From the NCBI RefSeq assembly GCF_007859765.1, contig NZ_SIHJ01000001.1, forward strand, positions 1,381,967-1,445,966: a stretch of DNA of 64,000 nt, written 5' to 3'. The notes beneath the pieces were generated by a model. The model was not told where the DNA came from and ran no database searches. It was given only the letters and a program-made list of their open reading frames with translations. This stretch comes from Posidoniimonas corsicana. Lineage in GTDB: Bacteria > Planctomycetota > Planctomycetia > Pirellulales > Lacipirellulaceae. Made by a program: the position numbers and the translations under genes. How positions within the stretch are numbered: the first letter of the stretch is position 1; every line of letters starts with the position of its first letter. Positions 1-64,000 of the stretch are shown one piece after another.

Positions 1-870
1 TCGGGCTGGCGGGGCCCGATGCTCACCGACAGCGGCGGCTTCCAGATCTTCAGCCTCGCCAAGAAGGTCAAGATCACCGAGGAGGGCGCCCGGTTCCACT
101 CGCACATCGACGGCGCCGCCCTCCACCTGACGCCGGAGCGATCGGTCGAGATCCAGGAGCACCTGGGAGCCGACGTCGCGATGGTGCTGGACCACGTGAT
201 CGCCTTGCCCGCCGACCGGTACGCGATCGTCGACGCGATGCAGCGGAGCATCCGCTGGGCAGAGCGGTGCCTGCAACATGCCTCGCGGCCGGACCAGTCG
301 CTGTTCGCCATCGTCCAGGGCGGACTCGACTCTGGGCTGCGCGCCGAGTGCGCGGCGCGGCTGTCCGAGATGGACTTCGCGGGGTACGCGATCGGAGGCC
401 TCTCCGTCGGCGAGTCCGCCGACGAGATGGACCGCACGATCGACGACACCTGCCCCGCCCTGCCCCACGACCGCCCTCGTTACCTGATGGGGGTCGGCAC
501 GCCTCGGGACCTGCTCGAGTCGATCAGCCGCGGCGTCGACATGTTCGACTGCGTGATGCCCACCCGCAACGGCCGCAACGCGTTGGCGTTCACCGACGAG
601 GGACCGCTGCGGCTCCGCAACGCCCGCCACACAGAAGACACCCGGCCGCTCGAGGAGGACTGCCCTTGCCCCGCCTGCCGCCACAGCCGGGGCTACCTGC
701 GGCACCTGTTCACCGCCGGCGAGATGCTGGGCCCGATCCTGCTATCGATCCACAACCTCACCTACTACCAGCGGCTGATGGCCGACGCCCGGGCGGCGAT
801 CGAGGCCGACCGCTTCATGGCCTTCAAGGCTGGCAAACTGGCGGGTTGGGTGGGCACAGCCGACAAGTAA
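1..870 (+). CDS. tgt: queuine tRNA-ribosyltransferase (5' end outside window)
   Basis: tRNA-guanine transglycosylase, which exchanges the wobble guanine of GUN-anticodon tRNAs for the queuosine precursor preQ1. The window opens inside the gene in frame 1, so roughly 80-90 N-terminal residues should lie upstream. The visible 289 codons hold the TDSGGFQ substrate loop (Asp at visible codon 10), the MFDCVMPTR nucleophile motif (Asp at codon 183), and a zinc site of Cys 221, Cys 223, Cys 226 and His 251. All catalytic and metal residues of the family are present and the gene ends normally at TAA. A queD gene lies about 39 kb away in the same window, so queuosine synthesis is probably intact in this organism. 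Confidence 0.95.
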
Positions 871-920
871 GCAGCGGGCGTTTCCGCAGGTCACCCGCCG
901 ATTCGACGGGCCGACCCGCC

Positions 921-949
921 TTGCATTTTTTGGCTCTGCGACCTAACCT
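921..949 (+). promoter_or_regulatory. sigma70-like promoter of tRNA-Gln
   Basis: TTGCAT (921-926) and TAACCT (944-949) are separated by 17 nt and lie about 20 nt before the mature tRNA 5' end. A transcript would start near 956, leaving a short leader for RNase P to remove. The call rests on hexamer match and spacing only. Confidence 0.5.
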
Positions 950-968
950 ATTTCGTTCGCCGTTCTCT

Positions 969-1040
969 TGGGGATTGGTGTAATCGGTAGCACGACGGAT
1001 TCTGATTCCGTTAGTCGGGGTTCAAGTCCCTGATCCCCAG
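969..1040 (+). tRNA. tRNA-Gln (CUG anticodon)
   Basis: A full cloverleaf can be folded. The acceptor stem is TGGGGAT (969-975) with ATCCCCA (1033-1039) and discriminator G1040. The anticodon stem is ACGGA/TCCGT around the loop TTCTGAT, with anticodon CTG at 1002-1004. The T arm carries GGTTCAAGTCC. The unusual U1-A72 pair opening the acceptor stem is typical of bacterial glutamine tRNAs. The 3' CCA is not encoded. A strong hairpin terminator follows 31 nt downstream. Confidence 0.96.
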
Positions 1041-1071
1041 CTTCTGCGGCCAGAAGGCCCAAGCAAACAAC

Positions 1072-1125
1072 CCCTGTGCGGGACGCCGACTCGGTCGGGC
1101 GTCCCGCACAGGGTTTGTTTTTTTT
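1072..1125 (+). terminator. intrinsic terminator, probably bidirectional
   Basis: A perfect 16-bp stem (1072-1087 with 1098-1113) is followed by a T-rich tract at 1114-1125 (TTTG then eight T). It ends the tRNA-Gln transcript. An A-rich stretch just left of the stem means it may also stop transcription of the oxidoreductase gene arriving on the minus strand. Confidence 0.9.
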
Positions 1126-1144
1126 GATGGTGGTTCGAGCGCGG

Positions 1145-2587
<1,443 letters not shown>

Positions 2588-2783
2588 AAGGTGAAACGCA
2601 AGATACTGCAAGGAAATAGACCGGCGCATCCGCCAGGATGGGCGTCACACTCGCGAACACCATGGTATCCGCCGGCCATTCGCGGCGGAACCGTGCGGCG
2701 TGGGCGGATTGCTTGCAAGTTTCGATTCGGAGAGCGAAACTACCGCGTAGACGCCCCCTGGTCCCCCAAGCGAGCGACTACCC

Positions 2784-3473
2784 TTGCCCAGCTCTCCCGC
2801 GTACTGCAGCCCCCTGGCGTACCACTCGTTCGTCCACGAGCTGCACGAGATCCACCGCCCGCTCGGGCTCTTCCGGGCGGCGTCGGCCATCGCCCTGCAC
2901 TCCCGGCCCGAGGCCTCAATCGACGACGCCTGCGAAGCGATCAACAAGCTGGCGGGCGCGGTGCGATCGCGGGTCCGCTCGCGGACCGACCAGGCGCTGC
3001 TGGCGCACCTGCACGACGTGATGTTCGAGGTGGCGGGGTTCCGCGGCAACAGCACGGACTACTACAACCCGGCCAACAGCTACCTGCCAGACGTGCTGCG
3101 GACCCGGCGCGGAATCCCCATCTCGCTGACGCTGGTGTACCGCACGATCGCCTCGCTGGTCGGACTGCGGGTGGAAGGTATCAACGCGCCGGGGCACTTC
3201 CTCGCGTCGGTGACAATCTACGAGGGCGCGACGGACCACACGCTGTTCGTCGACCCATTCCACGGAGGCGTCCTGCTCAACGAGCACGAGACCATCGAGC
3301 TGATCTCCGGCGCCACCGGCCGCCAGGAGCGGGCCACGCCCGCCACGCTCGCTATCGCCAGCCCCTCCGACTGGCTACTCCGTTCGCTCCGCAACCTGCA
3401 AGGCGTGTTCGCGCACCGCGGCCAGGTGCGGGACCAGCTCGCGATGCAGGAGCTGCAGGCCGCGATCGAGTAG
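2784..3473 (+). CDS. SirB1-like transglutaminase-family protein
   Basis: Cytosolic protein of about 229 residues resembling the SirB1 N-terminal / Transglut_core2 family found near peptide-chain-release-factor and chaperone genes in other bacteria; its biochemical role is not established. Recognisable segments are YYNPANSYLPDVL, the RRGIPISLTLVY core helix, and the GHFLASV and VDPFHGG loops of the transglutaminase-like fold. The catalytic Cys of true transglutaminases is not apparent. The start is TTG at 2784, since no ATG or GTG occurs in frame nearby. It stands alone between a minus-strand oxidoreductase and the GH32 gene. Confidence 0.75.
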   Translation: MPSSPAYCSPLAYHSFVHELHEIHRPLGLFRAASAIALHSRPEASIDDACEAINKLAGAVRSRVRSRTDQALLAHLHDVMFEVAGFRGNSTDYYNPANSYLPDVLRTRRGIPISLTLVYRTIASLVGLRVEGINAPGHFLASVTIYEGATDHTLFVDPFHGGVLLNEHETIELISGATGRQERATPATLAIASPSDWLLRSLRNLQGVFAHRGQVRDQLAMQELQAAIE

Positions 3474-3564
3474 GGTTTCCGCCCCTGCCCCGCGCCGCCT
3501 GCTATAGTGGGCGTTCCCGCTGCAACCGCCGCCCCCTGCGGGCGGAGCCCCCAGGAAGCCGCCC

Positions 3565-5529
3565 ATGCCGTCCCGCGTTCAGTTCGCCCCCCTTCTCTGC
3601 GCCGTCGGCGCCGTGATTCCGCCCGCGTGCCTGTTCGCGGAACAGGCAGCGTTACCGCCGCGTGGTGGACTGATTGCCGACTTCGAGTCGGACACCTATG
3701 GGGAATGGCGTATCGAGGGCGACGCGTTCGGCGCCGGCCCGGCCCGCGGCACGCTGCTCGGCCAGATGGAGGTCACCGGCTTCCAGGGTGGGCGGTTGGT
3801 GAACTCGTTCACTGGGGGCGACGCCGCCACCGGCATGCTCAGCTCGCCCCCGTTCGAGGTGACCAGCGACTTCCTCCACATGCTGATCGGCGGCGGCGGC
3901 CACGCGGGCCAGACGTGCGTCAACCTGCTGGTGGACGGCCGAGTGGTTCGCACCGCGACCGGCCCCAACCAGGCGCCCGGCGGAAGCGAGGAGCTAGTGC
4001 GGGTGTACTGGGACGTAACGCCACTGCGCGGCAAAGCGGCGGTGATCCAGATTGTCGATCGTCACGCCGGCGGCTGGGGGCACATCAATGTCGACGACAT
4101 CCGTCTCAGCGATCAGCCGGCCGGGGTCCCTGCTGACAAGCTCGATGGCACGACGCATTTTCGCACGTTCGCATCGTACGCCGACGCAGGCTACGACCAG
4201 CCGCTGCGGCCTCAGTTCCACTTCACCTCCCGCAAGAACTGGATCAACGACCCCAACGGCATGGTGTACCTGGACGGGGAGTACCACCTGTTCTTCCAGC
4301 ACAATCCCCTAGGCAACGAGTGGGGCAACATGACGTGGGGCCACGCGGTGAGCCCCGACATGGTCCACTGGCGGCAACTGCCGCACGCCCTGCTGCCGTA
4401 CGGCGGCGGGACCATGTACTCCGGCACCGCGGTGGTTGACCATCAGGACGTGCTCGGTGTCCGAACGGGCCAGACGCCGACTCTGATCGCCGCGTTTACC
4501 CACGCCCGCGAGCCGTTCACCCAAGCGTTGGCGTACAGCACCGACCGCGGACGCACCTTTGAGCTGGTCAACGGCGGGAAGCCGGTCGTTGGCAATCAGG
4601 GCTACGACCCCGGCGAGCGCGACCCCAAGGTGTTCTTCCATCAGCCGTCGGGCCAATGGGTTATGGTGCTGTGGGTCAAGCAGGGCAAGCCCGGCCGCGT
4701 GCTCATCTTCAACTCGCCCGACCTGCGGAATTGGACCGAGGTGGGACGCTTCGACCGCGACTGGGTGTTCGAGTGCATGGACCTGGTGCATTTGCCCGTC
4801 GACGGCGACCCGGACAACAAGAAGTGGGTGATCTACGACGCCAGCTTCGAGTACGAGGTCGGCTCCTTCGACGGCAAGCAGTTCCGCTCAGAAACCGACG
4901 CCCTCCGCGGCGAGCACGGCCCCAACTACTACGCCGCCCAAACGTTCAACAACTCGCCGGACGGCCGCACGGTCATTATCGGCTGGATGCGTGGTGGCGA
5001 GGAGGTCCCCTTTGTGCGGGCCGGGATGCCGTTCAACATGCAGATGAGCTTCCCTTCCACCCTGGAGCTACGCACCACCGGCGAGGGCCCGCGGCTGTAC
5101 CGCTGGCCAGTCGTTGAGATCGAGGAGTTGTACGCGGAGTCGGTCGCGATCGGCGAGTCGTCGGTCCAGACCGCCAACGCTTCGCTCGCGGACTTCAGCG
5201 GCGAACTGCTCGACGTGCAAGTTGAGTTCAACGCCGGCGCGGCCACCCAGCTTACCGTTGAGGTCCGGGGCCAGCAGATCGAGTACCGGGACGGCGCCTT
5301 CCACTACGCCGGCGCCACGCTCCCCGCGCCACCAGTCGACGGCGTGGCCGCGCTGCGGGTGCTGGTCGACCGGGCGTCGGTCGAGCTGTTCGCCAACCAC
5401 GGCGCAGCGGTCTCGACCCATTACGCCGATCTTAGCAAGCAGGGCCGGGGCGTCCGCCTTTCGGCGCCTCAGGCTACAACGCTGCGTTCGCTGGAGGTGC
5501 ACCGCCTCCGCTCCGCCTGGGGCGAGTAG
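3565..5529 (+). CDS. exported glycoside hydrolase family 32 (fructan hydrolase)
   Basis: Beta-fructosidase/levanase/inulinase-type enzyme that hydrolyses fructans or sucrose outside the cytoplasm. A signal peptide occupies about residues 1-25. Residues 30-195 form an extra N-terminal beta-rich domain beginning IADFESDTYGEWRIEG. The GH32 five-blade propeller then starts with NWINDPNG (nucleophile Asp 229), followed by the transition-state motif RDP (Asp 353) and the acid/base motif ECMD (Glu 403). The C-terminal 130 residues are the usual GH32 beta-sandwich. At 654 residues it is longer than minimal GH32 enzymes because of the N-terminal domain. No fructose-specific transporter or kinase is adjacent. 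Substrate chain length cannot be predicted from sequence. Confidence 0.93.
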   Translation: MPSRVQFAPLLCAVGAVIPPACLFAEQAALPPRGGLIADFESDTYGEWRIEGDAFGAGPARGTLLGQMEVTGFQGGRLVNSFTGGDAATGMLSSPPFEVTSDFLHMLIGGGGHAGQTCVNLLVDGRVVRTATGPNQAPGGSEELVRVYWDVTPLRGKAAVIQIVDRHAGGWGHINVDDIRLSDQPAGVPADKLDGTTHFRTFASYADAGYDQPLRPQFHFTSRKNWINDPNGMVYLDGEYHLFFQHNPLGNEWGNMTWGHAVSPDMVHWRQLPHALLPYGGGTMYSGTAVVDHQDVLGVRTGQTPTLIAAFTHAREPFTQALAYSTDRGRTFELVNGGKPVVGNQGYDPGERDPKVFFHQPSGQWVMVLWVKQGKPGRVLIFNSPDLRNWTEVGRFDRDWVFECMDLVHLPVDGDPDNKKWVIYDASFEYEVGSFDGKQFRSETDALRGEHGPNYYAAQTFNNSPDGRTVIIGWMRGGEEVPFVRAGMPFNMQMSFPSTLELRTTGEGPRLYRWPVVEIEELYAESVAIGESSVQTANASLADFSGELLDVQVEFNAGAATQLTVEVRGQQIEYRDGAFHYAGATLPAPPVDGVAALRVLVDRASVELFANHGAAVSTHYADLSKQGRGVRLSAPQATTLRSLEVHRLRSAWGE

Positions 5530-5595
5530 CAGTCGCCAAGTCTGGCAGCCCGGGCTTGGCTACCGGCCGATCCGTTCGATTCGCCCCGATTGCTT

Positions 5596-5624
5596 TTGGC
5601 AATGCGGGCGGCCGAGCGTACACT
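5596..5624 (+). promoter_or_regulatory. sigma70-like promoter of pilT
   Basis: TTGGCA (5596-5601) and TACACT (5619-5624) are separated by exactly 17 nt, about 125 nt before the pilT start. The presumed leader contains a small perfect hairpin, CCGGCCG/CGGCCGG at 5637-5652. Evidence is hexamer match and spacing only. Confidence 0.45.
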
Positions 5625-5750
5625 GAAGGTTGACGCCCGGCCGTTCGGCCGGCCGCCACCCGCGGGGCGCCTGGCCCCGCCAGCGACGCCGCCCCGACGG
5701 CGCGGGGCTGGTCGCGGTCTCCTCTTCTAACGCCGCACGGGAGTGTCCGT

Positions 5751-6929
5751 ATGGATGCCTCGATGGGTGAGATGCCGGCGGAATCCGGCGTGGCGCCGGA
5801 CACGCAGTCGGAAACCCTCACGACGCCCCCCGCGCAGGTCATGAGCAACCTGCTCAACTTCGTCTCACGGACGAAGGCGTCGGACCTGCACATCAAAACC
5901 GGCTACGCGCCGCACGTAAGGATCGGCGGCCACCTACGGAAAGTGCAGATGCCGCCCATCCCGGACTCCGCGTTCGTCAATGGCATGGTGCTGCCGCTCG
6001 CGCCCGAGGGCCGGCTGAGCGAGTACGACAAGAACGGCGCGCTCGACTTCTCGACCCAGATCCCCGGCGGCGACCGGTTCCGCATCAACATCTTCAAGTC
6101 CCAGGGCGACACGCACGTCGCGATGCGGCGGGTGCAGTCAGAGATCAGCGACTTCAACACCCTCAACCTGCCCGACGTGTACCGGGACGTGATCAACAAC
6201 ACCAGCGAGGGCCTGGTGCTGGTGTGCGGCGTGACCGGATCCGGCAAGAGCTCGACCATGGCCGCCATGGTCGACCAGATCAACCGCACCCGCGGACTGC
6301 ACATCGTCACAATCGAGGACCCGATCGAGTTCCACTTCGAGGGCGACAAGTCGATCATCTCGCAGCGCGAGATCGGCTCGGACGTGCGGAACTTCCCCGA
6401 CGCGCTGCGGGTAGTGGTCCGCCAGGACCCGGACATGATCCTCATCGGCGAGATGCGCGACCGCGAGACCGTGCTGGCCGCCATCCAGGCGGCTGAAACA
6501 GGCCACTTGGTGCTCGGCTCGCTCCACTGCGCCGACGTGCCGCTCAGCTTCGCCCGGATCCTGGAGTTCTTTGACCGGTCGGACCACGCGTTCGTGCGTT
6601 CGTCGCTCGCCAACAGCCTCCGGGCAATCATGTGCCAGCGTCTTCTTCCCGGCGTGGTGGAGGGATCGCGGTACCCGGCCACCGAGGTGCTGCTGAACAA
6701 CTCGGTGGTGCAGCGGAAGATCATGGAGGAAGAGGACGAGGACCTGCACGCGGTGCTGCACGGCTACCGCGACTCCGGCATGCGAGACTTCAACTACTCG
6801 CTGTTTGAGCTGGTTGAAAAGGACCTCGTGACCCGCAAAGTGGCCCTCGAGGCGGCGCCCAACCGCGAGGCGTTTACGTCGTTGCTCAAGGGCATCGACG
6901 CGGCCGCGTCGGGCATCATCGCCCGCTAA
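5751..6929 (+). CDS. pilT: PilT-type retraction ATPase
   Basis: Hexameric ATPase of the GspE/PilT family that powers type IV pilus retraction at the inner membrane. After an unconserved N-terminus of about 30 residues comes a PilT-like PAS-type N domain (ASDLHIKTG near residue 43), then Walker A GVTGSGKSS (from residue 160), the Asp box HIVTIEDPIEF, Walker B MILIGEMRD and the His-box segment LGSLHCADVP. In that box most PilT proteins have LHTN or LHTT, so the Cys is a small variation. Length (392) is normal. No pilC, pilB or pilin gene lies within 5 kb, so this copy is separated from the assembly genes. Confidence 0.9.
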   Translation: MDASMGEMPAESGVAPDTQSETLTTPPAQVMSNLLNFVSRTKASDLHIKTGYAPHVRIGGHLRKVQMPPIPDSAFVNGMVLPLAPEGRLSEYDKNGALDFSTQIPGGDRFRINIFKSQGDTHVAMRRVQSEISDFNTLNLPDVYRDVINNTSEGLVLVCGVTGSGKSSTMAAMVDQINRTRGLHIVTIEDPIEFHFEGDKSIISQREIGSDVRNFPDALRVVVRQDPDMILIGEMRDRETVLAAIQAAETGHLVLGSLHCADVPLSFARILEFFDRSDHAFVRSSLANSLRAIMCQRLLPGVVEGSRYPATEVLLNNSVVQRKIMEEEDEDLHAVLHGYRDSGMRDFNYSLFELVEKDLVTRKVALEAAPNREAFTSLLKGIDAAASGIIAR

Positions 6930-7055
6930 CGCCGTGACTGGCGGCGGTGGCGTTGCGGCCGCCGGTTGGGGTAGAATCTGGGTCCCCGCTCCTGGCCGTT
7001 GATGGGGTTTTCCGCAGCACGCGGATCCTTCGACTTCGACCAGAGTGCACCATCC

Positions 7056-9557
7056 GTGAAGCTCCCCCTCCTGCTGTACGCTGCCGCCGCGCTGGCGGCG
7101 ATTTCCGCTCCTCTGCCCTGCCCCGCCGCCGAGGCGCCGGGCTACCCGCTCAAGCCGGTTTCGTTCGAGCGAGTCCGACTGCAGGACTCGTTCTGGCTGC
7201 CCAGGCTGGAAACCCAGCGGCGGGTGCTGACGCCCTACGCATTCGAGAAAACCGAGGAGGCCCTTAGCGACCTCCGCGCAGCCGCCCGGCTGCTGGCCGG
7301 CGAGGAGCTCCAGAACCCTCCGCCGCCCCACCGCTTCCGCACCAGCGACCTGTTCAAGGTGATGGAGGGCGCCGCGTACCTGCTGGCCCTGGAACGCGAC
7401 GCCGAGCTGGAGCGGCAGATGGACGCCATCATCGAGGTCGTGGCCGGCGCTCAGGAGCCCGACGGCTACCTGAACGCCACGCGGACCCTCTACCCCGATC
7501 TGGCCATCGGCATGATGGGCGACGGTCGGTACACCTACGTCGACCACAGCCACGAGCTGTACATCGTCGGGCACCTATACGAGGCCGCGGTCGCCTACTA
7601 CCGCGCAACCGGCAAACGCCGGCTGCTGGACGTGGCGGACAAGAATGCCAAGCACGTGCGGCGGGTGTTCTTCGAGGGCGACCCCAACTACAACGGCGGC
7701 AAGCCCGTGATGCAGGCGCCGGGGCACCAGGAGATCGAGCTCGCACTCGTCCGCCTGGCCGAAGCCACAGGCGATCCCACCCACCTCAAGACCGCGCAGC
7801 GGCTGCTGGACATCCGCGGCGTCACGTACGCGCCCGACGGGCAAGGCGTCAACTCGCCCAGCTACGCGCAGCAGCACCGACCGGTGACACAGCAGCAGGT
7901 GCCCGCGGGCCATGCGGTGCGGGCCACGTACCTGTACTCCGGCATGGCCGACGTCGGGGCGATGCTGGGCGTCGACCACTACGACCAGGCTCTCCAGGAC
8001 ATCTGGCGCAGCATCGTCGACACGCGGATGCATATCACCGGCGGCCTGGGCGCGGTGCACGGCATCGAGGGCTTTGGGCCCGAGTACGAGCTGCCCAACG
8101 CCGATGCGTTCAACGAGACCTGCGCCGCTGTCGGCAACGTGTTCTTCAACTGGCGGATGTTCCTTAAGCAGCAGGACGCCAAGTTCCTGGATGTCGCTGA
8201 GCTGGCCCTGTACAACAACGCGCTGGCCGGCATGAACCTGGCCGGCAACCGGTTCTTCTACGTCAACCCGCTCGCCGCCGACGGGTTCCGCCCGTTCAAC
8301 CACGGCCGCCCGGAGCGTTCCCCCTGGTTCGGCACCGCCTGCTGCCCCACCAACCTGGCAAGGCTGATCCCGCAGATCCCCGGCATGCTGTTCGCCACCG
8401 ACGCCGAGGGCCTGTCGCTCTGTCTGTTCGCGGCGTGCAGAACCAAGGCCAAACTCGGTGGTGTGGAAACCCAGATCACCGAGGAAACCAACTATCCGTT
8501 TGACGGGACGATCCGCTTGCAGCTCGACCCCAAGACCCCGGCCCGGTTCGCCGTGCGGCTCCGCCTCCCCACCTGGACCACCGATCGCCTGGCGCCCGGC
8601 GAGCTGTACCGCTACGCCGGGGGCAAGCCCGATCGTGCGCCCCGCCTGTCCGTGAACGGAACGCAGACCGCTTTCACAGCCGACCGCGGCTTCGCCGTCA
8701 TCGAACGCGAGTGGTCCGCCGGCGATGAGCTGGTGCTCGAACTCCCCATGCCGGTGCGCGCGTCCGCCTGCCGCTCCGAAGTTGAGGCCAACCACGGCCG
8801 GCTGGCCGTGTCGCGTGGGCCCCTGGTGTACTGCCTGGAATCGGCCGACAACCAGCGGCACGCGTTCAACTACCTCGTCCGCGCCGACGCGGTGCGGCGC
8901 GAGGCGGAACTCCGGGACCTGACAATCGACGGCCTGCAAGTCACCGCGATTGCCACCCCCGCGGAGTCCCTGTCGGGCGATGGCTCGCTCGACGCCGCGA
9001 CCGCCACCCTGATCCCCTACTTTGCTTGGAACAACCGCGGCGCCGGCTCGATGGCGGTGTGGCTGCCGGACAACGCCCAGACGCTCCGCGACGGCGCGCT
9101 GCAGATCGACGACAACGCCCAACGCTTCGCCTCCGCCCAGGCGACGCACACCTTCGACCAGGACAGCGTGCAGGCGATGATCGACGGGCGGCTGCCCAAG
9201 CACTCGTTCGACACCTCCCTCCCGCGCTGGACCAGCTGGCCCCGGCGGGGCGAGCCGCAGACGCTCACCGTTCAGCTCAAGCAGCCCACGCCGCTGCGGA
9301 CCGTGCAGGTCTACTGGTACGACGACCACGGCGGCGTCCAGGTCCCCGAGCGGTGGGTTCTCGAGGTCCCCGCCGGCGACGACTGGGCGCCGTTCAAGCT
9401 CTACAACACCGACAACTACAGCGTCACGCCCGACCAGTTCAACGTGGTGCACCCGGCCGAGCCGATCACGGTCGAGCGGCTGCGGCTGCGTGTCTGGCCC
9501 CAACCGGACGCCGCGGCGGGCGTCCTGGAGCTGGTGGTGGAGCCCGAATCCGACTAG
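7056..9557 (+). CDS. exported glycoside hydrolase family 127 (beta-L-arabinofuranosidase-like, DUF1680)
   Basis: Exported enzyme of the GH127/DUF1680 family, whose characterised members remove beta-L-arabinofuranose using a zinc-bound Cys nucleophile. The GTG at 7056 is chosen because it gives a clean signal peptide (KLPLLLYAAAALAAISAP); an ATG at 6999 would add 19 polar residues in front. The zinc/nucleophile residues are visible: Glu and Cys in FNETC (codons at 8115 and 8121) and the Cys pair in ACCPTN (codons at 8340 and 8343). An alpha/alpha barrel fills the N-terminal half, beta-sandwich domains follow, and the last 130 residues look like an F5/8-type carbohydrate-binding domain. Real substrate could be another furanoside, since DUF1680 is functionally broad. 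Confidence 0.9.
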   Translation: MKLPLLLYAAAALAAISAPLPCPAAEAPGYPLKPVSFERVRLQDSFWLPRLETQRRVLTPYAFEKTEEALSDLRAAARLLAGEELQNPPPPHRFRTSDLFKVMEGAAYLLALERDAELERQMDAIIEVVAGAQEPDGYLNATRTLYPDLAIGMMGDGRYTYVDHSHELYIVGHLYEAAVAYYRATGKRRLLDVADKNAKHVRRVFFEGDPNYNGGKPVMQAPGHQEIELALVRLAEATGDPTHLKTAQRLLDIRGVTYAPDGQGVNSPSYAQQHRPVTQQQVPAGHAVRATYLYSGMADVGAMLGVDHYDQALQDIWRSIVDTRMHITGGLGAVHGIEGFGPEYELPNADAFNETCAAVGNVFFNWRMFLKQQDAKFLDVAELALYNNALAGMNLAGNRFFYVNPLAADGFRPFNHGRPERSPWFGTACCPTNLARLIPQIPGMLFATDAEGLSLCLFAACRTKAKLGGVETQITEETNYPFDGTIRLQLDPKTPARFAVRLRLPTWTTDRLAPGELYRYAGGKPDRAPRLSVNGTQTAFTADRGFAVIEREWSAGDELVLELPMPVRASACRSEVEANHGRLAVSRGPLVYCLESADNQRHAFNYLVRADAVRREAELRDLTIDGLQVTAIATPAESLSGDGSLDAATATLIPYFAWNNRGAGSMAVWLPDNAQTLRDGALQIDDNAQRFASAQATHTFDQDSVQAMIDGRLPKHSFDTSLPRWTSWPRRGEPQTLTVQLKQPTPLRTVQVYWYDDHGGVQVPERWVLEVPAGDDWAPFKLYNTDNYSVTPDQFNVVHPAEPITVERLRLRVWPQPDAAAGVLELVVEPESD

Positions 9558-9595
9558 CAGCGATCTATTCGCCCGATCGGCCGCCCCGCGCTACA

Positions 9596-11326
9596 ATGGA
9601 CCGTATGCACCGCCCCCTGCTCGCAGCCGCCGCCCTGCTCGTCCTGTCCTTTCCCGCCGCGGCCGACGTCGTGGTGATCTCCAACCGCACGCGCGAAACC
9701 GTTCCGGTCACCATCTCGCCGACCGGCGGCAAGCCCTACCGCCTGCAGCTCACCAGCGGGCAGGTGGTGCCGCTGTTCAGCGACACGCCGCTGCACGCCA
9801 ATTTCAACACGCAGTCGGGCGTCAACGGCTTCAAGCTGGACGCCAACAGCGCGTACTACTTCGGCCAGACCGACCAGGGCCTGCAGCTGCACCTCATCGG
9901 GCTGGGCGAAGCCGGCTCGCACGCGCGGCCGCTGCCGGGCGGCGGGCGCACCACGCCGGCGGGAGTGGTGGACGTGAAAATCTGTGTCGACGAGGAGGAG
10001 CCCCTCCGCCGCGAGCAGTGGATCGCCAAGCTCCGCCGGCGGGTCGACATGGCCTCGCTGATCATGCTCAGCCACTCCGGCATGACGTTCCGTGTGGTGT
10101 CCACCGGCAGCTGGAACTCCGATAACGACACCAACGACTTCACCAAATCGCTCAAGGAGTTGGAAGAGGAAGTCCCACGCATCGGCGACACCCTCGTCAT
10201 CGGATTTACCAGTCAGTACCAGGTGGTCCGCGGCCGCACGCACCTGGGGGGCACGCGGGGGCCGCTCAGCTCGCACATCCTCCTCCGCGAGTGGTCGCAG
10301 CACGTGTCCGAACGCGAGCGGCTGGAGCTGCTGGTCCACGAGCTGGGCCACTACCTGGGCGCCAGCCACAGCCCCGAGCCCGACAGCGTCATGCGCCCCG
10401 TGCTGGGCGACCGCCAGAGCCGCCAGACGGGCTTCGGCATCCGCTTCGACCCGGTCAACACGCTCATCATGTCGATGGTCGGCGAGGAGGTCCGCCGCCG
10501 CGGGGCCAAGACCTTCCCCGACCTCTCCGAGCCGACCCTCTCGCGGCTCAACCAGATCTACACCGCGCTCTCCAAGACGCTGCCGCAAGACTCGTCCGCC
10601 GCCCGCTTCGCCGCCCGCACGCAGACCGCCAAGGGGTCGTCGACCAGCGAGCTCGCCAAGCTGGTCGTGCAGTCGATCACCCAGAGCGGCCAGGCCAACC
10701 AGCGCCTGCCAGAGGCCGGACGCCTGACCGGCGACGACCTGACCGATGAGCTGGTCCGCAACGCGGCGGCCGACACCGCGGTGCTGCGGGACCGCGGGCG
10801 GAAGCCGCTCCTGCTGGGGCTCGGCATCGCGCTGGACGACACGCTCGTCCTCGGCAGCCTCCCCGCGACCGGCCAACTGGTCCGCGAGGCCGACCCACCG
10901 GGAGCGCTCGCCAAGCGGGCGCCGACCATCTGCCAGGCCACCATGTGCGGCCGGAACGACCTGCTCAAGCATTTCTTCGTGTCCGCCGCGCTGACCGCCG
11001 CCACCGACGCCAACCAGGCCCACGCGATCGGTGTTGCGAAAGAAATCTTCGATTCCAACCGCAAGAGCGGCTTCAGCTTCGTCGACCTGGCCGCCGACCG
11101 CGCCGGCGTCCGCTTCGCTCAGGCGGTGCTGTCCGGCGAGCTGTCGGCCATCGACATCGCCGACGACTTCACCTGCTACGCGTTCATGCCGGCATTCGCC
11201 GACCTGCCCGAGGGCCTGTCGGCTGCCGAGTTCCAGCAGCAGTACGGCAGCCCCACCGACGCCCGCTACCTCGCGCTCATCCGCGAGATCGACGAGCGGA
11301 TCGATCAGCTCACCGGGTACGATTGA
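9596..11326 (+). CDS. exported matrixin-like zinc metalloprotease with C-terminal extension
   Basis: Predicted secreted zinc peptidase of the metzincin clan. It has a signal peptide (about residues 1-22) and a beta-rich region of about 110 residues that may act as a propeptide. The catalytic domain carries HELGHYLGASH (zinc His 248, 252 and 258; Glu 249), immediately followed by HS...VMRP, the matrixin-type Met-turn arrangement. After a helical linker, the last 130 residues hold conserved-looking blocks (DLLKHFFVSAAL, KEIFDSNRKSGFSF, DLAADRAG) that resemble YfiM/DUF2279-type proteins by eye. A second ATG at 9605 would shorten the signal peptide by three residues. There is no operon partner. 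Target protein unknown. Confidence 0.75.
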   Translation: MDRMHRPLLAAAALLVLSFPAAADVVVISNRTRETVPVTISPTGGKPYRLQLTSGQVVPLFSDTPLHANFNTQSGVNGFKLDANSAYYFGQTDQGLQLHLIGLGEAGSHARPLPGGGRTTPAGVVDVKICVDEEEPLRREQWIAKLRRRVDMASLIMLSHSGMTFRVVSTGSWNSDNDTNDFTKSLKELEEEVPRIGDTLVIGFTSQYQVVRGRTHLGGTRGPLSSHILLREWSQHVSERERLELLVHELGHYLGASHSPEPDSVMRPVLGDRQSRQTGFGIRFDPVNTLIMSMVGEEVRRRGAKTFPDLSEPTLSRLNQIYTALSKTLPQDSSAARFAARTQTAKGSSTSELAKLVVQSITQSGQANQRLPEAGRLTGDDLTDELVRNAAADTAVLRDRGRKPLLLGLGIALDDTLVLGSLPATGQLVREADPPGALAKRAPTICQATMCGRNDLLKHFFVSAALTAATDANQAHAIGVAKEIFDSNRKSGFSFVDLAADRAGVRFAQAVLSGELSAIDIADDFTCYAFMPAFADLPEGLSAAEFQQQYGSPTDARYLALIREIDERIDQLTGYD

Positions 11327-11909
11327 GCCGCGGCCGGCAGCGGTCACACCAGTTCTGGCCGGTTTGTTTTGTCCACAAACACTGCGAAGGGGACAAAACC
11401 CGGGCCATAACTCCCCCCCTGTTCTCCGTAAGTGCTTTTCAATTAAGCCATTACGCCATCCCCTCCGATTTGGCCGCTGGGGGTTTTGTCCGATTCTGTG
11501 CGCGCCGATGGGACAATACCCCACCGGCTTCTCGCCTCGTCGAGATTGTCCGTGACACCGACATAGGGGCAGAGAATCGCAATCGATTCTCTTCTCGGTC
11601 AAACCTCACCGCGCAGCAGCCTACGCCTCACCGGCAATGGGTGGGTAATCGGCTGCCCCCTCATTAGACCGCGCGAGGTGGCCGGTTTCAGCAACAAAGC
11701 CGAACCGACGAGAGAAAGCCGCCCCCGGTTCTCGAAACCGGGAAAAACCACCCGGTCGCCTCGTCGGTAACGTTGAGATACCCGTGAGTTCTGAGCGGCC
11801 CATCGGTAGGCACACTTCTACGGGGCGCCCCGGCCCGCCTATCCTGCGTCATGAAACAAGGTCATGCTTCTAGGCGTAGATTTGCCACACCACACTCGAC
11901 GAGCCCCTG
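11327..11909. other. 583-base gene-poor stretch rich in inverted repeats
   Basis: No convincing gene is seen. The left part holds four copies of the TTTTGTCC/GGACAAAA motif in alternating orientation (annotated separately). Farther right are an 8-bp hairpin GAGAATCG-CAAT-CGATTCTC (11572-11591) and a 7-bp hairpin CCCGGTT/AACCGGG (11724-11742). The 64-codon minus-strand frame at 11621-11815 has no recognisable features. The sequence has the look of decayed mobile or repeat DNA. Confidence 0.5.
11366..11522. repeat. paired TTTTGTCC/GGACAAAA inverted repeats
   Basis: GTTTTGTCC (11366-11374) pairs with GGACAAAAC (11391-11399) across 16 nt. GGGGTTTTGTCC (11480-11491) pairs with GGACAATACCCC (11511-11522) across 19 nt with one mismatch. 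The inner arms also match each other: GGACAAAACCC (11391-11401) against GGGTTTTGTCC (11481-11491). A related pair occurs at 63700-63737. Confidence 0.65.
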
Positions 11910-13112
11910 ATGCCCAAGCACTACTGCGGGCCCCTCGGCCTGATCATGATCGCCGCGGTCTGCTCACCGGCGCCGGCGGCCGCCCCTCCCGAGGGCGCGG
12001 TCCGCGTCGCGACGTACAACATCTCGTTCTACCGCGACGCGGCGGGCGAGCTGGAAACCGAACTCCGCGGCGGCGCGTCCTCGCAGGCGAAGCAGATCGC
12101 GGAGGTCATCCAACGCGTCCGCCCCGACCTGCTGCTGCTGAACGAGATCGACTACACGGCGGACGGCGCAGTGGTCGACCTGTTCCGCCAGCGGTACCTG
12201 CGGCAGCCCCAGAACGGCCAGCAGCCGATCGACTACCCACACACCTACACCGCCCCGGTCAACACGGGCGTGCCGACGCCGTTCGACCTGGACCGCGACG
12301 GCCGCACCGGCGGCCCGGCCGACTGCCAGGGGTTCGGACGCTACCCGGGGCAGTACGGCATGGCCGTGCTCTCGCGGCTGCCGATCGACCGCGAGCACGC
12401 CCGAACGTTCCAGCAGCTCCTGTGGCGTGACCTGCCCGGCGCCAAGCTGCCAGCCGACCCAACGTCGGGCGAGCCGTACTACTCGGGCGAGGAACTCGCG
12501 CGGCTGAGGCTCTCGTCGAAGAGCCACTGGGACGTGCCGGTCACGCTGCCGGGCGGCGGGCGGCTGCACCTGCTCTGCTCGCACCCCACGCCGCCGGCGT
12601 TCGACGGACCCGAGGACCGCAACGGCTGCCGCAACCACGACGAGATCCGGCTGATCGCCGACTACCTCACCCCAGGCCGCTCGGGGTACGTGGTCGACGA
12701 CAACGGCCGGCGGGGCGGTCTGCCGGCGGACGCGTTGTTCGTCGTGCTGGGCGACCTGAACGCCGACCCGCACGACGCCGGGGGCAAAGAGCTCGGCGCC
12801 ATCCAGCAGCTGCTGGAGCACCCGCGGGTCAACGCCACGCGGCCGCCGACGAGCCGCGGCGCCGTGCTCGCAAGCCAGGCCCACCCCGACCTCAACCGAG
12901 ACCAGCACGGCCCCGCCGCGGAGGACACCGCCAACTTCAGCGGCGACGACTTCAACAACCTGCGGGTCGACTACGCCCTGCCGTCACGCGACCTGGTGGT
13001 TGTCGGGGGCGGCGTGTTCTGGCCGCCCCCCGGCGAGCCGGGCGCCGCAGCAATCAACGCGACCGACCACCGGCTGGTGTGGATCGACGTGCGCACCAAC
13101 AAGGACGACTAA
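11910..13112 (+). CDS. exported endonuclease/exonuclease/phosphatase-fold protein
   Basis: Member of the DNase I-like EEP superfamily, predicted to hydrolyse a phosphodiester or phosphomonoester outside the cytoplasm. A short signal peptide (about residues 1-24) precedes VRVATYNISFY, the strand with the conserved Asn. The metal-binding Glu lies in LLLLNEIDYT, the catalytic His in LLCSHPTPP, the Asp/Asn pair in VVLGDLNADP, and the terminal His in NATDHRLVWIDV. The last residues end directly after that motif, so this is a single-domain enzyme of normal length. Planctomycetes encode many such exported copies; nucleic acid, inositol phosphate and sphingomyelin are all possible substrates. It follows the long repeat-containing gap and has no operon partner. 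Confidence 0.88.
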   Translation: MPKHYCGPLGLIMIAAVCSPAPAAAPPEGAVRVATYNISFYRDAAGELETELRGGASSQAKQIAEVIQRVRPDLLLLNEIDYTADGAVVDLFRQRYLRQPQNGQQPIDYPHTYTAPVNTGVPTPFDLDRDGRTGGPADCQGFGRYPGQYGMAVLSRLPIDREHARTFQQLLWRDLPGAKLPADPTSGEPYYSGEELARLRLSSKSHWDVPVTLPGGGRLHLLCSHPTPPAFDGPEDRNGCRNHDEIRLIADYLTPGRSGYVVDDNGRRGGLPADALFVVLGDLNADPHDAGGKELGAIQQLLEHPRVNATRPPTSRGAVLASQAHPDLNRDQHGPAAEDTANFSGDDFNNLRVDYALPSRDLVVVGGGVFWPPPGEPGAAAINATDHRLVWIDVRTNKDD

Positions 13113-13315
13113 CATCGACAGTCGCCAAGGCGCCAATCACCGGGCCGCGCCCCTTCGGGAGCATCCAGTAGCTGCAAGTTGCCAAGACGCTTTGGCGCAC
13201 GGCTAACGTACGGTCAAGCGTCGCTCTTCAGGCATTGCCCTCCGGCCGCTCCCTGACGGCCACGGTTCGAGAACGAACGGGCGGCCGGCTGTGTTGAGGC
13301 TGCCGCTTGTGGGGG

Positions 13316-14401
13316 CTACCGCTGCACGCGGGCCGACCCGCCTTCGGCGAGCGCCTCGACTTCGGCCAGCGTGGCCTGCGACACATCGCCCGGGTAGGTG
13401 GTGAGCAGCGCGCCGTGGGCCCAGCCGAGCCGCAGGGCCTGCTCCGGCTCTTGGCCGGAGAGCATGCCGTAGATCAGGCCCGAGGCGAAGCCGTCGCCGC
13501 CGCCGATGCGGTCGATCACGTCCAGCTCCATCGTGGGGCAGGTGTACCGCTCGCCATCGAGCCACAGCACGGCCGACCAGCTGTGGCGGCTGGTGGAGTG
13601 CACCTCGCGGAGCGTGGTGGCGACCATCTTGATGTTGGGGTACTCGGCCTTGACCTGCTCGATCATGCCGAAGAACGCGTTGGGGTCGAGCTTGCCCTTC
13701 TTCTCGACGTCCTGCCCCTTCAGGCCGAGGCCCTTCTGCAGGTCCTCCTCGTTGCCGATCAGCACGTCCAGGTGCTTGGCGATCTCGCGGTTCATCTCGA
13801 TGCCGTGGGCCTCGCCGCCAGGCAGCGTCTTCCACAGCTTGGCGCGGTAGTTGAGGTCGAACGAGGCGATGGCGCCCGCCTCCTTGGCCTTGGTCACGCC
13901 CTCGACAATCAGGTCCGAGGTGTGCTCGCCCAGGGCCGCGTAGATGCCGCCGGAGTGGAACCAGCGGACGCCGCGGTCGAACACGTTCTTCCAGTCGATG
14001 TCGCCCGGCTTGAGCATGGCCGCGGCCTCGTTGGCGCGGTTGTAGAACACCACCGGCGCCCGGGCGCCGTGGCCGCGGTCGCTGTAGACGGCGGCCATGT
14101 TGGGCCCGCGGACGCCGTCGTGCTGGAAGTGCTTGTAGAACGGCTTCACGCCCATCTGCCGCACCTGGGTCTGGATCAGCTCGCCGACGCCGTTGTCCAC
14201 CATCGCCGTGACGATGCCGGTGTTCAGGCCGAAGCAGCTGGCCAGGTTGGCCGCGCAGTTGTACTCGCCGCCCGAGACGTGCACCGCGAAGTTCGTCGCC
14301 TTGCGGAACGGCGTGATGCCGGGGTCGAGCCGGTGCACCAGGGCGCCGAGCGAGACGAAATCGAGTTCACAATCGTCGGTACGGACAGACAAGCCAGACA
14401 T
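13316..14401 (-). CDS. kdgK: PfkB-family sugar kinase, probably 2-keto-3-deoxygluconate kinase
   Basis: Ribokinase/PfkB-family kinase, most like KDG kinases that feed 2-keto-3-deoxygluconate into the lower Entner-Doudoroff route. Visible features are the sugar-binding segment VHVSGGEYNCAANLA, a substrate-lid region with HSGGIYAAL, and the C-terminal catalytic loop DRIGGGDGFASGL containing the catalytic Asp. The ATG at 14401 (MSGLSVRTD) is chosen because the upstream 46 codons overlap the gnd leader and look random. It diverges from gnd with 258 bp between starts, which suggests shared regulation of sugar-acid metabolism. The exact sugar is inferred; other PfkB substrates remain possible. Confidence 0.78.
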   Translation of the reverse strand: MSGLSVRTDDCELDFVSLGALVHRLDPGITPFRKATNFAVHVSGGEYNCAANLASCFGLNTGIVTAMVDNGVGELIQTQVRQMGVKPFYKHFQHDGVRGPNMAAVYSDRGHGARAPVVFYNRANEAAAMLKPGDIDWKNVFDRGVRWFHSGGIYAALGEHTSDLIVEGVTKAKEAGAIASFDLNYRAKLWKTLPGGEAHGIEMNREIAKHLDVLIGNEEDLQKGLGLKGQDVEKKGKLDPNAFFGMIEQVKAEYPNIKMVATTLREVHSTSRHSWSAVLWLDGERYTCPTMELDVIDRIGGGDGFASGLIYGMLSGQEPEQALRLGWAHGALLTTYPGDVSQATLAEVEALAEGGSARVQR

Positions 14402-14646
14402 GCGCGAAGCCACCCTATTCAATGTCGCGGGCCAAGAAAAAGGAGCCTGACAGTATCCCCAGCCCCGGCGGGGTCCAAAAGGGGCCAGACCGCTCCCCGC
14501 GAGGATTCTGCGTGAGATGCTCCCTGGTTTGCGCCCCACGGGCGTGCGACCCGGCGGTTCCCTTCCCTGCCGACGGGCGGTGTATTGACCATCGGCTGCC
14601 CGCGGCCCAAGATCATGGGGCTAGGCGGCCCCCCAACGATCCTCCC

Positions 14647-14653
14647 GAAAGGA
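14647..14653 (+). promoter_or_regulatory. ribosome binding site setting the gnd start
   Basis: GAAAGGA lies 6 nt before the GTG at 14660 and decides this start over an in-frame ATG at 14585 that would prefix 25 unrelated residues. The same GAAAGGA sequence precedes the stator channel gene and the Rrf2 gene. Confidence 0.7.
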
Positions 14654-14659
14654 CCCACC

Positions 14660-16105
14660 GTGTCTGAGCTTTGCGATTTTGGCCTGATCGGCCTCGCCGT
14701 GATGGGTGAAAACCTGGCCCTGAACGTCGAGAGCCGCGGCAACAAGGTTGCCGTCTACAACCGCACGACGAGCGTCGTGGACGACTTCATCAACGGCCGG
14801 GCCAAGGGCAAGCAGTTCGTCGGGTGCCACTCGCTGGAGGAGCTGGTCAAGAACCTGGCGCGGCCTCGCAAGGTGATGATGATGGTCAAGGCCGGCCCCG
14901 CGGTCGACGCGGTGATCGACTCGCTCAAGCCGCTCCTGGAGCCGGGCGACATCATCATCGACGGCGGCAACACCTACTACGCCGACACCGAGCGCCGCAC
15001 CAAGGAGGTCGAGGAGGCAGGCTTCCTGTACTCCGGCACCGGCGTGTCCGGCGGCGAGGAGGGCGCATTGAAGGGCCCCAGCATGATGCCGGGCGGATCG
15101 CCCGACAGCTGGCCGCACCTCAAGCCGATCTTCCAGGCGATCGCCGCCAAGGTGGGCCCCAACAACGACATCCCGTGCTGCGAATGGGTCGGACCCCGCG
15201 GCGCCGGGCATTACGTGAAGATGGTGCACAACGGCATCGAGTACGGCGACATGCAGCTCATCTGCGAAGCCTACTCGATGCTCAAGGAGGGCCTGGGCCT
15301 CACCAACGACGAGCTGTACGACGTGTTCGCCGAGTGGAACACCGGCGACCTCGACAGCTACCTGATCGAGATCACCCGCGACATCTTCAGCGTCAAGGAC
15401 CCCGAGACCGGCCAGTTCATGGTTGACCTGGTGCTGGACCGCGCCGGCGCCAAGGGCACCGGCAAGTGGATGAGCCAGCTGGCGCTCGACCTGGGCGTGC
15501 CCAGCACGCTGGTCACCGAGGCGGTCTACGCCCGCGGCCTGTCGGCCCGCAAGGACGAGCGCGTCAAGGCCGCCAAGGTGCTCCAGGGCCCCTCGCCCAA
15601 GTACGACGGCGACCGCAAGCAGTTCATCGAGCAGGTCCGCCAGGCGCTGTACGCGTCGAAGATCGTCAGCTACGCGCAGGGCTTCGTGCAGCTGCAGGCG
15701 GCCGCCGCCGAGCACGACTGGCCGCTCAACTACGGCGAGTGCGCCATGCTGTGGCGGGGCGGGTGCATCATCCGCGCCGTGTTCCTCGACCGCATCAAGG
15801 AGGCGTTCGACAAGAACCCGAACCTGGAGAACCTGCTGCTGGACTTCTACTTCGCTGGCGCGGTCGACAAGTGCCAGGACGCCTGGCGTCACGTGGTGTC
15901 GCAGGCCGCCCTGCTGGGCATCCCCGTGCCGGCGTTCTACACCGCTCTGGCCTACTACGACGGCTTCCGCCGCGAGATCCTGCCGGCCAACCTGCTGCAG
16001 AGCCAGCGGGACTACTTCGGCGCCCACACGTACGAGCGCACCGACAAGCCGCGGGGCGAGATGTTCCACACCGAGTGGCTGGACCTGCGTAAGGAGCCCT
16101 CCTAG
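14660..16105 (+). CDS. gnd: 6-phosphogluconate dehydrogenase (decarboxylating)
   Basis: Cytosolic pentose-phosphate enzyme converting 6-phosphogluconate to ribulose 5-phosphate and CO2 with reduction of NADP. The Rossmann motif GLIGLAVMGENLALN opens the protein, the substrate loop GTGVSGGEEGA follows, and the catalytic Lys and Glu sit in HYVKMVHNGIEYGDMQ. The large helical dimerisation domain is intact to the end, and length (481) fits the long, dimeric bacterial type. Start is GTG with a good ribosome binding site. It is divergent from the KDG kinase gene, and zwf is 6.6 kb downstream on the same strand. An intrinsic terminator follows the stop. Confidence 0.96.
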   Translation: MSELCDFGLIGLAVMGENLALNVESRGNKVAVYNRTTSVVDDFINGRAKGKQFVGCHSLEELVKNLARPRKVMMMVKAGPAVDAVIDSLKPLLEPGDIIIDGGNTYYADTERRTKEVEEAGFLYSGTGVSGGEEGALKGPSMMPGGSPDSWPHLKPIFQAIAAKVGPNNDIPCCEWVGPRGAGHYVKMVHNGIEYGDMQLICEAYSMLKEGLGLTNDELYDVFAEWNTGDLDSYLIEITRDIFSVKDPETGQFMVDLVLDRAGAKGTGKWMSQLALDLGVPSTLVTEAVYARGLSARKDERVKAAKVLQGPSPKYDGDRKQFIEQVRQALYASKIVSYAQGFVQLQAAAAEHDWPLNYGECAMLWRGGCIIRAVFLDRIKEAFDKNPNLENLLLDFYFAGAVDKCQDAWRHVVSQAALLGIPVPAFYTALAYYDGFRREILPANLLQSQRDYFGAHTYERTDKPRGEMFHTEWLDLRKEPS

Positions 16106-16171
16106 CTTCCACAGGCCTAACGGCCGACGGATCCTCTGCGTCGGCGCGCCCTGGCAAGCGAACAGACCCAA

Positions 16172-16213
16172 AGGCGTCCGGTCCTGCGTCCCGCAGGACC
16201 GGACGCCTTTTTT
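16172..16213 (+). terminator. intrinsic terminator after gnd
   Basis: A perfect 17-bp stem (16172-16188 with 16192-16208) closed by a 3-nt loop is followed by T residues to 16213. It lies 66 nt after the gnd stop and is strong enough to isolate gnd from the next gene. Confidence 0.92.
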
Positions 16214-16372
16214 GATTGTGCCCGTGGTTATCTACTGTCCGAATCGAGCGTGGACCCTACGGTCAAGAAGAGTGGGCCACGTGGCCAGGCCGACTAGGCC
16301 GACCGCAGCTCGACCCACCCGGTCTCGTCCTTGCCGTGTTCGCCCGATCCCTTAGCCCACGGAAAGCAAACC

Positions 16373-17599
16373 ATGCCCCCTCTCCGGACGCTCTCCTGCC
16401 TCAGCATCGCGGCGCTCTCCCTGTCGATTCTGGTCGTCCGGGCCGAAGCCGACTGGCCGCAGTGGCGGGGCACGAACCGCGACGCGCACGCACCGGACGG
16501 CAAGTGGCCGACTTCACTCGGCGAGGAACACCTTCAGCTATCCTGGCGGAAAGAACTCGGTCCCAGCTACTCCGGACCGATTGTCGTGGGCGATCGTGTG
16601 TTCACCACCGAGACACGCGGCGAAAAAACCGAAGTTGCGTCGGCCTACGACCGCAACACCGGCGAGAAGCTGTGGGAGTTGGAGTGGCCCGGCGCGATGC
16701 AGGTCCCGTTCTTTGCCGCGTCCAACGGCAGCTGGATCCGTGCGACGCCAGCCTGCGACGGACAGACGCTCTCTGTCGTCGGCATGCTCGACGTGCTTGT
16801 GGCGATCGACGTTGAGTCCGGCGAGGAACTCTGGCGGGTCGACTTCCCTGCCGAGTTATCCGTTGAGCCGCCGCAGTTCGGCGCCGCGTCCTCGCCGCTA
16901 CTGCACGAGGGATCCCTGTACGCACAGATGGGGCACAGCATCGTGAAGGTGGACGCGCAGACCGGCAAGACCATCTGGCGGATTGCCGACAAGTCGGGCG
17001 ACGCGTTTAGCTCGCCGTGGATCGGCTCGGTAGCCGGCGAGCAGCTTCTCGTCGTGCAGGCGCGTGAGGAGTTGCTCGGCATCGCCCCCGACTCAGGCCA
17101 GGTGCGTTGGTCGCAGCCGATCCAGGCCTACCGCGGGATGAACATCATGACCCCCACCGTCTACGAAGATCAGTTCTTCACGAGCGCCCACTCGGGCCGG
17201 TCGCAGCTCTGGCAAGTCACAGAGGGCGCCGACCCTACCCTGGATGAGCGGTGGTCAAACAGCGCACAGGCGTACATGTCATCGCCCGTGGTGGTGGGCG
17301 ACTACCTGTACATGCACTTGAAGAACGAGCGTCTGCAGTGTGTCGACCTCCGCACCGGAGAGGAGGCCTGGCGGAGCAGGCCCGAAGGGAAGTACCAAAG
17401 TCTCGTCGTGGTAGGCGGCAACGTGCTCGCGCTGCGGTCGGACGGCGAGCTGATCCTGTTCCGTGCGACCCCCGAAGCGTTCGAGGTGCTCGACCGCCGC
17501 AAGGTCGCCAACGACGAGACCTGGGCGCACCTAGCGGTGTGCGATGGCAAGATCTTCGTTCGCGAGCTCAACGCCTTGGCCGTCTACGACTGGAAGTAG
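16373..17599 (+). CDS. exported PQQ-like beta-propeller repeat protein
   Basis: Exported protein with a signal peptide (to about residue 26) followed by DWPQWRGTNRD, the opening block of a large planctomycete/Verrucomicrobia family of PQQ-like propellers. Repeats of the GEKLWELEW, GEELWRVDF, GKTIWRIAD and GEEAWRSR type mark successive blades. No Cys-Cys disulfide or Asp/Glu/Asn calcium site of true quinoprotein alcohol dehydrogenases is evident, so it is unlikely to be a PQQ enzyme. Such proteins are generally assigned protein-binding or structural roles. It is monocistronic, behind the gnd terminator. A paralogue lies at 56042-57346. Confidence 0.85.
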   Translation: MPPLRTLSCLSIAALSLSILVVRAEADWPQWRGTNRDAHAPDGKWPTSLGEEHLQLSWRKELGPSYSGPIVVGDRVFTTETRGEKTEVASAYDRNTGEKLWELEWPGAMQVPFFAASNGSWIRATPACDGQTLSVVGMLDVLVAIDVESGEELWRVDFPAELSVEPPQFGAASSPLLHEGSLYAQMGHSIVKVDAQTGKTIWRIADKSGDAFSSPWIGSVAGEQLLVVQAREELLGIAPDSGQVRWSQPIQAYRGMNIMTPTVYEDQFFTSAHSGRSQLWQVTEGADPTLDERWSNSAQAYMSSPVVVGDYLYMHLKNERLQCVDLRTGEEAWRSRPEGKYQSLVVVGGNVLALRSDGELILFRATPEAFEVLDRRKVANDETWAHLAVCDGKIFVRELNALAVYDWK

Positions 17600-17772
17600 G
17601 CGAACCTCCGCGCGGCTGACTTGCGAAGCGGGAACAAATCTCGCATGGGCCGGCGGACGGAGGCACTAGCGACCGCGACCCTACGACGTCGCCGCTCGAC
17701 GAGGGTGTGCTCGCTGCACTACCATGAAGTGCTGAGAGAGCCCCCGATCACCCCTCCCCGTTGAGCCCCACC

Positions 17773-18900
17773 GTGTCACCAGCCGTCATTGCCTTGCGCC
17801 CATGGTTCACCGCCGCGTTAATCACTTTGTCGTGCGGTGCGCTAGTCGCATCAGCCACCGAACCGACCTTCGTTGAGCTCGACGGGCAGCTCTACGGCGC
17901 CCAGGGCGACGAAGTCGGCCCGATCGGCGGCGGGGAGGGCTACACGCGGACCGTCACGGAGGGTGATCGCACGGCGACGACGCTCGACGAGCTGCTCGCC
18001 ACCCTCCAGGAGTCGAAGGCGGGCGACGTGGTGTTCGTCCCCGGTGACGCCCAGATCGACCTCACAGCACGGATCTACATCGAGAAGCTCGTGCTCAAGG
18101 TCCCCCCCGGCGTCACGCTGGCCAGCGACCGCGGCGCCGACCGCGACGGCAAGACCTCGCCGGGCGCCCTCTTCACCAGCGACGCGCTCGACACGCCGGT
18201 CGTGATCGAGCCGCAGGGGCCGGGCGTGCGAATCACCGGCATCCGGCTGCGGGGGCCCAACACCAAGCGGTACCTGGACCACCACGCCCGGGCCCGCGAG
18301 CTGCACGGCAAGGACTTCCGCGAGTACTACTACAAGCTCCCCACGTCCGACGGCGTCGTCACGAAGCACGACCGCCTGGAGGTCGACAACTGCGAGATCA
18401 GCGGCTTCGCCCACGCGGGCGTGCACCTGCGGGCGGGCGTGGGGCACCATGTGCACCACTGCTCGATCCACCACTGCCAGTACCAGGGACTCGGCTACGG
18501 CGTGTGCCATGACCGCGCGTCGAGCCTGATCGAGCGGTGCCTGTTCGACTGGAACCGGCACTCCATCGCCGGCACCGGGCGGCCGTCCTGCGGCTACGTG
18601 GCCCGGCACAACGTTGAGCTCGGCGAGTCGCTCAGCCACTGCTTCGACATGCACGGCGGCCACGACCGGGGCGACGGCACCAACACCGCCGGCACGCGCA
18701 TCGAGATCGCCAACAACACCTTCCGGTCCACCCGGCTGCCGATCAAGGTGCGGGGCGTGCCCGAGGAGGCCTGCGACGTGCGCCACAACTGGTTCGTCCG
18801 CCACGACTCGCCGTCGGCGGCGGTCTCGGCGGAGGAGCGGACCGAGGTGCACGACAACGCGTACGGGGAGCCGGCTAGCCTATCGGCCAACGGCGGCTAG
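17773..18900 (+). CDS. exported right-handed beta-helix (pectate-lyase-like) protein
   Basis: Predicted exported parallel beta-helix protein. A signal peptide of about 30 residues is followed by a segment with FVPGDAQIDLTARIYI, then short Asn/Cys/His-rich turns (DNCEISGFAHAGVHL, HHCSIHHCQYQGLGY, ERCLFDWNRHSI, EIANNTF) that repeat roughly every 22-25 residues. This resembles PL6/GH28-type or NosD-like folds that act on or bind polysaccharides. No catalytic site can be assigned. The start is either GTG 17773 or TTG 17761; both preserve the signal peptide. The stop codon TAG sits 8 nt before the next gene, so the two are probably co-transcribed. Confidence 0.75.
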   Translation: MSPAVIALRPWFTAALITLSCGALVASATEPTFVELDGQLYGAQGDEVGPIGGGEGYTRTVTEGDRTATTLDELLATLQESKAGDVVFVPGDAQIDLTARIYIEKLVLKVPPGVTLASDRGADRDGKTSPGALFTSDALDTPVVIEPQGPGVRITGIRLRGPNTKRYLDHHARARELHGKDFREYYYKLPTSDGVVTKHDRLEVDNCEISGFAHAGVHLRAGVGHHVHHCSIHHCQYQGLGYGVCHDRASSLIERCLFDWNRHSIAGTGRPSCGYVARHNVELGESLSHCFDMHGGHDRGDGTNTAGTRIEIANNTFRSTRLPIKVRGVPEEACDVRHNWFVRHDSPSAAVSAEERTEVHDNAYGEPASLSANGG

Positions 18901-18908
18901 AATCCCCC

Positions 18909-19700
18909 ATGCCCGAAGGCCACGTCATCCACCGCATCGCCCGCGACCAGACCAAGCAGTTCGCCGGGCAGAAGCTGACGGTGCTCTCGCCGCAGGGGCG
19001 ATTTGCGGACGGCGCCAAGGCGCTGAGCGGGCGCCGGCTCGACGTGGTCGAGGCCTACGGCAAGCACCTGTTCTACCGCTTCACCGGCGGCAAGCGGCTG
19101 CACGTGCACCTCGGGCTGTACGGCAAGTTCCGCAGCCACCCCGCCCCACCACCCGAGCCGGTCGGCCAGGTCCGCTTGCGGGCGATCGGCAGGGAACAGG
19201 CGTTCGACCTCAACGGCCCCAACGCGTGCCACCTGGTCACCAAGCAGGAAGAGGAGGTGATCCTCGCGCGGCTCGGCCCCGACCCGCTCCGCGACGACGC
19301 CGACCCGGACCTCGCATGGCAGCGGATCAGCCGCAGCCGGGCCGCCATTGGCGCGCTGCTGATGAACCAGGAGGTGATCGCCGGCGTGGGGAACATCTAC
19401 CGCAGCGAGGTGCTGTTCCTGCTGGGCGTCCACCCCGAAACGCCCGGCCGCGAGCTTGGCGGCGAGCAGTTCGACCGGCTGTGGGAGAAGCTCACCGAGC
19501 TGATGGAGATCGGTCTGCGGTACAACCGCATCATCATCGCCGACCCGGCGACGGTCGGGAAACCCCGCGGCCGCATGAGCCGCAGCGAGCGCCTGCTAGT
19601 CTACAAGCAGGACCGCTGCACAACCTGCCAGACCAAGGTCAAATCGTGGCAGCTCGCCGCCCGCACGATTTATGCGTGCCCCAAGTGCCAGAAGCGGTAG
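18909..19700 (+). CDS. Fpg/Nei-family DNA glycosylase
   Basis: Base-excision-repair glycosylase/AP-lyase of the MutM/Nei family. The mature N-terminus MPEGH supplies the catalytic Pro 2 and Glu 3. The helix-two-turn-helix segment is seen as GALLMNQEVIAGVGNIYRSEVLF, here including the DNA-intercalating region. A C-terminal zinc finger has CTTC and CPKC pairs. The MPEGH start and the missing 8-oxoG capping loop are closer to Nei (oxidised pyrimidines) than to Fpg, but the split is not certain. Spacing to the upstream beta-helix gene is 8 nt. Length (263) is normal. Confidence 0.92.
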   Translation: MPEGHVIHRIARDQTKQFAGQKLTVLSPQGRFADGAKALSGRRLDVVEAYGKHLFYRFTGGKRLHVHLGLYGKFRSHPAPPPEPVGQVRLRAIGREQAFDLNGPNACHLVTKQEEEVILARLGPDPLRDDADPDLAWQRISRSRAAIGALLMNQEVIAGVGNIYRSEVLFLLGVHPETPGRELGGEQFDRLWEKLTELMEIGLRYNRIIIADPATVGKPRGRMSRSERLLVYKQDRCTTCQTKVKSWQLAARTIYACPKCQKR

Positions 19701-19741
19701 AATCGGGGCCCAGCTCTTCCTGCGAATCCCAGGTCGGAACC

Positions 19742-20746
19742 ATGGCCCGTTGCTCCGAGAACCGACAGCTCTACCCGACCCGCATCGACGGGCGGTTTGG
19801 GTGCATCGACTCGGCGGGCCAGGTCGTGATCGATCCCAAGTTTGACGTCGCCGGCGGATTCCGTGAGGGCGTCGCCGGAGTGTGGATGTGGAGCGGCCCG
19901 CCCGACGACAGCGGCCGGCCGTCGGCGCTGCACGGCTTCATCAACGACTCCGGCGACTGGATCGCCAAGCCGGCCTACGCGGAGTCGCGCGAGTTCTCCG
20001 ACGGCCTGGCCGCGGTCCAACTCGGCAAGAAGTGGGGCTACCTCGACCTGAGTGGCCGGATGGCGATCGAGCCGAGATTCCGCGTCGCATGGGAGTTCTC
20101 AGAGGGACTCGCCCCGGTTGAGCTCAACGCCAAGACCATGGCTATGATCAATCGCCAGGGGGAGGTCGTGTTCGAGATGGCCGGCGCCCGGCTGGGCGGG
20201 TGCGGCGACGGCTTGATCCCGTGCGAACAGAAGCGGAGTTGGTCGTACCTCCGGCCCGACGGCTCGGTGGCGTTTGAGGTCGAGTGCACGGCCGCGGGCG
20301 GGTTCCAGGAAGGCCGCGCGGGGGTCCTCAGGTCGGGCCTGACCGGCTACCTGGATACCGATGGGCAATGGGCTATCCCGCCAACCTACCCGCAGGGGGG
20401 CAACTTCAGCGAGGGCCTCGCGGCGGTCGAGCTCCCGGCCGCCGGTGGCGGGTCCCGCGCGCCTGGCGAGCCGCAGACGTTCGCCTACATCGACCGGTCG
20501 GGCAAGCAGGCGATCGAGCAGACGTTCCTCGGCGCGCAGCCGTTCTCCGACGGCCTCGCCGCGGTGCAGATCGACGATCACGACCGCTACGCCTACATCG
20601 ACCGCCAGGGCACGGTCGCCATCCCGCCGATGAAGTGCGGCTTTGCCAAGCCGTTCGAGGGAGAGCTGGCCGCCGTGCAGCACCCGCGGAACTTCGACCG
20701 GTTCGGGTACATTAACCGTCAGGGGGAGTTTGTCTGGAGGTGGTGA
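19742..20746 (+). CDS. WG-repeat protein
   Basis: Protein made almost wholly of about nine WG-type repeats of 30-35 residues, each with a core like WGYLDLSGRMAIEPRF followed by an FSEGLAPV segment. The repeats show up as GCIDSAG, GFINDSG, GYLDLSG, MINRQG, YLRPDG, GYLDTDG, YIDRSG, YIDRQG and GYINRQG. No signal peptide is apparent, so a cytosolic location is likely. The family has no established biochemical role; a beta-solenoid or propeller scaffold is the usual suggestion. ATG 19742 is chosen because the repeat array begins 15 residues later and no homology-like sequence precedes it. It lies 41 nt after the glycosylase gene. Confidence 0.85.
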   Translation: MARCSENRQLYPTRIDGRFGCIDSAGQVVIDPKFDVAGGFREGVAGVWMWSGPPDDSGRPSALHGFINDSGDWIAKPAYAESREFSDGLAAVQLGKKWGYLDLSGRMAIEPRFRVAWEFSEGLAPVELNAKTMAMINRQGEVVFEMAGARLGGCGDGLIPCEQKRSWSYLRPDGSVAFEVECTAAGGFQEGRAGVLRSGLTGYLDTDGQWAIPPTYPQGGNFSEGLAAVELPAAGGGSRAPGEPQTFAYIDRSGKQAIEQTFLGAQPFSDGLAAVQIDDHDRYAYIDRQGTVAIPPMKCGFAKPFEGELAAVQHPRNFDRFGYINRQGEFVWRW

Positions 20747-20949
20747 CGCCGGCCGACAGGGGTGCGTCGCTGACCAGATGAGTTCAAGGACCAGCCAAGG
20801 TTCTGGCCGAGCGGCAGTTTCCCGCTGATTCTGCCCTGATTCTGACGCAGATCTCGCCCGTTGAAGCGATACAGTAGGCGGGACGCGGCTCCGGCCGCGT
20901 CTGCTCAATCTCATCCGCCATCCCGTCCACCGTTGCCCGAGCAACCTTC

Positions 20950-22338
20950 ATGAGCATATTTCGCCAAGCCTTCCTCGCCCTGCTGGTCTCTCTGCTTCCG
21001 ACGAGCGTGTTGGCGGAGGCCGACCAACGCCCCAACATCGTCGTGTTCATCACCGACGACCAGAGCCAGCTCGACTGCTCCGCCTACGGCGCCACGGATG
21101 TTAGGACGCCGAACATGCAGCGGCTGGCCCAGTCCGGCATGACGTTCGACCGGGCGTTTGTGGCGTCGCCGAGTTGCGCGCCGAGCCGCGCGGCGCTGCT
21201 GACGGGACTGATGCCCGCCCGCAACGGCGCCGAGCCGAACCACAGCCGGCCCCGCCCCGACATCAAGAAGTGGCCCGCCTACTTCCAGGAGCTTGGCTAC
21301 GAGGTTGTCGCGTTCGGCAAGGTGGCGCACTACAAGCAGGCGGAGCTTTACGGATTCGACCAGCACGCCGCGGGCCAATGGCTAGCCAAGGGTAACATGA
21401 AGGCCGCCAAGGAGTACTTCAACGCGTATACGGGCGAGAAGCCGGTCTGCTTCCTGTTCGGCACGCACCAGCCGCACGTGCCCTGGCCGAAGAAGACAAC
21501 CTACCAAGACGACTCGGTCACGCTCCGCCCAACGCATGTCGATACACCCACTACCCGGCGGTTCCGCGCGCAGTACTACACGTCGGTCTCGAGGGCCGAC
21601 CGGATGCTCGGCACGGTCTACGACTTGGCGCGGGAGAAGCTGGGGGACGACACGCTGTTCGTGTTCACCAGCGACCACGGCGCCCAATGGCCTTTCGGCA
21701 AGTGGAACCTGTACGAGGAGGGCGTCCGCGTGCCGCTGATCGTGTCGTGGCCCGGCAGGGTCAAGGCCGGCGTGCGGACCGACGCGATGGTGAGCTGGGT
21801 CGACCTGTTGCCGACGCTGGTTGAGCTGGCCGGAGGCAAGGCGCCCGAGTCGCCCGAGCAGGTCGACGGCCGCTCGTTCGCTGGCGTGCTGCGGGGCGAG
21901 GCCGACAGCCACCGCGACGAGATCTACACCACCCACTCCGGCGACGGCAACTTCAACGTCTACCCGATGCGGGCGGTGCGCGACGGCCGCTGGAAACTCG
22001 TCCTCAACCTGCACCCGGAGTTCGCTTACGCCACCCACATTAATCGGGCCGGCAACGTCGACGGCGCCGGCTACTGGGCCACCTGGCTGGAAGCCGCCAA
22101 ACGCGATGAGCGGGCCGCGTCGATTGTCAGCCGCTACCGCCAACGCCCGGCCGAAGAACTGTACGACCTCGAGGCCGACCCCCACGAGCAGCACAACCTC
22201 GCGTCCGATCCCACCCACGCCAACCGGGTCAAGGCGATGCGTAACCGGGTGGAGGCTTGGATGCAGTCTCAGGGCGATCAGCAGAAGCTCTACGGCGATC
22301 CTACGCTGCTAGAGTCGACGCCGGCGCCAACTCGCTAA
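20950..22338 (+). CDS. exported formylglycine-dependent sulfatase
   Basis: Type I sulfatase, exported by a signal peptide (about residues 1-22), that hydrolyses sulfate esters or sulfamates of polysaccharides. Metal-binding Asp residues occur in FITDDQS. The formylglycine motif CAPSR has the modifiable Cys at 76, and FTSDHGAQ carries the second metal site. The overall architecture resembles heparan N-sulfatase/iduronate-2-sulfatase-like subfamilies, but the substrate cannot be told from sequence. An anaerobic or FGE-type maturase is needed and is not encoded here. The C-terminal domain with YDLEADPHEQHNLA is typical of the family. No polysaccharide-utilisation cluster surrounds it. Confidence 0.93.
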   Translation: MSIFRQAFLALLVSLLPTSVLAEADQRPNIVVFITDDQSQLDCSAYGATDVRTPNMQRLAQSGMTFDRAFVASPSCAPSRAALLTGLMPARNGAEPNHSRPRPDIKKWPAYFQELGYEVVAFGKVAHYKQAELYGFDQHAAGQWLAKGNMKAAKEYFNAYTGEKPVCFLFGTHQPHVPWPKKTTYQDDSVTLRPTHVDTPTTRRFRAQYYTSVSRADRMLGTVYDLAREKLGDDTLFVFTSDHGAQWPFGKWNLYEEGVRVPLIVSWPGRVKAGVRTDAMVSWVDLLPTLVELAGGKAPESPEQVDGRSFAGVLRGEADSHRDEIYTTHSGDGNFNVYPMRAVRDGRWKLVLNLHPEFAYATHINRAGNVDGAGYWATWLEAAKRDERAASIVSRYRQRPAEELYDLEADPHEQHNLASDPTHANRVKAMRNRVEAWMQSQGDQQKLYGDPTLLESTPAPTR

Positions 22339-22662
22339 CCGCTGTCAGAGCGGGGCCGCTGTCTGAGCGACCCCAGCTACACCGCGTCCTTCTTGTCGCG
22401 CTGGTCGAGAAAGTGCAGGCGGCCAACCGTGTGCTCTCTGCGCCCCCCGAATTCGTGCCCCAAATGCCGCTATGCCTGGACCGGGCCGCGGGATTTCTCC
22501 CTCTGATTGCGTTTCTCCGTCCAAGCAACAGTTCTGGCGAAGCACAGCAACCTGTGCGGGGCGGGGAAATCGCTGCTATTGAAGAAACGGCTATTCCGTT
22601 AAAAATGAGGGCCACGACAGGCGCCCCCTCCCCGCTACCCACCTGCCCCCCGCACGCGACCA
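22339..22662. other. 324-base gap before zwf
   Basis: I see no gene, terminator hairpin or convincing promoter. Open frames crossing it on both strands have no family-like sequence. It presumably carries the zwf promoter and the untranslated ends of the flanking genes. Confidence 0.4.
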
Positions 22663-24123
22663 ATGCCCCACACGTTCGTGATCTTCGGCGCCTCCGGCGA
22701 CCTGACCAGCCGCAAGCTGATCCCCGCGCTCTACAACCTGCGCCGCAAGGGGCGGCTGCCCGAGGACACCAAGGTGGTGGGCGTGAGCCGCACGGCGTTC
22801 ACGCACGAGGAGTGGCGGGCCAGCCTCGCCGAGACGACCGCCAAGTTCGCCGGCGAGAACTTCGACCCGGAGGTCTGGCAGGCGTTTGCCGAGAACGTCT
22901 TCTACCAGCCCGGCGACATCGGCAGTTCGGACGACTTCGTCAAGCTGAAGGGATTCCTCAACGAGCTGGAGGCCGGGCAGGACTCGATCCGGGTGTACTA
23001 CCTGTCCACCGCGCCCCAGTTCTACGGGCCCGCGGTCGAGCAGCTGGGCGCCGCCGGCATGGCGGGCGAGACCAACGACTGCAGCCGCCGCGTGGTGATC
23101 GAGAAGCCCTTCGGCACCGACCTGGCCACGGCCCAGGAGCTGAACGAGGTGGTGCACCGTTCGTTTGACGAGCGGCAGGTCTACCGTATCGATCACTATC
23201 TCGGCAAAGAGACCGTGCAGAACCTGATGGTGCTGCGGTTCGCCAACACGATCTTCGAGCCGATCTGGAACCGCAACTACATCGACCACGTGCAGATCAC
23301 CGTGGCCGAGGAGGTGGAGGTCGGCAAGCGGGCCGGCTACTACGACCACGCCGGCGTGGTGCGGGACATGATCCAGAACCACCTGCTCCAGCTGCTGATG
23401 ATCACCGCCATGGAGGCGCCCGTCCGCTACGCGGCCGACCCGGTGCGGGACGAGAAGGTGAAGGTGCTGCAGGCGGTCAAGCCGATGCAGGGCGACGACT
23501 TCCGCCGCGACACGTTCCGCGGGCAGTACCGCGGCTACACCGGCCACGACGGCGTCGACGCCCGCAGCCGCACCGCCACGTTCGCCGCGCTCAAGCTGTG
23601 CATCCACAACTGGCGGTGGCAGGGCGTGCCGTTCTACCTGCGGAGCGGCAAGGCGATGAGCTGCCGCACCACGCAGATCGTGATCCAGTTCCGCCAGCCG
23701 CCGCACATGCTGTTCAACGACGGCCCCCGCAGCGTCACCGACGCCAACCGGCTGGTGATCCAGGTGCAGCCCAACGAGGGCATCCAGCTCCACTTCGAGA
23801 CCAAGGTCCCCGACGCCGGCATGAAGATGCGTCAGACCGACCTGGACTTCAACTACCAGCGCGAGTTCAAGGGCCGCAGCATGCCCGAGGCCTACGAGCG
23901 GCTGCTGCTGGACGCCATCGAGGGCGACGCCAGCCTCTTCGCCCGCGCCGACGAGGTCGAGGCGGCGTGGAAGATCTGCGACCCAATCCTACAGGCATGG
24001 CAGTCAGGCGATAAACCGACGCTCTACATGTACGACCCGGGCTTCTGGGGCCCGCAGGAGTGCACCGAATGGATGAGCGCACAGGGAAGGAACTGGTTCG
24101 ACATATGTCCAGTCTTGCACTGA
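22663..24123 (+). CDS. zwf: glucose-6-phosphate 1-dehydrogenase
   Basis: First enzyme of the oxidative pentose-phosphate and Entner-Doudoroff routes, oxidising glucose 6-phosphate to 6-phosphogluconolactone. The nucleotide motif GASGDLTSRKLIPALYNL opens the protein, the second motif EKPFGTDLATA follows, and the active-site signature RIDHYLGKE (residues 175-183, with catalytic-region His 178 and Lys 182) is intact. Length (486) is standard. Its TGA shares one base with the ATG of psd (TGATG), which predicts translational coupling to phospholipid synthesis. It belongs functionally with gnd and the KDG kinase gene. Confidence 0.97.
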   Translation: MPHTFVIFGASGDLTSRKLIPALYNLRRKGRLPEDTKVVGVSRTAFTHEEWRASLAETTAKFAGENFDPEVWQAFAENVFYQPGDIGSSDDFVKLKGFLNELEAGQDSIRVYYLSTAPQFYGPAVEQLGAAGMAGETNDCSRRVVIEKPFGTDLATAQELNEVVHRSFDERQVYRIDHYLGKETVQNLMVLRFANTIFEPIWNRNYIDHVQITVAEEVEVGKRAGYYDHAGVVRDMIQNHLLQLLMITAMEAPVRYAADPVRDEKVKVLQAVKPMQGDDFRRDTFRGQYRGYTGHDGVDARSRTATFAALKLCIHNWRWQGVPFYLRSGKAMSCRTTQIVIQFRQPPHMLFNDGPRSVTDANRLVIQVQPNEGIQLHFETKVPDAGMKMRQTDLDFNYQREFKGRSMPEAYERLLLDAIEGDASLFARADEVEAAWKICDPILQAWQSGDKPTLYMYDPGFWGPQECTEWMSAQGRNWFDICPVLH

Positions 24124-24809
24124 TGGGGGTCCCGCAAACGCACACGTTGCCGGACGGCTACCGCATCCAATTGGCGCCGTGGGGCCGCCGGGAGCTGCTG
24201 CTGATCGGGCTGCCGCTGCTGATCGCCACCGTGTTGATCGCCACGCTGGCCGGCCCGTGGGCGCCGTTGGCGGTTGTGCCGGGCGTGCTGCTGGCGGCGC
24301 TGCTGTGGTTCTTCCGCGACCCGCCCCGCGCAATCCCAGTCGAAGAGGCGGCGTACGTCTCCCCGGCCGACGGCCGCGTGACCGACGTCACGCACCTGGA
24401 CGAGTACCACTTCTTCGGCGGGCCTGCGACCCGCGTCGGCATCTTCTTGTCGGTGCTGGACGTGCACGTGAACCGCGTGCCGGCCGAAGCCGAAGTCGTC
24501 GAGACGCACTACGCCGAGGGCGCGCGTCACGACGCCCGCACGCCCGAGGCGACCGACCACAACGAGAGCCAGTGGGTCGGTTGGCAGGAGCCGTGCGGCG
24601 CGCGGTTCGCCGTTCGTCAGGTCTCCGGCGCTGTCGCGCGGCGGATCGTCTGCCCCCTCTCGCCCGGCGACCACTACGGCCGGGGCGAGCGGTTTGGCAT
24701 GATCAAGTTCGGCTCGCGCACAGAGCTGATCGTGCCCGCGGGCGTGCAGATCGCCGTTAAGGCAGGCGACCGCGTGCACGGCGGGTCGACGATACTCGCC
24801 AGGCGTTAG
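24123..24809 (+). CDS. psd: phosphatidylserine decarboxylase proenzyme (short type)
   Basis: Membrane enzyme that decarboxylates phosphatidylserine to phosphatidylethanolamine after self-cleavage. Two membrane-spanning or re-entrant hydrophobic segments lie near residues 18-62, followed by YVSPADGRV, the conserved DVHVNRVP block and the processing site MIKFGSRTE (cleavage expected between Gly 197 and Ser 198, the latter becoming the pyruvoyl group). Length (228) matches the short, archaeal-type Psd rather than the 300-residue form. ATG 24123 overlaps the zwf stop; an in-frame ATG at 24105 is also possible. pssA follows after 10 nt, making a psd-pssA pair. Confidence 0.94.
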   Translation: MGVPQTHTLPDGYRIQLAPWGRRELLLIGLPLLIATVLIATLAGPWAPLAVVPGVLLAALLWFFRDPPRAIPVEEAAYVSPADGRVTDVTHLDEYHFFGGPATRVGIFLSVLDVHVNRVPAEAEVVETHYAEGARHDARTPEATDHNESQWVGWQEPCGARFAVRQVSGAVARRIVCPLSPGDHYGRGERFGMIKFGSRTELIVPAGVQIAVKAGDRVHGGSTILARR

Positions 24810-24819
24810 CCCGCTCCCG

Positions 24820-25572
24820 ATGACACGCAACCCGATCCTGCTGCTGCCCACGCTGCTGACGCTGGGAAACCTGCTGTGCGGCGTCTACGCGACGCTGCTG
24901 CTGGCGGTCCACGAGTCAGCCGGGCTGCCGTGGATCGCGCCCTGCCTGATCCTGTTGGGGCTGCTGCTCGACGGGGTCGACGGCGCCGCCGCCCGACGGC
25001 TGGGCGTTGCTTCGGAGTTCGGGGCCCGGCTCGACAGCCTGGCCGACCTGGTGACCTTTGGCGTCGCGCCCGCGCTGCTGGTCGTAAGGCTGAGCGAACC
25101 GGGCCGGCTAGCGTGGGTGGCGGCGGCCTGGCTGGCCTGCGCCGCGGCGCTGCGGCTGGCGAGGTTCTCGGCCGCCCCGGACGACCGCCGCCGCGACTTC
25201 CAGGGACTCCCCTGCCCCGCCGCGGCCGCCCTGCTGGCAGCCGCGGCGATCGCGCTGGCGTACGCTCACCCGCGGCTGGAGGCTGACGCCTACGCCAGCC
25301 TGTCCGCCGCCATTGCGGCGGTGGCGCCGGCCGCGGCAGCCGGCTTGGGGCTGCTGCTGGTCAGTCCCGTCCCGTACGCCCATCCTATGGCCCGGTTGGC
25401 GTCGCACGGCAGTCAGGCCAGGCTCGCCGTTGTGGCCGGTATTTCGGGGGCGTTGGCGTTGTTCGGGGGCTACGCCCCGCTGGTGATCTCTGGTCTATTT
25501 ATAGTTTCGCCCCTATGGCTCGCGGCCGCCCCGGCGCGGCGCCCTCTCGCCCGCCCACGCCGCGACGCCTGA
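24820..25572 (+). CDS. pssA: CDP-diacylglycerol-serine O-phosphatidyltransferase
   Basis: Integral membrane CDP-alcohol phosphatidyltransferase making phosphatidylserine from CDP-diacylglycerol and serine. The family motif DG-x2-A-R-x8-G-x3-D-x3-D is complete (DGVDGAAARR through ARLDSLADL, residues about 47-70). About eight hydrophobic segments follow, as in class II PssA. Assignment to serine over glycerol phosphate or inositol rests on the neighbouring psd, which uses the product. Starts with ATG 10 nt after psd. Confidence 0.92.
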   Translation: MTRNPILLLPTLLTLGNLLCGVYATLLLAVHESAGLPWIAPCLILLGLLLDGVDGAAARRLGVASEFGARLDSLADLVTFGVAPALLVVRLSEPGRLAWVAAAWLACAAALRLARFSAAPDDRRRDFQGLPCPAAAALLAAAAIALAYAHPRLEADAYASLSAAIAAVAPAAAAGLGLLLVSPVPYAHPMARLASHGSQARLAVVAGISGALALFGGYAPLVISGLFIVSPLWLAAAPARRPLARPRRDA

Positions 25573-25618
25573 GCAAGCGTCACACCGGCCGGCTCACGGC
25601 CCCATCGGACCCCCTGCC

Positions 25619-26218
25619 TTGTTTACTGGACTCGTACGCGGACTGGCCGAAGTGATCTCGGTCACCCCAGACGGACCGGGCGTGACGATCACGATCGACC
25701 GCGCAGGTCTGGAGGACGACTCGGACCTCGGCGCTAGCATCGCGCTGAACGGCTGCTGCCTGACGGTCGTCGCGAACTACGACGACCGCGTCGACTTCCA
25801 AGCCGGCGAGGAGACGCTCTCCCGCACCAACCTCGGCCAGCTGAAGGCGGGCGACCGGGTGAACGTCGAGCCCTCGCTCCGCGCCGGCGACCCGCTCGGC
25901 GGGCACTACGTGACCGGCCACATCGACGCGCTCGGGACCGTTGACCGCCGGGACGACGACTCCGACTGGTCCAAGTTCTGGTTCCGCGTGCCGCAATCGC
26001 TGACCCGCCAGATGGCTAGCAAGGGCTCGGTTACGGTCGACGGGGTCAGCCTGACGCTGGTGGACGTCGAGGAAGAACGGTTCAGCGTGGCGCTGATCCC
26101 CCACACGCTGCAGGCTACCACGCTGGGCGGCCGCCAACCGGGCGACCGCGTGAACATCGAGACCGACGTCCTGGCCAAGTACGTCGAGCGGCAGCTGTCC
26201 GGCCGCCCCGGCGCCTGA
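25619..26218 (+). CDS. ribE: riboflavin synthase, alpha chain
   Basis: Cytosolic trimeric enzyme dismutating two 6,7-dimethyl-8-ribityllumazine molecules to riboflavin. It has two lumazine-binding barrels: MFTGLV at the start with NGCCLTV, and GGHYVTGHID followed by VDGVSLTLV in the second repeat. TTG 25619 is the start because it places Met exactly before FTGLV, the near-invariant N-terminus. Only 46 nt separate it from pssA, so an FMN riboswitch does not fit. No other rib gene is adjacent. Length (199) is normal. Confidence 0.95.
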   Translation: MFTGLVRGLAEVISVTPDGPGVTITIDRAGLEDDSDLGASIALNGCCLTVVANYDDRVDFQAGEETLSRTNLGQLKAGDRVNVEPSLRAGDPLGGHYVTGHIDALGTVDRRDDDSDWSKFWFRVPQSLTRQMASKGSVTVDGVSLTLVDVEEERFSVALIPHTLQATTLGGRQPGDRVNIETDVLAKYVERQLSGRPGA

Positions 26219-26255
26219 CCCGCTGCTCCCAAGCCCCCAACCACCGCCCGCGTCC

Positions 26256-27167
26256 ATGTCGAGCCCGCGACAAACCAAATCGTTCCTGATGAAACGCCTC
26301 GGCGAGATCGGCGTTGCGCCGGCGTCGCGGCACGGGCAGAATTTTCTGATTGACCTCAACCTGGTGGAGCTGATCGTCAACTCGGCCGACCTCGGCCCGC
26401 GGGACGTGGTGCTGGAGATCGGCACCGGCACCGGCTCGCTCACCACGCTCATGGCGCCCAAGGCGGGCCGTGTGGTTACGGTTGAGATCGACGGCAACCT
26501 GTTCGAGCTGGCCAGCGAGCAGCTGATCGACTTCCCGAACGTCCAGATGCTGCAGACCGACGCGCTGAAGAACAAGAACACGTTCTCGCCGGTAGTGATG
26601 GACGCGGTCGGCCAGGCGCTGTCGGAGGTGCCGAACAGCCGGCTCAAACTAGTGGCCAACCTGCCGTACAACGTCGCCACGCCAATCCTCTCGAACCTGC
26701 TGCTGTGCGAGCACCTGCCGCACATGATGGTGGCGACCATCCAGAAGGAGCTGGGCGACCGCATCGTCGCCCAGCCGTGGAGCAAGGACTACGGGGCGCT
26801 GAGCGTGTGGATGCAGGCCCAGGCCAAGACCGAGATCGTCCGTGAGATGTCGCCCAAGGTGTTCTGGCCGCCCCCCAAGGTGACGTCGGCCATTGTGAGG
26901 ATCACCGTCGACCCCGAGATGCGGGCCCAGATCCCCGACCTGCGGTACTTCCACCAGTTCGTGAAGGCGCTGTTCCTGCACCGCCGCAAGTTCCTGCGTG
27001 CGAACGTGGTGTCGGCGATGAAGCGCCATCTCAGCAAGGAAGACGTCGACCAGCTGATGACCGCGATGGAGTTTGGCCCCGACGCGCGGACCGAGCAGAT
27101 CGACATCCCCACGCTGCTCCGCTTCACCGAGCTGGTCCGCGCCAAGGCGCCCGACTGGTCGCTCTAA
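26256..27167 (+). CDS. rsmA: 16S rRNA (A1518/A1519-N6)-dimethyltransferase
   Basis: KsgA-family methyltransferase that dimethylates two adjacent adenines near the 3' end of 16S rRNA during 30S maturation. Class I SAM-binding motif [12 protein letters not shown], acidic TVEIDGNL loop and catalytic motif NLPYNVATP are intact, and the C-terminal helical RNA-binding domain is present. The N-terminal GQNFLID element is canonical. It follows ribE after 37 nt and is likely co-transcribed with it. Confidence 0.95.
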
Positions 27168-27412
27168 CGCGCCCCGCACGCCGCCAACCGGCCCGAGGCG
27201 GGCGGAAAACCGGCCATCGCCCGCCGTCCGGTAGCGCCGGATGTTCCGCCCGTTCCTGCGGCGCAGCGGCCCCTCCGCGTCGGGGGTACGGAAGCGTGCA
27301 TACTTCCGGGCCCCCACATCGCCGTGGGCTACGGTCTTGCATGGTGGGAAACACCCCCTCCAGTACGGTTTCTGCCCGTCTTGGCCTCCTTCGCCGTCGC
27401 CCGGTACTAGTG

Positions 27413-29269
27413 ATGAACACAAAACAAAAAATCGCGGTCCTTGTCGCTGTCAGCTGCCTGTCCCTCCTGCTGCTCATCGGAATCGGGTGGCGTTCGCTGT
27501 CCCAGCAGGTGACCCACCTGAACGACATCGTCGACCAGCACTTCCTCGTACTGCTGGACGAGGAGATCTCGCCGCTGATCCAGGACGAGATCCTGCCGGT
27601 CATCAACGAGGACTTCGTCGAGACCATGGCCATGCAGCAAAGCATCGCGATGCTGATCGACGCCGACCGCGACGCCTACCAGTCGCTGCTGGCCGAGGTC
27701 GAGATCCGCCAGCTCGCCGGCCGCGAGGACTTCGACCAGGAGAAGTACACCGAGCTGGTCGCGGCGCACGAGGAGAACCTGTCGCAGATCCATACCCGCG
27801 TCACCAAGGCGTCCGACGGCGTATTCAGCGACGCCTCGAAGGAGAGCCTGGCGGTCTCGCTGGCGAAGTTCAACGACTGGAAGATCGCCACGCAGGAGCT
27901 GGTGCAGCTCGCGTCGGCCGGCGCCGACGCGGACGTCGAGCAGATCGAGTCGCTCAGCCAGCAGGCGATGGAGGCGTTCGACGCGTTCCGCGGCCCGCTG
28001 GACGTCGCGAAGGAGACCCTGCAGCTGGACATCGCCGACGCGGTGACCGCGATCAAGGCCAAGAAGGACCGCATCAACGAGAGCGAGCAACGGGCCGCCG
28101 AGAGCCGCGAGGCCGTGGTCGCGACCGCCGGTCAGACCCGCCTGTCCGCCTCGCAGGCCGTGACCGGCTTCCTGGCGGTGGGCGGCGCCGCGATCGCGAT
28201 CACCGCGACGCTCGGCGTGCTCATCTCCTGGTCGCTAATCAAGCCGCTGATGGCCACCATCGCGATGCTCGACGGCATCGCCCAGGCCGGCGGCGACCTG
28301 ACGCAGCGGATGGCGACCAACCGGAAGGACGAGTTCGGCACGCTCGCCAAGGCGTTCAACCGGTTCATCGAGAAGATCCAGGCCACGGTCACCCACGTGG
28401 CGGAGAACTCGAAGGTGCTGGTGGCTTCGGCCGCCGAGCTCAACGAGGCCGCCGCGCGGCTCGCCGAGGGCGCCGCCGACACGTCGCTCCGGTCGTCGAC
28501 GGTGGCGGCCTCGTCGGAGGAGACGTCGGTCTCGATGGCGCAGATCCTCCAGACCACGCAGACGATGAACAACAACTTCAAGGCCGTCTCCGAGGCCGTC
28601 GACGAGATGACGCAGAACATCTCCGGCATCGCCGGCAACACGGAGCAGTCCTCGTCGATCGCCAGCGACGCGTCCGTGGTGGCCAACGCCAGCCACGACA
28701 AGATGATGGTGCTCCGCCAGTCCGCGACCGAGATCGGCCGGGTGACGGAGGTGATCCAGGAGATCGCCGAGCAGACCAACCTGCTCGCGCTGAACGCCAC
28801 GATCGAGGCGTCCCGCGCCGGCGCCGCTGGGCGGGGCTTCGCCGTGGTGGCCGCGGAGGTCAAGGAGCTGGCTAAGCAGACCGCCGAGGCGACCGACGAC
28901 ATCCGCCGGCGGGTAGCCGGCATCCAGAAGTCCTCCGACGAAGCGGTCGACTCGATCACCCAGGTCAACGAGGTGGTCTCGAACGTACAGACCATCTCGA
29001 CCAGCATCGCCGCCGCGGTCGAGGACCAGCGCAACGTCGCGAACAAGATCTGCCAGCAGTTCCAGAGCGTCACCGAGGGGGTCCAGACGGTCACCCACTG
29101 CCTGGACGAGTCGTCCGTTGCTAGCGTCGAAGCGACCCAGAACATCATCAAGGTGGACGAAGTCGCCAAACGCACCGCCCAGGACGCCGCGCAGGCGGGC
29201 GACGTCGGCAACCGCATGACCGAGCTGGCCAACCGGCTGGAGGAAACCCTCAGCCAGTTCCGCTACTAG
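27413..29269 (+). CDS. methyl-accepting chemotaxis protein
   Basis: Transmembrane chemoreceptor. TM1 is at about residues 6-26, followed by a helical periplasmic sensor of about 220 residues, TM2 at about 245-270, a HAMP region, and the cytoplasmic signalling coiled coil whose conserved tip reads [20 protein letters not shown]. The sensor shows no PAS or Cache motif and looks like an extended four-helix bundle. No C-terminal NWETF-type pentapeptide for CheR/CheB tethering is present. No che genes lie nearby, so this is an orphan receptor. ATG 27413 follows a stop-rich leader; a strong terminator follows the gene. Confidence 0.93.
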
Positions 29270-29301
29270 CCCGCTGCCCCAGCGGGCACCGCGTGCTCAA
29301 G

Positions 29302-29335
29302 GGCCGCCACGGTTTCGACCGTGGCGGCCTTTTTT
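29302..29335 (+). terminator. intrinsic terminator after the chemoreceptor gene
   Basis: The 11-bp stem GGCCGCCACGG/CCGTGGCGGCC (29302-29312 with 29319-29329), loop TTTCGA, is followed by six T. It lies 32 nt after the stop codon. Confidence 0.93.
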
Positions 29336-29487
29336 CGTTCATTGGCCCCTCCCGGCGACTTCCAATCGAGCAGCGGCCGCAACGGACGGCCCAGGCCCTG
29401 TCCGCCAGCCGGCACAACCGGCAAGGTCGCACGGGCGCCCGAGGGGGGATCGCCGAAAGCTCCATCCGGGTGGTGGTTTTCCACGTC

Positions 29488-29505
29488 CGTAGTTCCCGAA
29501 CTACG
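29488..29505. promoter_or_regulatory. operator-like palindrome upstream of the porin gene
   Basis: CGTAGTTC-CC-GAACTACG is a perfect inverted repeat of 8-bp arms, 71 nt before the porin start codon. It could bind a dimeric repressor or form a small hairpin in the leader. No T tract follows, so it is not a terminator. Confidence 0.5.
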
Positions 29506-29576
29506 TTCACAACCGGGCTCGGCCTTCCACAGCCTCTCGTCGCAGCCATCCCTACCAACGAACCGCTGACGGAGTC

Positions 29577-31016
29577 ATGAGAACAATACTTATCGCCGCC
29601 CTCGTGGCGACCACGTTCAGCACCAGCCACGCTGAAGACGCCGCCGGGCTGGCGCCAGCCGCCACCGCGGAGCCGTCGTACGACTCGCTGCTGGCCTCCC
29701 AGGTCGAGGCGCTCAAGACGCAGAACGATCTGCTGCGTGAGCAGATCCAGCTGCAGTCGTCCGACGGTTACGACGCCAACCAGGTGACCTTCTCCGACGG
29801 CATCTCGACCGAGTTCGTCGACGACCTCAACAGCCTGCTGGAGTGGCGTGAGTCGGTCGAGAAGGCCGAGGCCAAGGCGGCCGCCAAGGCCGCGCTCGCC
29901 CCGACGATTGGCTTCAAGGGGCGGTTCTTCTTCGACGCCTACAACTTCAGCCAGAACGCCGAGAGCGTCGCCCAGGTTGGCAACGCGGAGAACGCGGTGG
30001 CCCTGCGTTGGGCGTGGATCGAGATGGGCGGCCAGGTCATGGAGAACACCTCCTACCGCATCTGGTTCGACCTGGCGGGCCAGGTCAGCCTGCTGGACGT
30101 CTACCTCGACTTCGCCGAGCTGCCGTATGCCCAGAACGTGCGGGTCGGCCACTTCTTCGAGCCGTTCGGCATGGAGCAGCTGACGCCGAACAAGTACCTG
30201 ACCTTCATGGAGCGGGCTTCGGCGTTCAACCTCGGCCGCAACACGGGCGTGATGGCCCACTCCGACGACGACCAGGCCAACTGGACCTACGGCCTCGGCG
30301 TGTTTGTCTCGGAGCAGGGTTCCAAGCCGCCCCGGTTCCAAGACGACAACGACGCCACGGCGATCACCGGACGGCTGACCTGGCTCCCGTGGTACGACGA
30401 GGCGACCGACGGCCGCGGGGTGTTCCACCTGGGCGTCGGCGGCAGCTACCGCAATCTGGCGGACGACACCGCCGAGTTCAAGCACCGCCCCGAGTCCTAC
30501 ATGGCGCCGGTCGTGATCGACACCGGCGTGGTCGCGGCTTCGGACTACCAGCTGCTCGGCCTCGAGGCCGCCTACGCCTACGGCTCGTTCGCGGTGCAGG
30601 CGGAGTACCAGGGCGCGTCGGTCAACACGCTCGGCCCTGGCTCGCAGTACCTCGACGGCGCCTACATCCAGACCAGCTACTTCCTGACCGGCGAGAACCG
30701 CTTCTACAACCGCCGCTCCGGCTCGTTCTCCAACAAGATCGTCCCGCTGGAGAACTTCTTCCGCGTGCGGACCGGCGAGTGCAGCACCTGCACCGGCTGG
30801 GGGGCGTGGGAGCTGGCCTACCGCTACGCCTACAACGACCTCAACGACACCACCATCCAGGGCGGCCGGATGGGCGTCCACCAGCTCGGCCTCAACTGGT
30901 ACCTGTCGCCGTACACCCGGGCGATGCTCGACTTCATCCACTCCGACGCCGACACGACCGTGGCCAACGGGGGAGACCTGGACATCGTCCAGATGCGGAT
31001 GCAGTTCAACCTGTAG
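29577..31016 (+). CDS. outer-membrane porin, OprP/OprO-like
   Basis: Predicted outer-membrane beta-barrel. It has a signal peptide (about 1-19), then a short helical/coiled-coil segment (ASQVEALKTQNDLLREQIQLQ), which in related porins anchors to peptidoglycan or forms a trimer stalk. From residue 105 onward come alternating amphipathic strands (GFKGRFFFDAYNF, YRIWFDLAGQ, VRVGHFFEPFGMEQL, MRMQFNL at the C-terminus). The terminal residue is Leu rather than the classical Phe. The family is often called phosphate-selective porin, but selectivity is not predictable here. A palindrome upstream suggests control. The Cys-rich gene follows after 62 nt. Confidence 0.85.
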   Translation: MRTILIAALVATTFSTSHAEDAAGLAPAATAEPSYDSLLASQVEALKTQNDLLREQIQLQSSDGYDANQVTFSDGISTEFVDDLNSLLEWRESVEKAEAKAAAKAALAPTIGFKGRFFFDAYNFSQNAESVAQVGNAENAVALRWAWIEMGGQVMENTSYRIWFDLAGQVSLLDVYLDFAELPYAQNVRVGHFFEPFGMEQLTPNKYLTFMERASAFNLGRNTGVMAHSDDDQANWTYGLGVFVSEQGSKPPRFQDDNDATAITGRLTWLPWYDEATDGRGVFHLGVGGSYRNLADDTAEFKHRPESYMAPVVIDTGVVAASDYQLLGLEAAYAYGSFAVQAEYQGASVNTLGPGSQYLDGAYIQTSYFLTGENRFYNRRSGSFSNKIVPLENFFRVRTGECSTCTGWGAWELAYRYAYNDLNDTTIQGGRMGVHQLGLNWYLSPYTRAMLDFIHSDADTTVANGGDLDIVQMRMQFNL

Positions 31017-31078
31017 GCCCGCATTCCCCGCGTCCGCGTCGATTCCGCCCAGCCCAACGAACAATCCCGGAGCCCGCT

Positions 31079-31702
31079 ATGCGTCACCTGCTAGCCGCCG
31101 CCCTCGCCGTCGCCCTGATCGCCACGTCAACGCTGTCCGCCTCCGACCCGCCCCCCCGCGACCCCGCCGCCCGCGGGCAGGCGACGCGGCTCGACGCGAC
31201 CAAGGGTCCCGACGGCCCGCTCGAGCTGGTCGTGTTCGGCGAGCCGGGCTGCTGCTGCGAGTGTGAGCGGCGCTGCCGCTGCGGCAAGAAGACCCGCATC
31301 GTGTGCGAGATGAAGAAGATCACCAAGCACCGCTGGAAGTGCGAGTGCGAGGACGTCTGCACCCTGCTGCCGGGGAAGTTGTGCGGCCTCTTCGGCAAGG
31401 GCGGCCCGGGGGCCGGCTGCTGTGACGGGTGCGGCGACGGCGACTGCTGCGACGCCTGCACGCAGTGCGACACGCCTCCCCGCACGGGCGTCTGCCGAAC
31501 GGTGAAGCGGCTCGTCAAGGAAGCGTACGTCGTTGAGAAGCCGGTCTACAAGTGCGTGGTCGAGTACTGCTGCCCGGGCTGCAGCGACATCGTCGACGCC
31601 CGCGCCGCCGACCAACCGACAACCGCAGAGTCCGCCAAGGGCGAGCCGCGGACGCCCCGCGTGGCCCTGCTGCCGCTCAACGGCAGCGGCTACGGCGAGT
31701 AG
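31079..31702 (+). CDS. cysteine-rich exported protein of unknown function
   Basis: Small exported protein (207 residues; signal peptide about 1-21) with 23 cysteines, nearly all between residues 59 and 182. They come as CCCEC, CRC, KCEC, GCC, DCC and YCCPGC clusters. A segment CRTVKRLVKEAYVVEKPVYKC is reminiscent of a Cys-rich family recurrent in Pirellulales genomes (recognised from memory, not checked). The spacing suggests dense disulfide bonding or metal binding; no enzyme motif is visible. It follows the porin gene by 62 nt on the same strand, so an envelope role is plausible. Function unknown. Confidence 0.8.
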   Translation: MRHLLAAALAVALIATSTLSASDPPPRDPAARGQATRLDATKGPDGPLELVVFGEPGCCCECERRCRCGKKTRIVCEMKKITKHRWKCECEDVCTLLPGKLCGLFGKGGPGAGCCDGCGDGDCCDACTQCDTPPRTGVCRTVKRLVKEAYVVEKPVYKCVVEYCCPGCSDIVDARAADQPTTAESAKGEPRTPRVALLPLNGSGYGE

Positions 31703-31877
31703 ACGCTGAGTGAGCAGCGGCGGCAGATCCCTGCGCCGGCGTGCGTTTCTGGACCCCGGACCTGGTTGGGCGGCAGCCCCCAGCCGGCGACGCGGAAACC
31801 TTGCCGCGATTACCCCTGCGGCGTTATGCTAGGGGAATTATCCAGGCGGAAACTGCACCATATTCGAGACCCACGCG

Positions 31878-32105
31878 ATGCCCTTCATCGAGATGACCGG
31901 CGCCACGCTGGATCGCATCATCGCCGCTGACGAACTGCACCACGACGACCTCGCTTCCGCCGGCGTGCTGGACGGCACGATCGTCCGCATCAACCCACAG
32001 GGCGATATCGAGGTCCGGCGCCCTCAGGGCTGGGACGTGATCGGCGGACTGCTCGGCGAATTCGAGGAACGCGTCAAGGGCGAGACCGGCCTCGATTGGG
32101 CCTAG
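31878..32105 (+). CDS. small protein of unknown function (75 aa)
   Basis: A 75-residue acidic, soluble protein starting MPFIEMTGATLDRIIAADE and ending GETGLDWA. It contains a compact beta-like middle (GTIVRINPQGDIEVRRP). Codon use matches the neighbours, with G/C in most third positions, and the frame is free of conflicting better genes. I do not recognise a family with confidence. It precedes a convergent small HTH gene. Confidence 0.6.
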   Translation: MPFIEMTGATLDRIIAADELHHDDLASAGVLDGTIVRINPQGDIEVRRPQGWDVIGGLLGEFEERVKGETGLDWA

Positions 32106-32173
32106 CCAGTGGGCCTAGTCAGCCGGGGCCGGGGGCTCCCCGGCCGGCTACACGCGGCCTGACGAACTACGGA

Positions 32174-32377
32174 TCAGCTGTAGCGTGGCGTGCTGCTCAG
32201 CTCGCGCACGGCCTTGGCGGGGACGCAGATCTGCCCCCGCACCTGGACGAAAGGCAGCTGGCCCTGCTGCACCAGCCGCCGCACCTGCCGGCGTGGCAAT
32301 CCGGTCCGCCGGGCTACCGCACCAAGCGACACCGCGCCGGTAAGCTGCTGGAAGGACTCGGACGGTGATTTCTTCAT
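32174..32377 (-). CDS. small helix-turn-helix (excisionase-like) DNA-binding protein
   Basis: A 67-residue protein that is essentially one MerR/excisionase-type winged helix domain: [19 protein letters not shown] is the helix-turn-helix, and [20 protein letters not shown] supplies the wing and last helix. Start ATG at 32377 is the first methionine before the domain; the frame is open farther upstream, but that part is antisense to hisB. No phage or integrase gene is near, so a chromosomal regulator is more likely than a true Xis. Target unknown. Confidence 0.6.
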
Positions 32378-32572
32378 CGGGCTCACGGTGGGGACTCCCA
32401 ATCGGGCCGGGCGGACGAGGGTCCCGATTATAACGCAAACAGCGGTGGTAACCCCAACGGCCCGGCCCCTGTCCCTGGGATAAGGGCATTCCGGTCGTCC
32501 ACGGGCGTCCGGCTTGCTACCATTCAGGGCGGCCCCAGAACCGCCCAATCTACCAACCTTTACTCTCGACGA

Positions 32573-33169
32573 ATGCCCAACCGCACCGCCAGGATCGATC
32601 GCCAGACGAGCGAGACGCAGATCACCCTCCAGCTCGACCTGGACGGCACGGGGCAATCGGACGTGGAGACCGGCGTCGGGTTCCTGGACCACATGCTGAC
32701 GCTGTTCACCAAGCACTCGGCGGCGGACCTCACCGTCAAAGCCGCTGGCGACCTCCACATCGACCAGCACCACACGGCGGAGGACGTCGGCATCTGCCTG
32801 GGCCAGGCCGTGCGGCAGGCGGCCGGCGACAAGGCCGGCATCCGCCGGTACGGCCACTTCACGCTGCCCATGGACGAGACCCTCGCCACGGTGGCGATCG
32901 ACCTCAGCGGCCGCCAGTACCTTCACTTCCAGGCCGATTTCCCCTCGGCCAAGATCGGCGAGTTCGACAGCGAGCTGGTCGAGGAATTCTGGCGGGCGTT
33001 CAGCGGCAACGCGTTATGCAACCTGCACATCCTGCTGCACCACGGCCGGAACAGCCACCACATAGCCGAAGCCATCTTCAAGGCGTCCGGGCGGGCTCTC
33101 AGGATGGCGGTCGAGTCCGATCCCCGGATGACCGGCGTGCCGAGCACCAAGGGCTCGCTAGACGGCTAG
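32573..33169 (+). CDS. hisB: imidazoleglycerol-phosphate dehydratase
   Basis: Histidine-biosynthesis enzyme dehydrating imidazole glycerol phosphate to imidazole acetol phosphate, using a two-metal active site built from His-rich motifs. The duplicated IGPD motifs are present as [17 protein letters not shown] and [13 protein letters not shown]. At 198 residues it is the monofunctional form without the histidinol-phosphatase domain. No other his gene adjoins it. Confidence 0.96.
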
Positions 33170-33393
33170 CAGGCCGGCAATTGAGGACCCAAACGCCCGG
33201 TTTAGGGCGGGTCTGCGGGCCCCGACTTCCTTGCCCAACCGGCACACCTTCTCGGTTGACGGTTGCTAAACCGCCAGGACACGTCTGGGCGCCAATGAAC
33301 GGGTAATCGTCGCAACCGCGCGCGTCGATACCGCTTACTGCCAGGGCCAATGCCGTCTGGCTGACGCAGGCGCGCCCCCGAGAGTTGCCCCAA

Positions 33394-34800
33394 ATGGATT
33401 CCCTGGCCCACCGAAGTTTGGTGCTTGCAGCCACCGCATGGTGCTGCTTGGCTGGCGCAACCATCAATGCTACGCCGCCCGACCCTGCCGTGCTGCCGCT
33501 TCCGCCAGTAGAGGAAGAGGCGCCAGCCGTAGCCTGCGAGGAGTGCGACAAGGTCGAACGGCCCTGGGTTGCGTTGGAACAAGACGCGTCCGGGGAGCCC
33601 CTGTTCGAGATCGGCGCCCAGTTCGACAAGGGCGTTTACATCCGGTCGACGGACCTCGACGAACGCCCGTACGCGATGTACATCGGCGGCCGGCTGCAGC
33701 TACGCTACACCGGCTTCGCGCGCGATCAATCGACCTGGACCGACGCGGCGGGCGTCACCCGCGACGTCCGCAACCGGAGCGAGTTTGACGCGGAGCGTCT
33801 GCGGCTGAATATCTCGGGGACCGCGGTGCTGCCCGAGCTCCGGTACTACCTGATCTTCGACGGCGACTCCGACGGCGCCTCGCAGGTCGACCAACTGGTC
33901 TACTTCTTCGCCTACGAGTGCGCCGAGGGGGTGGAGATCGCGGTTGGTCGGTGGAAGGTGGCGGCCGTGCGGCAGTGGCTGCTATCCTCCCGGTTCATGA
34001 GGATGGTCGACCGTTCGTTGGCCACGGAGTACTTCCGGCCAGCGTTCAGCGACGGGGTCTGGCTGTGGGGCGACATCGGAGACGCGTGCCACTACGAGTG
34101 GTCGCTCACCAACGGGCTACGCACATCATCCCACCCGGCGTTCGCAATCGACGACGCCCTGTCCGCGGCCTGCTCGGTCTACTTCGACCCCCTGGGCCCG
34201 TTCGGCCCGGGCGACGTCGACTACGCCTACCACTGCTCGCCGGTCGTGCGGGTCGGCGGCAGCTTCGCGTTCAGCAAGTCGCGCGATCGAGAAGACGCGG
34301 GCTTCGCCATCGGCGACGACAGTTTTCTGCGATTGAGCGACGGCACCCTGCTGAACGAGACCGGCGCCCTGGCGCCGGGCGAGCGGGTGCTGGGCGTCGA
34401 GACGATGGTCGCCTCGTTCGACGCCGGCCTGAAGTGGCGGGGGTGGAGCTTTACCGGCGAGTACTTCATCCGGTCGCTGCAGGACTTCACCGCGACCGGC
34501 CCGCTCGATGTCCAGCAGCTGTACGACTACGGCTACCACGCCGAGGTGGGCTGCTTCCTGATCCCCAAACGGCTGGACATCAACGCGCGGCTGTCCCAGG
34601 TCTCGGGGCTGTTTGGGGACGGCTTCGAGCGGTCCGGGGCAATCAATTGGTATTGGGGCAACGGCGATAACGACCGCGTCAACAAGCTGACGCTCGACGT
34701 GGCGGACATCGTCCGCTCGCCGGTGCGCAGCGGGCCCGCCGACTTCCTGCCGGGCGACGACGGCCTGCTGGTGCGGGCGCAGGTGCAGATCGGCTTCTAG
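33394..34800 (+). CDS. exported OprP-like porin
   Basis: Predicted outer-membrane barrel of about 468 residues. A signal peptide is followed by a Pro/Glu-rich linker with a CEECDK pair, then a barrel beginning YAMYIGGRLQLRYTGFARDQ with strands ELRYYLIFDGDSDG, EIAVGRWKVAAVRQWLLSS and WSFTGEYFIRSL, ending in QVQIGF with terminal Phe as outer-membrane insertion signals require. It resembles the planctomycete OprP/OprO group more than the porin at 29577 does in its ending. ATG 33394 is preferred over TTG 33385. Confidence 0.8.
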   Translation: MDSLAHRSLVLAATAWCCLAGATINATPPDPAVLPLPPVEEEAPAVACEECDKVERPWVALEQDASGEPLFEIGAQFDKGVYIRSTDLDERPYAMYIGGRLQLRYTGFARDQSTWTDAAGVTRDVRNRSEFDAERLRLNISGTAVLPELRYYLIFDGDSDGASQVDQLVYFFAYECAEGVEIAVGRWKVAAVRQWLLSSRFMRMVDRSLATEYFRPAFSDGVWLWGDIGDACHYEWSLTNGLRTSSHPAFAIDDALSAACSVYFDPLGPFGPGDVDYAYHCSPVVRVGGSFAFSKSRDREDAGFAIGDDSFLRLSDGTLLNETGALAPGERVLGVETMVASFDAGLKWRGWSFTGEYFIRSLQDFTATGPLDVQQLYDYGYHAEVGCFLIPKRLDINARLSQVSGLFGDGFERSGAINWYWGNGDNDRVNKLTLDVADIVRSPVRSGPADFLPGDDGLLVRAQVQIGF

Positions 34801-34821
34801 AGTCGCTGCGTCGTCGTCCGA

Positions 34822-35436
34822 CTACTCGCCGAACTCTTCGAGGTAGTCGGCCATCGCGGCGTTGATCACCTCCAGCGCGTGCTCCCGCCCGTAGACGTGG
34901 TCGATCCGGACCTTGGCGGCCTCTTCCGGCGTGAGCGACTTGTAGATGCTGAAGTAGTGCCGCAGGCGGTCAACCAGCACCTTCGGCAGGTCCTCCACCT
35001 CTTGCACCTCGCCCCACATCGCGTCATTGGCCAAGACGCCGATGATCTTGTCGTCGGCCTCGTCGTTGTCGAGCATCGGCAGCCCGCCCACCACCCTCGC
35101 CTTGAGGATGATCTCGGGGTTGGTGATCGGCCGCTCGCTAATGACGCAGATGTCCAACGGGTCGCCGTCGCCGGCCTTGGCGCCCGGCATCAGCCCCTTC
35201 ACCCGCTTGCCGCAGAACGTGCGTGGGATGAACCCGTACAGCGTCGGCGAGAACGCCGACGTGCGGTTCGGCCGGTCGACGCGCAGGTAGCCGGTCTGCT
35301 TGTCCAGCTCATACTTGACCCGGTCGAACGGCGTCAGCTCGATGTAAGCCTGAACCAGCTCGGGGGGGCTTGGGCCCGCCTCGAGCCCGTGCCAGGGGTG
35401 GGGACGCCAGCGGTAGAACGGCTCGGGAAACGACAT
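34822..35436 (-). CDS. ppa: inorganic pyrophosphatase (family I)
   Basis: Soluble metal-dependent enzyme hydrolysing pyrophosphate to phosphate. The family I signature DGDPLDICV carries the metal-binding Asp residues, preceded by [10 protein letters not shown] and followed by the K-containing active-site segment near [13 protein letters not shown] at the N-terminal end. Length (204) fits. It lies 63 nt after the PPi-dependent phosphofructokinase gene on the same strand, so an enzyme that destroys PPi is paired with one that uses it. Confidence 0.95.
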
Positions 35437-35499
35437 GCGATTGCTAATGGGGCAAGGGGACCAGGATGCTCGCCTACGCAGCTGCAGCCGCTTGAGGGG

Positions 35500-36834
35500 C
35501 TACGGGGCGACGTCTTCCTCGTTGACGTAGGTCTCGAGGAACCGGGTCAGCTTGCGGAAATCGCTGTGCGGCTCGATGTAGCGGACCACGGTAACCAGGG
35601 TCTCCGGGTCGACCAGCTTCTCGAACGGAACGTAAACCAGCTGCAGCTGCCCCTCGACCGAGACCATCACACCGTCCAGGCGGTTCTCGACAAGCGCCCG
35701 GTAGGCGCCCACGCCCAACTGGCTGCCGAGCATCACGTCGAACGCGTGCGGCTCGACACAGCGGGCCTCGTAGCCTAGCTGCACGGGCTTCACGGACCGC
35801 TTGCTGCCGGTCTGCCGCTCGTACTCCGCGGCGATCAGCTCCGCGAACAGCTCGTAGAGGTTGATCGCCGAGATGTTGATGTGGCCGTGGTCGTCACGCG
35901 ACACGCCTTCGACGTACTTGTAGGGGAGCAGCTCCGCCAGGCCCTCGGCGATGACGATCACGCCGTATTTCTTGCCCTCCCGCTCGCGGGTCGTCATGGT
36001 CGCGACGATGCGGCGGACCACCTCGTCCATGTTCATGACGTCGCGGGAGTGGGTCTCGCCGTTGGAGTCGGTGTACTCCTCCTTCGAGCGGAACTTGCCG
36101 CGGATGTCCTCGACGCTGACCACCAGACTCGCCTCGCCGGCGATCGCCACGCCGTACGCCAGCCAGCCCGCGCTGCGGCCCATCGACTCAACCAGGAAGT
36201 AGTTCCGGTTGGCCTCGGCGTCGGCCAGCAGGTTGCGCACCTCGTGGGCCAGGAAGTCGACCGCCGTGAAGTAGCCGAAGGTGAAGTCGATGCCGCAGTA
36301 GTCGTTGTCGATGGTCTTGGGCAGGTGGACCACCGGGATCCGCGGCGAGCCTTCCGGGAGGCTGTCCTGGTACAGCTTGAACTTGTTGGCGGTCTTGAGC
36401 GTGTCGTCGCCGCCGATCGACACCAATGCGTCAACGCCCAGCGAGCGGAGGCCCTCGTACACGTTCTTAAGCGGCGCCACCCGCTCGGGGTCCTTCAGGT
36501 GCTCGGGACTCGAGACCAGCTTGCCGGGGTTCGCTCTGGCGGTGCCGATCATGATGCCCTGCCGGTTGCGTGTCCGGCTCAGCATCGGGTGATCGATCAT
36601 CACGTAGTCCGTGCCCTCCTCCAGCGGCTTGTCTGCCGAGAAGTTGATCAGGCTGGAGTAGCCGTGCTTGACGCCCACCACCTCGATGCCGTTCCGCAGG
36701 AACGACACCGCCGCGGCCGAGATAACCGCGTTGGCGGCCGGAGCGGGACCGCCGGCGAAGAGGATGGCGGCCTTCTTGAAGCTGTGCTCCTGGGGCGCGG
36801 GGCGGCTGAGCGTGTTCTCGATTTTCTCGGACAT
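35500..36834 (-). CDS. pfp: pyrophosphate-dependent 6-phosphofructokinase
   Basis: Reversible glycolytic phosphotransferase converting fructose 6-phosphate and PPi to fructose 1,6-bisphosphate and phosphate. PPi specificity is read from GGDDT (residues 141-145), where ATP enzymes have GGDGS, and from the Lys of PKTIDND (172-178), where ATP enzymes have Gly. The catalytic Asp is in TIDND, and substrate motif MGRSAGWLA is present. At 444 residues it is longer than the 320-residue ATP-PFK. It is downstream of accC by 112 nt and upstream of ppa by 63 nt, all on the minus strand. Confidence 0.93.
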   Translation of the reverse strand: MSEKIENTLSRPAPQEHSFKKAAILFAGGPAPAANAVISAAAVSFLRNGIEVVGVKHGYSSLINFSADKPLEEGTDYVMIDHPMLSRTRNRQGIMIGTARANPGKLVSSPEHLKDPERVAPLKNVYEGLRSLGVDALVSIGGDDTLKTANKFKLYQDSLPEGSPRIPVVHLPKTIDNDYCGIDFTFGYFTAVDFLAHEVRNLLADAEANRNYFLVESMGRSAGWLAYGVAIAGEASLVVSVEDIRGKFRSKEEYTDSNGETHSRDVMNMDEVVRRIVATMTTREREGKKYGVIVIAEGLAELLPYKYVEGVSRDDHGHINISAINLYELFAELIAAEYERQTGSKRSVKPVQLGYEARCVEPHAFDVMLGSQLGVGAYRALVENRLDGVMVSVEGQLQLVYVPFEKLVDPETLVTVVRYIEPHSDFRKLTRFLETYVNEEDVAP

Positions 36835-36946
36835 AGCAGGCGGTTGGGGTGGCTGCCGCAGCGGGCGGCAGGCGGGGGGAGGAAACGGGAGCTGGTATTC
36901 TAGCGGCGGACCAGCGGGGCGCTAATGGTCGCGGCGGGCGGCGGCC

Positions 36947-38293
36947 CTAGCCGGCCATGAAGGTCCGCTCGACGAAGGTCGTGTCGATCCGGCCCTCGAC
37001 AAACGCCGTGTGGCTGAGGATCTCCTGGTGCAGCGGGGCGACCGTCTTGATGCCGTCGACCCGCAGCTCGGCGAGCGCCCGCAGCATGCACGCGATCGCC
37101 TCCTGCCGGCTTGGCTGGTGGACGATCAGCTTGCCGATCATCGAGTCGTAGTACGGCGGGACCACGTAGCCGCTGTGCGCGTGCGAGTCGAACCGCACGC
37201 CCAGCCCGCCCGGCACGATCAGCCGCTCGATCTTGCCCGGTGACGGCTGGAAGTTGCGCGCCGGGTCCTCGGCGTTAATCCGGCACTCGATCGCGTGGCC
37301 GGTGCTGGTGATGTCCTCCTGGCAGAACGGCAGCGGGTCGCCCGAAGCGATCTGGATCTGCGACTTGATCAGGTCGATGCCGGTCACCATCTCGGTCACC
37401 GGGTGCTCTACCTGGATGCGGGCGTTGACCTCGATGAAGTAGTAGTTGCCGTCGCCGTCGACGATGAACTCGACGGTCGCGGCGTTCTGGTAGCCCGCCT
37501 GCAGGATCAGCCGCTTGGCGGCCTCGCCCATCTCGGCGCGGGTCTCGGGCGAGACGCTCGTGCTCGGGCTCTCCTCGATCAGCTTCTGGTGACGCCGCTG
37601 CACCGAGCAATCACGCTCCCACAGGTGCACGGCGTTGCCGTGGCCGTCGGCCAGCACCTGCACCTCGACGTGCCGCGGGTGTTGGATGTACTTCTCCAGG
37701 TACACCGCGCCGTTGCCGAAGGCGGCTTCGGCCTCGGCCTTGGCCTGCTGCAGCGAGGACTTGAGGGCTAGGTCGTTCGAAGCGACCCGCATGCCCTTGC
37801 CGCCGCCGCCGGCCACCGCCTTGATCAGCACCGGGAAGCCGACCTCGTGGGCGAACTTGAGGGCCTCCTCCTCGCTGTTGATCAGGCCGTCGCTGCCGGG
37901 CACCACCGGCACGCCGGCGGAGCGGGCGATATCGCGGGCGGAGTTCTTGTCGCCGAGCTGGGCCATCGCCTCGGGGGACGGCCCGATGAAGTCGATCTTG
38001 CAGCTGCGGCAGACCTCGTTGAAGTGCGCGTTCTCCGCGAGGAAGCCGTAGCCGGGGTGGATCGCCTGGACGTTGCCGACCTCGGCGGCGCTGATGATGC
38101 TGGCGATCTTGAGGTAGCTGTCGGCGGCCTTGGCCGGGCCGATGCAGTAGGCCTCGTCGGCCAGGTCCAGGTAGTGCGCGCCGCGGTCCGCCTCGCTGTA
38201 GACGGCCACGGTGCCGATGCCCAGTTCCCGGCAGGCCCGGATCACCCGCAGGGCGATCTCACCTCGATTTGCGATCAGAATGCGTTGGTACAT
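36947..38293 (-). CDS. accC: acetyl-CoA carboxylase, biotin carboxylase subunit
   Basis: ATP-grasp enzyme that carboxylates the biotin on AccB, the first half-reaction of fatty-acid synthesis. It starts [17 protein letters not shown] and contains the Gly-rich ATP loop [13 protein letters not shown], the catalytic block [18 protein letters not shown] and the C-terminal [10 protein letters not shown] segment. Length (448) is standard. accB is immediately upstream (48 nt), the classic accBC pair; accA and accD are not in the window. Confidence 0.97.
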
Positions 38294-38341
38294 CAGGCAG
38301 AGCTAGGGTGGCGTCAGGGGTGCGGGTGGCGGCGGGGCGGG

Positions 38342-38896
38342 CTAGCCTTCGAGCTGGAACAGCGGCTGCCCAAACTCGACCGAGGCGCCGTCTTCGACCA
38401 GCACCGCGGCGATCTTGCCCGAGCACTCGGCGGGGATCTCGTTGAACACCTTCATCGCCTCGACGATGCAGATGATGGTCTCTGGGCCGACCTGATCGCC
38501 GACCTTCACAAAGGCGCCCGACTCCGGGTTGGGCGACGCGTAGAACGTCCCCACCATCGGGCTCTTGATGACCGGGCCGCTGGGCGCCGCCTCGGCCGCC
38601 GGGGCGGCGGGGGCCGGTCCGCCCGGCGCCGCCGGCGCTGGCGCGGGGGCGGCGGGCGCCGGCATGTAGGCAGGGGCGGGCACGCCGGTCAGGGTCCCCT
38701 GCTCGGGCCCCCGACGCAGCTTCATCTTCTGCTCTCCCTGCTGCAGCACGATCTCAGCCAGGTCGTGCTCGTCCATCAGCTCCACGAGCTTGCGGACCTT
38801 GCGGACGTCAAACACGTCGCCCGATCCGCTGCCGGCGCCACTTGCCATATCGCTCTCCGCGCTATCTGAATTGGAAGATTTGTCTTTGGATGCCAT
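38342..38896 (-). CDS. accB: biotin carboxyl carrier protein of acetyl-CoA carboxylase
   Basis: Carrier of the covalently bound biotin between AccC and the carboxyltransferase. Residues 28-64 form the usual N-terminal helical domain ([18 protein letters not shown]), a Pro/Ala-rich linker of about 45 residues follows, and the C-terminal biotinyl domain holds EAMKVF with acceptor Lys 149. ATG 38896 (MASKDKSS) is used; seven upstream codons exist in frame. Upstream of accC and about 180 nt downstream of the peptidase gene. Confidence 0.95.
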
Positions 38897-39073
38897 CGTT
38901 CGCACCGTCTGCCACAAGAGACACCGACACGCCCAGGCCGCCTGTCGCGGCCCCTTGCCAATCCCGCAAGCCTAATCTAGGCCGCCCGCAGTGTGCAACC
39001 CCTGCCTGAGGAACAACTTGGGGCGATTCAACGCCATTTCCCGCAGCCGCGCAAACCGAGGCTCACACACCTC

Positions 39074-40165
39074 TTATCCGAGCACGCACTCCTCGAGCTG
39101 CTTCGGCACGCTCGTCAGCACCTCGTGGCCGCCGCGGGTGACCAGGATGTCGTCCTCGATGCGAATGCCGCCCCAGCCGGGCAGGTAGATGCCCGGTTCC
39201 ACCGTCACGATCATGCCGGGCTTCAGCTCGTCCTCCTGGTTCTTCCCCAGGCGCGGGCCCTCGTGGACCTCGAGCCCCACCCCGTGGCCCAGGCCGTGAC
39301 CAAACTCCTTTCCGAAGCCGGCCTTCTCAATCACCTTGCGGGCGGCGTTGTCGACGTCCTGGCACTTCGCCCCCGGCCGGATAGCCGCAATGCCGGCGAG
39401 CTGGGCCTTCAGCACGATGTTGTAGACCTTCTTGAACCGCGCGGAGATCTTGCCGGTCACGACCATGCGGGTGAGGTCGCTCACGTACAGGCCCTCGTTG
39501 GCGCCCCAATCGATCAGCGTAAAATCGTCCTCGCCGATCCGCTTGCTGGTCGGGTTGGCGTGCGGCAGCGCGCCCCGCGACCCCACGGCCACGATCGGCG
39601 GGAAACTCAGGCCCTTGGCGCCAAACCGGCGGGCCTGGTGCTCTAGTTCCGCCGCTACCTCCAGTTCGGTCATGGCGTCGGTCAGGCCCGCCCGGACCAC
39701 CTCGAACGCCCGCCGCGCCTGGTCGCACGCGACGCGGGTGGCGGCGATCTCGTTCTTGTCTTTGATGGCCCGCAGCTCTTCCACCAGCCCGCTGGCCGGC
39801 AGCAGCTCAACGCCTTCGGCCAGCTCCCCCAGCTCGTTGTAGGCGCCAACGGTCAGGGCGTCGGCCTCGAAGGCCAGCCGTTCCAACTTGGCGTCGGCTA
39901 CCACATCGGCCGTGGTGGGGAGCATCCGTTCCCCCGGCCCGCGGATCACGACGGGCACGCCCGGGCACTCCTCTTCCAGCTGAGTGGTGAAGCGGGAGTC
40001 GGAGATGAGCGTCTCGGAGTCCAGGGTCACCAGCAGGTAGCTGTCGTCGCCGGTGAAGCCGGTCAGGTAGGTCACGTTGGTGAAGCTGGTGACCAGCAGG
40101 GCGTCGGCCTTAGCCTTGCGGATCAGGCGGCGGAGCTTGTCGCGGCGGGAGGCGTGATTCGACAT
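39074..40165 (-). CDS. M24 Xaa-Pro aminopeptidase family protein
   Basis: Cytosolic metallopeptidase of the M24B family that removes residues before proline. It has a creatinase-type N-terminal domain (residues 1-130) and a pita-bread catalytic domain with LIDWGANEGLYVSDLTR (two metal Asp), the HGLGHGVGLEVHEGP block (metal His and catalytic His), and metal Glu residues in VTVEPGIYLPG and GGIRIEDDILVT. Length (363) is the short type, as in PepQ/YpdF. Its position just before accB is common near accBC in several phyla. Confidence 0.9.
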   Translation of the reverse strand: MSNHASRRDKLRRLIRKAKADALLVTSFTNVTYLTGFTGDDSYLLVTLDSETLISDSRFTTQLEEECPGVPVVIRGPGERMLPTTADVVADAKLERLAFEADALTVGAYNELGELAEGVELLPASGLVEELRAIKDKNEIAATRVACDQARRAFEVVRAGLTDAMTELEVAAELEHQARRFGAKGLSFPPIVAVGSRGALPHANPTSKRIGEDDFTLIDWGANEGLYVSDLTRMVVTGKISARFKKVYNIVLKAQLAGIAAIRPGAKCQDVDNAARKVIEKAGFGKEFGHGLGHGVGLEVHEGPRLGKNQEDELKPGMIVTVEPGIYLPGWGGIRIEDDILVTRGGHEVLTSVPKQLEECVLG

Positions 40166-40274
40166 CGGGGGACCTATCAAGGCGGGACGGCGGTGGTTGC
40201 GGGGGGAGGGTCAATATGTTGTGATCGATTCCCGTCCGCAAGGCTCACCCCACCCCGCCCTACCGCTCTACGCC

Positions 40275-40679
40275 ATGTACCGAGTCACCCGCGAGATCGA
40301 CTTCTGCTACGGCCACCGCCTCCTGAACTACGAGGGGAAGTGCCGCCACCTGCACGGGCACAACGGCAAGGCGGTCATCACGATCGAGGCCCCGACGCTC
40401 GACGAGCGCGGCATGGTGCTCGACTTCGGCGACATCAAGAAGGTGGTCAGCACGTGGATCGACGAGAACCTCGACCACCGCATGATCCTGCACCGCGACG
40501 ACCCCGCGGTGCCCGCACTCAAGGAGCTCGGCGAGCCGCTCCACCTGATCGATCAGAACCCGACCGCCGAGTCGATCGCCCAGCTGATCTACAACTTCAC
40601 GCGGGACGCCGGCTTCCCCATCGTCGAGGCGCGGCTGTGGGAAACGCCCAAGTGCTTCGCCACCTACACGGACGCGTAG
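40275..40679 (+). CDS. queD: 6-carboxy-5,6,7,8-tetrahydropterin synthase
   Basis: QueD/PTPS-family enzyme, acting early in queuosine (7-deazaguanine) synthesis. Zinc ligands are His 14, His 27 and His 29; the CxxxHGH motif (Cys 23 to His 29) with catalytic Cys 23 separates QueD from eukaryote-type PTPS. FGDIKKVVSTWIDENLDHRMI and NPTAESIAQLIY are the other family blocks, and the terminal PKC segment is present. Start ATG 40275 gives 134 residues, normal for the family. It diverges from the peptidase gene and complements tgt at the left end. Confidence 0.9.
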   Translation: MYRVTREIDFCYGHRLLNYEGKCRHLHGHNGKAVITIEAPTLDERGMVLDFGDIKKVVSTWIDENLDHRMILHRDDPAVPALKELGEPLHLIDQNPTAESIAQLIYNFTRDAGFPIVEARLWETPKCFATYTDA

Positions 40680-40698
40680 ATCGCGCCTGAGGGCGCAT

Positions 40699-40743
40699 AA
40701 AAAAAGCGGCCCGGTTGATGCGATTCGCACGCAACCGGGCCGC
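40699..40743 (-). terminator. intrinsic terminator reading leftward
   Basis: GCGGCCCGGTTG (40706-40717) pairs with CAACCGGGCCGC (40732-40743), and TGCG/CGCA extends the stem inside. On the minus strand it is followed by seven T (A tract 40699-40705). On the plus strand there is no T tract, so it serves a minus-strand transcript although no minus-strand gene is annotated to its right. Confidence 0.8.
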
Positions 40744-40749
40744 GCCCCC

Positions 40750-40840
40750 CCTGGTGTGCCTGTAAGGCGCCGCCTCGTTCCGCAAGGCTGGCAGCCAGGT
40801 GTATCTTCTGTGCCCGAGCGAGAAGAAGAGCAGTCGGGCT
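40750..40840 (-). ncRNA. possible structured small RNA
   Basis: Just before the leftward terminator the minus strand can form a bulged hairpin: on the plus strand CCTGG-TGCC-GCCT (about 40755-40779) pairs with AGGC-GGCA-CCAGG (about 40785-40802). A second hairpin (GCCCGA/TCGGGC, 40812-40839) lies to its right. With the orphan terminator this suggests an unannotated transcript of about 150-200 nt. No known RNA family is recognised; the promoter is not clear. Confidence 0.25.
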
Positions 40841-41324
40841 TGGTGACAGGTAGAAGTATCGGACCGTCGGGTCGTTGACTTTGCTGATAAGTTTGACTTT
40901 TGCGGTTGGGCAGAGTCACCCGCCAACGCTCCCTGTCACACGAACGGATACTAAGGCCGCGCCGTGGTCGCAGGCGGGCTGCTCGGCGGCGGCATTCGAT
41001 GAGCGTGATCGTAGAGTCGCCTCGCCATCTACCACCAATCACAACACACACCGCGCTCCTGCGTGACGTCCGACGCTGCTTATTCGTTTCTTCAGGGCCG
41101 GGAAGCAGTCGAGCCACACTACGCACGTCGTCGCAACTCTCTGCGGGTGTAGCGGACCCCGCGCCGGATATCGCGCGATGCTGGCGCCGGCTGCATTCGG
41201 CGGGCGGCAAGGCGTGAAGTTCGACTAAACAAACTTTGCCGGTTGTGCCGATCTCGACGGTAAGGCTGAGGCTGCACGCCCATGCAGGTTGCGTGCGCCC
41301 GCCGGCAAATTGCTAGCACGACCT

Positions 41325-41331
41325 GAAAGGA
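41325..41331 (+). promoter_or_regulatory. ribosome binding site setting the channel-gene start
   Basis: GAAAGGA lies 8 nt before GTG 41340 and abuts the alternative ATG 41331, so the ribosome should start at the GTG. The same element is used by gnd and the Rrf2 gene. Confidence 0.6.
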
Positions 41332-41339
41332 TGCCTGCC

Positions 41340-43046
41340 GTGTCGCGAATCTCCTCTGCCGCCGACTGGCTGCTGAAGCTCCCGATCATCTGGGGCGCCA
41401 TCGCGTGCCTGACGTTCTACGCGATGCTAGCGAGCGTCAACAACCAGGTGCTGAACCAGTACTTCGGCGGCTTCGGCTCGGCTGAGCTGGGCAACCTGAT
41501 CAAGCTGTCGATCACGGTCATGTTCTTCATTGGCTGCACCGCCATGGTGATGCGGCTGATCGGGCTGGCCGGCCAGCTCGGCGTGATGCACCGCCGGCTG
41601 ATCGAGCCCAAGACGCCCGGCGGCCAGCAGGCGCGGGACGCCGACTCGCTCCTCGCCCAGCTGCGGGACCAGCCGTCGTACCTGCAGGGCACGTACATGA
41701 TCCGCCGGCTGCGGCAGTCGCTGGAGCAGGTCCGCCGCAAGGACTCCGCCGAGTCGCTGGAAGAAGACCTCCGCCGGCTCGAGGCGTCCGAGTACGAGCG
41801 GATGGCCAGCGGCTACGCGATGACCAAGATCATCGTGTGGGCGATCCCCATCCTCGGCTTCCTCGGCACCGTCATCGGCATCACGATCGCCATCGGCAAG
41901 CTGTCGCCGGAGGCGCTGGAGAGCTCGCTCGACGCGGTCACCGCCGGCCTGAGCGTGGCGTTTGACACCACCGCCATCGCGCTGGCGCTATCGCTGGTGC
42001 TGACCTTCATGATGTTTTTCGTGAAGAGCCGGGAGGAGGCGCTGTTGACGCAGGTCGACGAACGAGCGATTGAAGAGCTCGTCGGCCGCTTCCAGTTGTA
42101 CGGCGGCGCCAACGACCCCAACGCGGCCGCCGTGCTGAAAATGTGCGAGCAGGTCGTCCGCGCCGTCGAGACCCTCTCCGCGCGACAGATCGACCTGTGG
42201 GCCGAGGCGGTCAGCGAAACCCACAACCAGTGGGCCAACGTCACCGCCGCCACCACCGACACGCTCAAGCAGGCGTTGGTGACCGGGCTCAAGGACGGCC
42301 TCCGCGACCACGCCACCGGGCTGACCGTGGGCGTCGAGAGCCAGCTCAGCGACCTCAACCGCAGCCTCACGACGCAAAACGAGGAATTCGCCGCCGGCAT
42401 CCGCGAGCAGGTAGAGTCGCTCGGCAAGGGCATCGCCGAGCAGACCACTCAGCTCAGCAGCAGCGTGCTGCAGCAGACCGAGCTGATGAGCCAGAGCGTC
42501 GCGCAGCACGCCGAACAGCTCAACCAGGGCGCCGACGGGTTGCTCGGCAACCTCCGCGCCGGGCTGGAGCGGATGGCCGAGCTGCTGGTCGAGGCCCTGG
42601 GGCAGCACGGAGAGGCGCTCACCACCGCCGAGAAGGAGCTGGCCACTGAGAACCGCCGCCACCTGGGCGAGGTCGAGGCCGCCCTCGGCGAGGCGATGGT
42701 GCTGTCGGCCGACCGCCAGGAGAAGCTGATCGGCCGCAGCGAGACCCTGCTCAAAGAGATGCAGGACGCGCTGGTTTCGGCCGCGGGCGCCACCGTGCAG
42801 CACCAGGAGCAGCTCGTCCGCCAGGGCGAGGTCCTGCTGAAGGTCGTCGAGTCAACCGGCCAGGTGCGTCAGCTGGAAGAAGCCCTCAACCAGAACCTGA
42901 ACTCGCTGGGACGCGCCCACAACTTTGAGGAGACGCTGCTCAGCCTCTCGGCGGCCATCCAGCTGCTCAGCGCCCGGGTCAGCTCGACCAGCGGCGCCCG
43001 CAGCGACGTCCCCTCCGTAGGCGGCATCACAGGACAAGCGGCATGA
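41340..43046 (+). CDS. MotA/TolQ/ExbB-like proton-channel protein with long cytoplasmic tail
   Basis: Inner-membrane protein of the MotA/TolQ/ExbB superfamily, whose members form pentamers converting ion flow into movement. TM1 (about 14-34) and TM2 (about 57-80) are followed by a cytoplasmic loop. TM3 (IIVWAIPILGFLGTVIGITIAIG) and TM4 (GLSVAFDTTAIALALSLVLTF) carry the conserved GFLGTVxG and Thr-containing motifs. After TM4 come about 340 residues of helical, Gln/Glu/Leu-rich sequence expected to form a coiled coil, far longer than in TolQ or ExbB and reminiscent of ZorA. The stop overlaps the next gene start by 4 nt (ATGA). Partners are the next two genes. Cellular role unknown. Confidence 0.85.
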   Translation: MSRISSAADWLLKLPIIWGAIACLTFYAMLASVNNQVLNQYFGGFGSAELGNLIKLSITVMFFIGCTAMVMRLIGLAGQLGVMHRRLIEPKTPGGQQARDADSLLAQLRDQPSYLQGTYMIRRLRQSLEQVRRKDSAESLEEDLRRLEASEYERMASGYAMTKIIVWAIPILGFLGTVIGITIAIGKLSPEALESSLDAVTAGLSVAFDTTAIALALSLVLTFMMFFVKSREEALLTQVDERAIEELVGRFQLYGGANDPNAAAVLKMCEQVVRAVETLSARQIDLWAEAVSETHNQWANVTAATTDTLKQALVTGLKDGLRDHATGLTVGVESQLSDLNRSLTTQNEEFAAGIREQVESLGKGIAEQTTQLSSSVLQQTELMSQSVAQHAEQLNQGADGLLGNLRAGLERMAELLVEALGQHGEALTTAEKELATENRRHLGEVEAALGEAMVLSADRQEKLIGRSETLLKEMQDALVSAAGATVQHQEQLVRQGEVLLKVVESTGQVRQLEEALNQNLNSLGRAHNFEETLLSLSAAIQLLSARVSSTSGARSDVPSVGGITGQAA

Positions 43047-44983
43047 GGCGTTCGCCCTCGCGTGACAACTCATCCTCGGTAAGCCTGTTCCCGTTCCTCG
43101 CCGTGCTGCTCTGCACGATGGGGGGTCTGGTGGTGCTGCTGGTGGCGGTCTCGCACGTCTCGCGTGAGATGGCCAAACGCGAGAAGGCCAAGGCCGAGGC
43201 GGCCGCCGCGGTGGCCGCGCCGGACGACGGGGCGCTCGCCCGCCTGGCGGAGCTCAAGGAACGGACCGCCGAATACGCCCGCCGCGAGGCCGAGGCCAAG
43301 GAGTCCGTCCGGCAGGACCAGCTCCGCCTAGCCCAGGTGGAGGAGCACGTCCGAAAGCTGCAGGACGAGATGCGGATGGTCCTGGTGGCCGCGCAGGAAC
43401 TTGAGGCGGACAAGTCGCAACGCTACGACGACCGCGCCCAGGCCGAGCGTGAGCTCGCCCGCCTGGAGCAGCTCGTCGACGACACCAAGCTGGAGATCGA
43501 GCGGCAGCGTCAGAAGACCAAGGGCACGAAGCAATCGTTCGCCGTGGTGCCCTACCGGGGCGCCAGCGGCACGAAGCGGCAACCGATCTACATCGAGTGC
43601 ACCGCGGACCGCGTGCTGCTGCAGCCCGAGGGGATCGAGCTGACCCCCGACGACTTTGCCCCGCCGCTGGGCGTTGGCAACCCGCTCGCGGCGGCGCTGC
43701 GGGCGGCGCGCGACCACATGGTCCGCGAGAACCCGTCCGCCGGCGCCGACCCGGACGCGGAGCCCTACCCGCTGATCCTGGTCCGCCCCGCAGGCATCGG
43801 CGCCTACTACCGGGTGCGCGAGGCGATCCGCTCGTGGGACGCCGAGTTCGGCTACGAGATGATCGACGGCGACTGGGACCTCGCCTTCGCCCCGCCCGAC
43901 CCGCAGCTCGCGAACGTCGAGCTCCGCGCAATCAACAACGCCCGCCTCCGCCGCGAGGTGCTGGCTTCCGCCGCACCGAGCGCGTTCTCCGGCGGCGGCG
44001 GGACGTTCGCGATCCCGGTCGAGGAAGACCCGCTCCCCGGCGAGCACCCCTACGACCCCGCGGTACTGGGGGGCGGGGTCGCGGGCGCGACGGGCATGGG
44101 GAGCGGCGCGGGGACGCACCAGGGCGGACTCGCCGGCGGTTCCCAAGGCTACTCGGAGCAGCCCTACGGATCCGGACCCCATGGGTCCGGTCAGGGCGGC
44201 GGTGGATTGGCCGGGTCCGGGTCTGGGCGGCCCGGACAGCCCAACGGCGGTGGCCAGCCGAGCCAGCCCGGCTTCGATCAACACCAGCAGGCACAAGCGG
44301 ATGCCGGGCAGCAAGGCTCTGGCGGCTGGGCCGCTACGGGATCGCTCAGCCCCGCGCAGGAAGGCTACCCTGACGGCGGCTCAGATGCGCTTAACGGGCC
44401 CGGAGGTCCGAGCGCCGCCCAGACCGCCGCAGGCGGGCCGAGCGGCCAAGCGATGGGGGGCGCCGAGGGGATCGAACAATCCGGATCGCCAACCTCGCCC
44501 GGCGGATCGATGGACGGCACTGTGGCTGGCGCGGCGGGCGGCGGGCAGAACGCGTCGGCCGGCGCCGGCGGAGGGGCAGCGAGCTCGTCGGGCGTCTCGA
44601 TGAGCGTGGGCGGGAGCAACGGGTCGGTCGCGTCGCTCAACGCCAAGCAACGCCCGGACGACGTCGCTATCCGCCGCACGGTAAAGGTTTCGGTGTTCTC
44701 CGACCGCCTGCTCGTTGGGCAGCAGCCAACGCCGCTCGCCATGCCCGGGCCAACCTCGGTGCACATCAACGAGTTCGTTGCCAGCGTAAAGCAGCAGATC
44801 GAGTCGTGGGGGTTGGCGGGCAGCGGGCTGTACTGGCGGCCAATTATCAAGCTCGACGTCCGCCAGGGCGGCGAGCAGCGGGCCGCCGAGATCGAGCGGA
44901 TCCTGACCCGCTCGGGCGTCGACATCGAACCGGTAAAGACCGCCAACCGCACCAACGGAGAACCAGCCAGTGGCGCGCGGTAG
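43043..44983 (+). CDS. single-TM stator partner A with Gly/Ser/Gln-rich linker (no TM aspartate)
   Basis: Inner-membrane protein of 646 residues with an ExbD/TolR/MotB-like layout. A single N-terminal TM (SLFPFLAVLLCTMGGLVVLL, residues 14-33) is followed by a coiled coil to about residue 160, then a compact domain (VVPYRGAS...EFGYEMIDGDWDLAF, about 165-290). A low-complexity Gly/Ser/Gln/Pro linker spans about 325-530, and the C-terminal domain (TVKVSVFSDRLLVGQQ...) covers 545-635. The position matching the proton-carrying Asp of ExbD is Ala 20. It overlaps the channel gene by 4 nt and the next gene by 14 nt. No OmpA-type peptidoglycan-binding motif is seen. Confidence 0.8.
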   Translation: MRRSPSRDNSSSVSLFPFLAVLLCTMGGLVVLLVAVSHVSREMAKREKAKAEAAAAVAAPDDGALARLAELKERTAEYARREAEAKESVRQDQLRLAQVEEHVRKLQDEMRMVLVAAQELEADKSQRYDDRAQAERELARLEQLVDDTKLEIERQRQKTKGTKQSFAVVPYRGASGTKRQPIYIECTADRVLLQPEGIELTPDDFAPPLGVGNPLAAALRAARDHMVRENPSAGADPDAEPYPLILVRPAGIGAYYRVREAIRSWDAEFGYEMIDGDWDLAFAPPDPQLANVELRAINNARLRREVLASAAPSAFSGGGGTFAIPVEEDPLPGEHPYDPAVLGGGVAGATGMGSGAGTHQGGLAGGSQGYSEQPYGSGPHGSGQGGGGLAGSGSGRPGQPNGGGQPSQPGFDQHQQAQADAGQQGSGGWAATGSLSPAQEGYPDGGSDALNGPGGPSAAQTAAGGPSGQAMGGAEGIEQSGSPTSPGGSMDGTVAGAAGGGQNASAGAGGGAASSSGVSMSVGGSNGSVASLNAKQRPDDVAIRRTVKVSVFSDRLLVGQQPTPLAMPGPTSVHINEFVASVKQQIESWGLAGSGLYWRPIIKLDVRQGGEQRAAEIERILTRSGVDIEPVKTANRTNGEPASGAR

Positions 44984-45980
44984 AGACATCGATGACAGTG
45001 AGGTCGCCGGCCAGGACTCGTTCCTGGACGTGGTGGCGAACATCGTCGGCATCCTGATCCTTCTGGTGATGGTGGTCGGCCTGCGCGTGTCGCGAGAGAC
45101 GCACGCGCCCACCGAAACCACGGCGAGCCAGACGCCGGCCGTTACTTCGGAGGAAGTCGCCGCGGCGCAGCAGGAGGCCCAGAAACAATACGTGCTGGCC
45201 GCCAAGGCCGTTGACCGCGCCCGCCAGTCCCGCGCCGAGCTGCAGCAACAAGACGAGGAACGCGTGGCGGTTGCGACGCTCGTCGCAGAGTCCAAAGCAG
45301 AACTCGAGGACACCAAGCTCAAGCTCAGCAGCGACCAGCGTCGGGACCTGGAGCTCCGCACCAAGCTGGTTGCGGCGCAGGATGAACTGGAAGAGCTGGC
45401 CCGCACGCAGGTGACGCTCGCCGCGTTCAAGCCGCAGGTTGAGTCGATCGAGAGCCTGCCCACGCCGCTGGCCCAAACCGTTAGCGGCGACGAGCTGCAC
45501 ATCCGCCTGGCCGACGGCCATGCGGCGGTGATCCCACTCGATCAGCTCCTGGCCGACTTCAAGGAGGACGCCCAGGCGAACCTGTGGCGGCTAGAGTCAC
45601 GGGAACAAGCCAGCGTCAGCATCGGCCCGATCGACGGGTTCCGATTGGTTTACACCCTCCGCAGGGCAAACTTCACCGCGCGATCCGGCGCATCGGGGAC
45701 TTTGATCCGGCTGGAGCGTTGGCGCCTGCTGCCCGACGCCACCGCCCAGGGCGAACCGGTCGAGCAGGCCGTGCTGCCGGACTCGCGTCTGATGCGGTTG
45801 GTCAAGGCGCGGCCGGCCACGACCACCATTACCGTCTGGACCTACCCGGACAGCTTCAACGAATTCCGCACGCTCAAGCGCGCGCTGTACGAGCTGGGGT
45901 ACCCTACCGCGGGCCGCCCGCTCCCCGAGGGGATCCTGATCGGCGGGTCTCCCGAGGGCAGCCAGTCTGCCGCCCAGTAG
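44970..45980 (+). CDS. single-TM stator partner B with candidate proton-site aspartate
   Basis: Inner-membrane protein of 336 residues starting at GTG. Its single TM reads DSFLDVVANIVGILILLVMV (residues 16-35) with Asp 20 at the depth where ExbD, TolR and MotB carry their essential Asp. A coiled coil (about 50-165) leads to a periplasmic domain of about 150 residues with LRRANFTARSGASGTLIRLERW and TITVWTYPDSFNEFRTLKRALYELGY, resembling part of partner A's central domain in layout. It overlaps partner A by 14 nt. Together the three genes form one translationally coupled operon. Role unknown; energy transduction across the envelope is inferred. Confidence 0.8.
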   Translation: MARGRDIDDSEVAGQDSFLDVVANIVGILILLVMVVGLRVSRETHAPTETTASQTPAVTSEEVAAAQQEAQKQYVLAAKAVDRARQSRAELQQQDEERVAVATLVAESKAELEDTKLKLSSDQRRDLELRTKLVAAQDELEELARTQVTLAAFKPQVESIESLPTPLAQTVSGDELHIRLADGHAAVIPLDQLLADFKEDAQANLWRLESREQASVSIGPIDGFRLVYTLRRANFTARSGASGTLIRLERWRLLPDATAQGEPVEQAVLPDSRLMRLVKARPATTTITVWTYPDSFNEFRTLKRALYELGYPTAGRPLPEGILIGGSPEGSQSAAQ

Positions 45981-46004
45981 GTTGCGTTGCACGTCGGGCG
46001 GGGT

Positions 46005-46439
46005 CTAGATCGCCCGCAGCACCGCACTCTTTTGCTCTTCCGCTTGGCTGTCGACCAGGTCGGCAAGACGCACGCTGCGGAGTTGCTCACGCACGCTAGC
46101 CGCGATCTGGTTCACGGTGCGCAGCATCGTCTCGCGGGCCTTGTCGGGCATCTCATCGAGGGGCGGCACGCTGGCGATGAGCGGGCTGTCGACGGCCTCG
46201 AAGACGTCCTCCAGCGTGACCTCGTCAATTGATCGAGCGAGGCGGTAGCCGCCTTCGACGCCGCGGACGGACTGCAAGATCCCGCTGTTAACCAGGTCCC
46301 GCAGGATCTGCAGCAAGAACCGTTCGGGCATCCGCCCCTCGCGCGCCAACCGGTTGCACGGGATCGGCGCGCCCCCCTGGTACTGGGACAGCTGGAGCAG
46401 CGCCTGCACGGCGTAGGTCACTGTGCGAGAAACCTTCAT
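46005..46439 (-). CDS. Rrf2-family transcriptional regulator
   Basis: Winged-helix regulator of the Rrf2/IscR/NsrR family. The N-terminus MKVSRTVTYAVQALLQLSQ, the recognition region RMPERFLLQILRDLVNSGIL and wing SVRGVEGGYRLAR are typical. The three Cys that bind an Fe-S cluster in IscR/NsrR are absent: the region after the wing reads SVPPLDEMPDKARETM, and the sole Cys is at PCNRL. It is therefore probably a cluster-free member. The ribosome binding site GAAAGGA lies 6 nt before ATG. It is convergent with the stator operon, whose last gene ends 24 nt away, and may or may not regulate it. Confidence 0.9.
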   Translation of the reverse strand: MKVSRTVTYAVQALLQLSQYQGGAPIPCNRLAREGRMPERFLLQILRDLVNSGILQSVRGVEGGYRLARSIDEVTLEDVFEAVDSPLIASVPPLDEMPDKARETMLRTVNQIAASVREQLRSVRLADLVDSQAEEQKSAVLRAI

Positions 46440-46852
46440 GACTCGTCCTTTCGCTAGAACACTTATGCCCCGTGTCTAACGCCTCGCCAAAGGAGCCGCA
46501 GTCTCTGGGCGCAGGGCAACCACCCGGCCTTCAGCGCCACGAACAGACTAGCCAGCAGGGCTCTGACGAGCAGCAAGCGACCACGGCCGCCAAGCAAGAT
46601 GAGATAACCTTCAGCCGATGAGAGATGAGCGACCCGGCCTGCAAGCACTTATGTACATATTAGAGCTGGATGTCAAATCTCTTTCCGCCGGGTAGCAATA
46701 AATTTCCCCCATTAACCGCCGGCGTGCGGAATCGGCCCGACGGGGTTGGGAAGCGCAGCGACGAACTCAACTCCAGTTGAGGCGCCTTAAGCCACGAATC
46801 ACACGAGGATTGCGGCAATTGGTCGGTGCGCAGCGACAGACGAGAACCGTTC
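46440..46852. other. 413-base gap with Rrf2-gene promoter
   Basis: No gene is seen. A possible minus-strand promoter for the Rrf2 gene is TTGGCG (46485-46490) and CATAAG (46462-46467), 17 nt apart, with GAAAGGA at 46446-46452. The octamer CACTTATG occurs both at 46460-46467 and at 46646-46653. An AT-rich patch at 46640-46720 is conspicuous in this GC-rich DNA and could hold another regulatory site. Confidence 0.4.
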
Positions 46853-47434
46853 TCAACCTTGCTCGGAATCGGCTGGCGGCTTCGCGCCATCAGGCTTTGC
46901 CATGGCGCGGAAGAAGAGCACGGCGGCGCCGACCACCAGGAACGAGTCGGCCACATTGAAGTTGGGCCACACCACCCGCTTCATGGGGTCCGGGTCCCAC
47001 CGCCATGCGAGCAGGATGAAGTCGCGCACAGCATAGACCGGACCGGCCCGGTTGGGTGAGAAGGCGCCCCACATCAAGCCGTGCAAACCGAGCCGGTCGT
47101 AGAGGTTTCCCAGGATGCCGCCCATCACAAACGCGAGCGTCACGGTCAGCACCAGGTCCTCGGCGGCCTTGTAACGGAACAGCCAGATGGGGATGGCGAG
47201 CGCCGCGAGCACGCTAAACCCGGCCAACCAGAACTGGGCGCCCTGCCCCATCCCGAACAGCCCCCCCTCATTCAGGCTCAGCTGAAACCCGGCGTGGTCC
47301 TGCACCAGCCAGTACTCGCTGGTTCGCAGCAGTGGCCAACTGAACACCGCGTGCTTGGACCACAGATCGGCCAGCGTCGCCAACGCCGCGACGACCAGGA
47401 ACAGCGCGATCCGGCTTCGAGGCACGACGGGCAT
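46853..47434 (-). CDS. lspA: lipoprotein signal peptidase
   Basis: Inner-membrane aspartyl protease that removes signal peptides from lipidated prolipoproteins. There are four TM helices; the catalytic dyad is Asp 113 in GGILGNLYDRLG and Asp 163 in NFNVADSFLVVGA. QDHAGFQLSLNEGGLFG is the variant of the usual NxGxAFG segment. At 193 residues it is slightly longer than the enterobacterial enzyme because of an insertion around residues 120-150. It lies 160 nt downstream of the zinc-finger gene on the same strand. Confidence 0.93.
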   Translation of the reverse strand: MPVVPRSRIALFLVVAALATLADLWSKHAVFSWPLLRTSEYWLVQDHAGFQLSLNEGGLFGMGQGAQFWLAGFSVLAALAIPIWLFRYKAAEDLVLTVTLAFVMGGILGNLYDRLGLHGLMWGAFSPNRAGPVYAVRDFILLAWRWDPDPMKRVVWPNFNVADSFLVVGAAVLFFRAMAKPDGAKPPADSEQG

Positions 47435-47594
47435 GAAAAGGGGACTCTGGAGCGAGCAAGGTGGGCGACACGCCCTGGGCGGTCAGAACGCCCGTTTCTA
47501 GCAGAACGGCGTCCGTACCCGTAGTGCAATTGGCGCCCCAGCCGGGGGCCGGCCAATGAATGAAGAGGAGGGGTGAGCCAAGCTAGACCGGCCG

Positions 47595-47954
47595 CTAGAC
47601 CTCGCGGGCCGACGCGCACTTCACGCACAGCGGGGCGAAGGGCAAAGCGTTGAGCCGCATTTTGGGGATCACCCCGCCGCAGTCGTCGCACTTGCCGTAG
47701 TCGCCGCTCTCGATGCGCTGCAGGGCGTTTTCGATCTCCGCCAGCGTGTCGCCTTCGGTCTCCATGAGAGACAGCGTGAACTCTTGCTCGAAGTTGTCGC
47801 TCCCTAGTTCAGCCATGTGGATGGGCATCGAGTGGCCTTCGCCATCGCCGCCCTTCCGCAGGGCGGCGTTCTCCATCGCACTGACATCGCCGCGCAGCCG
47901 AGCACGTAGGATAAGGAGCTTCTCTTTGTAGATTTTCAGGTCCGCTGTCTTCAT
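47595..47954 (-). CDS. TraR/DksA-type C4 zinc-finger protein
   Basis: A 119-residue protein with an N-terminal helical hairpin (KIYKEKLLILRARLRGDVSAM) and a C-terminal C4 zinc finger, CDDCGGVIPKMRLNALPFAP then CVKC. The ERIESGDYGKC-type lead-in is characteristic of DksA/TraR and of the sporulation/housekeeping relatives. DksA proteins bind the RNA polymerase secondary channel; whether this short member does is not known. ATG 47954 is used because upstream codons run into the intergenic region. It pairs with lspA, an order seen in other planctomycetes and in Firmicutes relatives. Confidence 0.88.
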   Translation of the reverse strand: MKTADLKIYKEKLLILRARLRGDVSAMENAALRKGGDGEGHSMPIHMAELGSDNFEQEFTLSLMETEGDTLAEIENALQRIESGDYGKCDDCGGVIPKMRLNALPFAPLCVKCASAREV

Positions 47955-48080
47955 CTGGCGTCGTGTTCCTAAACCATCCGGTAGCAAACCGCCCGGTGCG
48001 TGCTCACGCATTGGGCATAGATCATCTATCATAATCCGCGGCAAAATATCGGTCTAGGTTATCGGTTTGTAGCGGTTAGG

Positions 48081-48109
48081 TTGTCCCACCTGGAAAGGTG
48101 GGCTAATAT
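48081..48109 (+). promoter_or_regulatory. thrC promoter overlapped by a palindrome
   Basis: TTGTCC (48081-48086) and TAATAT (48104-48109) are 17 nt apart. The palindrome CCCACCT-GGAA-AGGTGGG (48085-48102) fills the spacer, a typical position for a repressor operator. A second inverted repeat GGCCCC-AC-GGGGCC lies downstream in the leader near 48145. Confidence 0.5.
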
Positions 48110-48201
48110 GGCCGTAAGTTCCTAGACGATATAGCCTTAAGCCGGGCCCCACGGGGCCTAACCCCGGCCGTTGCCGCCGCCCGTTCGAAGGAAACCAGAC
48201 C

Positions 48202-49617
48202 TTGGCCGCCGCCCCCACGACCAGCACCCGGCTCGCCTACCAGCAGTGCATTATGCCCGGCTGCGGCGCCAGCTACGGCGTCGAGGAGGTCCGCACGAGC
48301 TGCGATGCCTGCGGGGCCCTGCTCGACGTGCAATACGACTGGGACGCCCTGCCGGTGCCGGACAAGCTGAGCTGGTTCGAGCAGAAGTGGTCGCGCCGCA
48401 ACGAGCCGCTCGCGCGCAGCGGCGTCTGGCGGTTCCACGAGCTGCTCCCCTTCGCCCCGGCGGACAAGGTCGTGACGATCGGCGAGGGCCAGACCCCGCT
48501 GATCATGACCGACGGCGTGGGCGAGTACATCGGGATGAACCGCGGCAACCTGCTGCTGGAGTACGAGGGGATGAACCCCTCGGGCAGCTTCAAGGACAAC
48601 GGCATGACCGCCGCGTTCACGCACGCGCACACAGTGGGCGCGACCCGGGCCGCGTGCGCGTCGACCGGCAACACCAGCGCCTCGCTGGCGTTGTACTGCT
48701 GCAGCAGCAAGCTGATGCAGGCGGTGATCTTTATCGGCAGCGGCAAGATCAGCTACGGCAAGCTGAGCCAGGCCCTCGACTACGGGGCGTTGACCGTGCA
48801 GATCGCCGGCGACTTTGACGACGCCATGCAGCGCGTCCAACAGGTCAGCAAGCAGCTGGGCATCTACCTGGTCAACAGCGTCAACCCGTTCCGGCTCGAA
48901 GGCCAGAAGACCATCATGCTCCGCGTGCTGGAGAGCCTGAACTGGCAGGTCCCCGACTGGATCGTGGTGCCGGGCGGCAACCTGGGCAACTCCAGCTCGT
49001 TCGGCAAGGCGTTCTACGAGCTGAAGCAGCTTGGCCTGATCGACCGCATGCCGCGGCTGGCGGTGATCAACGCCGCCGGCGCCAACACCCTGCACGAGCT
49101 CTACGAGAAGCGCGGCCTCCGCTGGAATAACGGGCAGCCCGATCAGAAGATCATCGACGGCTACGCGGTCGAGCTCGACACGGGCGGCCGCCGGGCGGAC
49201 ACCATCGCCAGCGCCATCGAGATCAACCGCCCGGTGAACCTCGAGAAGTGCCTGCGGGCGCTCGAGTGGATGGACGGCGTCGTCCGCGAGGTGACCGACC
49301 AGGAAATCCTGGACGCCAAGGCCCAGGTCGGAGCGAGCGGCATGGGCTGCGAGCCCGCCAGCGCGGCCAGCGTGGCCGGCGCCAAGAAGCTGCGCGAGGA
49401 GGGGGTCATCGACCCCGACTCCCGGGTTGTGTGCATCCTCACCGGGCACCAGCTCAAGGACCCCACCGCCACGGTCGCGTACCACACGGCCGACCAGGAG
49501 GAGTTCAACCGCGTGCTGGGCAGCCGCGGCGTCACCCGGGCGGCGTTCGCCAACCGCGCCGTGCAGGTCGAAAACAACCTCGACGAGATCGTGCGAGCGA
49601 TCCAATTGAACAGCTAA
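48202..49617 (+). CDS. thrC: threonine synthase
   Basis: PLP enzyme converting O-phosphohomoserine to threonine. PLP-binding Lys 131 lies in [11 protein letters not shown], the phosphate-binding loop in [14 protein letters not shown], and the substrate segment in [13 protein letters not shown]. The N-terminus carries a CxxxxC and CxxC pair (Cys 16, 21, 34, 37), the zinc-ribbon seen in many bacterial fold-type II threonine synthases. The start is TTG 48202, supported by AAGGA 9 nt upstream (48188-48192). Length (471) is normal. The gene has its own promoter and diverges from the zinc-finger gene. Confidence 0.94.
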
Positions 49618-49773
49618 GTGGGATTGAGTAATGCTCTCGCACTCCACCTGGGCCTGGCTCGAACCCAGCCGGCCTGACACTTCGCAGACATCTCTAAGCA
49701 TTGCTTAGCCCGCCCGCGCCGATCAGCCCGGGCGGCTCCCCTCGGCGCGCTCCCCCCACCCCTTCGAGCGACG

Positions 49774-50058
49774 ATGGATTTCTTTACGGGCCTGGCCCTG
49801 ATCATGGCGGCGGCGTTCATCGCCGCGTCCTTCTTCCGCGACCGAATCAGCGACCCGCGTCGGCACCGGCTGTCGTTGAACGCGTTCCTGCTGTTCTTGG
49901 TCTGCTACTTCGGCATGCCGGCCCTGCCACAGGTGGGGCCATTCATCGCCCTGGCCACGCGCCCGATCGGCGTTGTCTGTCTCTTCCTCAGCCTGCGGGT
50001 GCTGTGCAGCGTGCCGACCCTGGCGGTCGACCGCGCAACCACCTCGGCGGCCGCGTGA
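49774..50058 (+). CDS. small membrane protein of unknown function (94 aa)
   Basis: A 94-residue protein with two or three hydrophobic helices (GLALIMAAAFIAASFF, AFLLFLVCYFGMP, PIGVVCLFLSLRVLC). I do not recognise the family. It lies between thrC and a DUF1080 gene, 32 nt before the latter, in the same direction. A 6-bp palindrome CTAAGC-ATT-... GCTTAG (49694-49708) lies upstream. Codon usage is consistent with a real gene. Confidence 0.55.
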   Translation: MDFFTGLALIMAAAFIAASFFRDRISDPRRHRLSLNAFLLFLVCYFGMPALPQVGPFIALATRPIGVVCLFLSLRVLCSVPTLAVDRATTSAAA

Positions 50059-50089
50059 GCCCGGCCAAACCACCGATTGGACAGATAGC

Positions 50090-50833
50090 ATGATTGTCGT
50101 CTCCCGGATTGCTCTGCTGGCCGCCCTGCTCCTAGTTGGCTCACCAGCGGACGGCGAGGAGTCCTTCCGGCCGCTGTTCGACGGCAAGACGCTGGCCGGC
50201 TGGGAGGGCGACCCGACCTACTGGTCGGTGAAGGACGGCGCCATCGTGGGACGCATCACCGACGCGACCCGGATCGACAAGAACCGCTTCCTGATCTACC
50301 AGGGCGAGCTGCCCGGCGACTTCGAGTTCCAGGCCGAGTACCGCGTCTCGCCCCGGGGGAACAGCGGCGTCAACTACCGCAGCGAGGTGGTCGACGGCGT
50401 CGACTTCCACGCGCTCCGCGGCTACCAGTGCGACATCGACGGCGGGCTCCGCTACACCGGCAGCAACTACGAAGAACGCCGCCGCACCACCCTGGCGCGG
50501 ATCGGCGAGTCGGCGGTCGTCCCCCCGTCTGAAGGCGCCAAGGAGCTGGCCCACGTCGAGGGCAACGCCTGGTCCGTCCGCGAGGTGACCCCCCTGCCCC
50601 ACTCGGCCGACGACCTGCGGGCCAAGGTCCATCCGAAAGGGTGGAACAAGCTGCGGATTGTCGCCCGCGGCCCGCGGCTGGAACACTACGTCAATGGCGT
50701 GCTGGCGAGCCGTGTGGTAGACAATGACCCGGTCAATCGCCGCCTGGACGGCAAGCTGGGCGTGCAGGTGCACGTCGGCCCGCCGATGACGATTGAGTTC
50801 CGCAACCTCCGCCTCCGCGACCTGAGCGAATAA
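50090..50833 (+). CDS. exported DUF1080 (3-keto-disaccharide hydrolase-like) protein
   Basis: Exported single-domain protein of the DUF1080 family, a jelly-roll fold related to laminarinase-like lectins; some members hydrolyse 3-keto-glycosides. A signal peptide (about 1-22) precedes FRPLFDGKTLAGWEGDPTYWSVKDGAIVG, the defining family opening. GNSGVNYRSE and HPKGWNKLRIVARG are further conserved blocks. It sits 32 nt after the small membrane protein and 10 nt before dapB, but a functional link to lysine synthesis is unlikely. Confidence 0.9.
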   Translation: MIVVSRIALLAALLLVGSPADGEESFRPLFDGKTLAGWEGDPTYWSVKDGAIVGRITDATRIDKNRFLIYQGELPGDFEFQAEYRVSPRGNSGVNYRSEVVDGVDFHALRGYQCDIDGGLRYTGSNYEERRRTTLARIGESAVVPPSEGAKELAHVEGNAWSVREVTPLPHSADDLRAKVHPKGWNKLRIVARGPRLEHYVNGVLASRVVDNDPVNRRLDGKLGVQVHVGPPMTIEFRNLRLRDLSE

Positions 50834-50843
50834 CAAGCGAGCC

Positions 50844-51641
50844 ATGCCAGTCAGAACAGTTATCCACGGCGCCGGCGGACGGATGGGCCAGCGGCTGATC
50901 GCGGTCGGCGCCCAAGACCGGGACGTCGAACTGGTAGGAGCGGTCGACGCGTCCGGGTCGCCTAAGCTGGGTCAGGACGCCGGCGAGCTGGCCGGGGCCG
51001 GCAAGCTCGCGCTGCCGCTGGCCTCCGACTACCCCGACGCCTGCGACGCGGTCATCGACTTCTCCGTGCCCGAGGCGACCGACGCGCTTATCCAGCAGTG
51101 CGTGAAGCGGGGCTGGCCGCTGGTGTTCGCCACGACCGGGCTCTCGGACGAGCAGGAGCAGAAGATCCGCTCGGCGGCGGAAGTGATCCCGATCGTGAAG
51201 GCCGCCAGCATGAGCGCCACGGTCAACCTCACGATGAAGCTGACCGAGATCGCCGGCCGCACGCTCAAGGACCACAGCTCCGGGGTGGACGTGGAGATCA
51301 TCGAGCGGCACCACCGCTACAAGGAAGACTCCCCCAGCGGCACGGCGCTCGCCTTCGGCAAGATCGTGGGCGACGCGATGGGGCTGTCCGGCACCACGCA
51401 CGGCCGCAGCGGCCGGCCTGGCCAACGGCCCCGCGACGAGATCGGCTACCACGCGGTCCGCACCGGCGACAACCCGGGCGAGCACACGATCATCTTTGGC
51501 CTGCTCGGCGAGACGATCGAGCTGCGCGTCGCGGCCAGCAACCGCGACTGCTACGCCACCGGCGCCTTCACGGCCGCCAAGTGGCTGCAGGGCAAGCCCG
51601 CCGGCCTGTACGACATGCAGGACGTGCTGGGGTTGAGATAG
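50844..51641 (+). CDS. dapB: 4-hydroxy-tetrahydrodipicolinate reductase
   Basis: NAD(P)H-dependent enzyme of the lysine/diaminopimelate pathway. The nucleotide loop HGAGGRMGQRL opens the protein, and the signature ERHHRYKEDSPSGTA (containing catalytic His and Lys) is intact, as is the FATTGLSDEQ segment. The usual ASNFSLGVN loop reads AASMSATVNL here, a modest variation. Ten nucleotides separate it from the DUF1080 gene. Confidence 0.95.
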   Translation: MPVRTVIHGAGGRMGQRLIAVGAQDRDVELVGAVDASGSPKLGQDAGELAGAGKLALPLASDYPDACDAVIDFSVPEATDALIQQCVKRGWPLVFATTGLSDEQEQKIRSAAEVIPIVKAASMSATVNLTMKLTEIAGRTLKDHSSGVDVEIIERHHRYKEDSPSGTALAFGKIVGDAMGLSGTTHGRSGRPGQRPRDEIGYHAVRTGDNPGEHTIIFGLLGETIELRVAASNRDCYATGAFTAAKWLQGKPAGLYDMQDVLGLR

Positions 51642-51735
51642 CGGCTCTCATACGAGAGCTGTCGGCTGGAGGTTGCTTGCCAACCACCATCAGCGCCCTA
51701 CCGACCCCCAACCTCCAACTTCCAACCGCCCACTC

Positions 51736-52107
51736 ATGGCCAAATGCGACGAGGGCTACCTCTGCGAGGTCTGCGGGCAGGACGTCGGCGCGATGGTCGA
51801 CTCGGACCTCTACCTGCGGTACGTGATCGGCCGGGTGGACCCCGAGGTGCTGCACACCTCGCCCGAGCGTCACCTGCGGTGCGTGCCCAGTTTGTCGCAG
51901 TACATTGTGGACGAGAAGTTCAAACCGATCGTGTGCGAGGGCGTGTTCGACAAGCGCCAGCTCGACCCGGCGTTTGTCGCCGCCGAAGAAGGGCTCGTCA
52001 CCCGCGGCTGGCGACGCCTGCGTGAGCTCGCGCACCAGGACCTGCCGATCAAGGACTACCCCCTCGAGGAGGTCCGCAGGGCGATGCGTGAGCGGTACGG
52101 CGATTAG
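51736..52107 (+). CDS. conserved-looking 123-residue protein of unknown function
   Basis: A soluble protein starting MAKCDEGYLCEVCGQDVG with a CxxxxxxCxxC pattern suggesting metal binding; a further Cys occurs at HLRCVPSL and at PIVCEG. The middle reads DLYLRYVIGRVDPEVLH and the end is basic-amphipathic. The reading frame has normal codon use and a good ATG; 21 earlier codons in frame are Pro-rich and unlikely to be translated. I do not know the family. It lies between dapB and an MFS gene, same strand. Confidence 0.65.
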   Translation: MAKCDEGYLCEVCGQDVGAMVDSDLYLRYVIGRVDPEVLHTSPERHLRCVPSLSQYIVDEKFKPIVCEGVFDKRQLDPAFVAAEEGLVTRGWRRLRELAHQDLPIKDYPLEEVRRAMRERYGD

Positions 52108-52183
52108 GCGGGGGAAGCGGGGGTGACAGCGTTTCCCCAATCACCCTTTCCCCACACGGTGGTTTGCGCCGATAATCCGCCGC

Positions 52184-53491
52184 ATGTCCGACGCCGCCCC
52201 CCACGAGTCGCCCCTCGCGCCCTCCTCGACCCGAGTCGAGGGCGCGCTCCCCCCGCTGATGCGGGACAAGTCGTTCTGGGGGATGAACCTGACGCAGTTC
52301 TTGGGCGCGTTCAACGACAACCTGTTCAAGCAGCGGCTGCTGCTGCTCGCCACGCCCGGCGCCGCCGAGCCGGGCGAGGACAAGCAGTGGATCGCGTTGG
52401 CGGTCATGGCGACCGCGTTCCTGATGTTCTCCGGGTTCGCCGGCTGGTTGGCCGACCGGACCGTGAAGCGGAAGCTGATCATCGGGTCGAAGGTCGCCGA
52501 GATCGTCATCATGGCGCTCGGCCTGTTCGCGTTCATCTACTACGACTCGTTCGGCCTGACGGGGCTGATGCTGGTGCTGTTCCTGATGAGCATCCAGAGC
52601 GCCTTCTTCGGCCCGCCGAAGTACGGAATCCTACCGGAGATGCTGCACGACCACGACCTGCCGAAGGCGAACGGCGTGTTCCTGATGTTCACCTTCCTGG
52701 CGATCATCTTCGGCACGGCGCTGGTGGCGCTGTTTGGGAACAACCCGGCCCACGCGTGGAGGGTTGGCGTCCTCTGCATTGTGGTGGCCGTCATTGGGAC
52801 GTTTACCTCACTGTTCGTGCGGCCTACCAGGATCGCCAACCCCGGCGCCAAGCTGCGCTCGAGCGACCTCTTCGTGCCGCCGGAGATGCTGCGGCTCGTG
52901 CTGCGTGACCGGCAGTTGCTTCTCGCGCTAGTGGTCACCAGCAGCTTCTGGATGCTGGGCGGCATGGTGCAGGCGGGCGTGAACGCGCTCGGCAAGACCC
53001 AGCTCGGACTGGGCGACAGCACCAGCATCCTGACCGCGATGCTCGGCGTGGGAATCCCGTTCGGGTGCCTGTTGGGAGGGCGGCTTTCGCAGGACCGCAT
53101 CAATCCTCGGGTGGTTGTCACCGGCGCCGTGGGGATCGTGATCACGCTGGTGCTGCTCAGCCTGCCCGGCGGTCCCAAGGGGCACCTGCTCGGGTTCTGG
53201 GGCAGCGTCCCGGTGCTGATCATCCTCGGGTTCTGCACAGGGATGTTCGTAGTGCCGATCCAGGTGTCGCTGCAGGTGCTACCACCGCCGGAAGACAAGG
53301 GCCGAATGATCGCGCTGATGAACCAGTCCAACTGGGTGGGCATCCTGCTCGGCGCGCTGCTGTTCGGGGTGGTCATGAGCCTGCTCGAGCACCTCCAGGC
53401 GCCGCGCAACCTAGTCTTCTTATCGACAGCCGCCATCATGCTGCCGATCGCGTTGTTCTACCGGCCCAAGGAACTGCGACTGGGCGACTAA
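52184..53491 (+). CDS. MFS transporter, LplT-like
   Basis: Major facilitator with about 12 TM helices. The opening NLTQFLGAFNDNLFKQ is the signature of the LplT/lysophospholipid-transporter group, where the protein flips lysophospholipids across the inner membrane. The loop LADRTVKRKLIIGSK is the MFS motif A equivalent, and QSAFFGPPKYGILPEM matches the LplT second motif. In other bacteria LplT is often fused or adjacent to an acyltransferase, which is absent here. The terminator right after the stop serves the facing gene. Confidence 0.88.
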   Translation: MSDAAPHESPLAPSSTRVEGALPPLMRDKSFWGMNLTQFLGAFNDNLFKQRLLLLATPGAAEPGEDKQWIALAVMATAFLMFSGFAGWLADRTVKRKLIIGSKVAEIVIMALGLFAFIYYDSFGLTGLMLVLFLMSIQSAFFGPPKYGILPEMLHDHDLPKANGVFLMFTFLAIIFGTALVALFGNNPAHAWRVGVLCIVVAVIGTFTSLFVRPTRIANPGAKLRSSDLFVPPEMLRLVLRDRQLLLALVVTSSFWMLGGMVQAGVNALGKTQLGLGDSTSILTAMLGVGIPFGCLLGGRLSQDRINPRVVVTGAVGIVITLVLLSLPGGPKGHLLGFWGSVPVLIILGFCTGMFVVPIQVSLQVLPPPEDKGRMIALMNQSNWVGILLGALLFGVVMSLLEHLQAPRNLVFLSTAAIMLPIALFYRPKELRLGD

Positions 53492-53492
53492 T

Positions 53493-53526
53493 AAAAAAAA
53501 CGTCGCCCGCTGCAACGGGCGACGTT
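53493..53526 (-). terminator. intrinsic terminator of the DJ-1/PfpI gene
   Basis: AACGTCGCCCG (53499-53509) and CGGGCGACGTT (53516-53526) form an 11-bp stem with loop CTGCAA. On the minus strand it is followed by eight T. It lies 30 nt after the minus-strand stop and may also stop the convergent transporter transcript. Confidence 0.9.
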
Positions 53527-53556
53527 CAGGGGTCTTACATCTGCGGCGTGCGGTGG

Positions 53557-54120
53557 TCACACGGCCTGCTCCTCGTGCACGCCTTCGGCGAACTCCTCGA
53601 TCATCTTGTCGCAGAACGCGTCAAGGTCGTCGGGCTTGCGGCTGGTTACCAGGCCGTTGTCGCAGACGCACTCCTGGTCGACCCAGTTGGCGCCGGCGTT
53701 CTGCAGGTCGGTCTCGATGCTCGGCCACGACGTCACCCGCCGGCCTTCGAGCACGTCGGCCTCGGCGAGCATCCACGGTCCGTGGCAGATGGCGGCGACC
53801 GGCTTGCCCTGCTTGAAGAAGTCGCGGACGAAGTCCACGGCGGTGTCGTTCATGCGGAGCGCGTCGGGGTTAAACACCCCGCCCGGCAGCACGAGGCCGT
53901 CGTAGTCTTCGGCGCTAACTTCATCGATGGTCTTGTCGACCCCGAACCTGTCTCCGGGTCGGTCATGGTGGACGCCCTGAATGGAAACTGCCTTGAGGGA
54001 AACCAGCTCGACCTTGGCTCCCGCGTCGATGAGCGAATTGTACGGCTGCTCAAGTTCGATCTGCTCGACACCATCGGTCGCGAGGACCGCTATCTTCTTA
54101 GTGTTAAGTCGCTTTGACAT
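53557..54120 (-). CDS. DJ-1/PfpI-family protein
   Basis: Class I glutamine-amidotransferase-like protein of the PfpI/YhbO type, linked to stress resistance and proposed deglycase, glyoxalase or chaperone-like activity. The nucleophile elbow AAICHGPW places Cys 112 and His 113; the acidic partner lies in EQIELEQP near residue 22-24. Length (187) is typical. The ribosome binding site ACCTCCT on the plus strand (54129-54135, reading AGGAGGT) is a perfect Shine-Dalgarno 8 nt before ATG, the strongest in the window, which suggests high expression. Confidence 0.92.
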   Translation of the reverse strand: MSKRLNTKKIAVLATDGVEQIELEQPYNSLIDAGAKVELVSLKAVSIQGVHHDRPGDRFGVDKTIDEVSAEDYDGLVLPGGVFNPDALRMNDTAVDFVRDFFKQGKPVAAICHGPWMLAEADVLEGRRVTSWPSIETDLQNAGANWVDQECVCDNGLVTSRKPDDLDAFCDKMIEEFAEGVHEEQAV

Positions 54121-54128
54121 CGGTGCTT

Positions 54129-54135
54129 ACCTCCT
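54129..54135 (-). promoter_or_regulatory. perfect Shine-Dalgarno before the DJ-1/PfpI gene
   Basis: Reads AGGAGGT on the minus strand, 8 nt from the start codon. Most genes in this window lack such a match, so this site is exceptional. Confidence 0.8.
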
Positions 54136-54382
54136 GTGCATTCGGATAGACCCATTTGTGAAGATTCCGCGTAGGTGAATTGAGGGGCAAAGCTCATGCC
54201 AACCAACTTGGGTCGAGCAAGGGCTTGTCAACTCCGCGCGTCGGCGCTAGCCCGCACGCGTCGGTCGATCGCCGCTTGGATTTGTTGACTCGCAACTTCC
54301 GCGACTCTAGGCTGCTTAGTGACGACGCCGGCCTCAGGGCCGGCAAGGAACGACCACAGCTGGGAACAGAAGGCGAACCGCT

Positions 54383-55909
54383 ATGTTGGGTGTGCGGCAA
54401 GAGTGGAAGGCATTGGTGCTCGGGGTGTGCGCGACGGTTCTGTCGGCCACCTCCACCGCAAAGGCCGAGGTCACGGGGGCTTCGCTCGTCGGCACGGTTC
54501 CGGGGTCGGGCGTCAGCGCGGTGTTCGCCACCCACGCGCCGGGGCGGCCCGATGAGTTGTTCGTGGTCGATCAGCGGGGCATGATCCAGATCCTCAATCT
54601 GCAGTCCGGCGAGTTCAACAGCACGCCGTTCTTGAACATCACCTCGCTAGTCGACGACGCGGCCAACGAGCAGGGTCTGCTGGGGCTGGCGTTCGACCCA
54701 GACTTCGTCAACAACGGCTACTTCTACGTCAACTACACGCGCGACCCTGGGCCCGGGCCCGACCTGACGCAGATCGAGCGTTACCAGCTGACCGACCCGC
54801 TCACCGACACCCTGGCCCGCACGCGCAGCCGCACCCCGGTGCTGGACTTCGAGCAGGACTTCAGCAACCACAACGGCGGCTGGATTGGGTTCAGCCCGAA
54901 CGACGGCTACCTCTACATCGCAACCGGCGACGGCGGCAGCGGCGACGACCCCAACAACCGCGGGCAGAGCCTCAACACCCGCCTGGGCAAAATCCTGCGC
55001 GTTGATGTCCACGGCGACGACTTCCCCGCCGACAGCACCGAGAACTACGCCGTCCCCGCCGACAACCCGTTTGTCGACGGCTCGCCCGGCACGCTCGACG
55101 ACATCTGGGCCTTCGGCCTGCGGAACCCCTACCGGGCCAGCTTCGACCGCCAGACAGGCGACCTCTGGATCGGCGACGTCGGCCAGCTTGCGCGGGAAGA
55201 GATTAACTTCCAGCCCGCCGACAGCCCGGGGGGCGAGAACTACGGGTGGCGCCTCCGCGAGGGCGACATCGCCACCCCGACCGGCGGCGTGGGCGGCCCC
55301 GAGCCGCCAGGGCACGTCGGCCCCGTGTACGACTACGTATCGAACGGATCGTTCCCCTTCGGCGGCGAGGCGGTGATCGGCGGGTACGTCTACCGCGGCG
55401 CCGACCCCGAAGTGCGTGGCCGCTACTTCTTCGCCGATTCCAACAGCTCTCGGCTGTGGTCGTTCGAGCCCTCGGACCCCGACGGCACGGTGCAGAACAT
55501 CGAGTCGCTGCTCGACCCCGGCAACGACATCTTTATCCCCACGTCGTTCGGCGAGGACGCCGACGGGAACGTGTACGTCATCGCCCGCGGCGGCGGCGTG
55601 TTCCGCATTGACACCTCCATCCAGATCCCCGGCGACTACGACGGCAGCGGCACGGTGGACGCCGACGACTACGCCGAGTGGCGTTCGCGGTACGGCCAAT
55701 CCGGCGGCCTTGCCGCCGACGGGAACGGCGACGGCGTCGTCGACGCGGCGGACTACACCGTCTGGCGTGACAACCTGGGCCGCACAAGCACGGCGCCCAC
55801 CGCTGCTGCGGCGCCCGAACCGGCCGCGGCGGCCCTGTTGATGCTGGCGTCGGCCGCGACTGCGGCGCGCCGTCGGCCCCAGCGGCGGGCCGCCACGCTG
55901 CCGCGCTGA
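54383..55909 (+). CDS. exported PQQ-type sugar dehydrogenase with dockerin-like repeats and PEP-CTERM-like tail
   Basis: Exported six-blade glucose/sorbosone dehydrogenase-fold protein. The signal peptide runs to about residue 28. Propeller landmarks are EQGLLGLAFDPDF, HNGGWIGFSPNDGYLYIATGDGG, NTRLGKILRVDVHGDD and FGLRNPYRASFD. Residues 413-465 hold two EF-hand-like dockerin repeats (GDYDGSGTVDADDYAEWR and GNGDGVVDAADYTVWR). The C-terminus has PEP followed by a hydrophobic segment and an Arg-rich end, the layout of an exosortase sorting signal. It should be cell-surface anchored or processed. True PQQ binding is not proven by sequence. Confidence 0.88.
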   Translation: MLGVRQEWKALVLGVCATVLSATSTAKAEVTGASLVGTVPGSGVSAVFATHAPGRPDELFVVDQRGMIQILNLQSGEFNSTPFLNITSLVDDAANEQGLLGLAFDPDFVNNGYFYVNYTRDPGPGPDLTQIERYQLTDPLTDTLARTRSRTPVLDFEQDFSNHNGGWIGFSPNDGYLYIATGDGGSGDDPNNRGQSLNTRLGKILRVDVHGDDFPADSTENYAVPADNPFVDGSPGTLDDIWAFGLRNPYRASFDRQTGDLWIGDVGQLAREEINFQPADSPGGENYGWRLREGDIATPTGGVGGPEPPGHVGPVYDYVSNGSFPFGGEAVIGGYVYRGADPEVRGRYFFADSNSSRLWSFEPSDPDGTVQNIESLLDPGNDIFIPTSFGEDADGNVYVIARGGGVFRIDTSIQIPGDYDGSGTVDADDYAEWRSRYGQSGGLAADGNGDGVVDAADYTVWRDNLGRTSTAPTAAAAPEPAAAALLMLASAATAARRRPQRRAATLPR

Positions 55910-56041
55910 AACTGAATTCATTCCGCGATTCTCATCAGGCCGCATTTTCTGCGGCGCCGTCCGCAAGGCCCCGGGTTCTATAGCCAAACTGCGCGCCTGC
56001 GCGGTGTCCTGGCGACTGCTCTTCACCGGAGGAATGGACCG

Positions 56042-57346
56042 ATGCGTTTGACCCTCGCCTCGTTGCTTCTGCTTGCCATCCCCAGCGGCGTCGACGCCGC
56101 GGAGTGGGCCCGCTTCCGTGGCCCCGACGGCGACGGCGTCAGCCCCGACAGCAAGCCGGTCCCCACCGAGTGGAGCGAGACCAAGAACCTCCGCTGGACC
56201 GCCGAGCTGCCCGGCCCCGGCCTCTCCAGTCCGGTCGTGCACGGGGACCGCGTGTTCCTCACGAGCTGGACCGGCTACGCCGCCGGCGAGGGCTCGAGCG
56301 ACAACATCGACGACCTGAAGCGGGCGTTGGTCTGCATCGACCGGAACTCGGGCGAGACGATCTGGACCAAGGAGGTCGCCGCGGTGCAGCCCGAGGAGCC
56401 CTTCCGCGGCATGTTCGCCGAGAACGGCTACGCCTCGCACACCCCGGTGACCGATGGCGAGCGCGTGTTCGCCTTCTTCGGCAAGACGGGCGTCATCGCC
56501 TTCGACATGGACGGGGAGAAGCTCTGGCAGGCCAGCGTCGGCGTCGGCGACGGCATGATGGGCTGGGGGACCTCGTCCAGCCCGGTCCTCTACAAGGGCA
56601 TGGTGATCATCACCGCCGCCGCGGAGAGCAAGTCGATCATCGCGCTCGACCAGAAGAACGGCGAGGAAGTCTGGAAGCAGGAAGCCGATAGCCTGGCGGG
56701 CACGTGGAGCACCCCGATCCTTGTAGAAGGACCGGAAGGGCCCGAGCTGGTCTTGGCGGTCCCCTACGAGATCTGGGGCATCAACCCCGACACCGGCAAG
56801 CTGCGGTGGTACTGCGAGTCGGTCGACTCCAACTCCGCCTGCGCCAGCCCGGTGGTTAAGGACGGCGTCGTGTACTTTGTCGGCGGTCGCGACGGCGGCT
56901 CGATCGCGGTCAAGATCGGCGGCAAGGGGGACGTCTCCGACTCGCACGTCGTGTGGCGAGAGCGCCACCGCGCCCGCATCGGCTCGCCGGTGGCGCACGG
57001 GGACAACCTGTACTGGGTCGCCAACGGCGTGGCCAACTGCATCCGGCTCGCCGACGGCGCCGAGGTGTACCAGGAACGCCTGAACAGCGGCTCGGGCGGC
57101 GGTCGGGGACGCGGACAGGACTACTCCTCCATGGTCGCCGCCGATGGCAAGCTGTTCTTCGTCAACCGCGGCGGCACCTGCTTTGTGCTGGCCCTAGGCG
57201 ACGACTTCGAGCAGCTCGCCGCCAACCGCTTCGACTCCGACGGCGGCCAGTACAGCGCCACGCCGGCCATCGTGGACGGGCAGATCTTTATCCGCTCGTC
57301 CGACCGGCTCTACTGCGTCGAGCAGGCGGTCGAGGCGGGCGGCTGA
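56042..57346 (+). CDS. exported PQQ-like beta-propeller repeat protein
   Basis: Exported propeller protein with a signal peptide (about 1-19), then EWARFRGPDGDGVSPDSKPVPTEW, the same opening block as the paralogue at 16373. Blade repeats include GETIWTKEV, GEKLWQASV, GEEVWKQEA and GKLRWYCES. The family is usually called outer-membrane-assembly-BamB-like or PQQ-binding-like; enzymatic activity is doubtful as no quinone-site residues are evident. GGAGG lies 9 nt before ATG. Follows the sugar dehydrogenase by 132 nt. Confidence 0.87.
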   Translation: MRLTLASLLLLAIPSGVDAAEWARFRGPDGDGVSPDSKPVPTEWSETKNLRWTAELPGPGLSSPVVHGDRVFLTSWTGYAAGEGSSDNIDDLKRALVCIDRNSGETIWTKEVAAVQPEEPFRGMFAENGYASHTPVTDGERVFAFFGKTGVIAFDMDGEKLWQASVGVGDGMMGWGTSSSPVLYKGMVIITAAAESKSIIALDQKNGEEVWKQEADSLAGTWSTPILVEGPEGPELVLAVPYEIWGINPDTGKLRWYCESVDSNSACASPVVKDGVVYFVGGRDGGSIAVKIGGKGDVSDSHVVWRERHRARIGSPVAHGDNLYWVANGVANCIRLADGAEVYQERLNSGSGGGRGRGQDYSSMVAADGKLFFVNRGGTCFVLALGDDFEQLAANRFDSDGGQYSATPAIVDGQIFIRSSDRLYCVEQAVEAGG

Positions 57347-57451
57347 GGCCGACCAGGCGGATAGCCGCGGGCGAGGGCATCGCCAACCGCGGGAGGATGT
57401 GCAACAATACCGGCCCCGCCTGCTGAAGCCCTCCGCCCCAGGAGCCCCGCC

Positions 57452-59215
57452 TTGCCTGCTACGCCGCTGCCGCGTCCGGTCGTCGAGCGACTGCAAAAAG
57501 TCTACGGTCCCCGCGCCGACGAGGGCGCCGCGCTGGTCGAACAAGCGATAGCGCCGGTTGCCGAGCGCCTCGCCCAAGCCGCCGACGCGGACGACGCCGC
57601 CCCGCGCTGGTCCGAGGGCGACATCGTGCTGATCACCTACGCCGATCAGCTCAGCTCCGCCGACGCCACGCCGCTGGGCGCCCTGCACCGCTGGCTCAAG
57701 CGCGAGCGGCTGGACGGGCTGCTCAACACGGTCCACCTGCTGCCGTTCTGCCCGTACACGTCGGACGACGGGTTCTCGGTTGTCGACTACCTGGCCGTGG
57801 ACCCGGACGCGGGCACGTGGGAAGACATCGCCGCCCTCGGCGAAGATTTCCAGCTCATGTTCGACCTGGTGCTGAACCACTGCTCCCAGCAGAACGCGTG
57901 GTTCCAGGCCTACCTCCGCGGCGAGCCACCCTACGACCGCTTCTTCATCGACGCCTCGCCCGATCAGGACCTGTCGCAGGTGGTCCGGCCCCGCAGCCTG
58001 CCGCTGCTGTCGCCCTACCAGACCGCGGGCGGCGAAAAGCACGTCTGGACCACGTTTAGCGCCGACCAGGTCGACCTCAACTACGGCGAGCCCGCCGTGC
58101 TGGCCGAGATGCTGCGGGTGCTGCTGGAGTACGCGGCGCGTGGGGCGCGGATCGTCCGGCTCGACGCGGTGGCGTTCCTGTGGAAGCAGATCGGCACGAG
58201 CTGCCTGCACCTGCCGCAGACGCACGAGATCGTCAAGCTGTGCCGCGACCTGCTGGAGGCCGCCTCTCCCCGCACGCTGGTGCTCACCGAGACCAACGTG
58301 CCCCACGCCGAGAACGTCAGCTACTTCGGGCAGGTCGACCCCGCCGACGGCCAGGGCGACGAGGCCCACATGGTCTACAACTTCAGCCTGCCGCCGCTGC
58401 TGCTGGACGCGTTCGTCAACGGCGACGCCACGGCCATCCGCGCGTGGCTGAGCAAGCTAGCGCCGCCGCCCCCGGGCTGCACGTTCTTCAACTTCACCGC
58501 CTCGCACGACGGCGTCGGCGTGCGGCCGCTGGAAGGGCTGGTTTCGCCGCAGCGGTTCGACAAGGTGATCGCCGCGGTGAAGGCCCGCGGCGGCAAGATC
58601 AACACCCGCCGCGCCGCCGACGGGACCGATACGCCCTACGAGCTGAACATCGCCTACGTCGACGCCATGGCGCCCGATCCGGGCGCCGACGGCCAGGTGG
58701 ACGCCGAGCTCCACGTCCGCCGGTTCCTCGCGTCCCAGGCGGTGATGCTGGCGCTGCAGGGCATGCCGGCCGTCTACTTCCACAGCCTGGTCGGCACGCG
58801 GAACGACTACGCCGGCGTCGAGGCGAGCGGGCAGAACCGCCGCATCAACCGCCACAAGTACAACCTGCCCGAGCTCGACGAGCACCTCTCGCACCCGGGC
58901 TCACTGCAGCGGCTCATCTACGACGGCCTGTGCGAGTTGCTCGCCCTGCGGATCGCGCAGCCGGCGTTCCACCCCGAGGCGAAGCAGCGGGTCGTGGACC
59001 TCGCGAACGACCGCGTGCTCGCGTTCCTCCGGACCGCGGTCGACGGCGCCCAGCGGATCCTGACGGTGGTCAACTTCTCGCCGGACGAGGAGTCGTTCGA
59101 CGTGCCCCAGCTGGACGCCACGCTGTACAACCTGCAGACCGGCGAGCCCTACCCGCCCGGCTCGCAGGCGCAGCTCCCGCCCGGCGGATTCTGCTTTCTG
59201 GCCGCGACCGACTGA
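57452..59215 (+). CDS. GH13_18 sugar phosphorylase (glucosylglycerate/sucrose phosphorylase-like)
   Basis: Cytosolic (beta/alpha)8-barrel enzyme of subfamily GH13_18 that cleaves an alpha-glucoside with phosphate, releasing glucose 1-phosphate. Features are ITYADQL near the start, LLPFCPYTSDDGFSVVDY, nucleophile Asp 238 in VRLDAVAF, acid/base Glu 280 in VLTETNVPH and the third carboxylate Asp 353 in TASHDGVG. Length (587) fits. Subfamily members act on sucrose, glucosylglycerol, glucosylglycerate or sucrose 6-phosphate; the acceptor cannot be fixed by eye. The start TTG has AGGAG 7 nt upstream (57440-57444). No compatible-solute gene adjoins it. Confidence 0.85.
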   Translation: MPATPLPRPVVERLQKVYGPRADEGAALVEQAIAPVAERLAQAADADDAAPRWSEGDIVLITYADQLSSADATPLGALHRWLKRERLDGLLNTVHLLPFCPYTSDDGFSVVDYLAVDPDAGTWEDIAALGEDFQLMFDLVLNHCSQQNAWFQAYLRGEPPYDRFFIDASPDQDLSQVVRPRSLPLLSPYQTAGGEKHVWTTFSADQVDLNYGEPAVLAEMLRVLLEYAARGARIVRLDAVAFLWKQIGTSCLHLPQTHEIVKLCRDLLEAASPRTLVLTETNVPHAENVSYFGQVDPADGQGDEAHMVYNFSLPPLLLDAFVNGDATAIRAWLSKLAPPPPGCTFFNFTASHDGVGVRPLEGLVSPQRFDKVIAAVKARGGKINTRRAADGTDTPYELNIAYVDAMAPDPGADGQVDAELHVRRFLASQAVMLALQGMPAVYFHSLVGTRNDYAGVEASGQNRRINRHKYNLPELDEHLSHPGSLQRLIYDGLCELLALRIAQPAFHPEAKQRVVDLANDRVLAFLRTAVDGAQRILTVVNFSPDEESFDVPQLDATLYNLQTGEPYPPGSQAQLPPGGFCFLAATD

Positions 59216-59306
59216 CAGCCGGCACGGAGCGGGCCGAGACCGCTATCGCCCGATCCCACGCTGCGCCGTATCTTGTCCTGTGCTCGCCGCCCCGCAGGAC
59301 AAGCCG

Positions 59307-59915
59307 ATGATCCACCACGTCACGCGCAAGATTGGGTTCCTCAAGACCACCGCCATCGGCGGGCTGGTCTTCCTGCTGCCGCTGATCGTGATCGGCTACC
59401 TGGTTGGCAAGCTGGTCCCCGTCGTGCTGAGCATCGCCAAGACGCTCAACGAGACCCTCGGGTTCCAGTCCGCCACCGGCTACCTGATCCTGCTGGGACT
59501 TTCGGTTGCGGTGATCGTCCTGCTCTGCTTCGCCGCCGGAATCGTGGCGCGGTGGACCATCGGCAAGCGGATCGGAGGCTTCATCGAGCGGAACCTGACG
59601 CTCATCTTCCCGCGGTACTCCATCTACAAAGACCAGCTGGCCGGCGGGCTCAACGCCGCGGCGCTCGAGGGCCGCATGAAGCCGGCACTGGTGCACATCG
59701 AGGGCGTCACCCGCCCGGTGCTGGAGATCGAGCGGACGGCCGCCGGCCAGGTGACCATTTACCTGCCCGGCGCGCCCGACCCGTGGAGCGGCACAATCGG
59801 CTTCGTCCGCGCCGACCAGGTCACGCCCGTCGAGACCGACCTGGGTGAGTACCTCGCCGCGTTCGAACGGCTCGGCCGTGGCGCCGCGGCAGCGGCCCGC
59901 GTCGATGGGCGTTAG
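59307..59915 (+). CDS. DUF502-family membrane protein
   Basis: Inner-membrane protein of 202 residues with two N-terminal TM helices (TAIGGLVFLLPLIVIGYLVG and ILLGLSVAVIVLLCFAAG). A cytoplasmic or periplasmic domain with the family's NLTLIFPRYSIYKDQ and ALVHIEGVTRPVLEIE blocks follows. The DUF502 family has no assigned biochemical function. Start ATG 59307 puts TM1 at about residue 12; an upstream GTG at 59280 would add nine residues. It stands between a sugar phosphorylase and the facing arsenic operon. Confidence 0.85.
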   Translation: MIHHVTRKIGFLKTTAIGGLVFLLPLIVIGYLVGKLVPVVLSIAKTLNETLGFQSATGYLILLGLSVAVIVLLCFAAGIVARWTIGKRIGGFIERNLTLIFPRYSIYKDQLAGGLNAAALEGRMKPALVHIEGVTRPVLEIERTAAGQVTIYLPGAPDPWSGTIGFVRADQVTPVETDLGEYLAAFERLGRGAAAAARVDGR

Positions 59916-60111
59916 CCCAGCGACAGCAGGAATCAGGCGGACGCGCTAACTCCGCCGCAGACGACCAGCTCCGATCCCGCAGTCGAAGGCAAAATCGCCT
60001 GCAAGGATCAGGCTGTCTCAAACTCTTGAGAAAGCTCGGAGATCTCACTGCGGCGAGTCGACTTCTGAGAGCAGCTCTATCCCAACCAGCCGTGGGCTGT
60101 GACGTAAGACA

Positions 60112-60981
60112 TCACGCAGAGGGCTCCGCACGGGGCCCCTCAGGTTTAACCGCGAACACCTTCACGCTGGCGGCGTAGTCGTTTACGTTGTAGCGCAACA
60201 GCAGGTCCTTCAGACGCGAGTGCAGGCCGTCGTCGCCGGCCGAGACGACCGGCAGGCCCGCCTCGTCAGAAGCGCCGCAGCAGCCTGACTGATTCTCTAC
60301 CTTGGCGTAGGCGTTCAGGTCGCTGCCGCTGTCGACAATCTCTACCGCGGCGAAGCCGGCCCGCAGTAGCCCGGCGCGGTAGTCGTGGATCGGGATCGCA
60401 CCGGCGATGCACCCCACGTAGGCCATCAGGTCGCTTCCTAGCTCGGGCGGCAATTCCGCCTTGAGCGCAATGTCGCTGACCGCCAACCGGCCGCCAGGCT
60501 TGAGCACCCGCGCGACCTCCTGGAACACCGCGGGCTTGTCGGGCGCTAGGTTGATCACGCAGTTGCTGATCACGCAATCGACCGATTCGTCGGGCAGCGG
60601 CAGGTTGTCGATGAGCGCGTGCAGGAACTCGACGTTGCTTGCCCCCGACCGCTCGGCGTTGCGGCGCGCGAGCTCCAGCATCTCCGGAGTCATGTCCACG
60701 CCGATCGCCTTGCCGGTTGGCCCCACCCGCCGGGCAGCCAGAAACACGTCGAGTCCGCCGCCGCAGCCAAGGTCGACCACCACCTCGCCTGGGCGCAGCG
60801 ACGCCGACGCTGTGGGGTTACCGCACGAAAGGCCCATGTTGGCTTCGGCGGGGATCGAGCCAAGCTCTTCCGCTGAGTAGCCGAACGCCTGAGCGACCGC
60901 CTTGACGCCTTCGTGAGAGCTGGACAGTCCGCTCGATGCGACGCTGCCGTATTTCGACTTAACCGTGTCTTGCAGGCTCAT
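60112..60981 (-). CDS. arsM: arsenite methyltransferase
   Basis: Class I SAM-dependent methyltransferase that methylates As(III), last gene of the ars operon. [24 protein letters not shown] (SAM loop), [11 protein letters not shown] and [10 protein letters not shown] give the Cys residues that bind arsenite in ArsM proteins. The C-terminal CCG pair adds more thiols. Length (289) is the shorter bacterial type. Its ATG overlaps the arsC1 stop by 4 nt (ATGA). Confidence 0.93.
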
Positions 60982-61409
60982 GCTTCGTCCTCCAGCCAGT
61001 CGGTGATCCGTGTTTCAATTTCGTCACGCACCGTGCGGAACCGTTCCAGCACCGCCTCGGGCGCGCCTTCGAACGACGCCGGGTCGTCGAACGGCCAGAA
61101 GTGGCGGTTGAGCATCCCAGGGAAGATCCGGGGGCACGTCTCGTTGGCGCCCGCACAAACGATAATGAGGTGGCGGACCGAGATCCGCCCGAGATAGTCG
61201 GCGGAGTCCTGCGGCTGCTGATCGCTGATATCGACCCCCCGCTCCGCCATGACTTCGACGGCCAGGGGGTGCACCGACGAGGCGGGGCTCGTGCCGGCGC
61301 TCAGCACGTCGAAGCGGTCGCCGGCTAGCGACCGCAGGAAGCCCTCCGCCATCTGGCTGCGGCATGAGTTGCCGGTGCAGAGGAACAGGACCAACGGCTT
61401 GTTGTTCAT
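60978..61409 (-). CDS. arsC: thioredoxin-coupled arsenate reductase (LMW-PTP-like), copy 1
   Basis: Arsenate reductase with the low-molecular-weight phosphatase fold, reducing As(V) to As(III) for export or methylation. Near the N-terminus the P-loop [15 protein letters not shown] contains the CX5R site. A second active Cys pair is expected in the loop [10 protein letters not shown]. Start ATG 61409 gives 143 residues; earlier codons are non-homologous. It is followed by arsM with a 4-nt overlap and preceded by acr3 by 68 nt. It is a clear paralogue of the arsC2 gene at 62580. Confidence 0.9.
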
Positions 61410-61477
61410 AGGTGGAGCCTCATTCAATGAAGTTCGCATCGGGCAACGCAGGGACACGAGCCGAACGGGGCCCGCCG

Positions 61478-62590
61478 CTAGGCCGCCCGCTCGCCCGCCG
61501 CGGCGGGCGCCGGCGCGGCGAACCACTTCCGCTGCAGCCAGAACGCCACGCTGACCAGTCCGATCATCACGGGCACTTCAACCAGCGGACCGATTACCGC
61601 GGCGAACGCGGCCCCTGAGTCGATCCCGAACACGGCCACGGCCACGGCGATTGCCAGCTCGAAGTTGTTGCTCGCGGCCGTGAACGCCAGCGCTGTGGTC
61701 TGCGAGTAGTCGGCGCCGATCCGCCGCCCCATCAGGAAGCTCACCAGGAACATCGCGACGAAGTAGATCAGCAGCGGCGCCGCGATCAGCAGCACGTCGC
61801 CCGGGATGCGGACGATCTGGTCACCCTTCAGGCTGAACATCACGAGGATCGTAAACAGCAACGCCACCAGCGTGAGCGGGCTGATGCGGGGGATGAACTT
61901 CTGCTCGTACCACTCGCGGCCCTTCGCCCGCAGCAGCACCAGCCGCGTGACCAGCCCGGCCAGGAACGGCACGCCGAGGTAGATCAACACGCTCTGGGCG
62001 ATCTGCCCCACGCCCACCGCCACGACGCTCCCCTCCAGCCCCAGCTGCGGGGGCAGCCAGGTGATAAAGAACCACGCGTACACGCTGTAGAACAGCACCT
62101 GGAACACGCTGTTGAAGGCGACCAGGCCGGCGGCGTACTCGGCGTCGCCCTTGGCGAGGTCGTTCCACACGATGACCATCGCGATGCACCGCGCCAGTCC
62201 AATCAGGATCAGGCCGGTCATGTACTCGGGGTAATCCCGCAGGAACGCCACCGCCAGCACAAACATCAGCGCCGGGCCGATCACCCAGTTCTGCACGAGC
62301 GACAGGCCCAGCACGCGCCAGTTGCGGAACACGTCGCCCAGTTCCTCGTAGCGCACCTTGGCCAGCGGCGGGTACATCATCACGATCAGGCCCAGCGCGA
62401 TCGGCACGTTGGTGGTCCCCACCTGGAACCGGTCGATGAACGCCTCCACGCCCGGCACGAACCTGCCGCACGCGACGCCCACCGCCATCGCCAGGAAGAT
62501 CCACAGCGTCAGGAACCGGTCGAGGAAGCCCAGCCGCCCGTCCGGGCATGCCGCGGACGGGCAGGAGTTGGTGGTCGCGTCAGTCGCCAT
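61478..62590 (-). CDS. acr3: ACR3-type arsenite efflux permease
   Basis: Ten-TM arsenite/antimonite:H+ antiporter of the ACR3 family. The TM4 Cys 135 ([14 protein letters not shown]) and the TM9 Glu ([17 protein letters not shown]) are the residues required for transport in characterised members. The N-terminus has an extra CPSAAC pair. Length (370) is standard. Its start overlaps the arsC2 stop by 11 nt. Confidence 0.94.
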
Positions 62591-63020
62591 GGTCGCCTCC
62601 GGTCAGGGCGCCCGGGAGGGTCGCCACGTAGTTGCGTATCTCGTCTCGGACGCGCCGGTAGTGTTCCAACCCCTCCGCTTCGCTCGCGGCCTCGCGGGCC
62701 AGCCGCGGGGGGTCGTCGAACGGCTGGTGCACCACGCGGGCGGCGCCGCGGAACACCGGGCACGATTCGGCCGCGTTGTCGCACACGGTCACGACGTAGT
62801 CGAACTCGACGCCCGACAGATCGTCGACGTGCTTGGAATGCTGCGAATGGATATCCACGCCGGCCTCCGCCATGACCGCCACCGCGTTGGGGTTCATGCC
62901 GTGCGTCTGGACGCCGGCGGAGTAGGCCTCGATGGAGTCGCCCTTGAGCGAGCGGGCCCACCCTTCGGCCATCTGGCTGCGGCACGAGTTGCCCGTGCAG
63001 AGGAACAAGACTTTCAACAT
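62580..63020 (-). CDS. arsC: thioredoxin-coupled arsenate reductase (LMW-PTP-like), copy 2
   Basis: A second arsenate reductase of the same fold: [20 protein letters not shown] carries CX5R, and [13 protein letters not shown] holds the second and third redox Cys in the spacing expected for thioredoxin-coupled ArsC. It shares the P-loop with copy 1 but is only moderately similar elsewhere, so a recent duplication is unlikely. Starts 7 nt inside the end of arsR and ends 11 nt inside acr3. ATG 63020 is the first Met of the homologous region. Confidence 0.92.
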
Positions 63021-63385
63021 TTGCAGTTCGCCTGCTTTCGACAGAGTTCTTCGGGTTCTAGCTTCAGCACGGCCTTCAGCGCCCGCTGGTCGGCCTTGGC
63101 CTGCTTGTCCTGCTGCAGGCTCGCGAGCACCAACTCCAGGGCCTGGAGGGCCTCGCCGGGCGCGTCGTCGTCGGCCAGCCGGAAGTAGGCCCACCGCCCC
63201 TGCTTGCGGGACTCCACCAGGCGCGCCTGGTGCAGGATCGACATGTGCTTCGACACGGTCGACGATGCGAGACCCAGGACCTCGACAACCTGACAAAGGC
63301 AGAGTTCCTGCCCACGCAGGAGCCCCAGCGCGCGGAGGCGGTTCTCGTCGGCCAGCGCTTTGGTGATTGCTAGTAGGTCTCTCAC
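63014..63385 (-). CDS. arsR: ArsR-family arsenic-responsive repressor
   Basis: Homodimeric winged-helix repressor expected to release DNA on binding As(III) or Sb(III). LLAITKALADENRLRALGLL begins the domain. The inducer motif ELCLCQV on the first recognition region has the Cys pair, and ASSTVSKHMSILHQARLV is the recognition helix. The C-terminal CRKQANCKC adds four Cys-rich residues. I choose GTG 63385 because GGAG lies 7 nt upstream on the minus strand, while ATG 63406 would leave a leader of only about ten bases after the predicted start point. ATG 63451 is upstream of that point. Confidence 0.88.
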   Translation of the reverse strand: MRDLLAITKALADENRLRALGLLRGQELCLCQVVEVLGLASSTVSKHMSILHQARLVESRKQGRWAYFRLADDDAPGEALQALELVLASLQQDKQAKADQRALKAVLKLEPEELCRKQANCKC

Positions 63386-63404
63386 GGCCGCTCTCCGATG
63401 CGTC

Positions 63405-63451
63405 ATTTCGCCAAGTAGCGAAATATTAGAGCCGCGGTGCCTGCGCGTCAA
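63405..63451 (-). promoter_or_regulatory. ars promoter and ArsR operator
   Basis: On the minus strand TTGACG (63446-63451) and TAATAT (63423-63428) are 17 nt apart, close to sigma70 consensus. The inverted repeat ATTTCGC-CAAGTA-GCGAAAT (63405-63424) overlaps the end of the -10 element and the start point, where an ArsR dimer would block polymerase. Confidence 0.72.
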
Positions 63452-63851
63452 GGCTTCCTGTCGAGCGTGAGATAGGACCCCATCGTTGTGTGAGTTAGAA
63501 ACGCCGGTTCGCCTCCCCGGCCTCTTAGGACCGTACGACGACGCGCGATCGAATGCCCCTGACCAGAGAGCCGTACTTCCCCGATTTCGTTGTAGAAACC
63601 GGCCACCCAGCGCGGTCTAATAGGGGGTGTTGCCTGCTGGACTTCAGCCGCCGTCGGGCGGCGATCGGCTGGTTGATAGGCTAAGAATCGGTCCGACCTA
63701 CTTTTGTCCCTGTGGGGCGCACACGCTGGACAAAAGTCGGGGAGCACCTTCAGGAGAGAGACGCGAATACCCTACAAAACAAGGTGCTTGAGCGATCCGC
63801 CGGGGAAACCGGGGGCGGACTTTTGTAGCTCTGTAGAAAGCTTCTAGATGT
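63452..63851. other. 400-base gap between ars promoter and transposase
   Basis: No gene is convincing; a 99-codon minus-strand frame (63448-63747) has no family-like sequence and runs antisense through the ars promoter. It holds the repeat pair at 63700-63737 and CTACAAAA/TTTTGTAG (63772-63779 with 63821-63828), possibly the margin of the insertion sequence to the right. Confidence 0.4.
63700..63737. repeat. ACTTTTGTCC/GGACAAAAGT inverted repeat
   Basis: Perfect 10-bp arms (63700-63709 and 63728-63737) around an 18-nt spacer. The arms share TTTTGTCC with the repeats at 11366-11522. A related half-copy, CGGACTTTTGTAG, lies near 63816-63828. Confidence 0.65.
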
Positions 63852-64000
63852 TTAGAGGATCATGAGGTTGAGAGTGAGGGTCTTGAGGGCGGCTTCGCGT
63901 CGCTGCATGGGCTTTTTTCGTGCTCGCAGCTGGGGCCCGAGGAGGCGTTTGAGCATGCTGATGGTGGTCTCGGCCTGGGCGCGTTGCCCGTAGCGGGTGG
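63852..64000 (-). mobile_element. DDE transposase, C-terminal part (continues past window)
   Basis: The last 48 codons of a transposase, ending TAA (TTA at 63852-63854). The sequence RYGQRAQAETTISMLKRLLG contains the E of the DDE triad in the YxxR-type C-terminal signature of IS4/IS5-like elements, then basic residues and LTLNLMIL at the end. The rest of the element lies beyond the window, so its intactness and family cannot be settled. Confidence 0.75.

Follow-up and report, generated by a model that had tools for sequence, protein, structure and literature searches.

What kind of machine is encoded by three overlapping genes of Posidoniimonas corsicana, when one of them resembles the ring protein of an ion-driven stator and the other two each resemble a different single-helix partner? 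We examined the predicted proteins, their relatives and their genomic surroundings, and we regard the chances as about even that the three genes encode an ion-driven motor of the MotAB/ExbBD/TolQR kind, in which a ring of five A subunits would surround an axle made of one B and one C subunit, with the predicted ion-binding aspartate in C and, as a rule, not in B.

Results

Operon layout

The genes, referred to here as A, B and C, lie on one strand of the window, a stretch of 64,000 nucleotides from contig NZ_SIHJ01000001.1 (Table 1). They overlap by 4 nt (A/B) and 14 nt (B/C), just as had been claimed, and an ATG is present 9 nt upstream of the GTG start of gene A. Because relatives of A, B and C occur in the hundreds and the gene order is conserved, the operon is not a chance arrangement. 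Its flanks are housekeeping genes; a Pfam scan of five flanking proteins returned PTPS, Rrf2, peptidase M24, lspA and dksA/traR types. Near the operon in relatives, a queD-like gene recurred in 24/80 loci, and lspA, dksA and thrC recurred in 16/80 loci each.

Table 1. Genes and key residues of the operon (positions are those of the window)
Feature	Position	Strand	Detail or basis
Gene A: MotA/TolQ/ExbB-family ring protein	41340..43046	+	GTG start, 568 aa
A Thr177 (in GFLGTVIG), predicted pore threonine	41868..41870	+	column conservation
A Gly180, three residues past Thr177	41877..41879	+	His in separate A clade
A Thr211, predicted second pore threonine	41970..41972	+	column conservation
Gene B: single-TM partner without the aspartate	43043..44983	+	ATG start, 646 aa
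B Ala20, at stator-aspartate position	43100..43102	+	column conservation
Gene C: single-TM partner with the aspartate	44970..45980	+	GTG start, 336 aa
C Asp20, predicted ion-binding aspartate	45027..45029	+	column conservation

Gene A encodes a ring-type protein with a long tail

The original prediction described A as a MotA/TolQ/ExbB-type protein with a GFLGTVIG motif and a tail of about 340 residues, and our analysis agrees. The protein matches PF01618 (MotA_ExbB) over residues 124-240 with 54.9 bits against a cut-off of 22.9. It has four hydrophobic segments (15-33, 53-71, 165-183 and 210-228), with the motif at residues 173-180, and about 335 residues follow the last segment. Among the 119 loci outside family f102 (see below) with a readable column, residue 177 is Thr in 118 and Ser in 1, and residue 211 is Thr in 119/119 loci outside f102. 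We regard Thr177 and Thr211 as counterparts of the threonine ring known from the last two helices of such pores.

In alignment A2 (30 rows), the distal part of the tail (401-545) had a conservation of 0.78 vs 0.73 for the TM3-4 region, and the middle of the tail was variable (0.30). Since the distal tail is conserved like the pore helices and the middle is not, this pattern suggests a spacer that ends in a docking site. Six A relatives (P0185, P0195, P0223, P0229, P0233 and P0237) carry approximately 90 extra N-terminal residues with several hydrophobic segments before the usual start.

B and C belong to two partner families without a clear Pfam entry

Each partner was expected to have one N-terminal TM, a coiled coil and extra domains. 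A hydrophobic segment at residues 18-36 in both proteins and the AlphaFold2 models, which show a long helix followed by alpha/beta domains in B and C, agree with this description. B consists of a TM (15-37), a long helix (63-159), a domain (165-315), a Gly-rich linker (330-530) and a C-terminal domain (541-630), while C consists of a TM (14-39), a long helix (60-152; 60-118 and 121-152 in the AlphaFold2 model) and a domain (165-336). The mean pLDDT was 83.5 for C and 68.7 for B. The Gly-rich stretch of B (201 residues, with Gly 63, Ala 28 and Ser 26) has a pLDDT <50 over most of its length (residues 342-526).

None of 30 aligned C proteins had a Pfam match at E <= 0.01, and neither did B from the window. 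Among the aligned B proteins, 14/36 weakly match UPF0242 (best E 1.2e-5), and other matches are single or few, largely to coiled-coil families. PF02472 (ExbD/TolR) had no match in B or C, whether in the window proteins or in the aligned relatives; the P. corsicana genome contains eight PF02472 matches, with zero inside this operon. An OmpA-type domain was likewise not matched in B or C at E <= 1, and the three OmpA matches of the genome sit on other contigs. B and C are two partner families without a clear Pfam entry.

The aspartate is conserved in C and conservedly absent from B

The TM of C starts with GQDSFLDVVANIVGIL and the TM of B starts with SLFPFLAVLLCTMGGL. We take the FLD of C to be the aspartate position of ExbD, TolR and MotB. 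In the four ExbD proteins at two other stator loci of the same genome (L002 and L006), this position reads TPM, Ile or Val, then Asp. A C profile aligns FLDvvaNiVG onto FLAVLICTVG and FLDVLVCTMG of B proteins and onto FLSILACVIG of the paralog B-prime (see below), with the TM included.

Position 20 of C is Asp in 145/145 readable loci outside f102. The patterns used for the genome scan (DSFLD[VI][VI][AT]N and VGILI[LI]LV[ML]) favor C proteins with Asp; once the 80 pattern-scan loci are removed, Asp is found in 65/65. Position 20 of B, in 131 readable loci outside f102, is Ala in 119, Thr in 3, Ser in 2, Gly in 1 and Asp in 6. These locus counts omit paralogous or weak loci (L147-L163) and orphan A genes or second copies (L210-L221 and L224), and they are not de-duplicated, as at least L039/L173, L048/L175 and L084/L179 have identical B rows. 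The protein relatives gave a similar picture. At E <= 1e-3 there were 1554 relatives of C, 1102 of A and 619 of B residues 1-325, where the best 120 for each gene were listed and top-ranked candidates alone were scored. Among the best 120 of 619 B relatives, the TM was seen in 116 (Ala 106, Gly 10, Asp 0), and among the best 120 of 1554 C relatives, it was seen in 117 and contained Asp in 117/117; eight of these 233 TM rows were missed by the pattern and read by eye.

In a tree of B proteins, the five Asp rows included were scattered among Ala rows, requiring three changes, of which the well-supported branches force only one. Judging by this placement, Asp appears to be a secondary state in B. 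The strongest feature of this system, and an unusual one, is the conserved lack of an aspartate in B, which the original prediction had missed. In searches of an open-access library, we saw no description of a conserved aspartate-less partner.

A distant paralogous set has the same asymmetry

Several genomes carry a distant paralogous set composed of A-prime, B-prime (~270 aa) and C-prime (~375 aa). The A-prime proteins group with relatives from other classes in a branch of their own (13 rows, SH-aLRT 99). In B-prime, the aspartate position is Ser at 9/9 loci seen (L147, L149-L153, L160, L219 and L220), and C-prime has DSLLDTM with Asp in 10/10 rows in which the TM was seen by eye (L147-L153, L156, L159 and L163). 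The same split is thus found in a paralogous set beyond an old divergence, and lopsidedness on both sides of this divergence argues that it is functional. A locus from another class (L162) has two weakly matching partners, both with Asp.

In one genome (G238), C-prime (L148) lies ~1.1 Mb from A-prime and B-prime (L219). Two more distant loci, from other classes (L157 and L162), contain ring-type genes along with LLDTMCNAFGG or SFLDVFACAIG TM motifs, possibly representing a wider family of large stator partners.

The operon is stably kept across the class

We scanned genomes of 84,980 species and obtained 355 loci with a C relative, from which the best 80 were fetched. All of these 80 were labeled as planctomycetes or subgroups, except for one Nealsonbacteria. 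At phmmer E <= 1e-3, C was present in 80/80, B in 79/80 and A in 67/80, and the order A-B-C on one strand was observed in 67/67 loci holding A. Of the 13 loci lacking A, 12 were at a contig edge; in the other (L071), the 3.4 kb upstream of B contain no A.

Across 294 genomes of the phylum, C was found in 5/5 from the same order as P. corsicana (Pirellulales), 15/16 others of the class (Planctomycetia) and, weakly, 8/273 from other classes. A sample of 198 genomes of the class contained C in 160 and B in 161 (both in 156, C alone in 4, B alone in 5 and neither in 33). Genome searches scored the best few candidates per genome and absences are therefore soft; at least two of the genomes counted as having C without B (G332 and G440) do carry B adjoining C (L202 and L209). 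Both partners were present in 49/49 genomes of the order, and C is single-copy in P. corsicana.

Co-occurrence of the genes had been proposed as a check, and the partners do co-occur consistently, with both in 156/165 class genomes that have either, alongside the constant gene order. Homologs found mostly as ordinary TolQ/TolR pairs, or partners that never co-occur, had been named as results that would speak against a dedicated system, and we saw neither. The system is stably kept across the class. From this distribution and the recurring housekeeping flanks, we infer that it is an inherited core system with a housekeeping role and not a mobile defense system.

Family f102 retains B and/or C where no A was found

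Family f102 comprises 45 genomes of the class sample, in which the best hit for A was 5.6e-25 or weaker, with none in two genomes. In other genomes holding B or C the A hit was 8.7e-38 or stronger, and hits at the f102 level were also seen in genomes that have neither B nor C. B and/or C are nonetheless kept in 45/45 f102 genomes. No A adjoins B/C in the 16 f102 loci that we examined (L194-L209), and the TM motif has been lost together with its aspartate in B (15/15) and in C (16/16). Across the loci seen, the motif containing C Asp20 occurs where the genome also has A, and this link to A supports a role for Asp20 inside the A ring. The persistence of B and C in this family suggests that their soluble parts have a role of their own. 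As a further observation, the soluble domains of B and C at L194-L209 are still recognizable.

B proteins with Asp are found with a distinct type of A

Residue 180 of A is about one helix turn beyond Thr177 and, in 119 loci outside f102, is Gly in 115, His in 3 and Leu in 1. In a tree of 143 A rows, His180/Tyr-type A proteins make up one side of a branch with an SH-aLRT of 100 (12 rows, including one Tyr and two of the same gene). Where A is of the Gly180 type and B could be read, B is non-acidic (115/115 loci). Where the A of the genome was read for a B-Asp locus, it was of the His180 type in 5/5, either at the same locus (L076, L180 and L223) or elsewhere in the genome (G375 and G383, at L210 and L211); the sixth B-Asp locus is L071.

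After B-Asp had been seen beside a His-type A at L223 and L076, we set up the prediction that genomes with only a His-type A carry B-Asp. This prediction failed, as five new genomes (L225-L229) all had B-Ala and one further genome (L233) had an unreadable B TM; the His-type A was read for G425, G462 and G409 (L213, L216 and L217) and inferred for G453 and G459 from the genome A search only. The prediction that a Gly-type A goes with B-Ala held in three named genomes (L230-L232). The association is one-way and involves few independent changes: B-Asp with a Gly180-type A was not seen. Read from the sequences, this association fits a placement in which B residue 20 would face A in the pore.

Loci L213-L218, L210 and L211 hold a His180-type A (Tyr in L218) in which ~257 residues run from the motif to the C terminus, and neither B nor C was found adjoining them. 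In two genomes (G445 and G468), a His180-type A coexists with an operon copy of the Gly type.

Comparison with known stator systems

The presence of two B-subunit types had been put forward as new in itself. We rejected this as a novelty because AglRQS, clusters from the PVC group and loci L002 and L006 of P. corsicana already have two. AglRQS, which functions in Myxococcus xanthus gliding, is described as combining, within a single cluster, a ring protein of the TolQ type and two distinct partners of the TolR/ExbD type (PMC3169522). AglQ and AglS match PF02472, and a review of 5:2 motors gives both as predicted to carry the conserved aspartate (PMC9389320). The operon described here likewise has one ring protein and two different partners per cluster; however, one partner lacks Asp, both are larger, neither matches PF02472 and A is long-tailed.

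PVC-group clusters, from the same superphylum, are reported to contain a tolQ-like gene and two different partners (PMC12204202), an arrangement that the present operon shares. As described there, those clusters also contain a TPR gene and a vWA transducer, whereas neither is among the five neighbors scanned here. L002 (C1:1286077) and L006 (C1:732080) have one ExbB-type and two ExbD-type genes each and resemble the published PVC-group clusters. Both ExbD copies at these loci keep Asp, unlike the B/C pair.

With TolQR, ExbBD and MotAB, the system shares a PF01618 ring protein that has threonines in its last two helices and, in C, Asp at the start of the partner TM. It differs from all three in having two partners, one of them Asp-less, and a tailed ring protein, with no PF02472 or OmpA domain found; unlike MotAB, no peptidoglycan-binding OmpA domain was found in B or C. 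An acidic residue in the partner TM, as expected in this superfamily, is present in C (145/145) and is not a feature of B (Asp in 6/131). GldLM is described as having a critical glutamate in the ring protein GldL (PMC8986121).

The ZorAB complex of Zorya is reported to be a 5:2 assembly in which the ring protein extends into the cytoplasm through a long C-terminal tail and the single-TM partner, ZorB, has the aspartate and peptidoglycan-binding domains; Zorya also has effector genes (PMC11890865). A tailed ring protein with a single-TM partner is common to both systems, but B and C have no ZorB or OmpA match. The ZorA likeness suggested for A stands in part. The long tail and a resemblance to ZorA profiles (E 2.7e-11 over residues 153-395) are present, but the resemblance is generic and far below the NCBIfam cut-offs (16.0 bits of 700 and 15.2 bits of 500). 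No ZorC, ZorD or ZorE effector was found by Pfam among the five flanking proteins. With a sub-cut-off ZorA score, no ZorB match and no effector among the flanking genes, membership in Zorya was rejected. An ordinary ExbD/TolR pair was also rejected, as neither B nor C matches PF02472.

Discussion

The boldest form of our preferred model, to which we assign slightly less than an even chance, is a one-stroke rotary motor with a 5:1:1 stoichiometry, an obligate heterodimer as its axle and a single ion site at C Asp20, with B kept non-acidic in most of the class and in the second set, moving in 72-degree steps of one ion each. In the preferred model itself, the ring would consist of five A subunits, with B and C each contributing one helix to the axle. 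By homology with known motors, ions passing C Asp20 and A Thr177/Thr211 would drive rotation of the A ring about the B-C axle. Since B lacks an acidic site, we would expect each 72-degree step to use one ion, in place of two steps of 36 degrees. The periplasm would contain the soluble domains of both partners. In the cytoplasm, the long conserved tail of A would relay movement to a partner whose gene is not nearby, or would receive a signal from it.

The main rival is an arrangement like TolQRA, in which a C homodimer sits inside the A pentamer and B packs on its exterior, transmitting force in the manner of TolA or TonB. We consider this unlikely, although it accommodates the lack of an aspartate in B, and the long disordered linker and terminal globular domain of B would suit a transducer that reaches the outer membrane; TolA and TonB are reported to bind the side of the motor (PMC12204202). 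The TM of B, however, aligns with that of C and carries Asp at the same position in six loci, it is never acidic in the 115 loci whose A is of the Gly180 type, and it is conserved over its whole length (0.81). In addition, TolA/TonB-type helices are reported to have a conserved His (PMC12204202), which the B TM lacks; His38, at the end of the TM, is His in only 12/36 rows of alignment A3. It is more doubtful still that one ring serves two alternative motors, A5C2 being driven and A5B2 acting as an ion-dead brake or plug. B and C are encoded separately and differ in their soluble parts, and for AglRQS the review leaves homo- and heterodimers of AglQ and AglS unsettled and allows that AglRQ and AglRS could both form channels (PMC9389320). 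The overlapping genes nevertheless favor joint assembly, and B and C persist together in f102 where no A is found, which points to a partnership between B and C.

A Zorya-like anti-phage system, with an envelope sensor and a tailed ring that signals through its tail, would explain both the long tail of A and its resemblance to ZorA profiles. We consider this very improbable given that neither partner matches ZorB, that the five neighbors are of PTPS, Rrf2, peptidase M24, lspA and dksA/traR types, and that the genes are in 49/49 genomes of the order, unlike a scattered defense system. The least probable reading, and one to which we give hardly any weight, is an ordinary TolQR or ExbBD pair beside an unrelated gene. 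A does belong to the MotA/TolQ/ExbB family, but none of the eight PF02472 matches of the genome falls in the operon, and both partners are conserved with A across families.

The 5:2-motor review presents one proton per 36-degree step as a model and notes that steps of 72 degrees, or limping ones, could result if symmetry between the two partner chains were broken (PMC9389320). A motor whose axle has two unequal, gene-encoded halves would make the points about step size and heterodimers directly testable without tandem fusions, because either half of the axle can be mutated alone. Family f102, in which no A is found and the partners are kept without their TM motif, is a natural experiment for telling apart the soluble and motor roles of B and C. 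The system also adds two partner families and a widely kept machine of a bacterial class with unusual cell biology.
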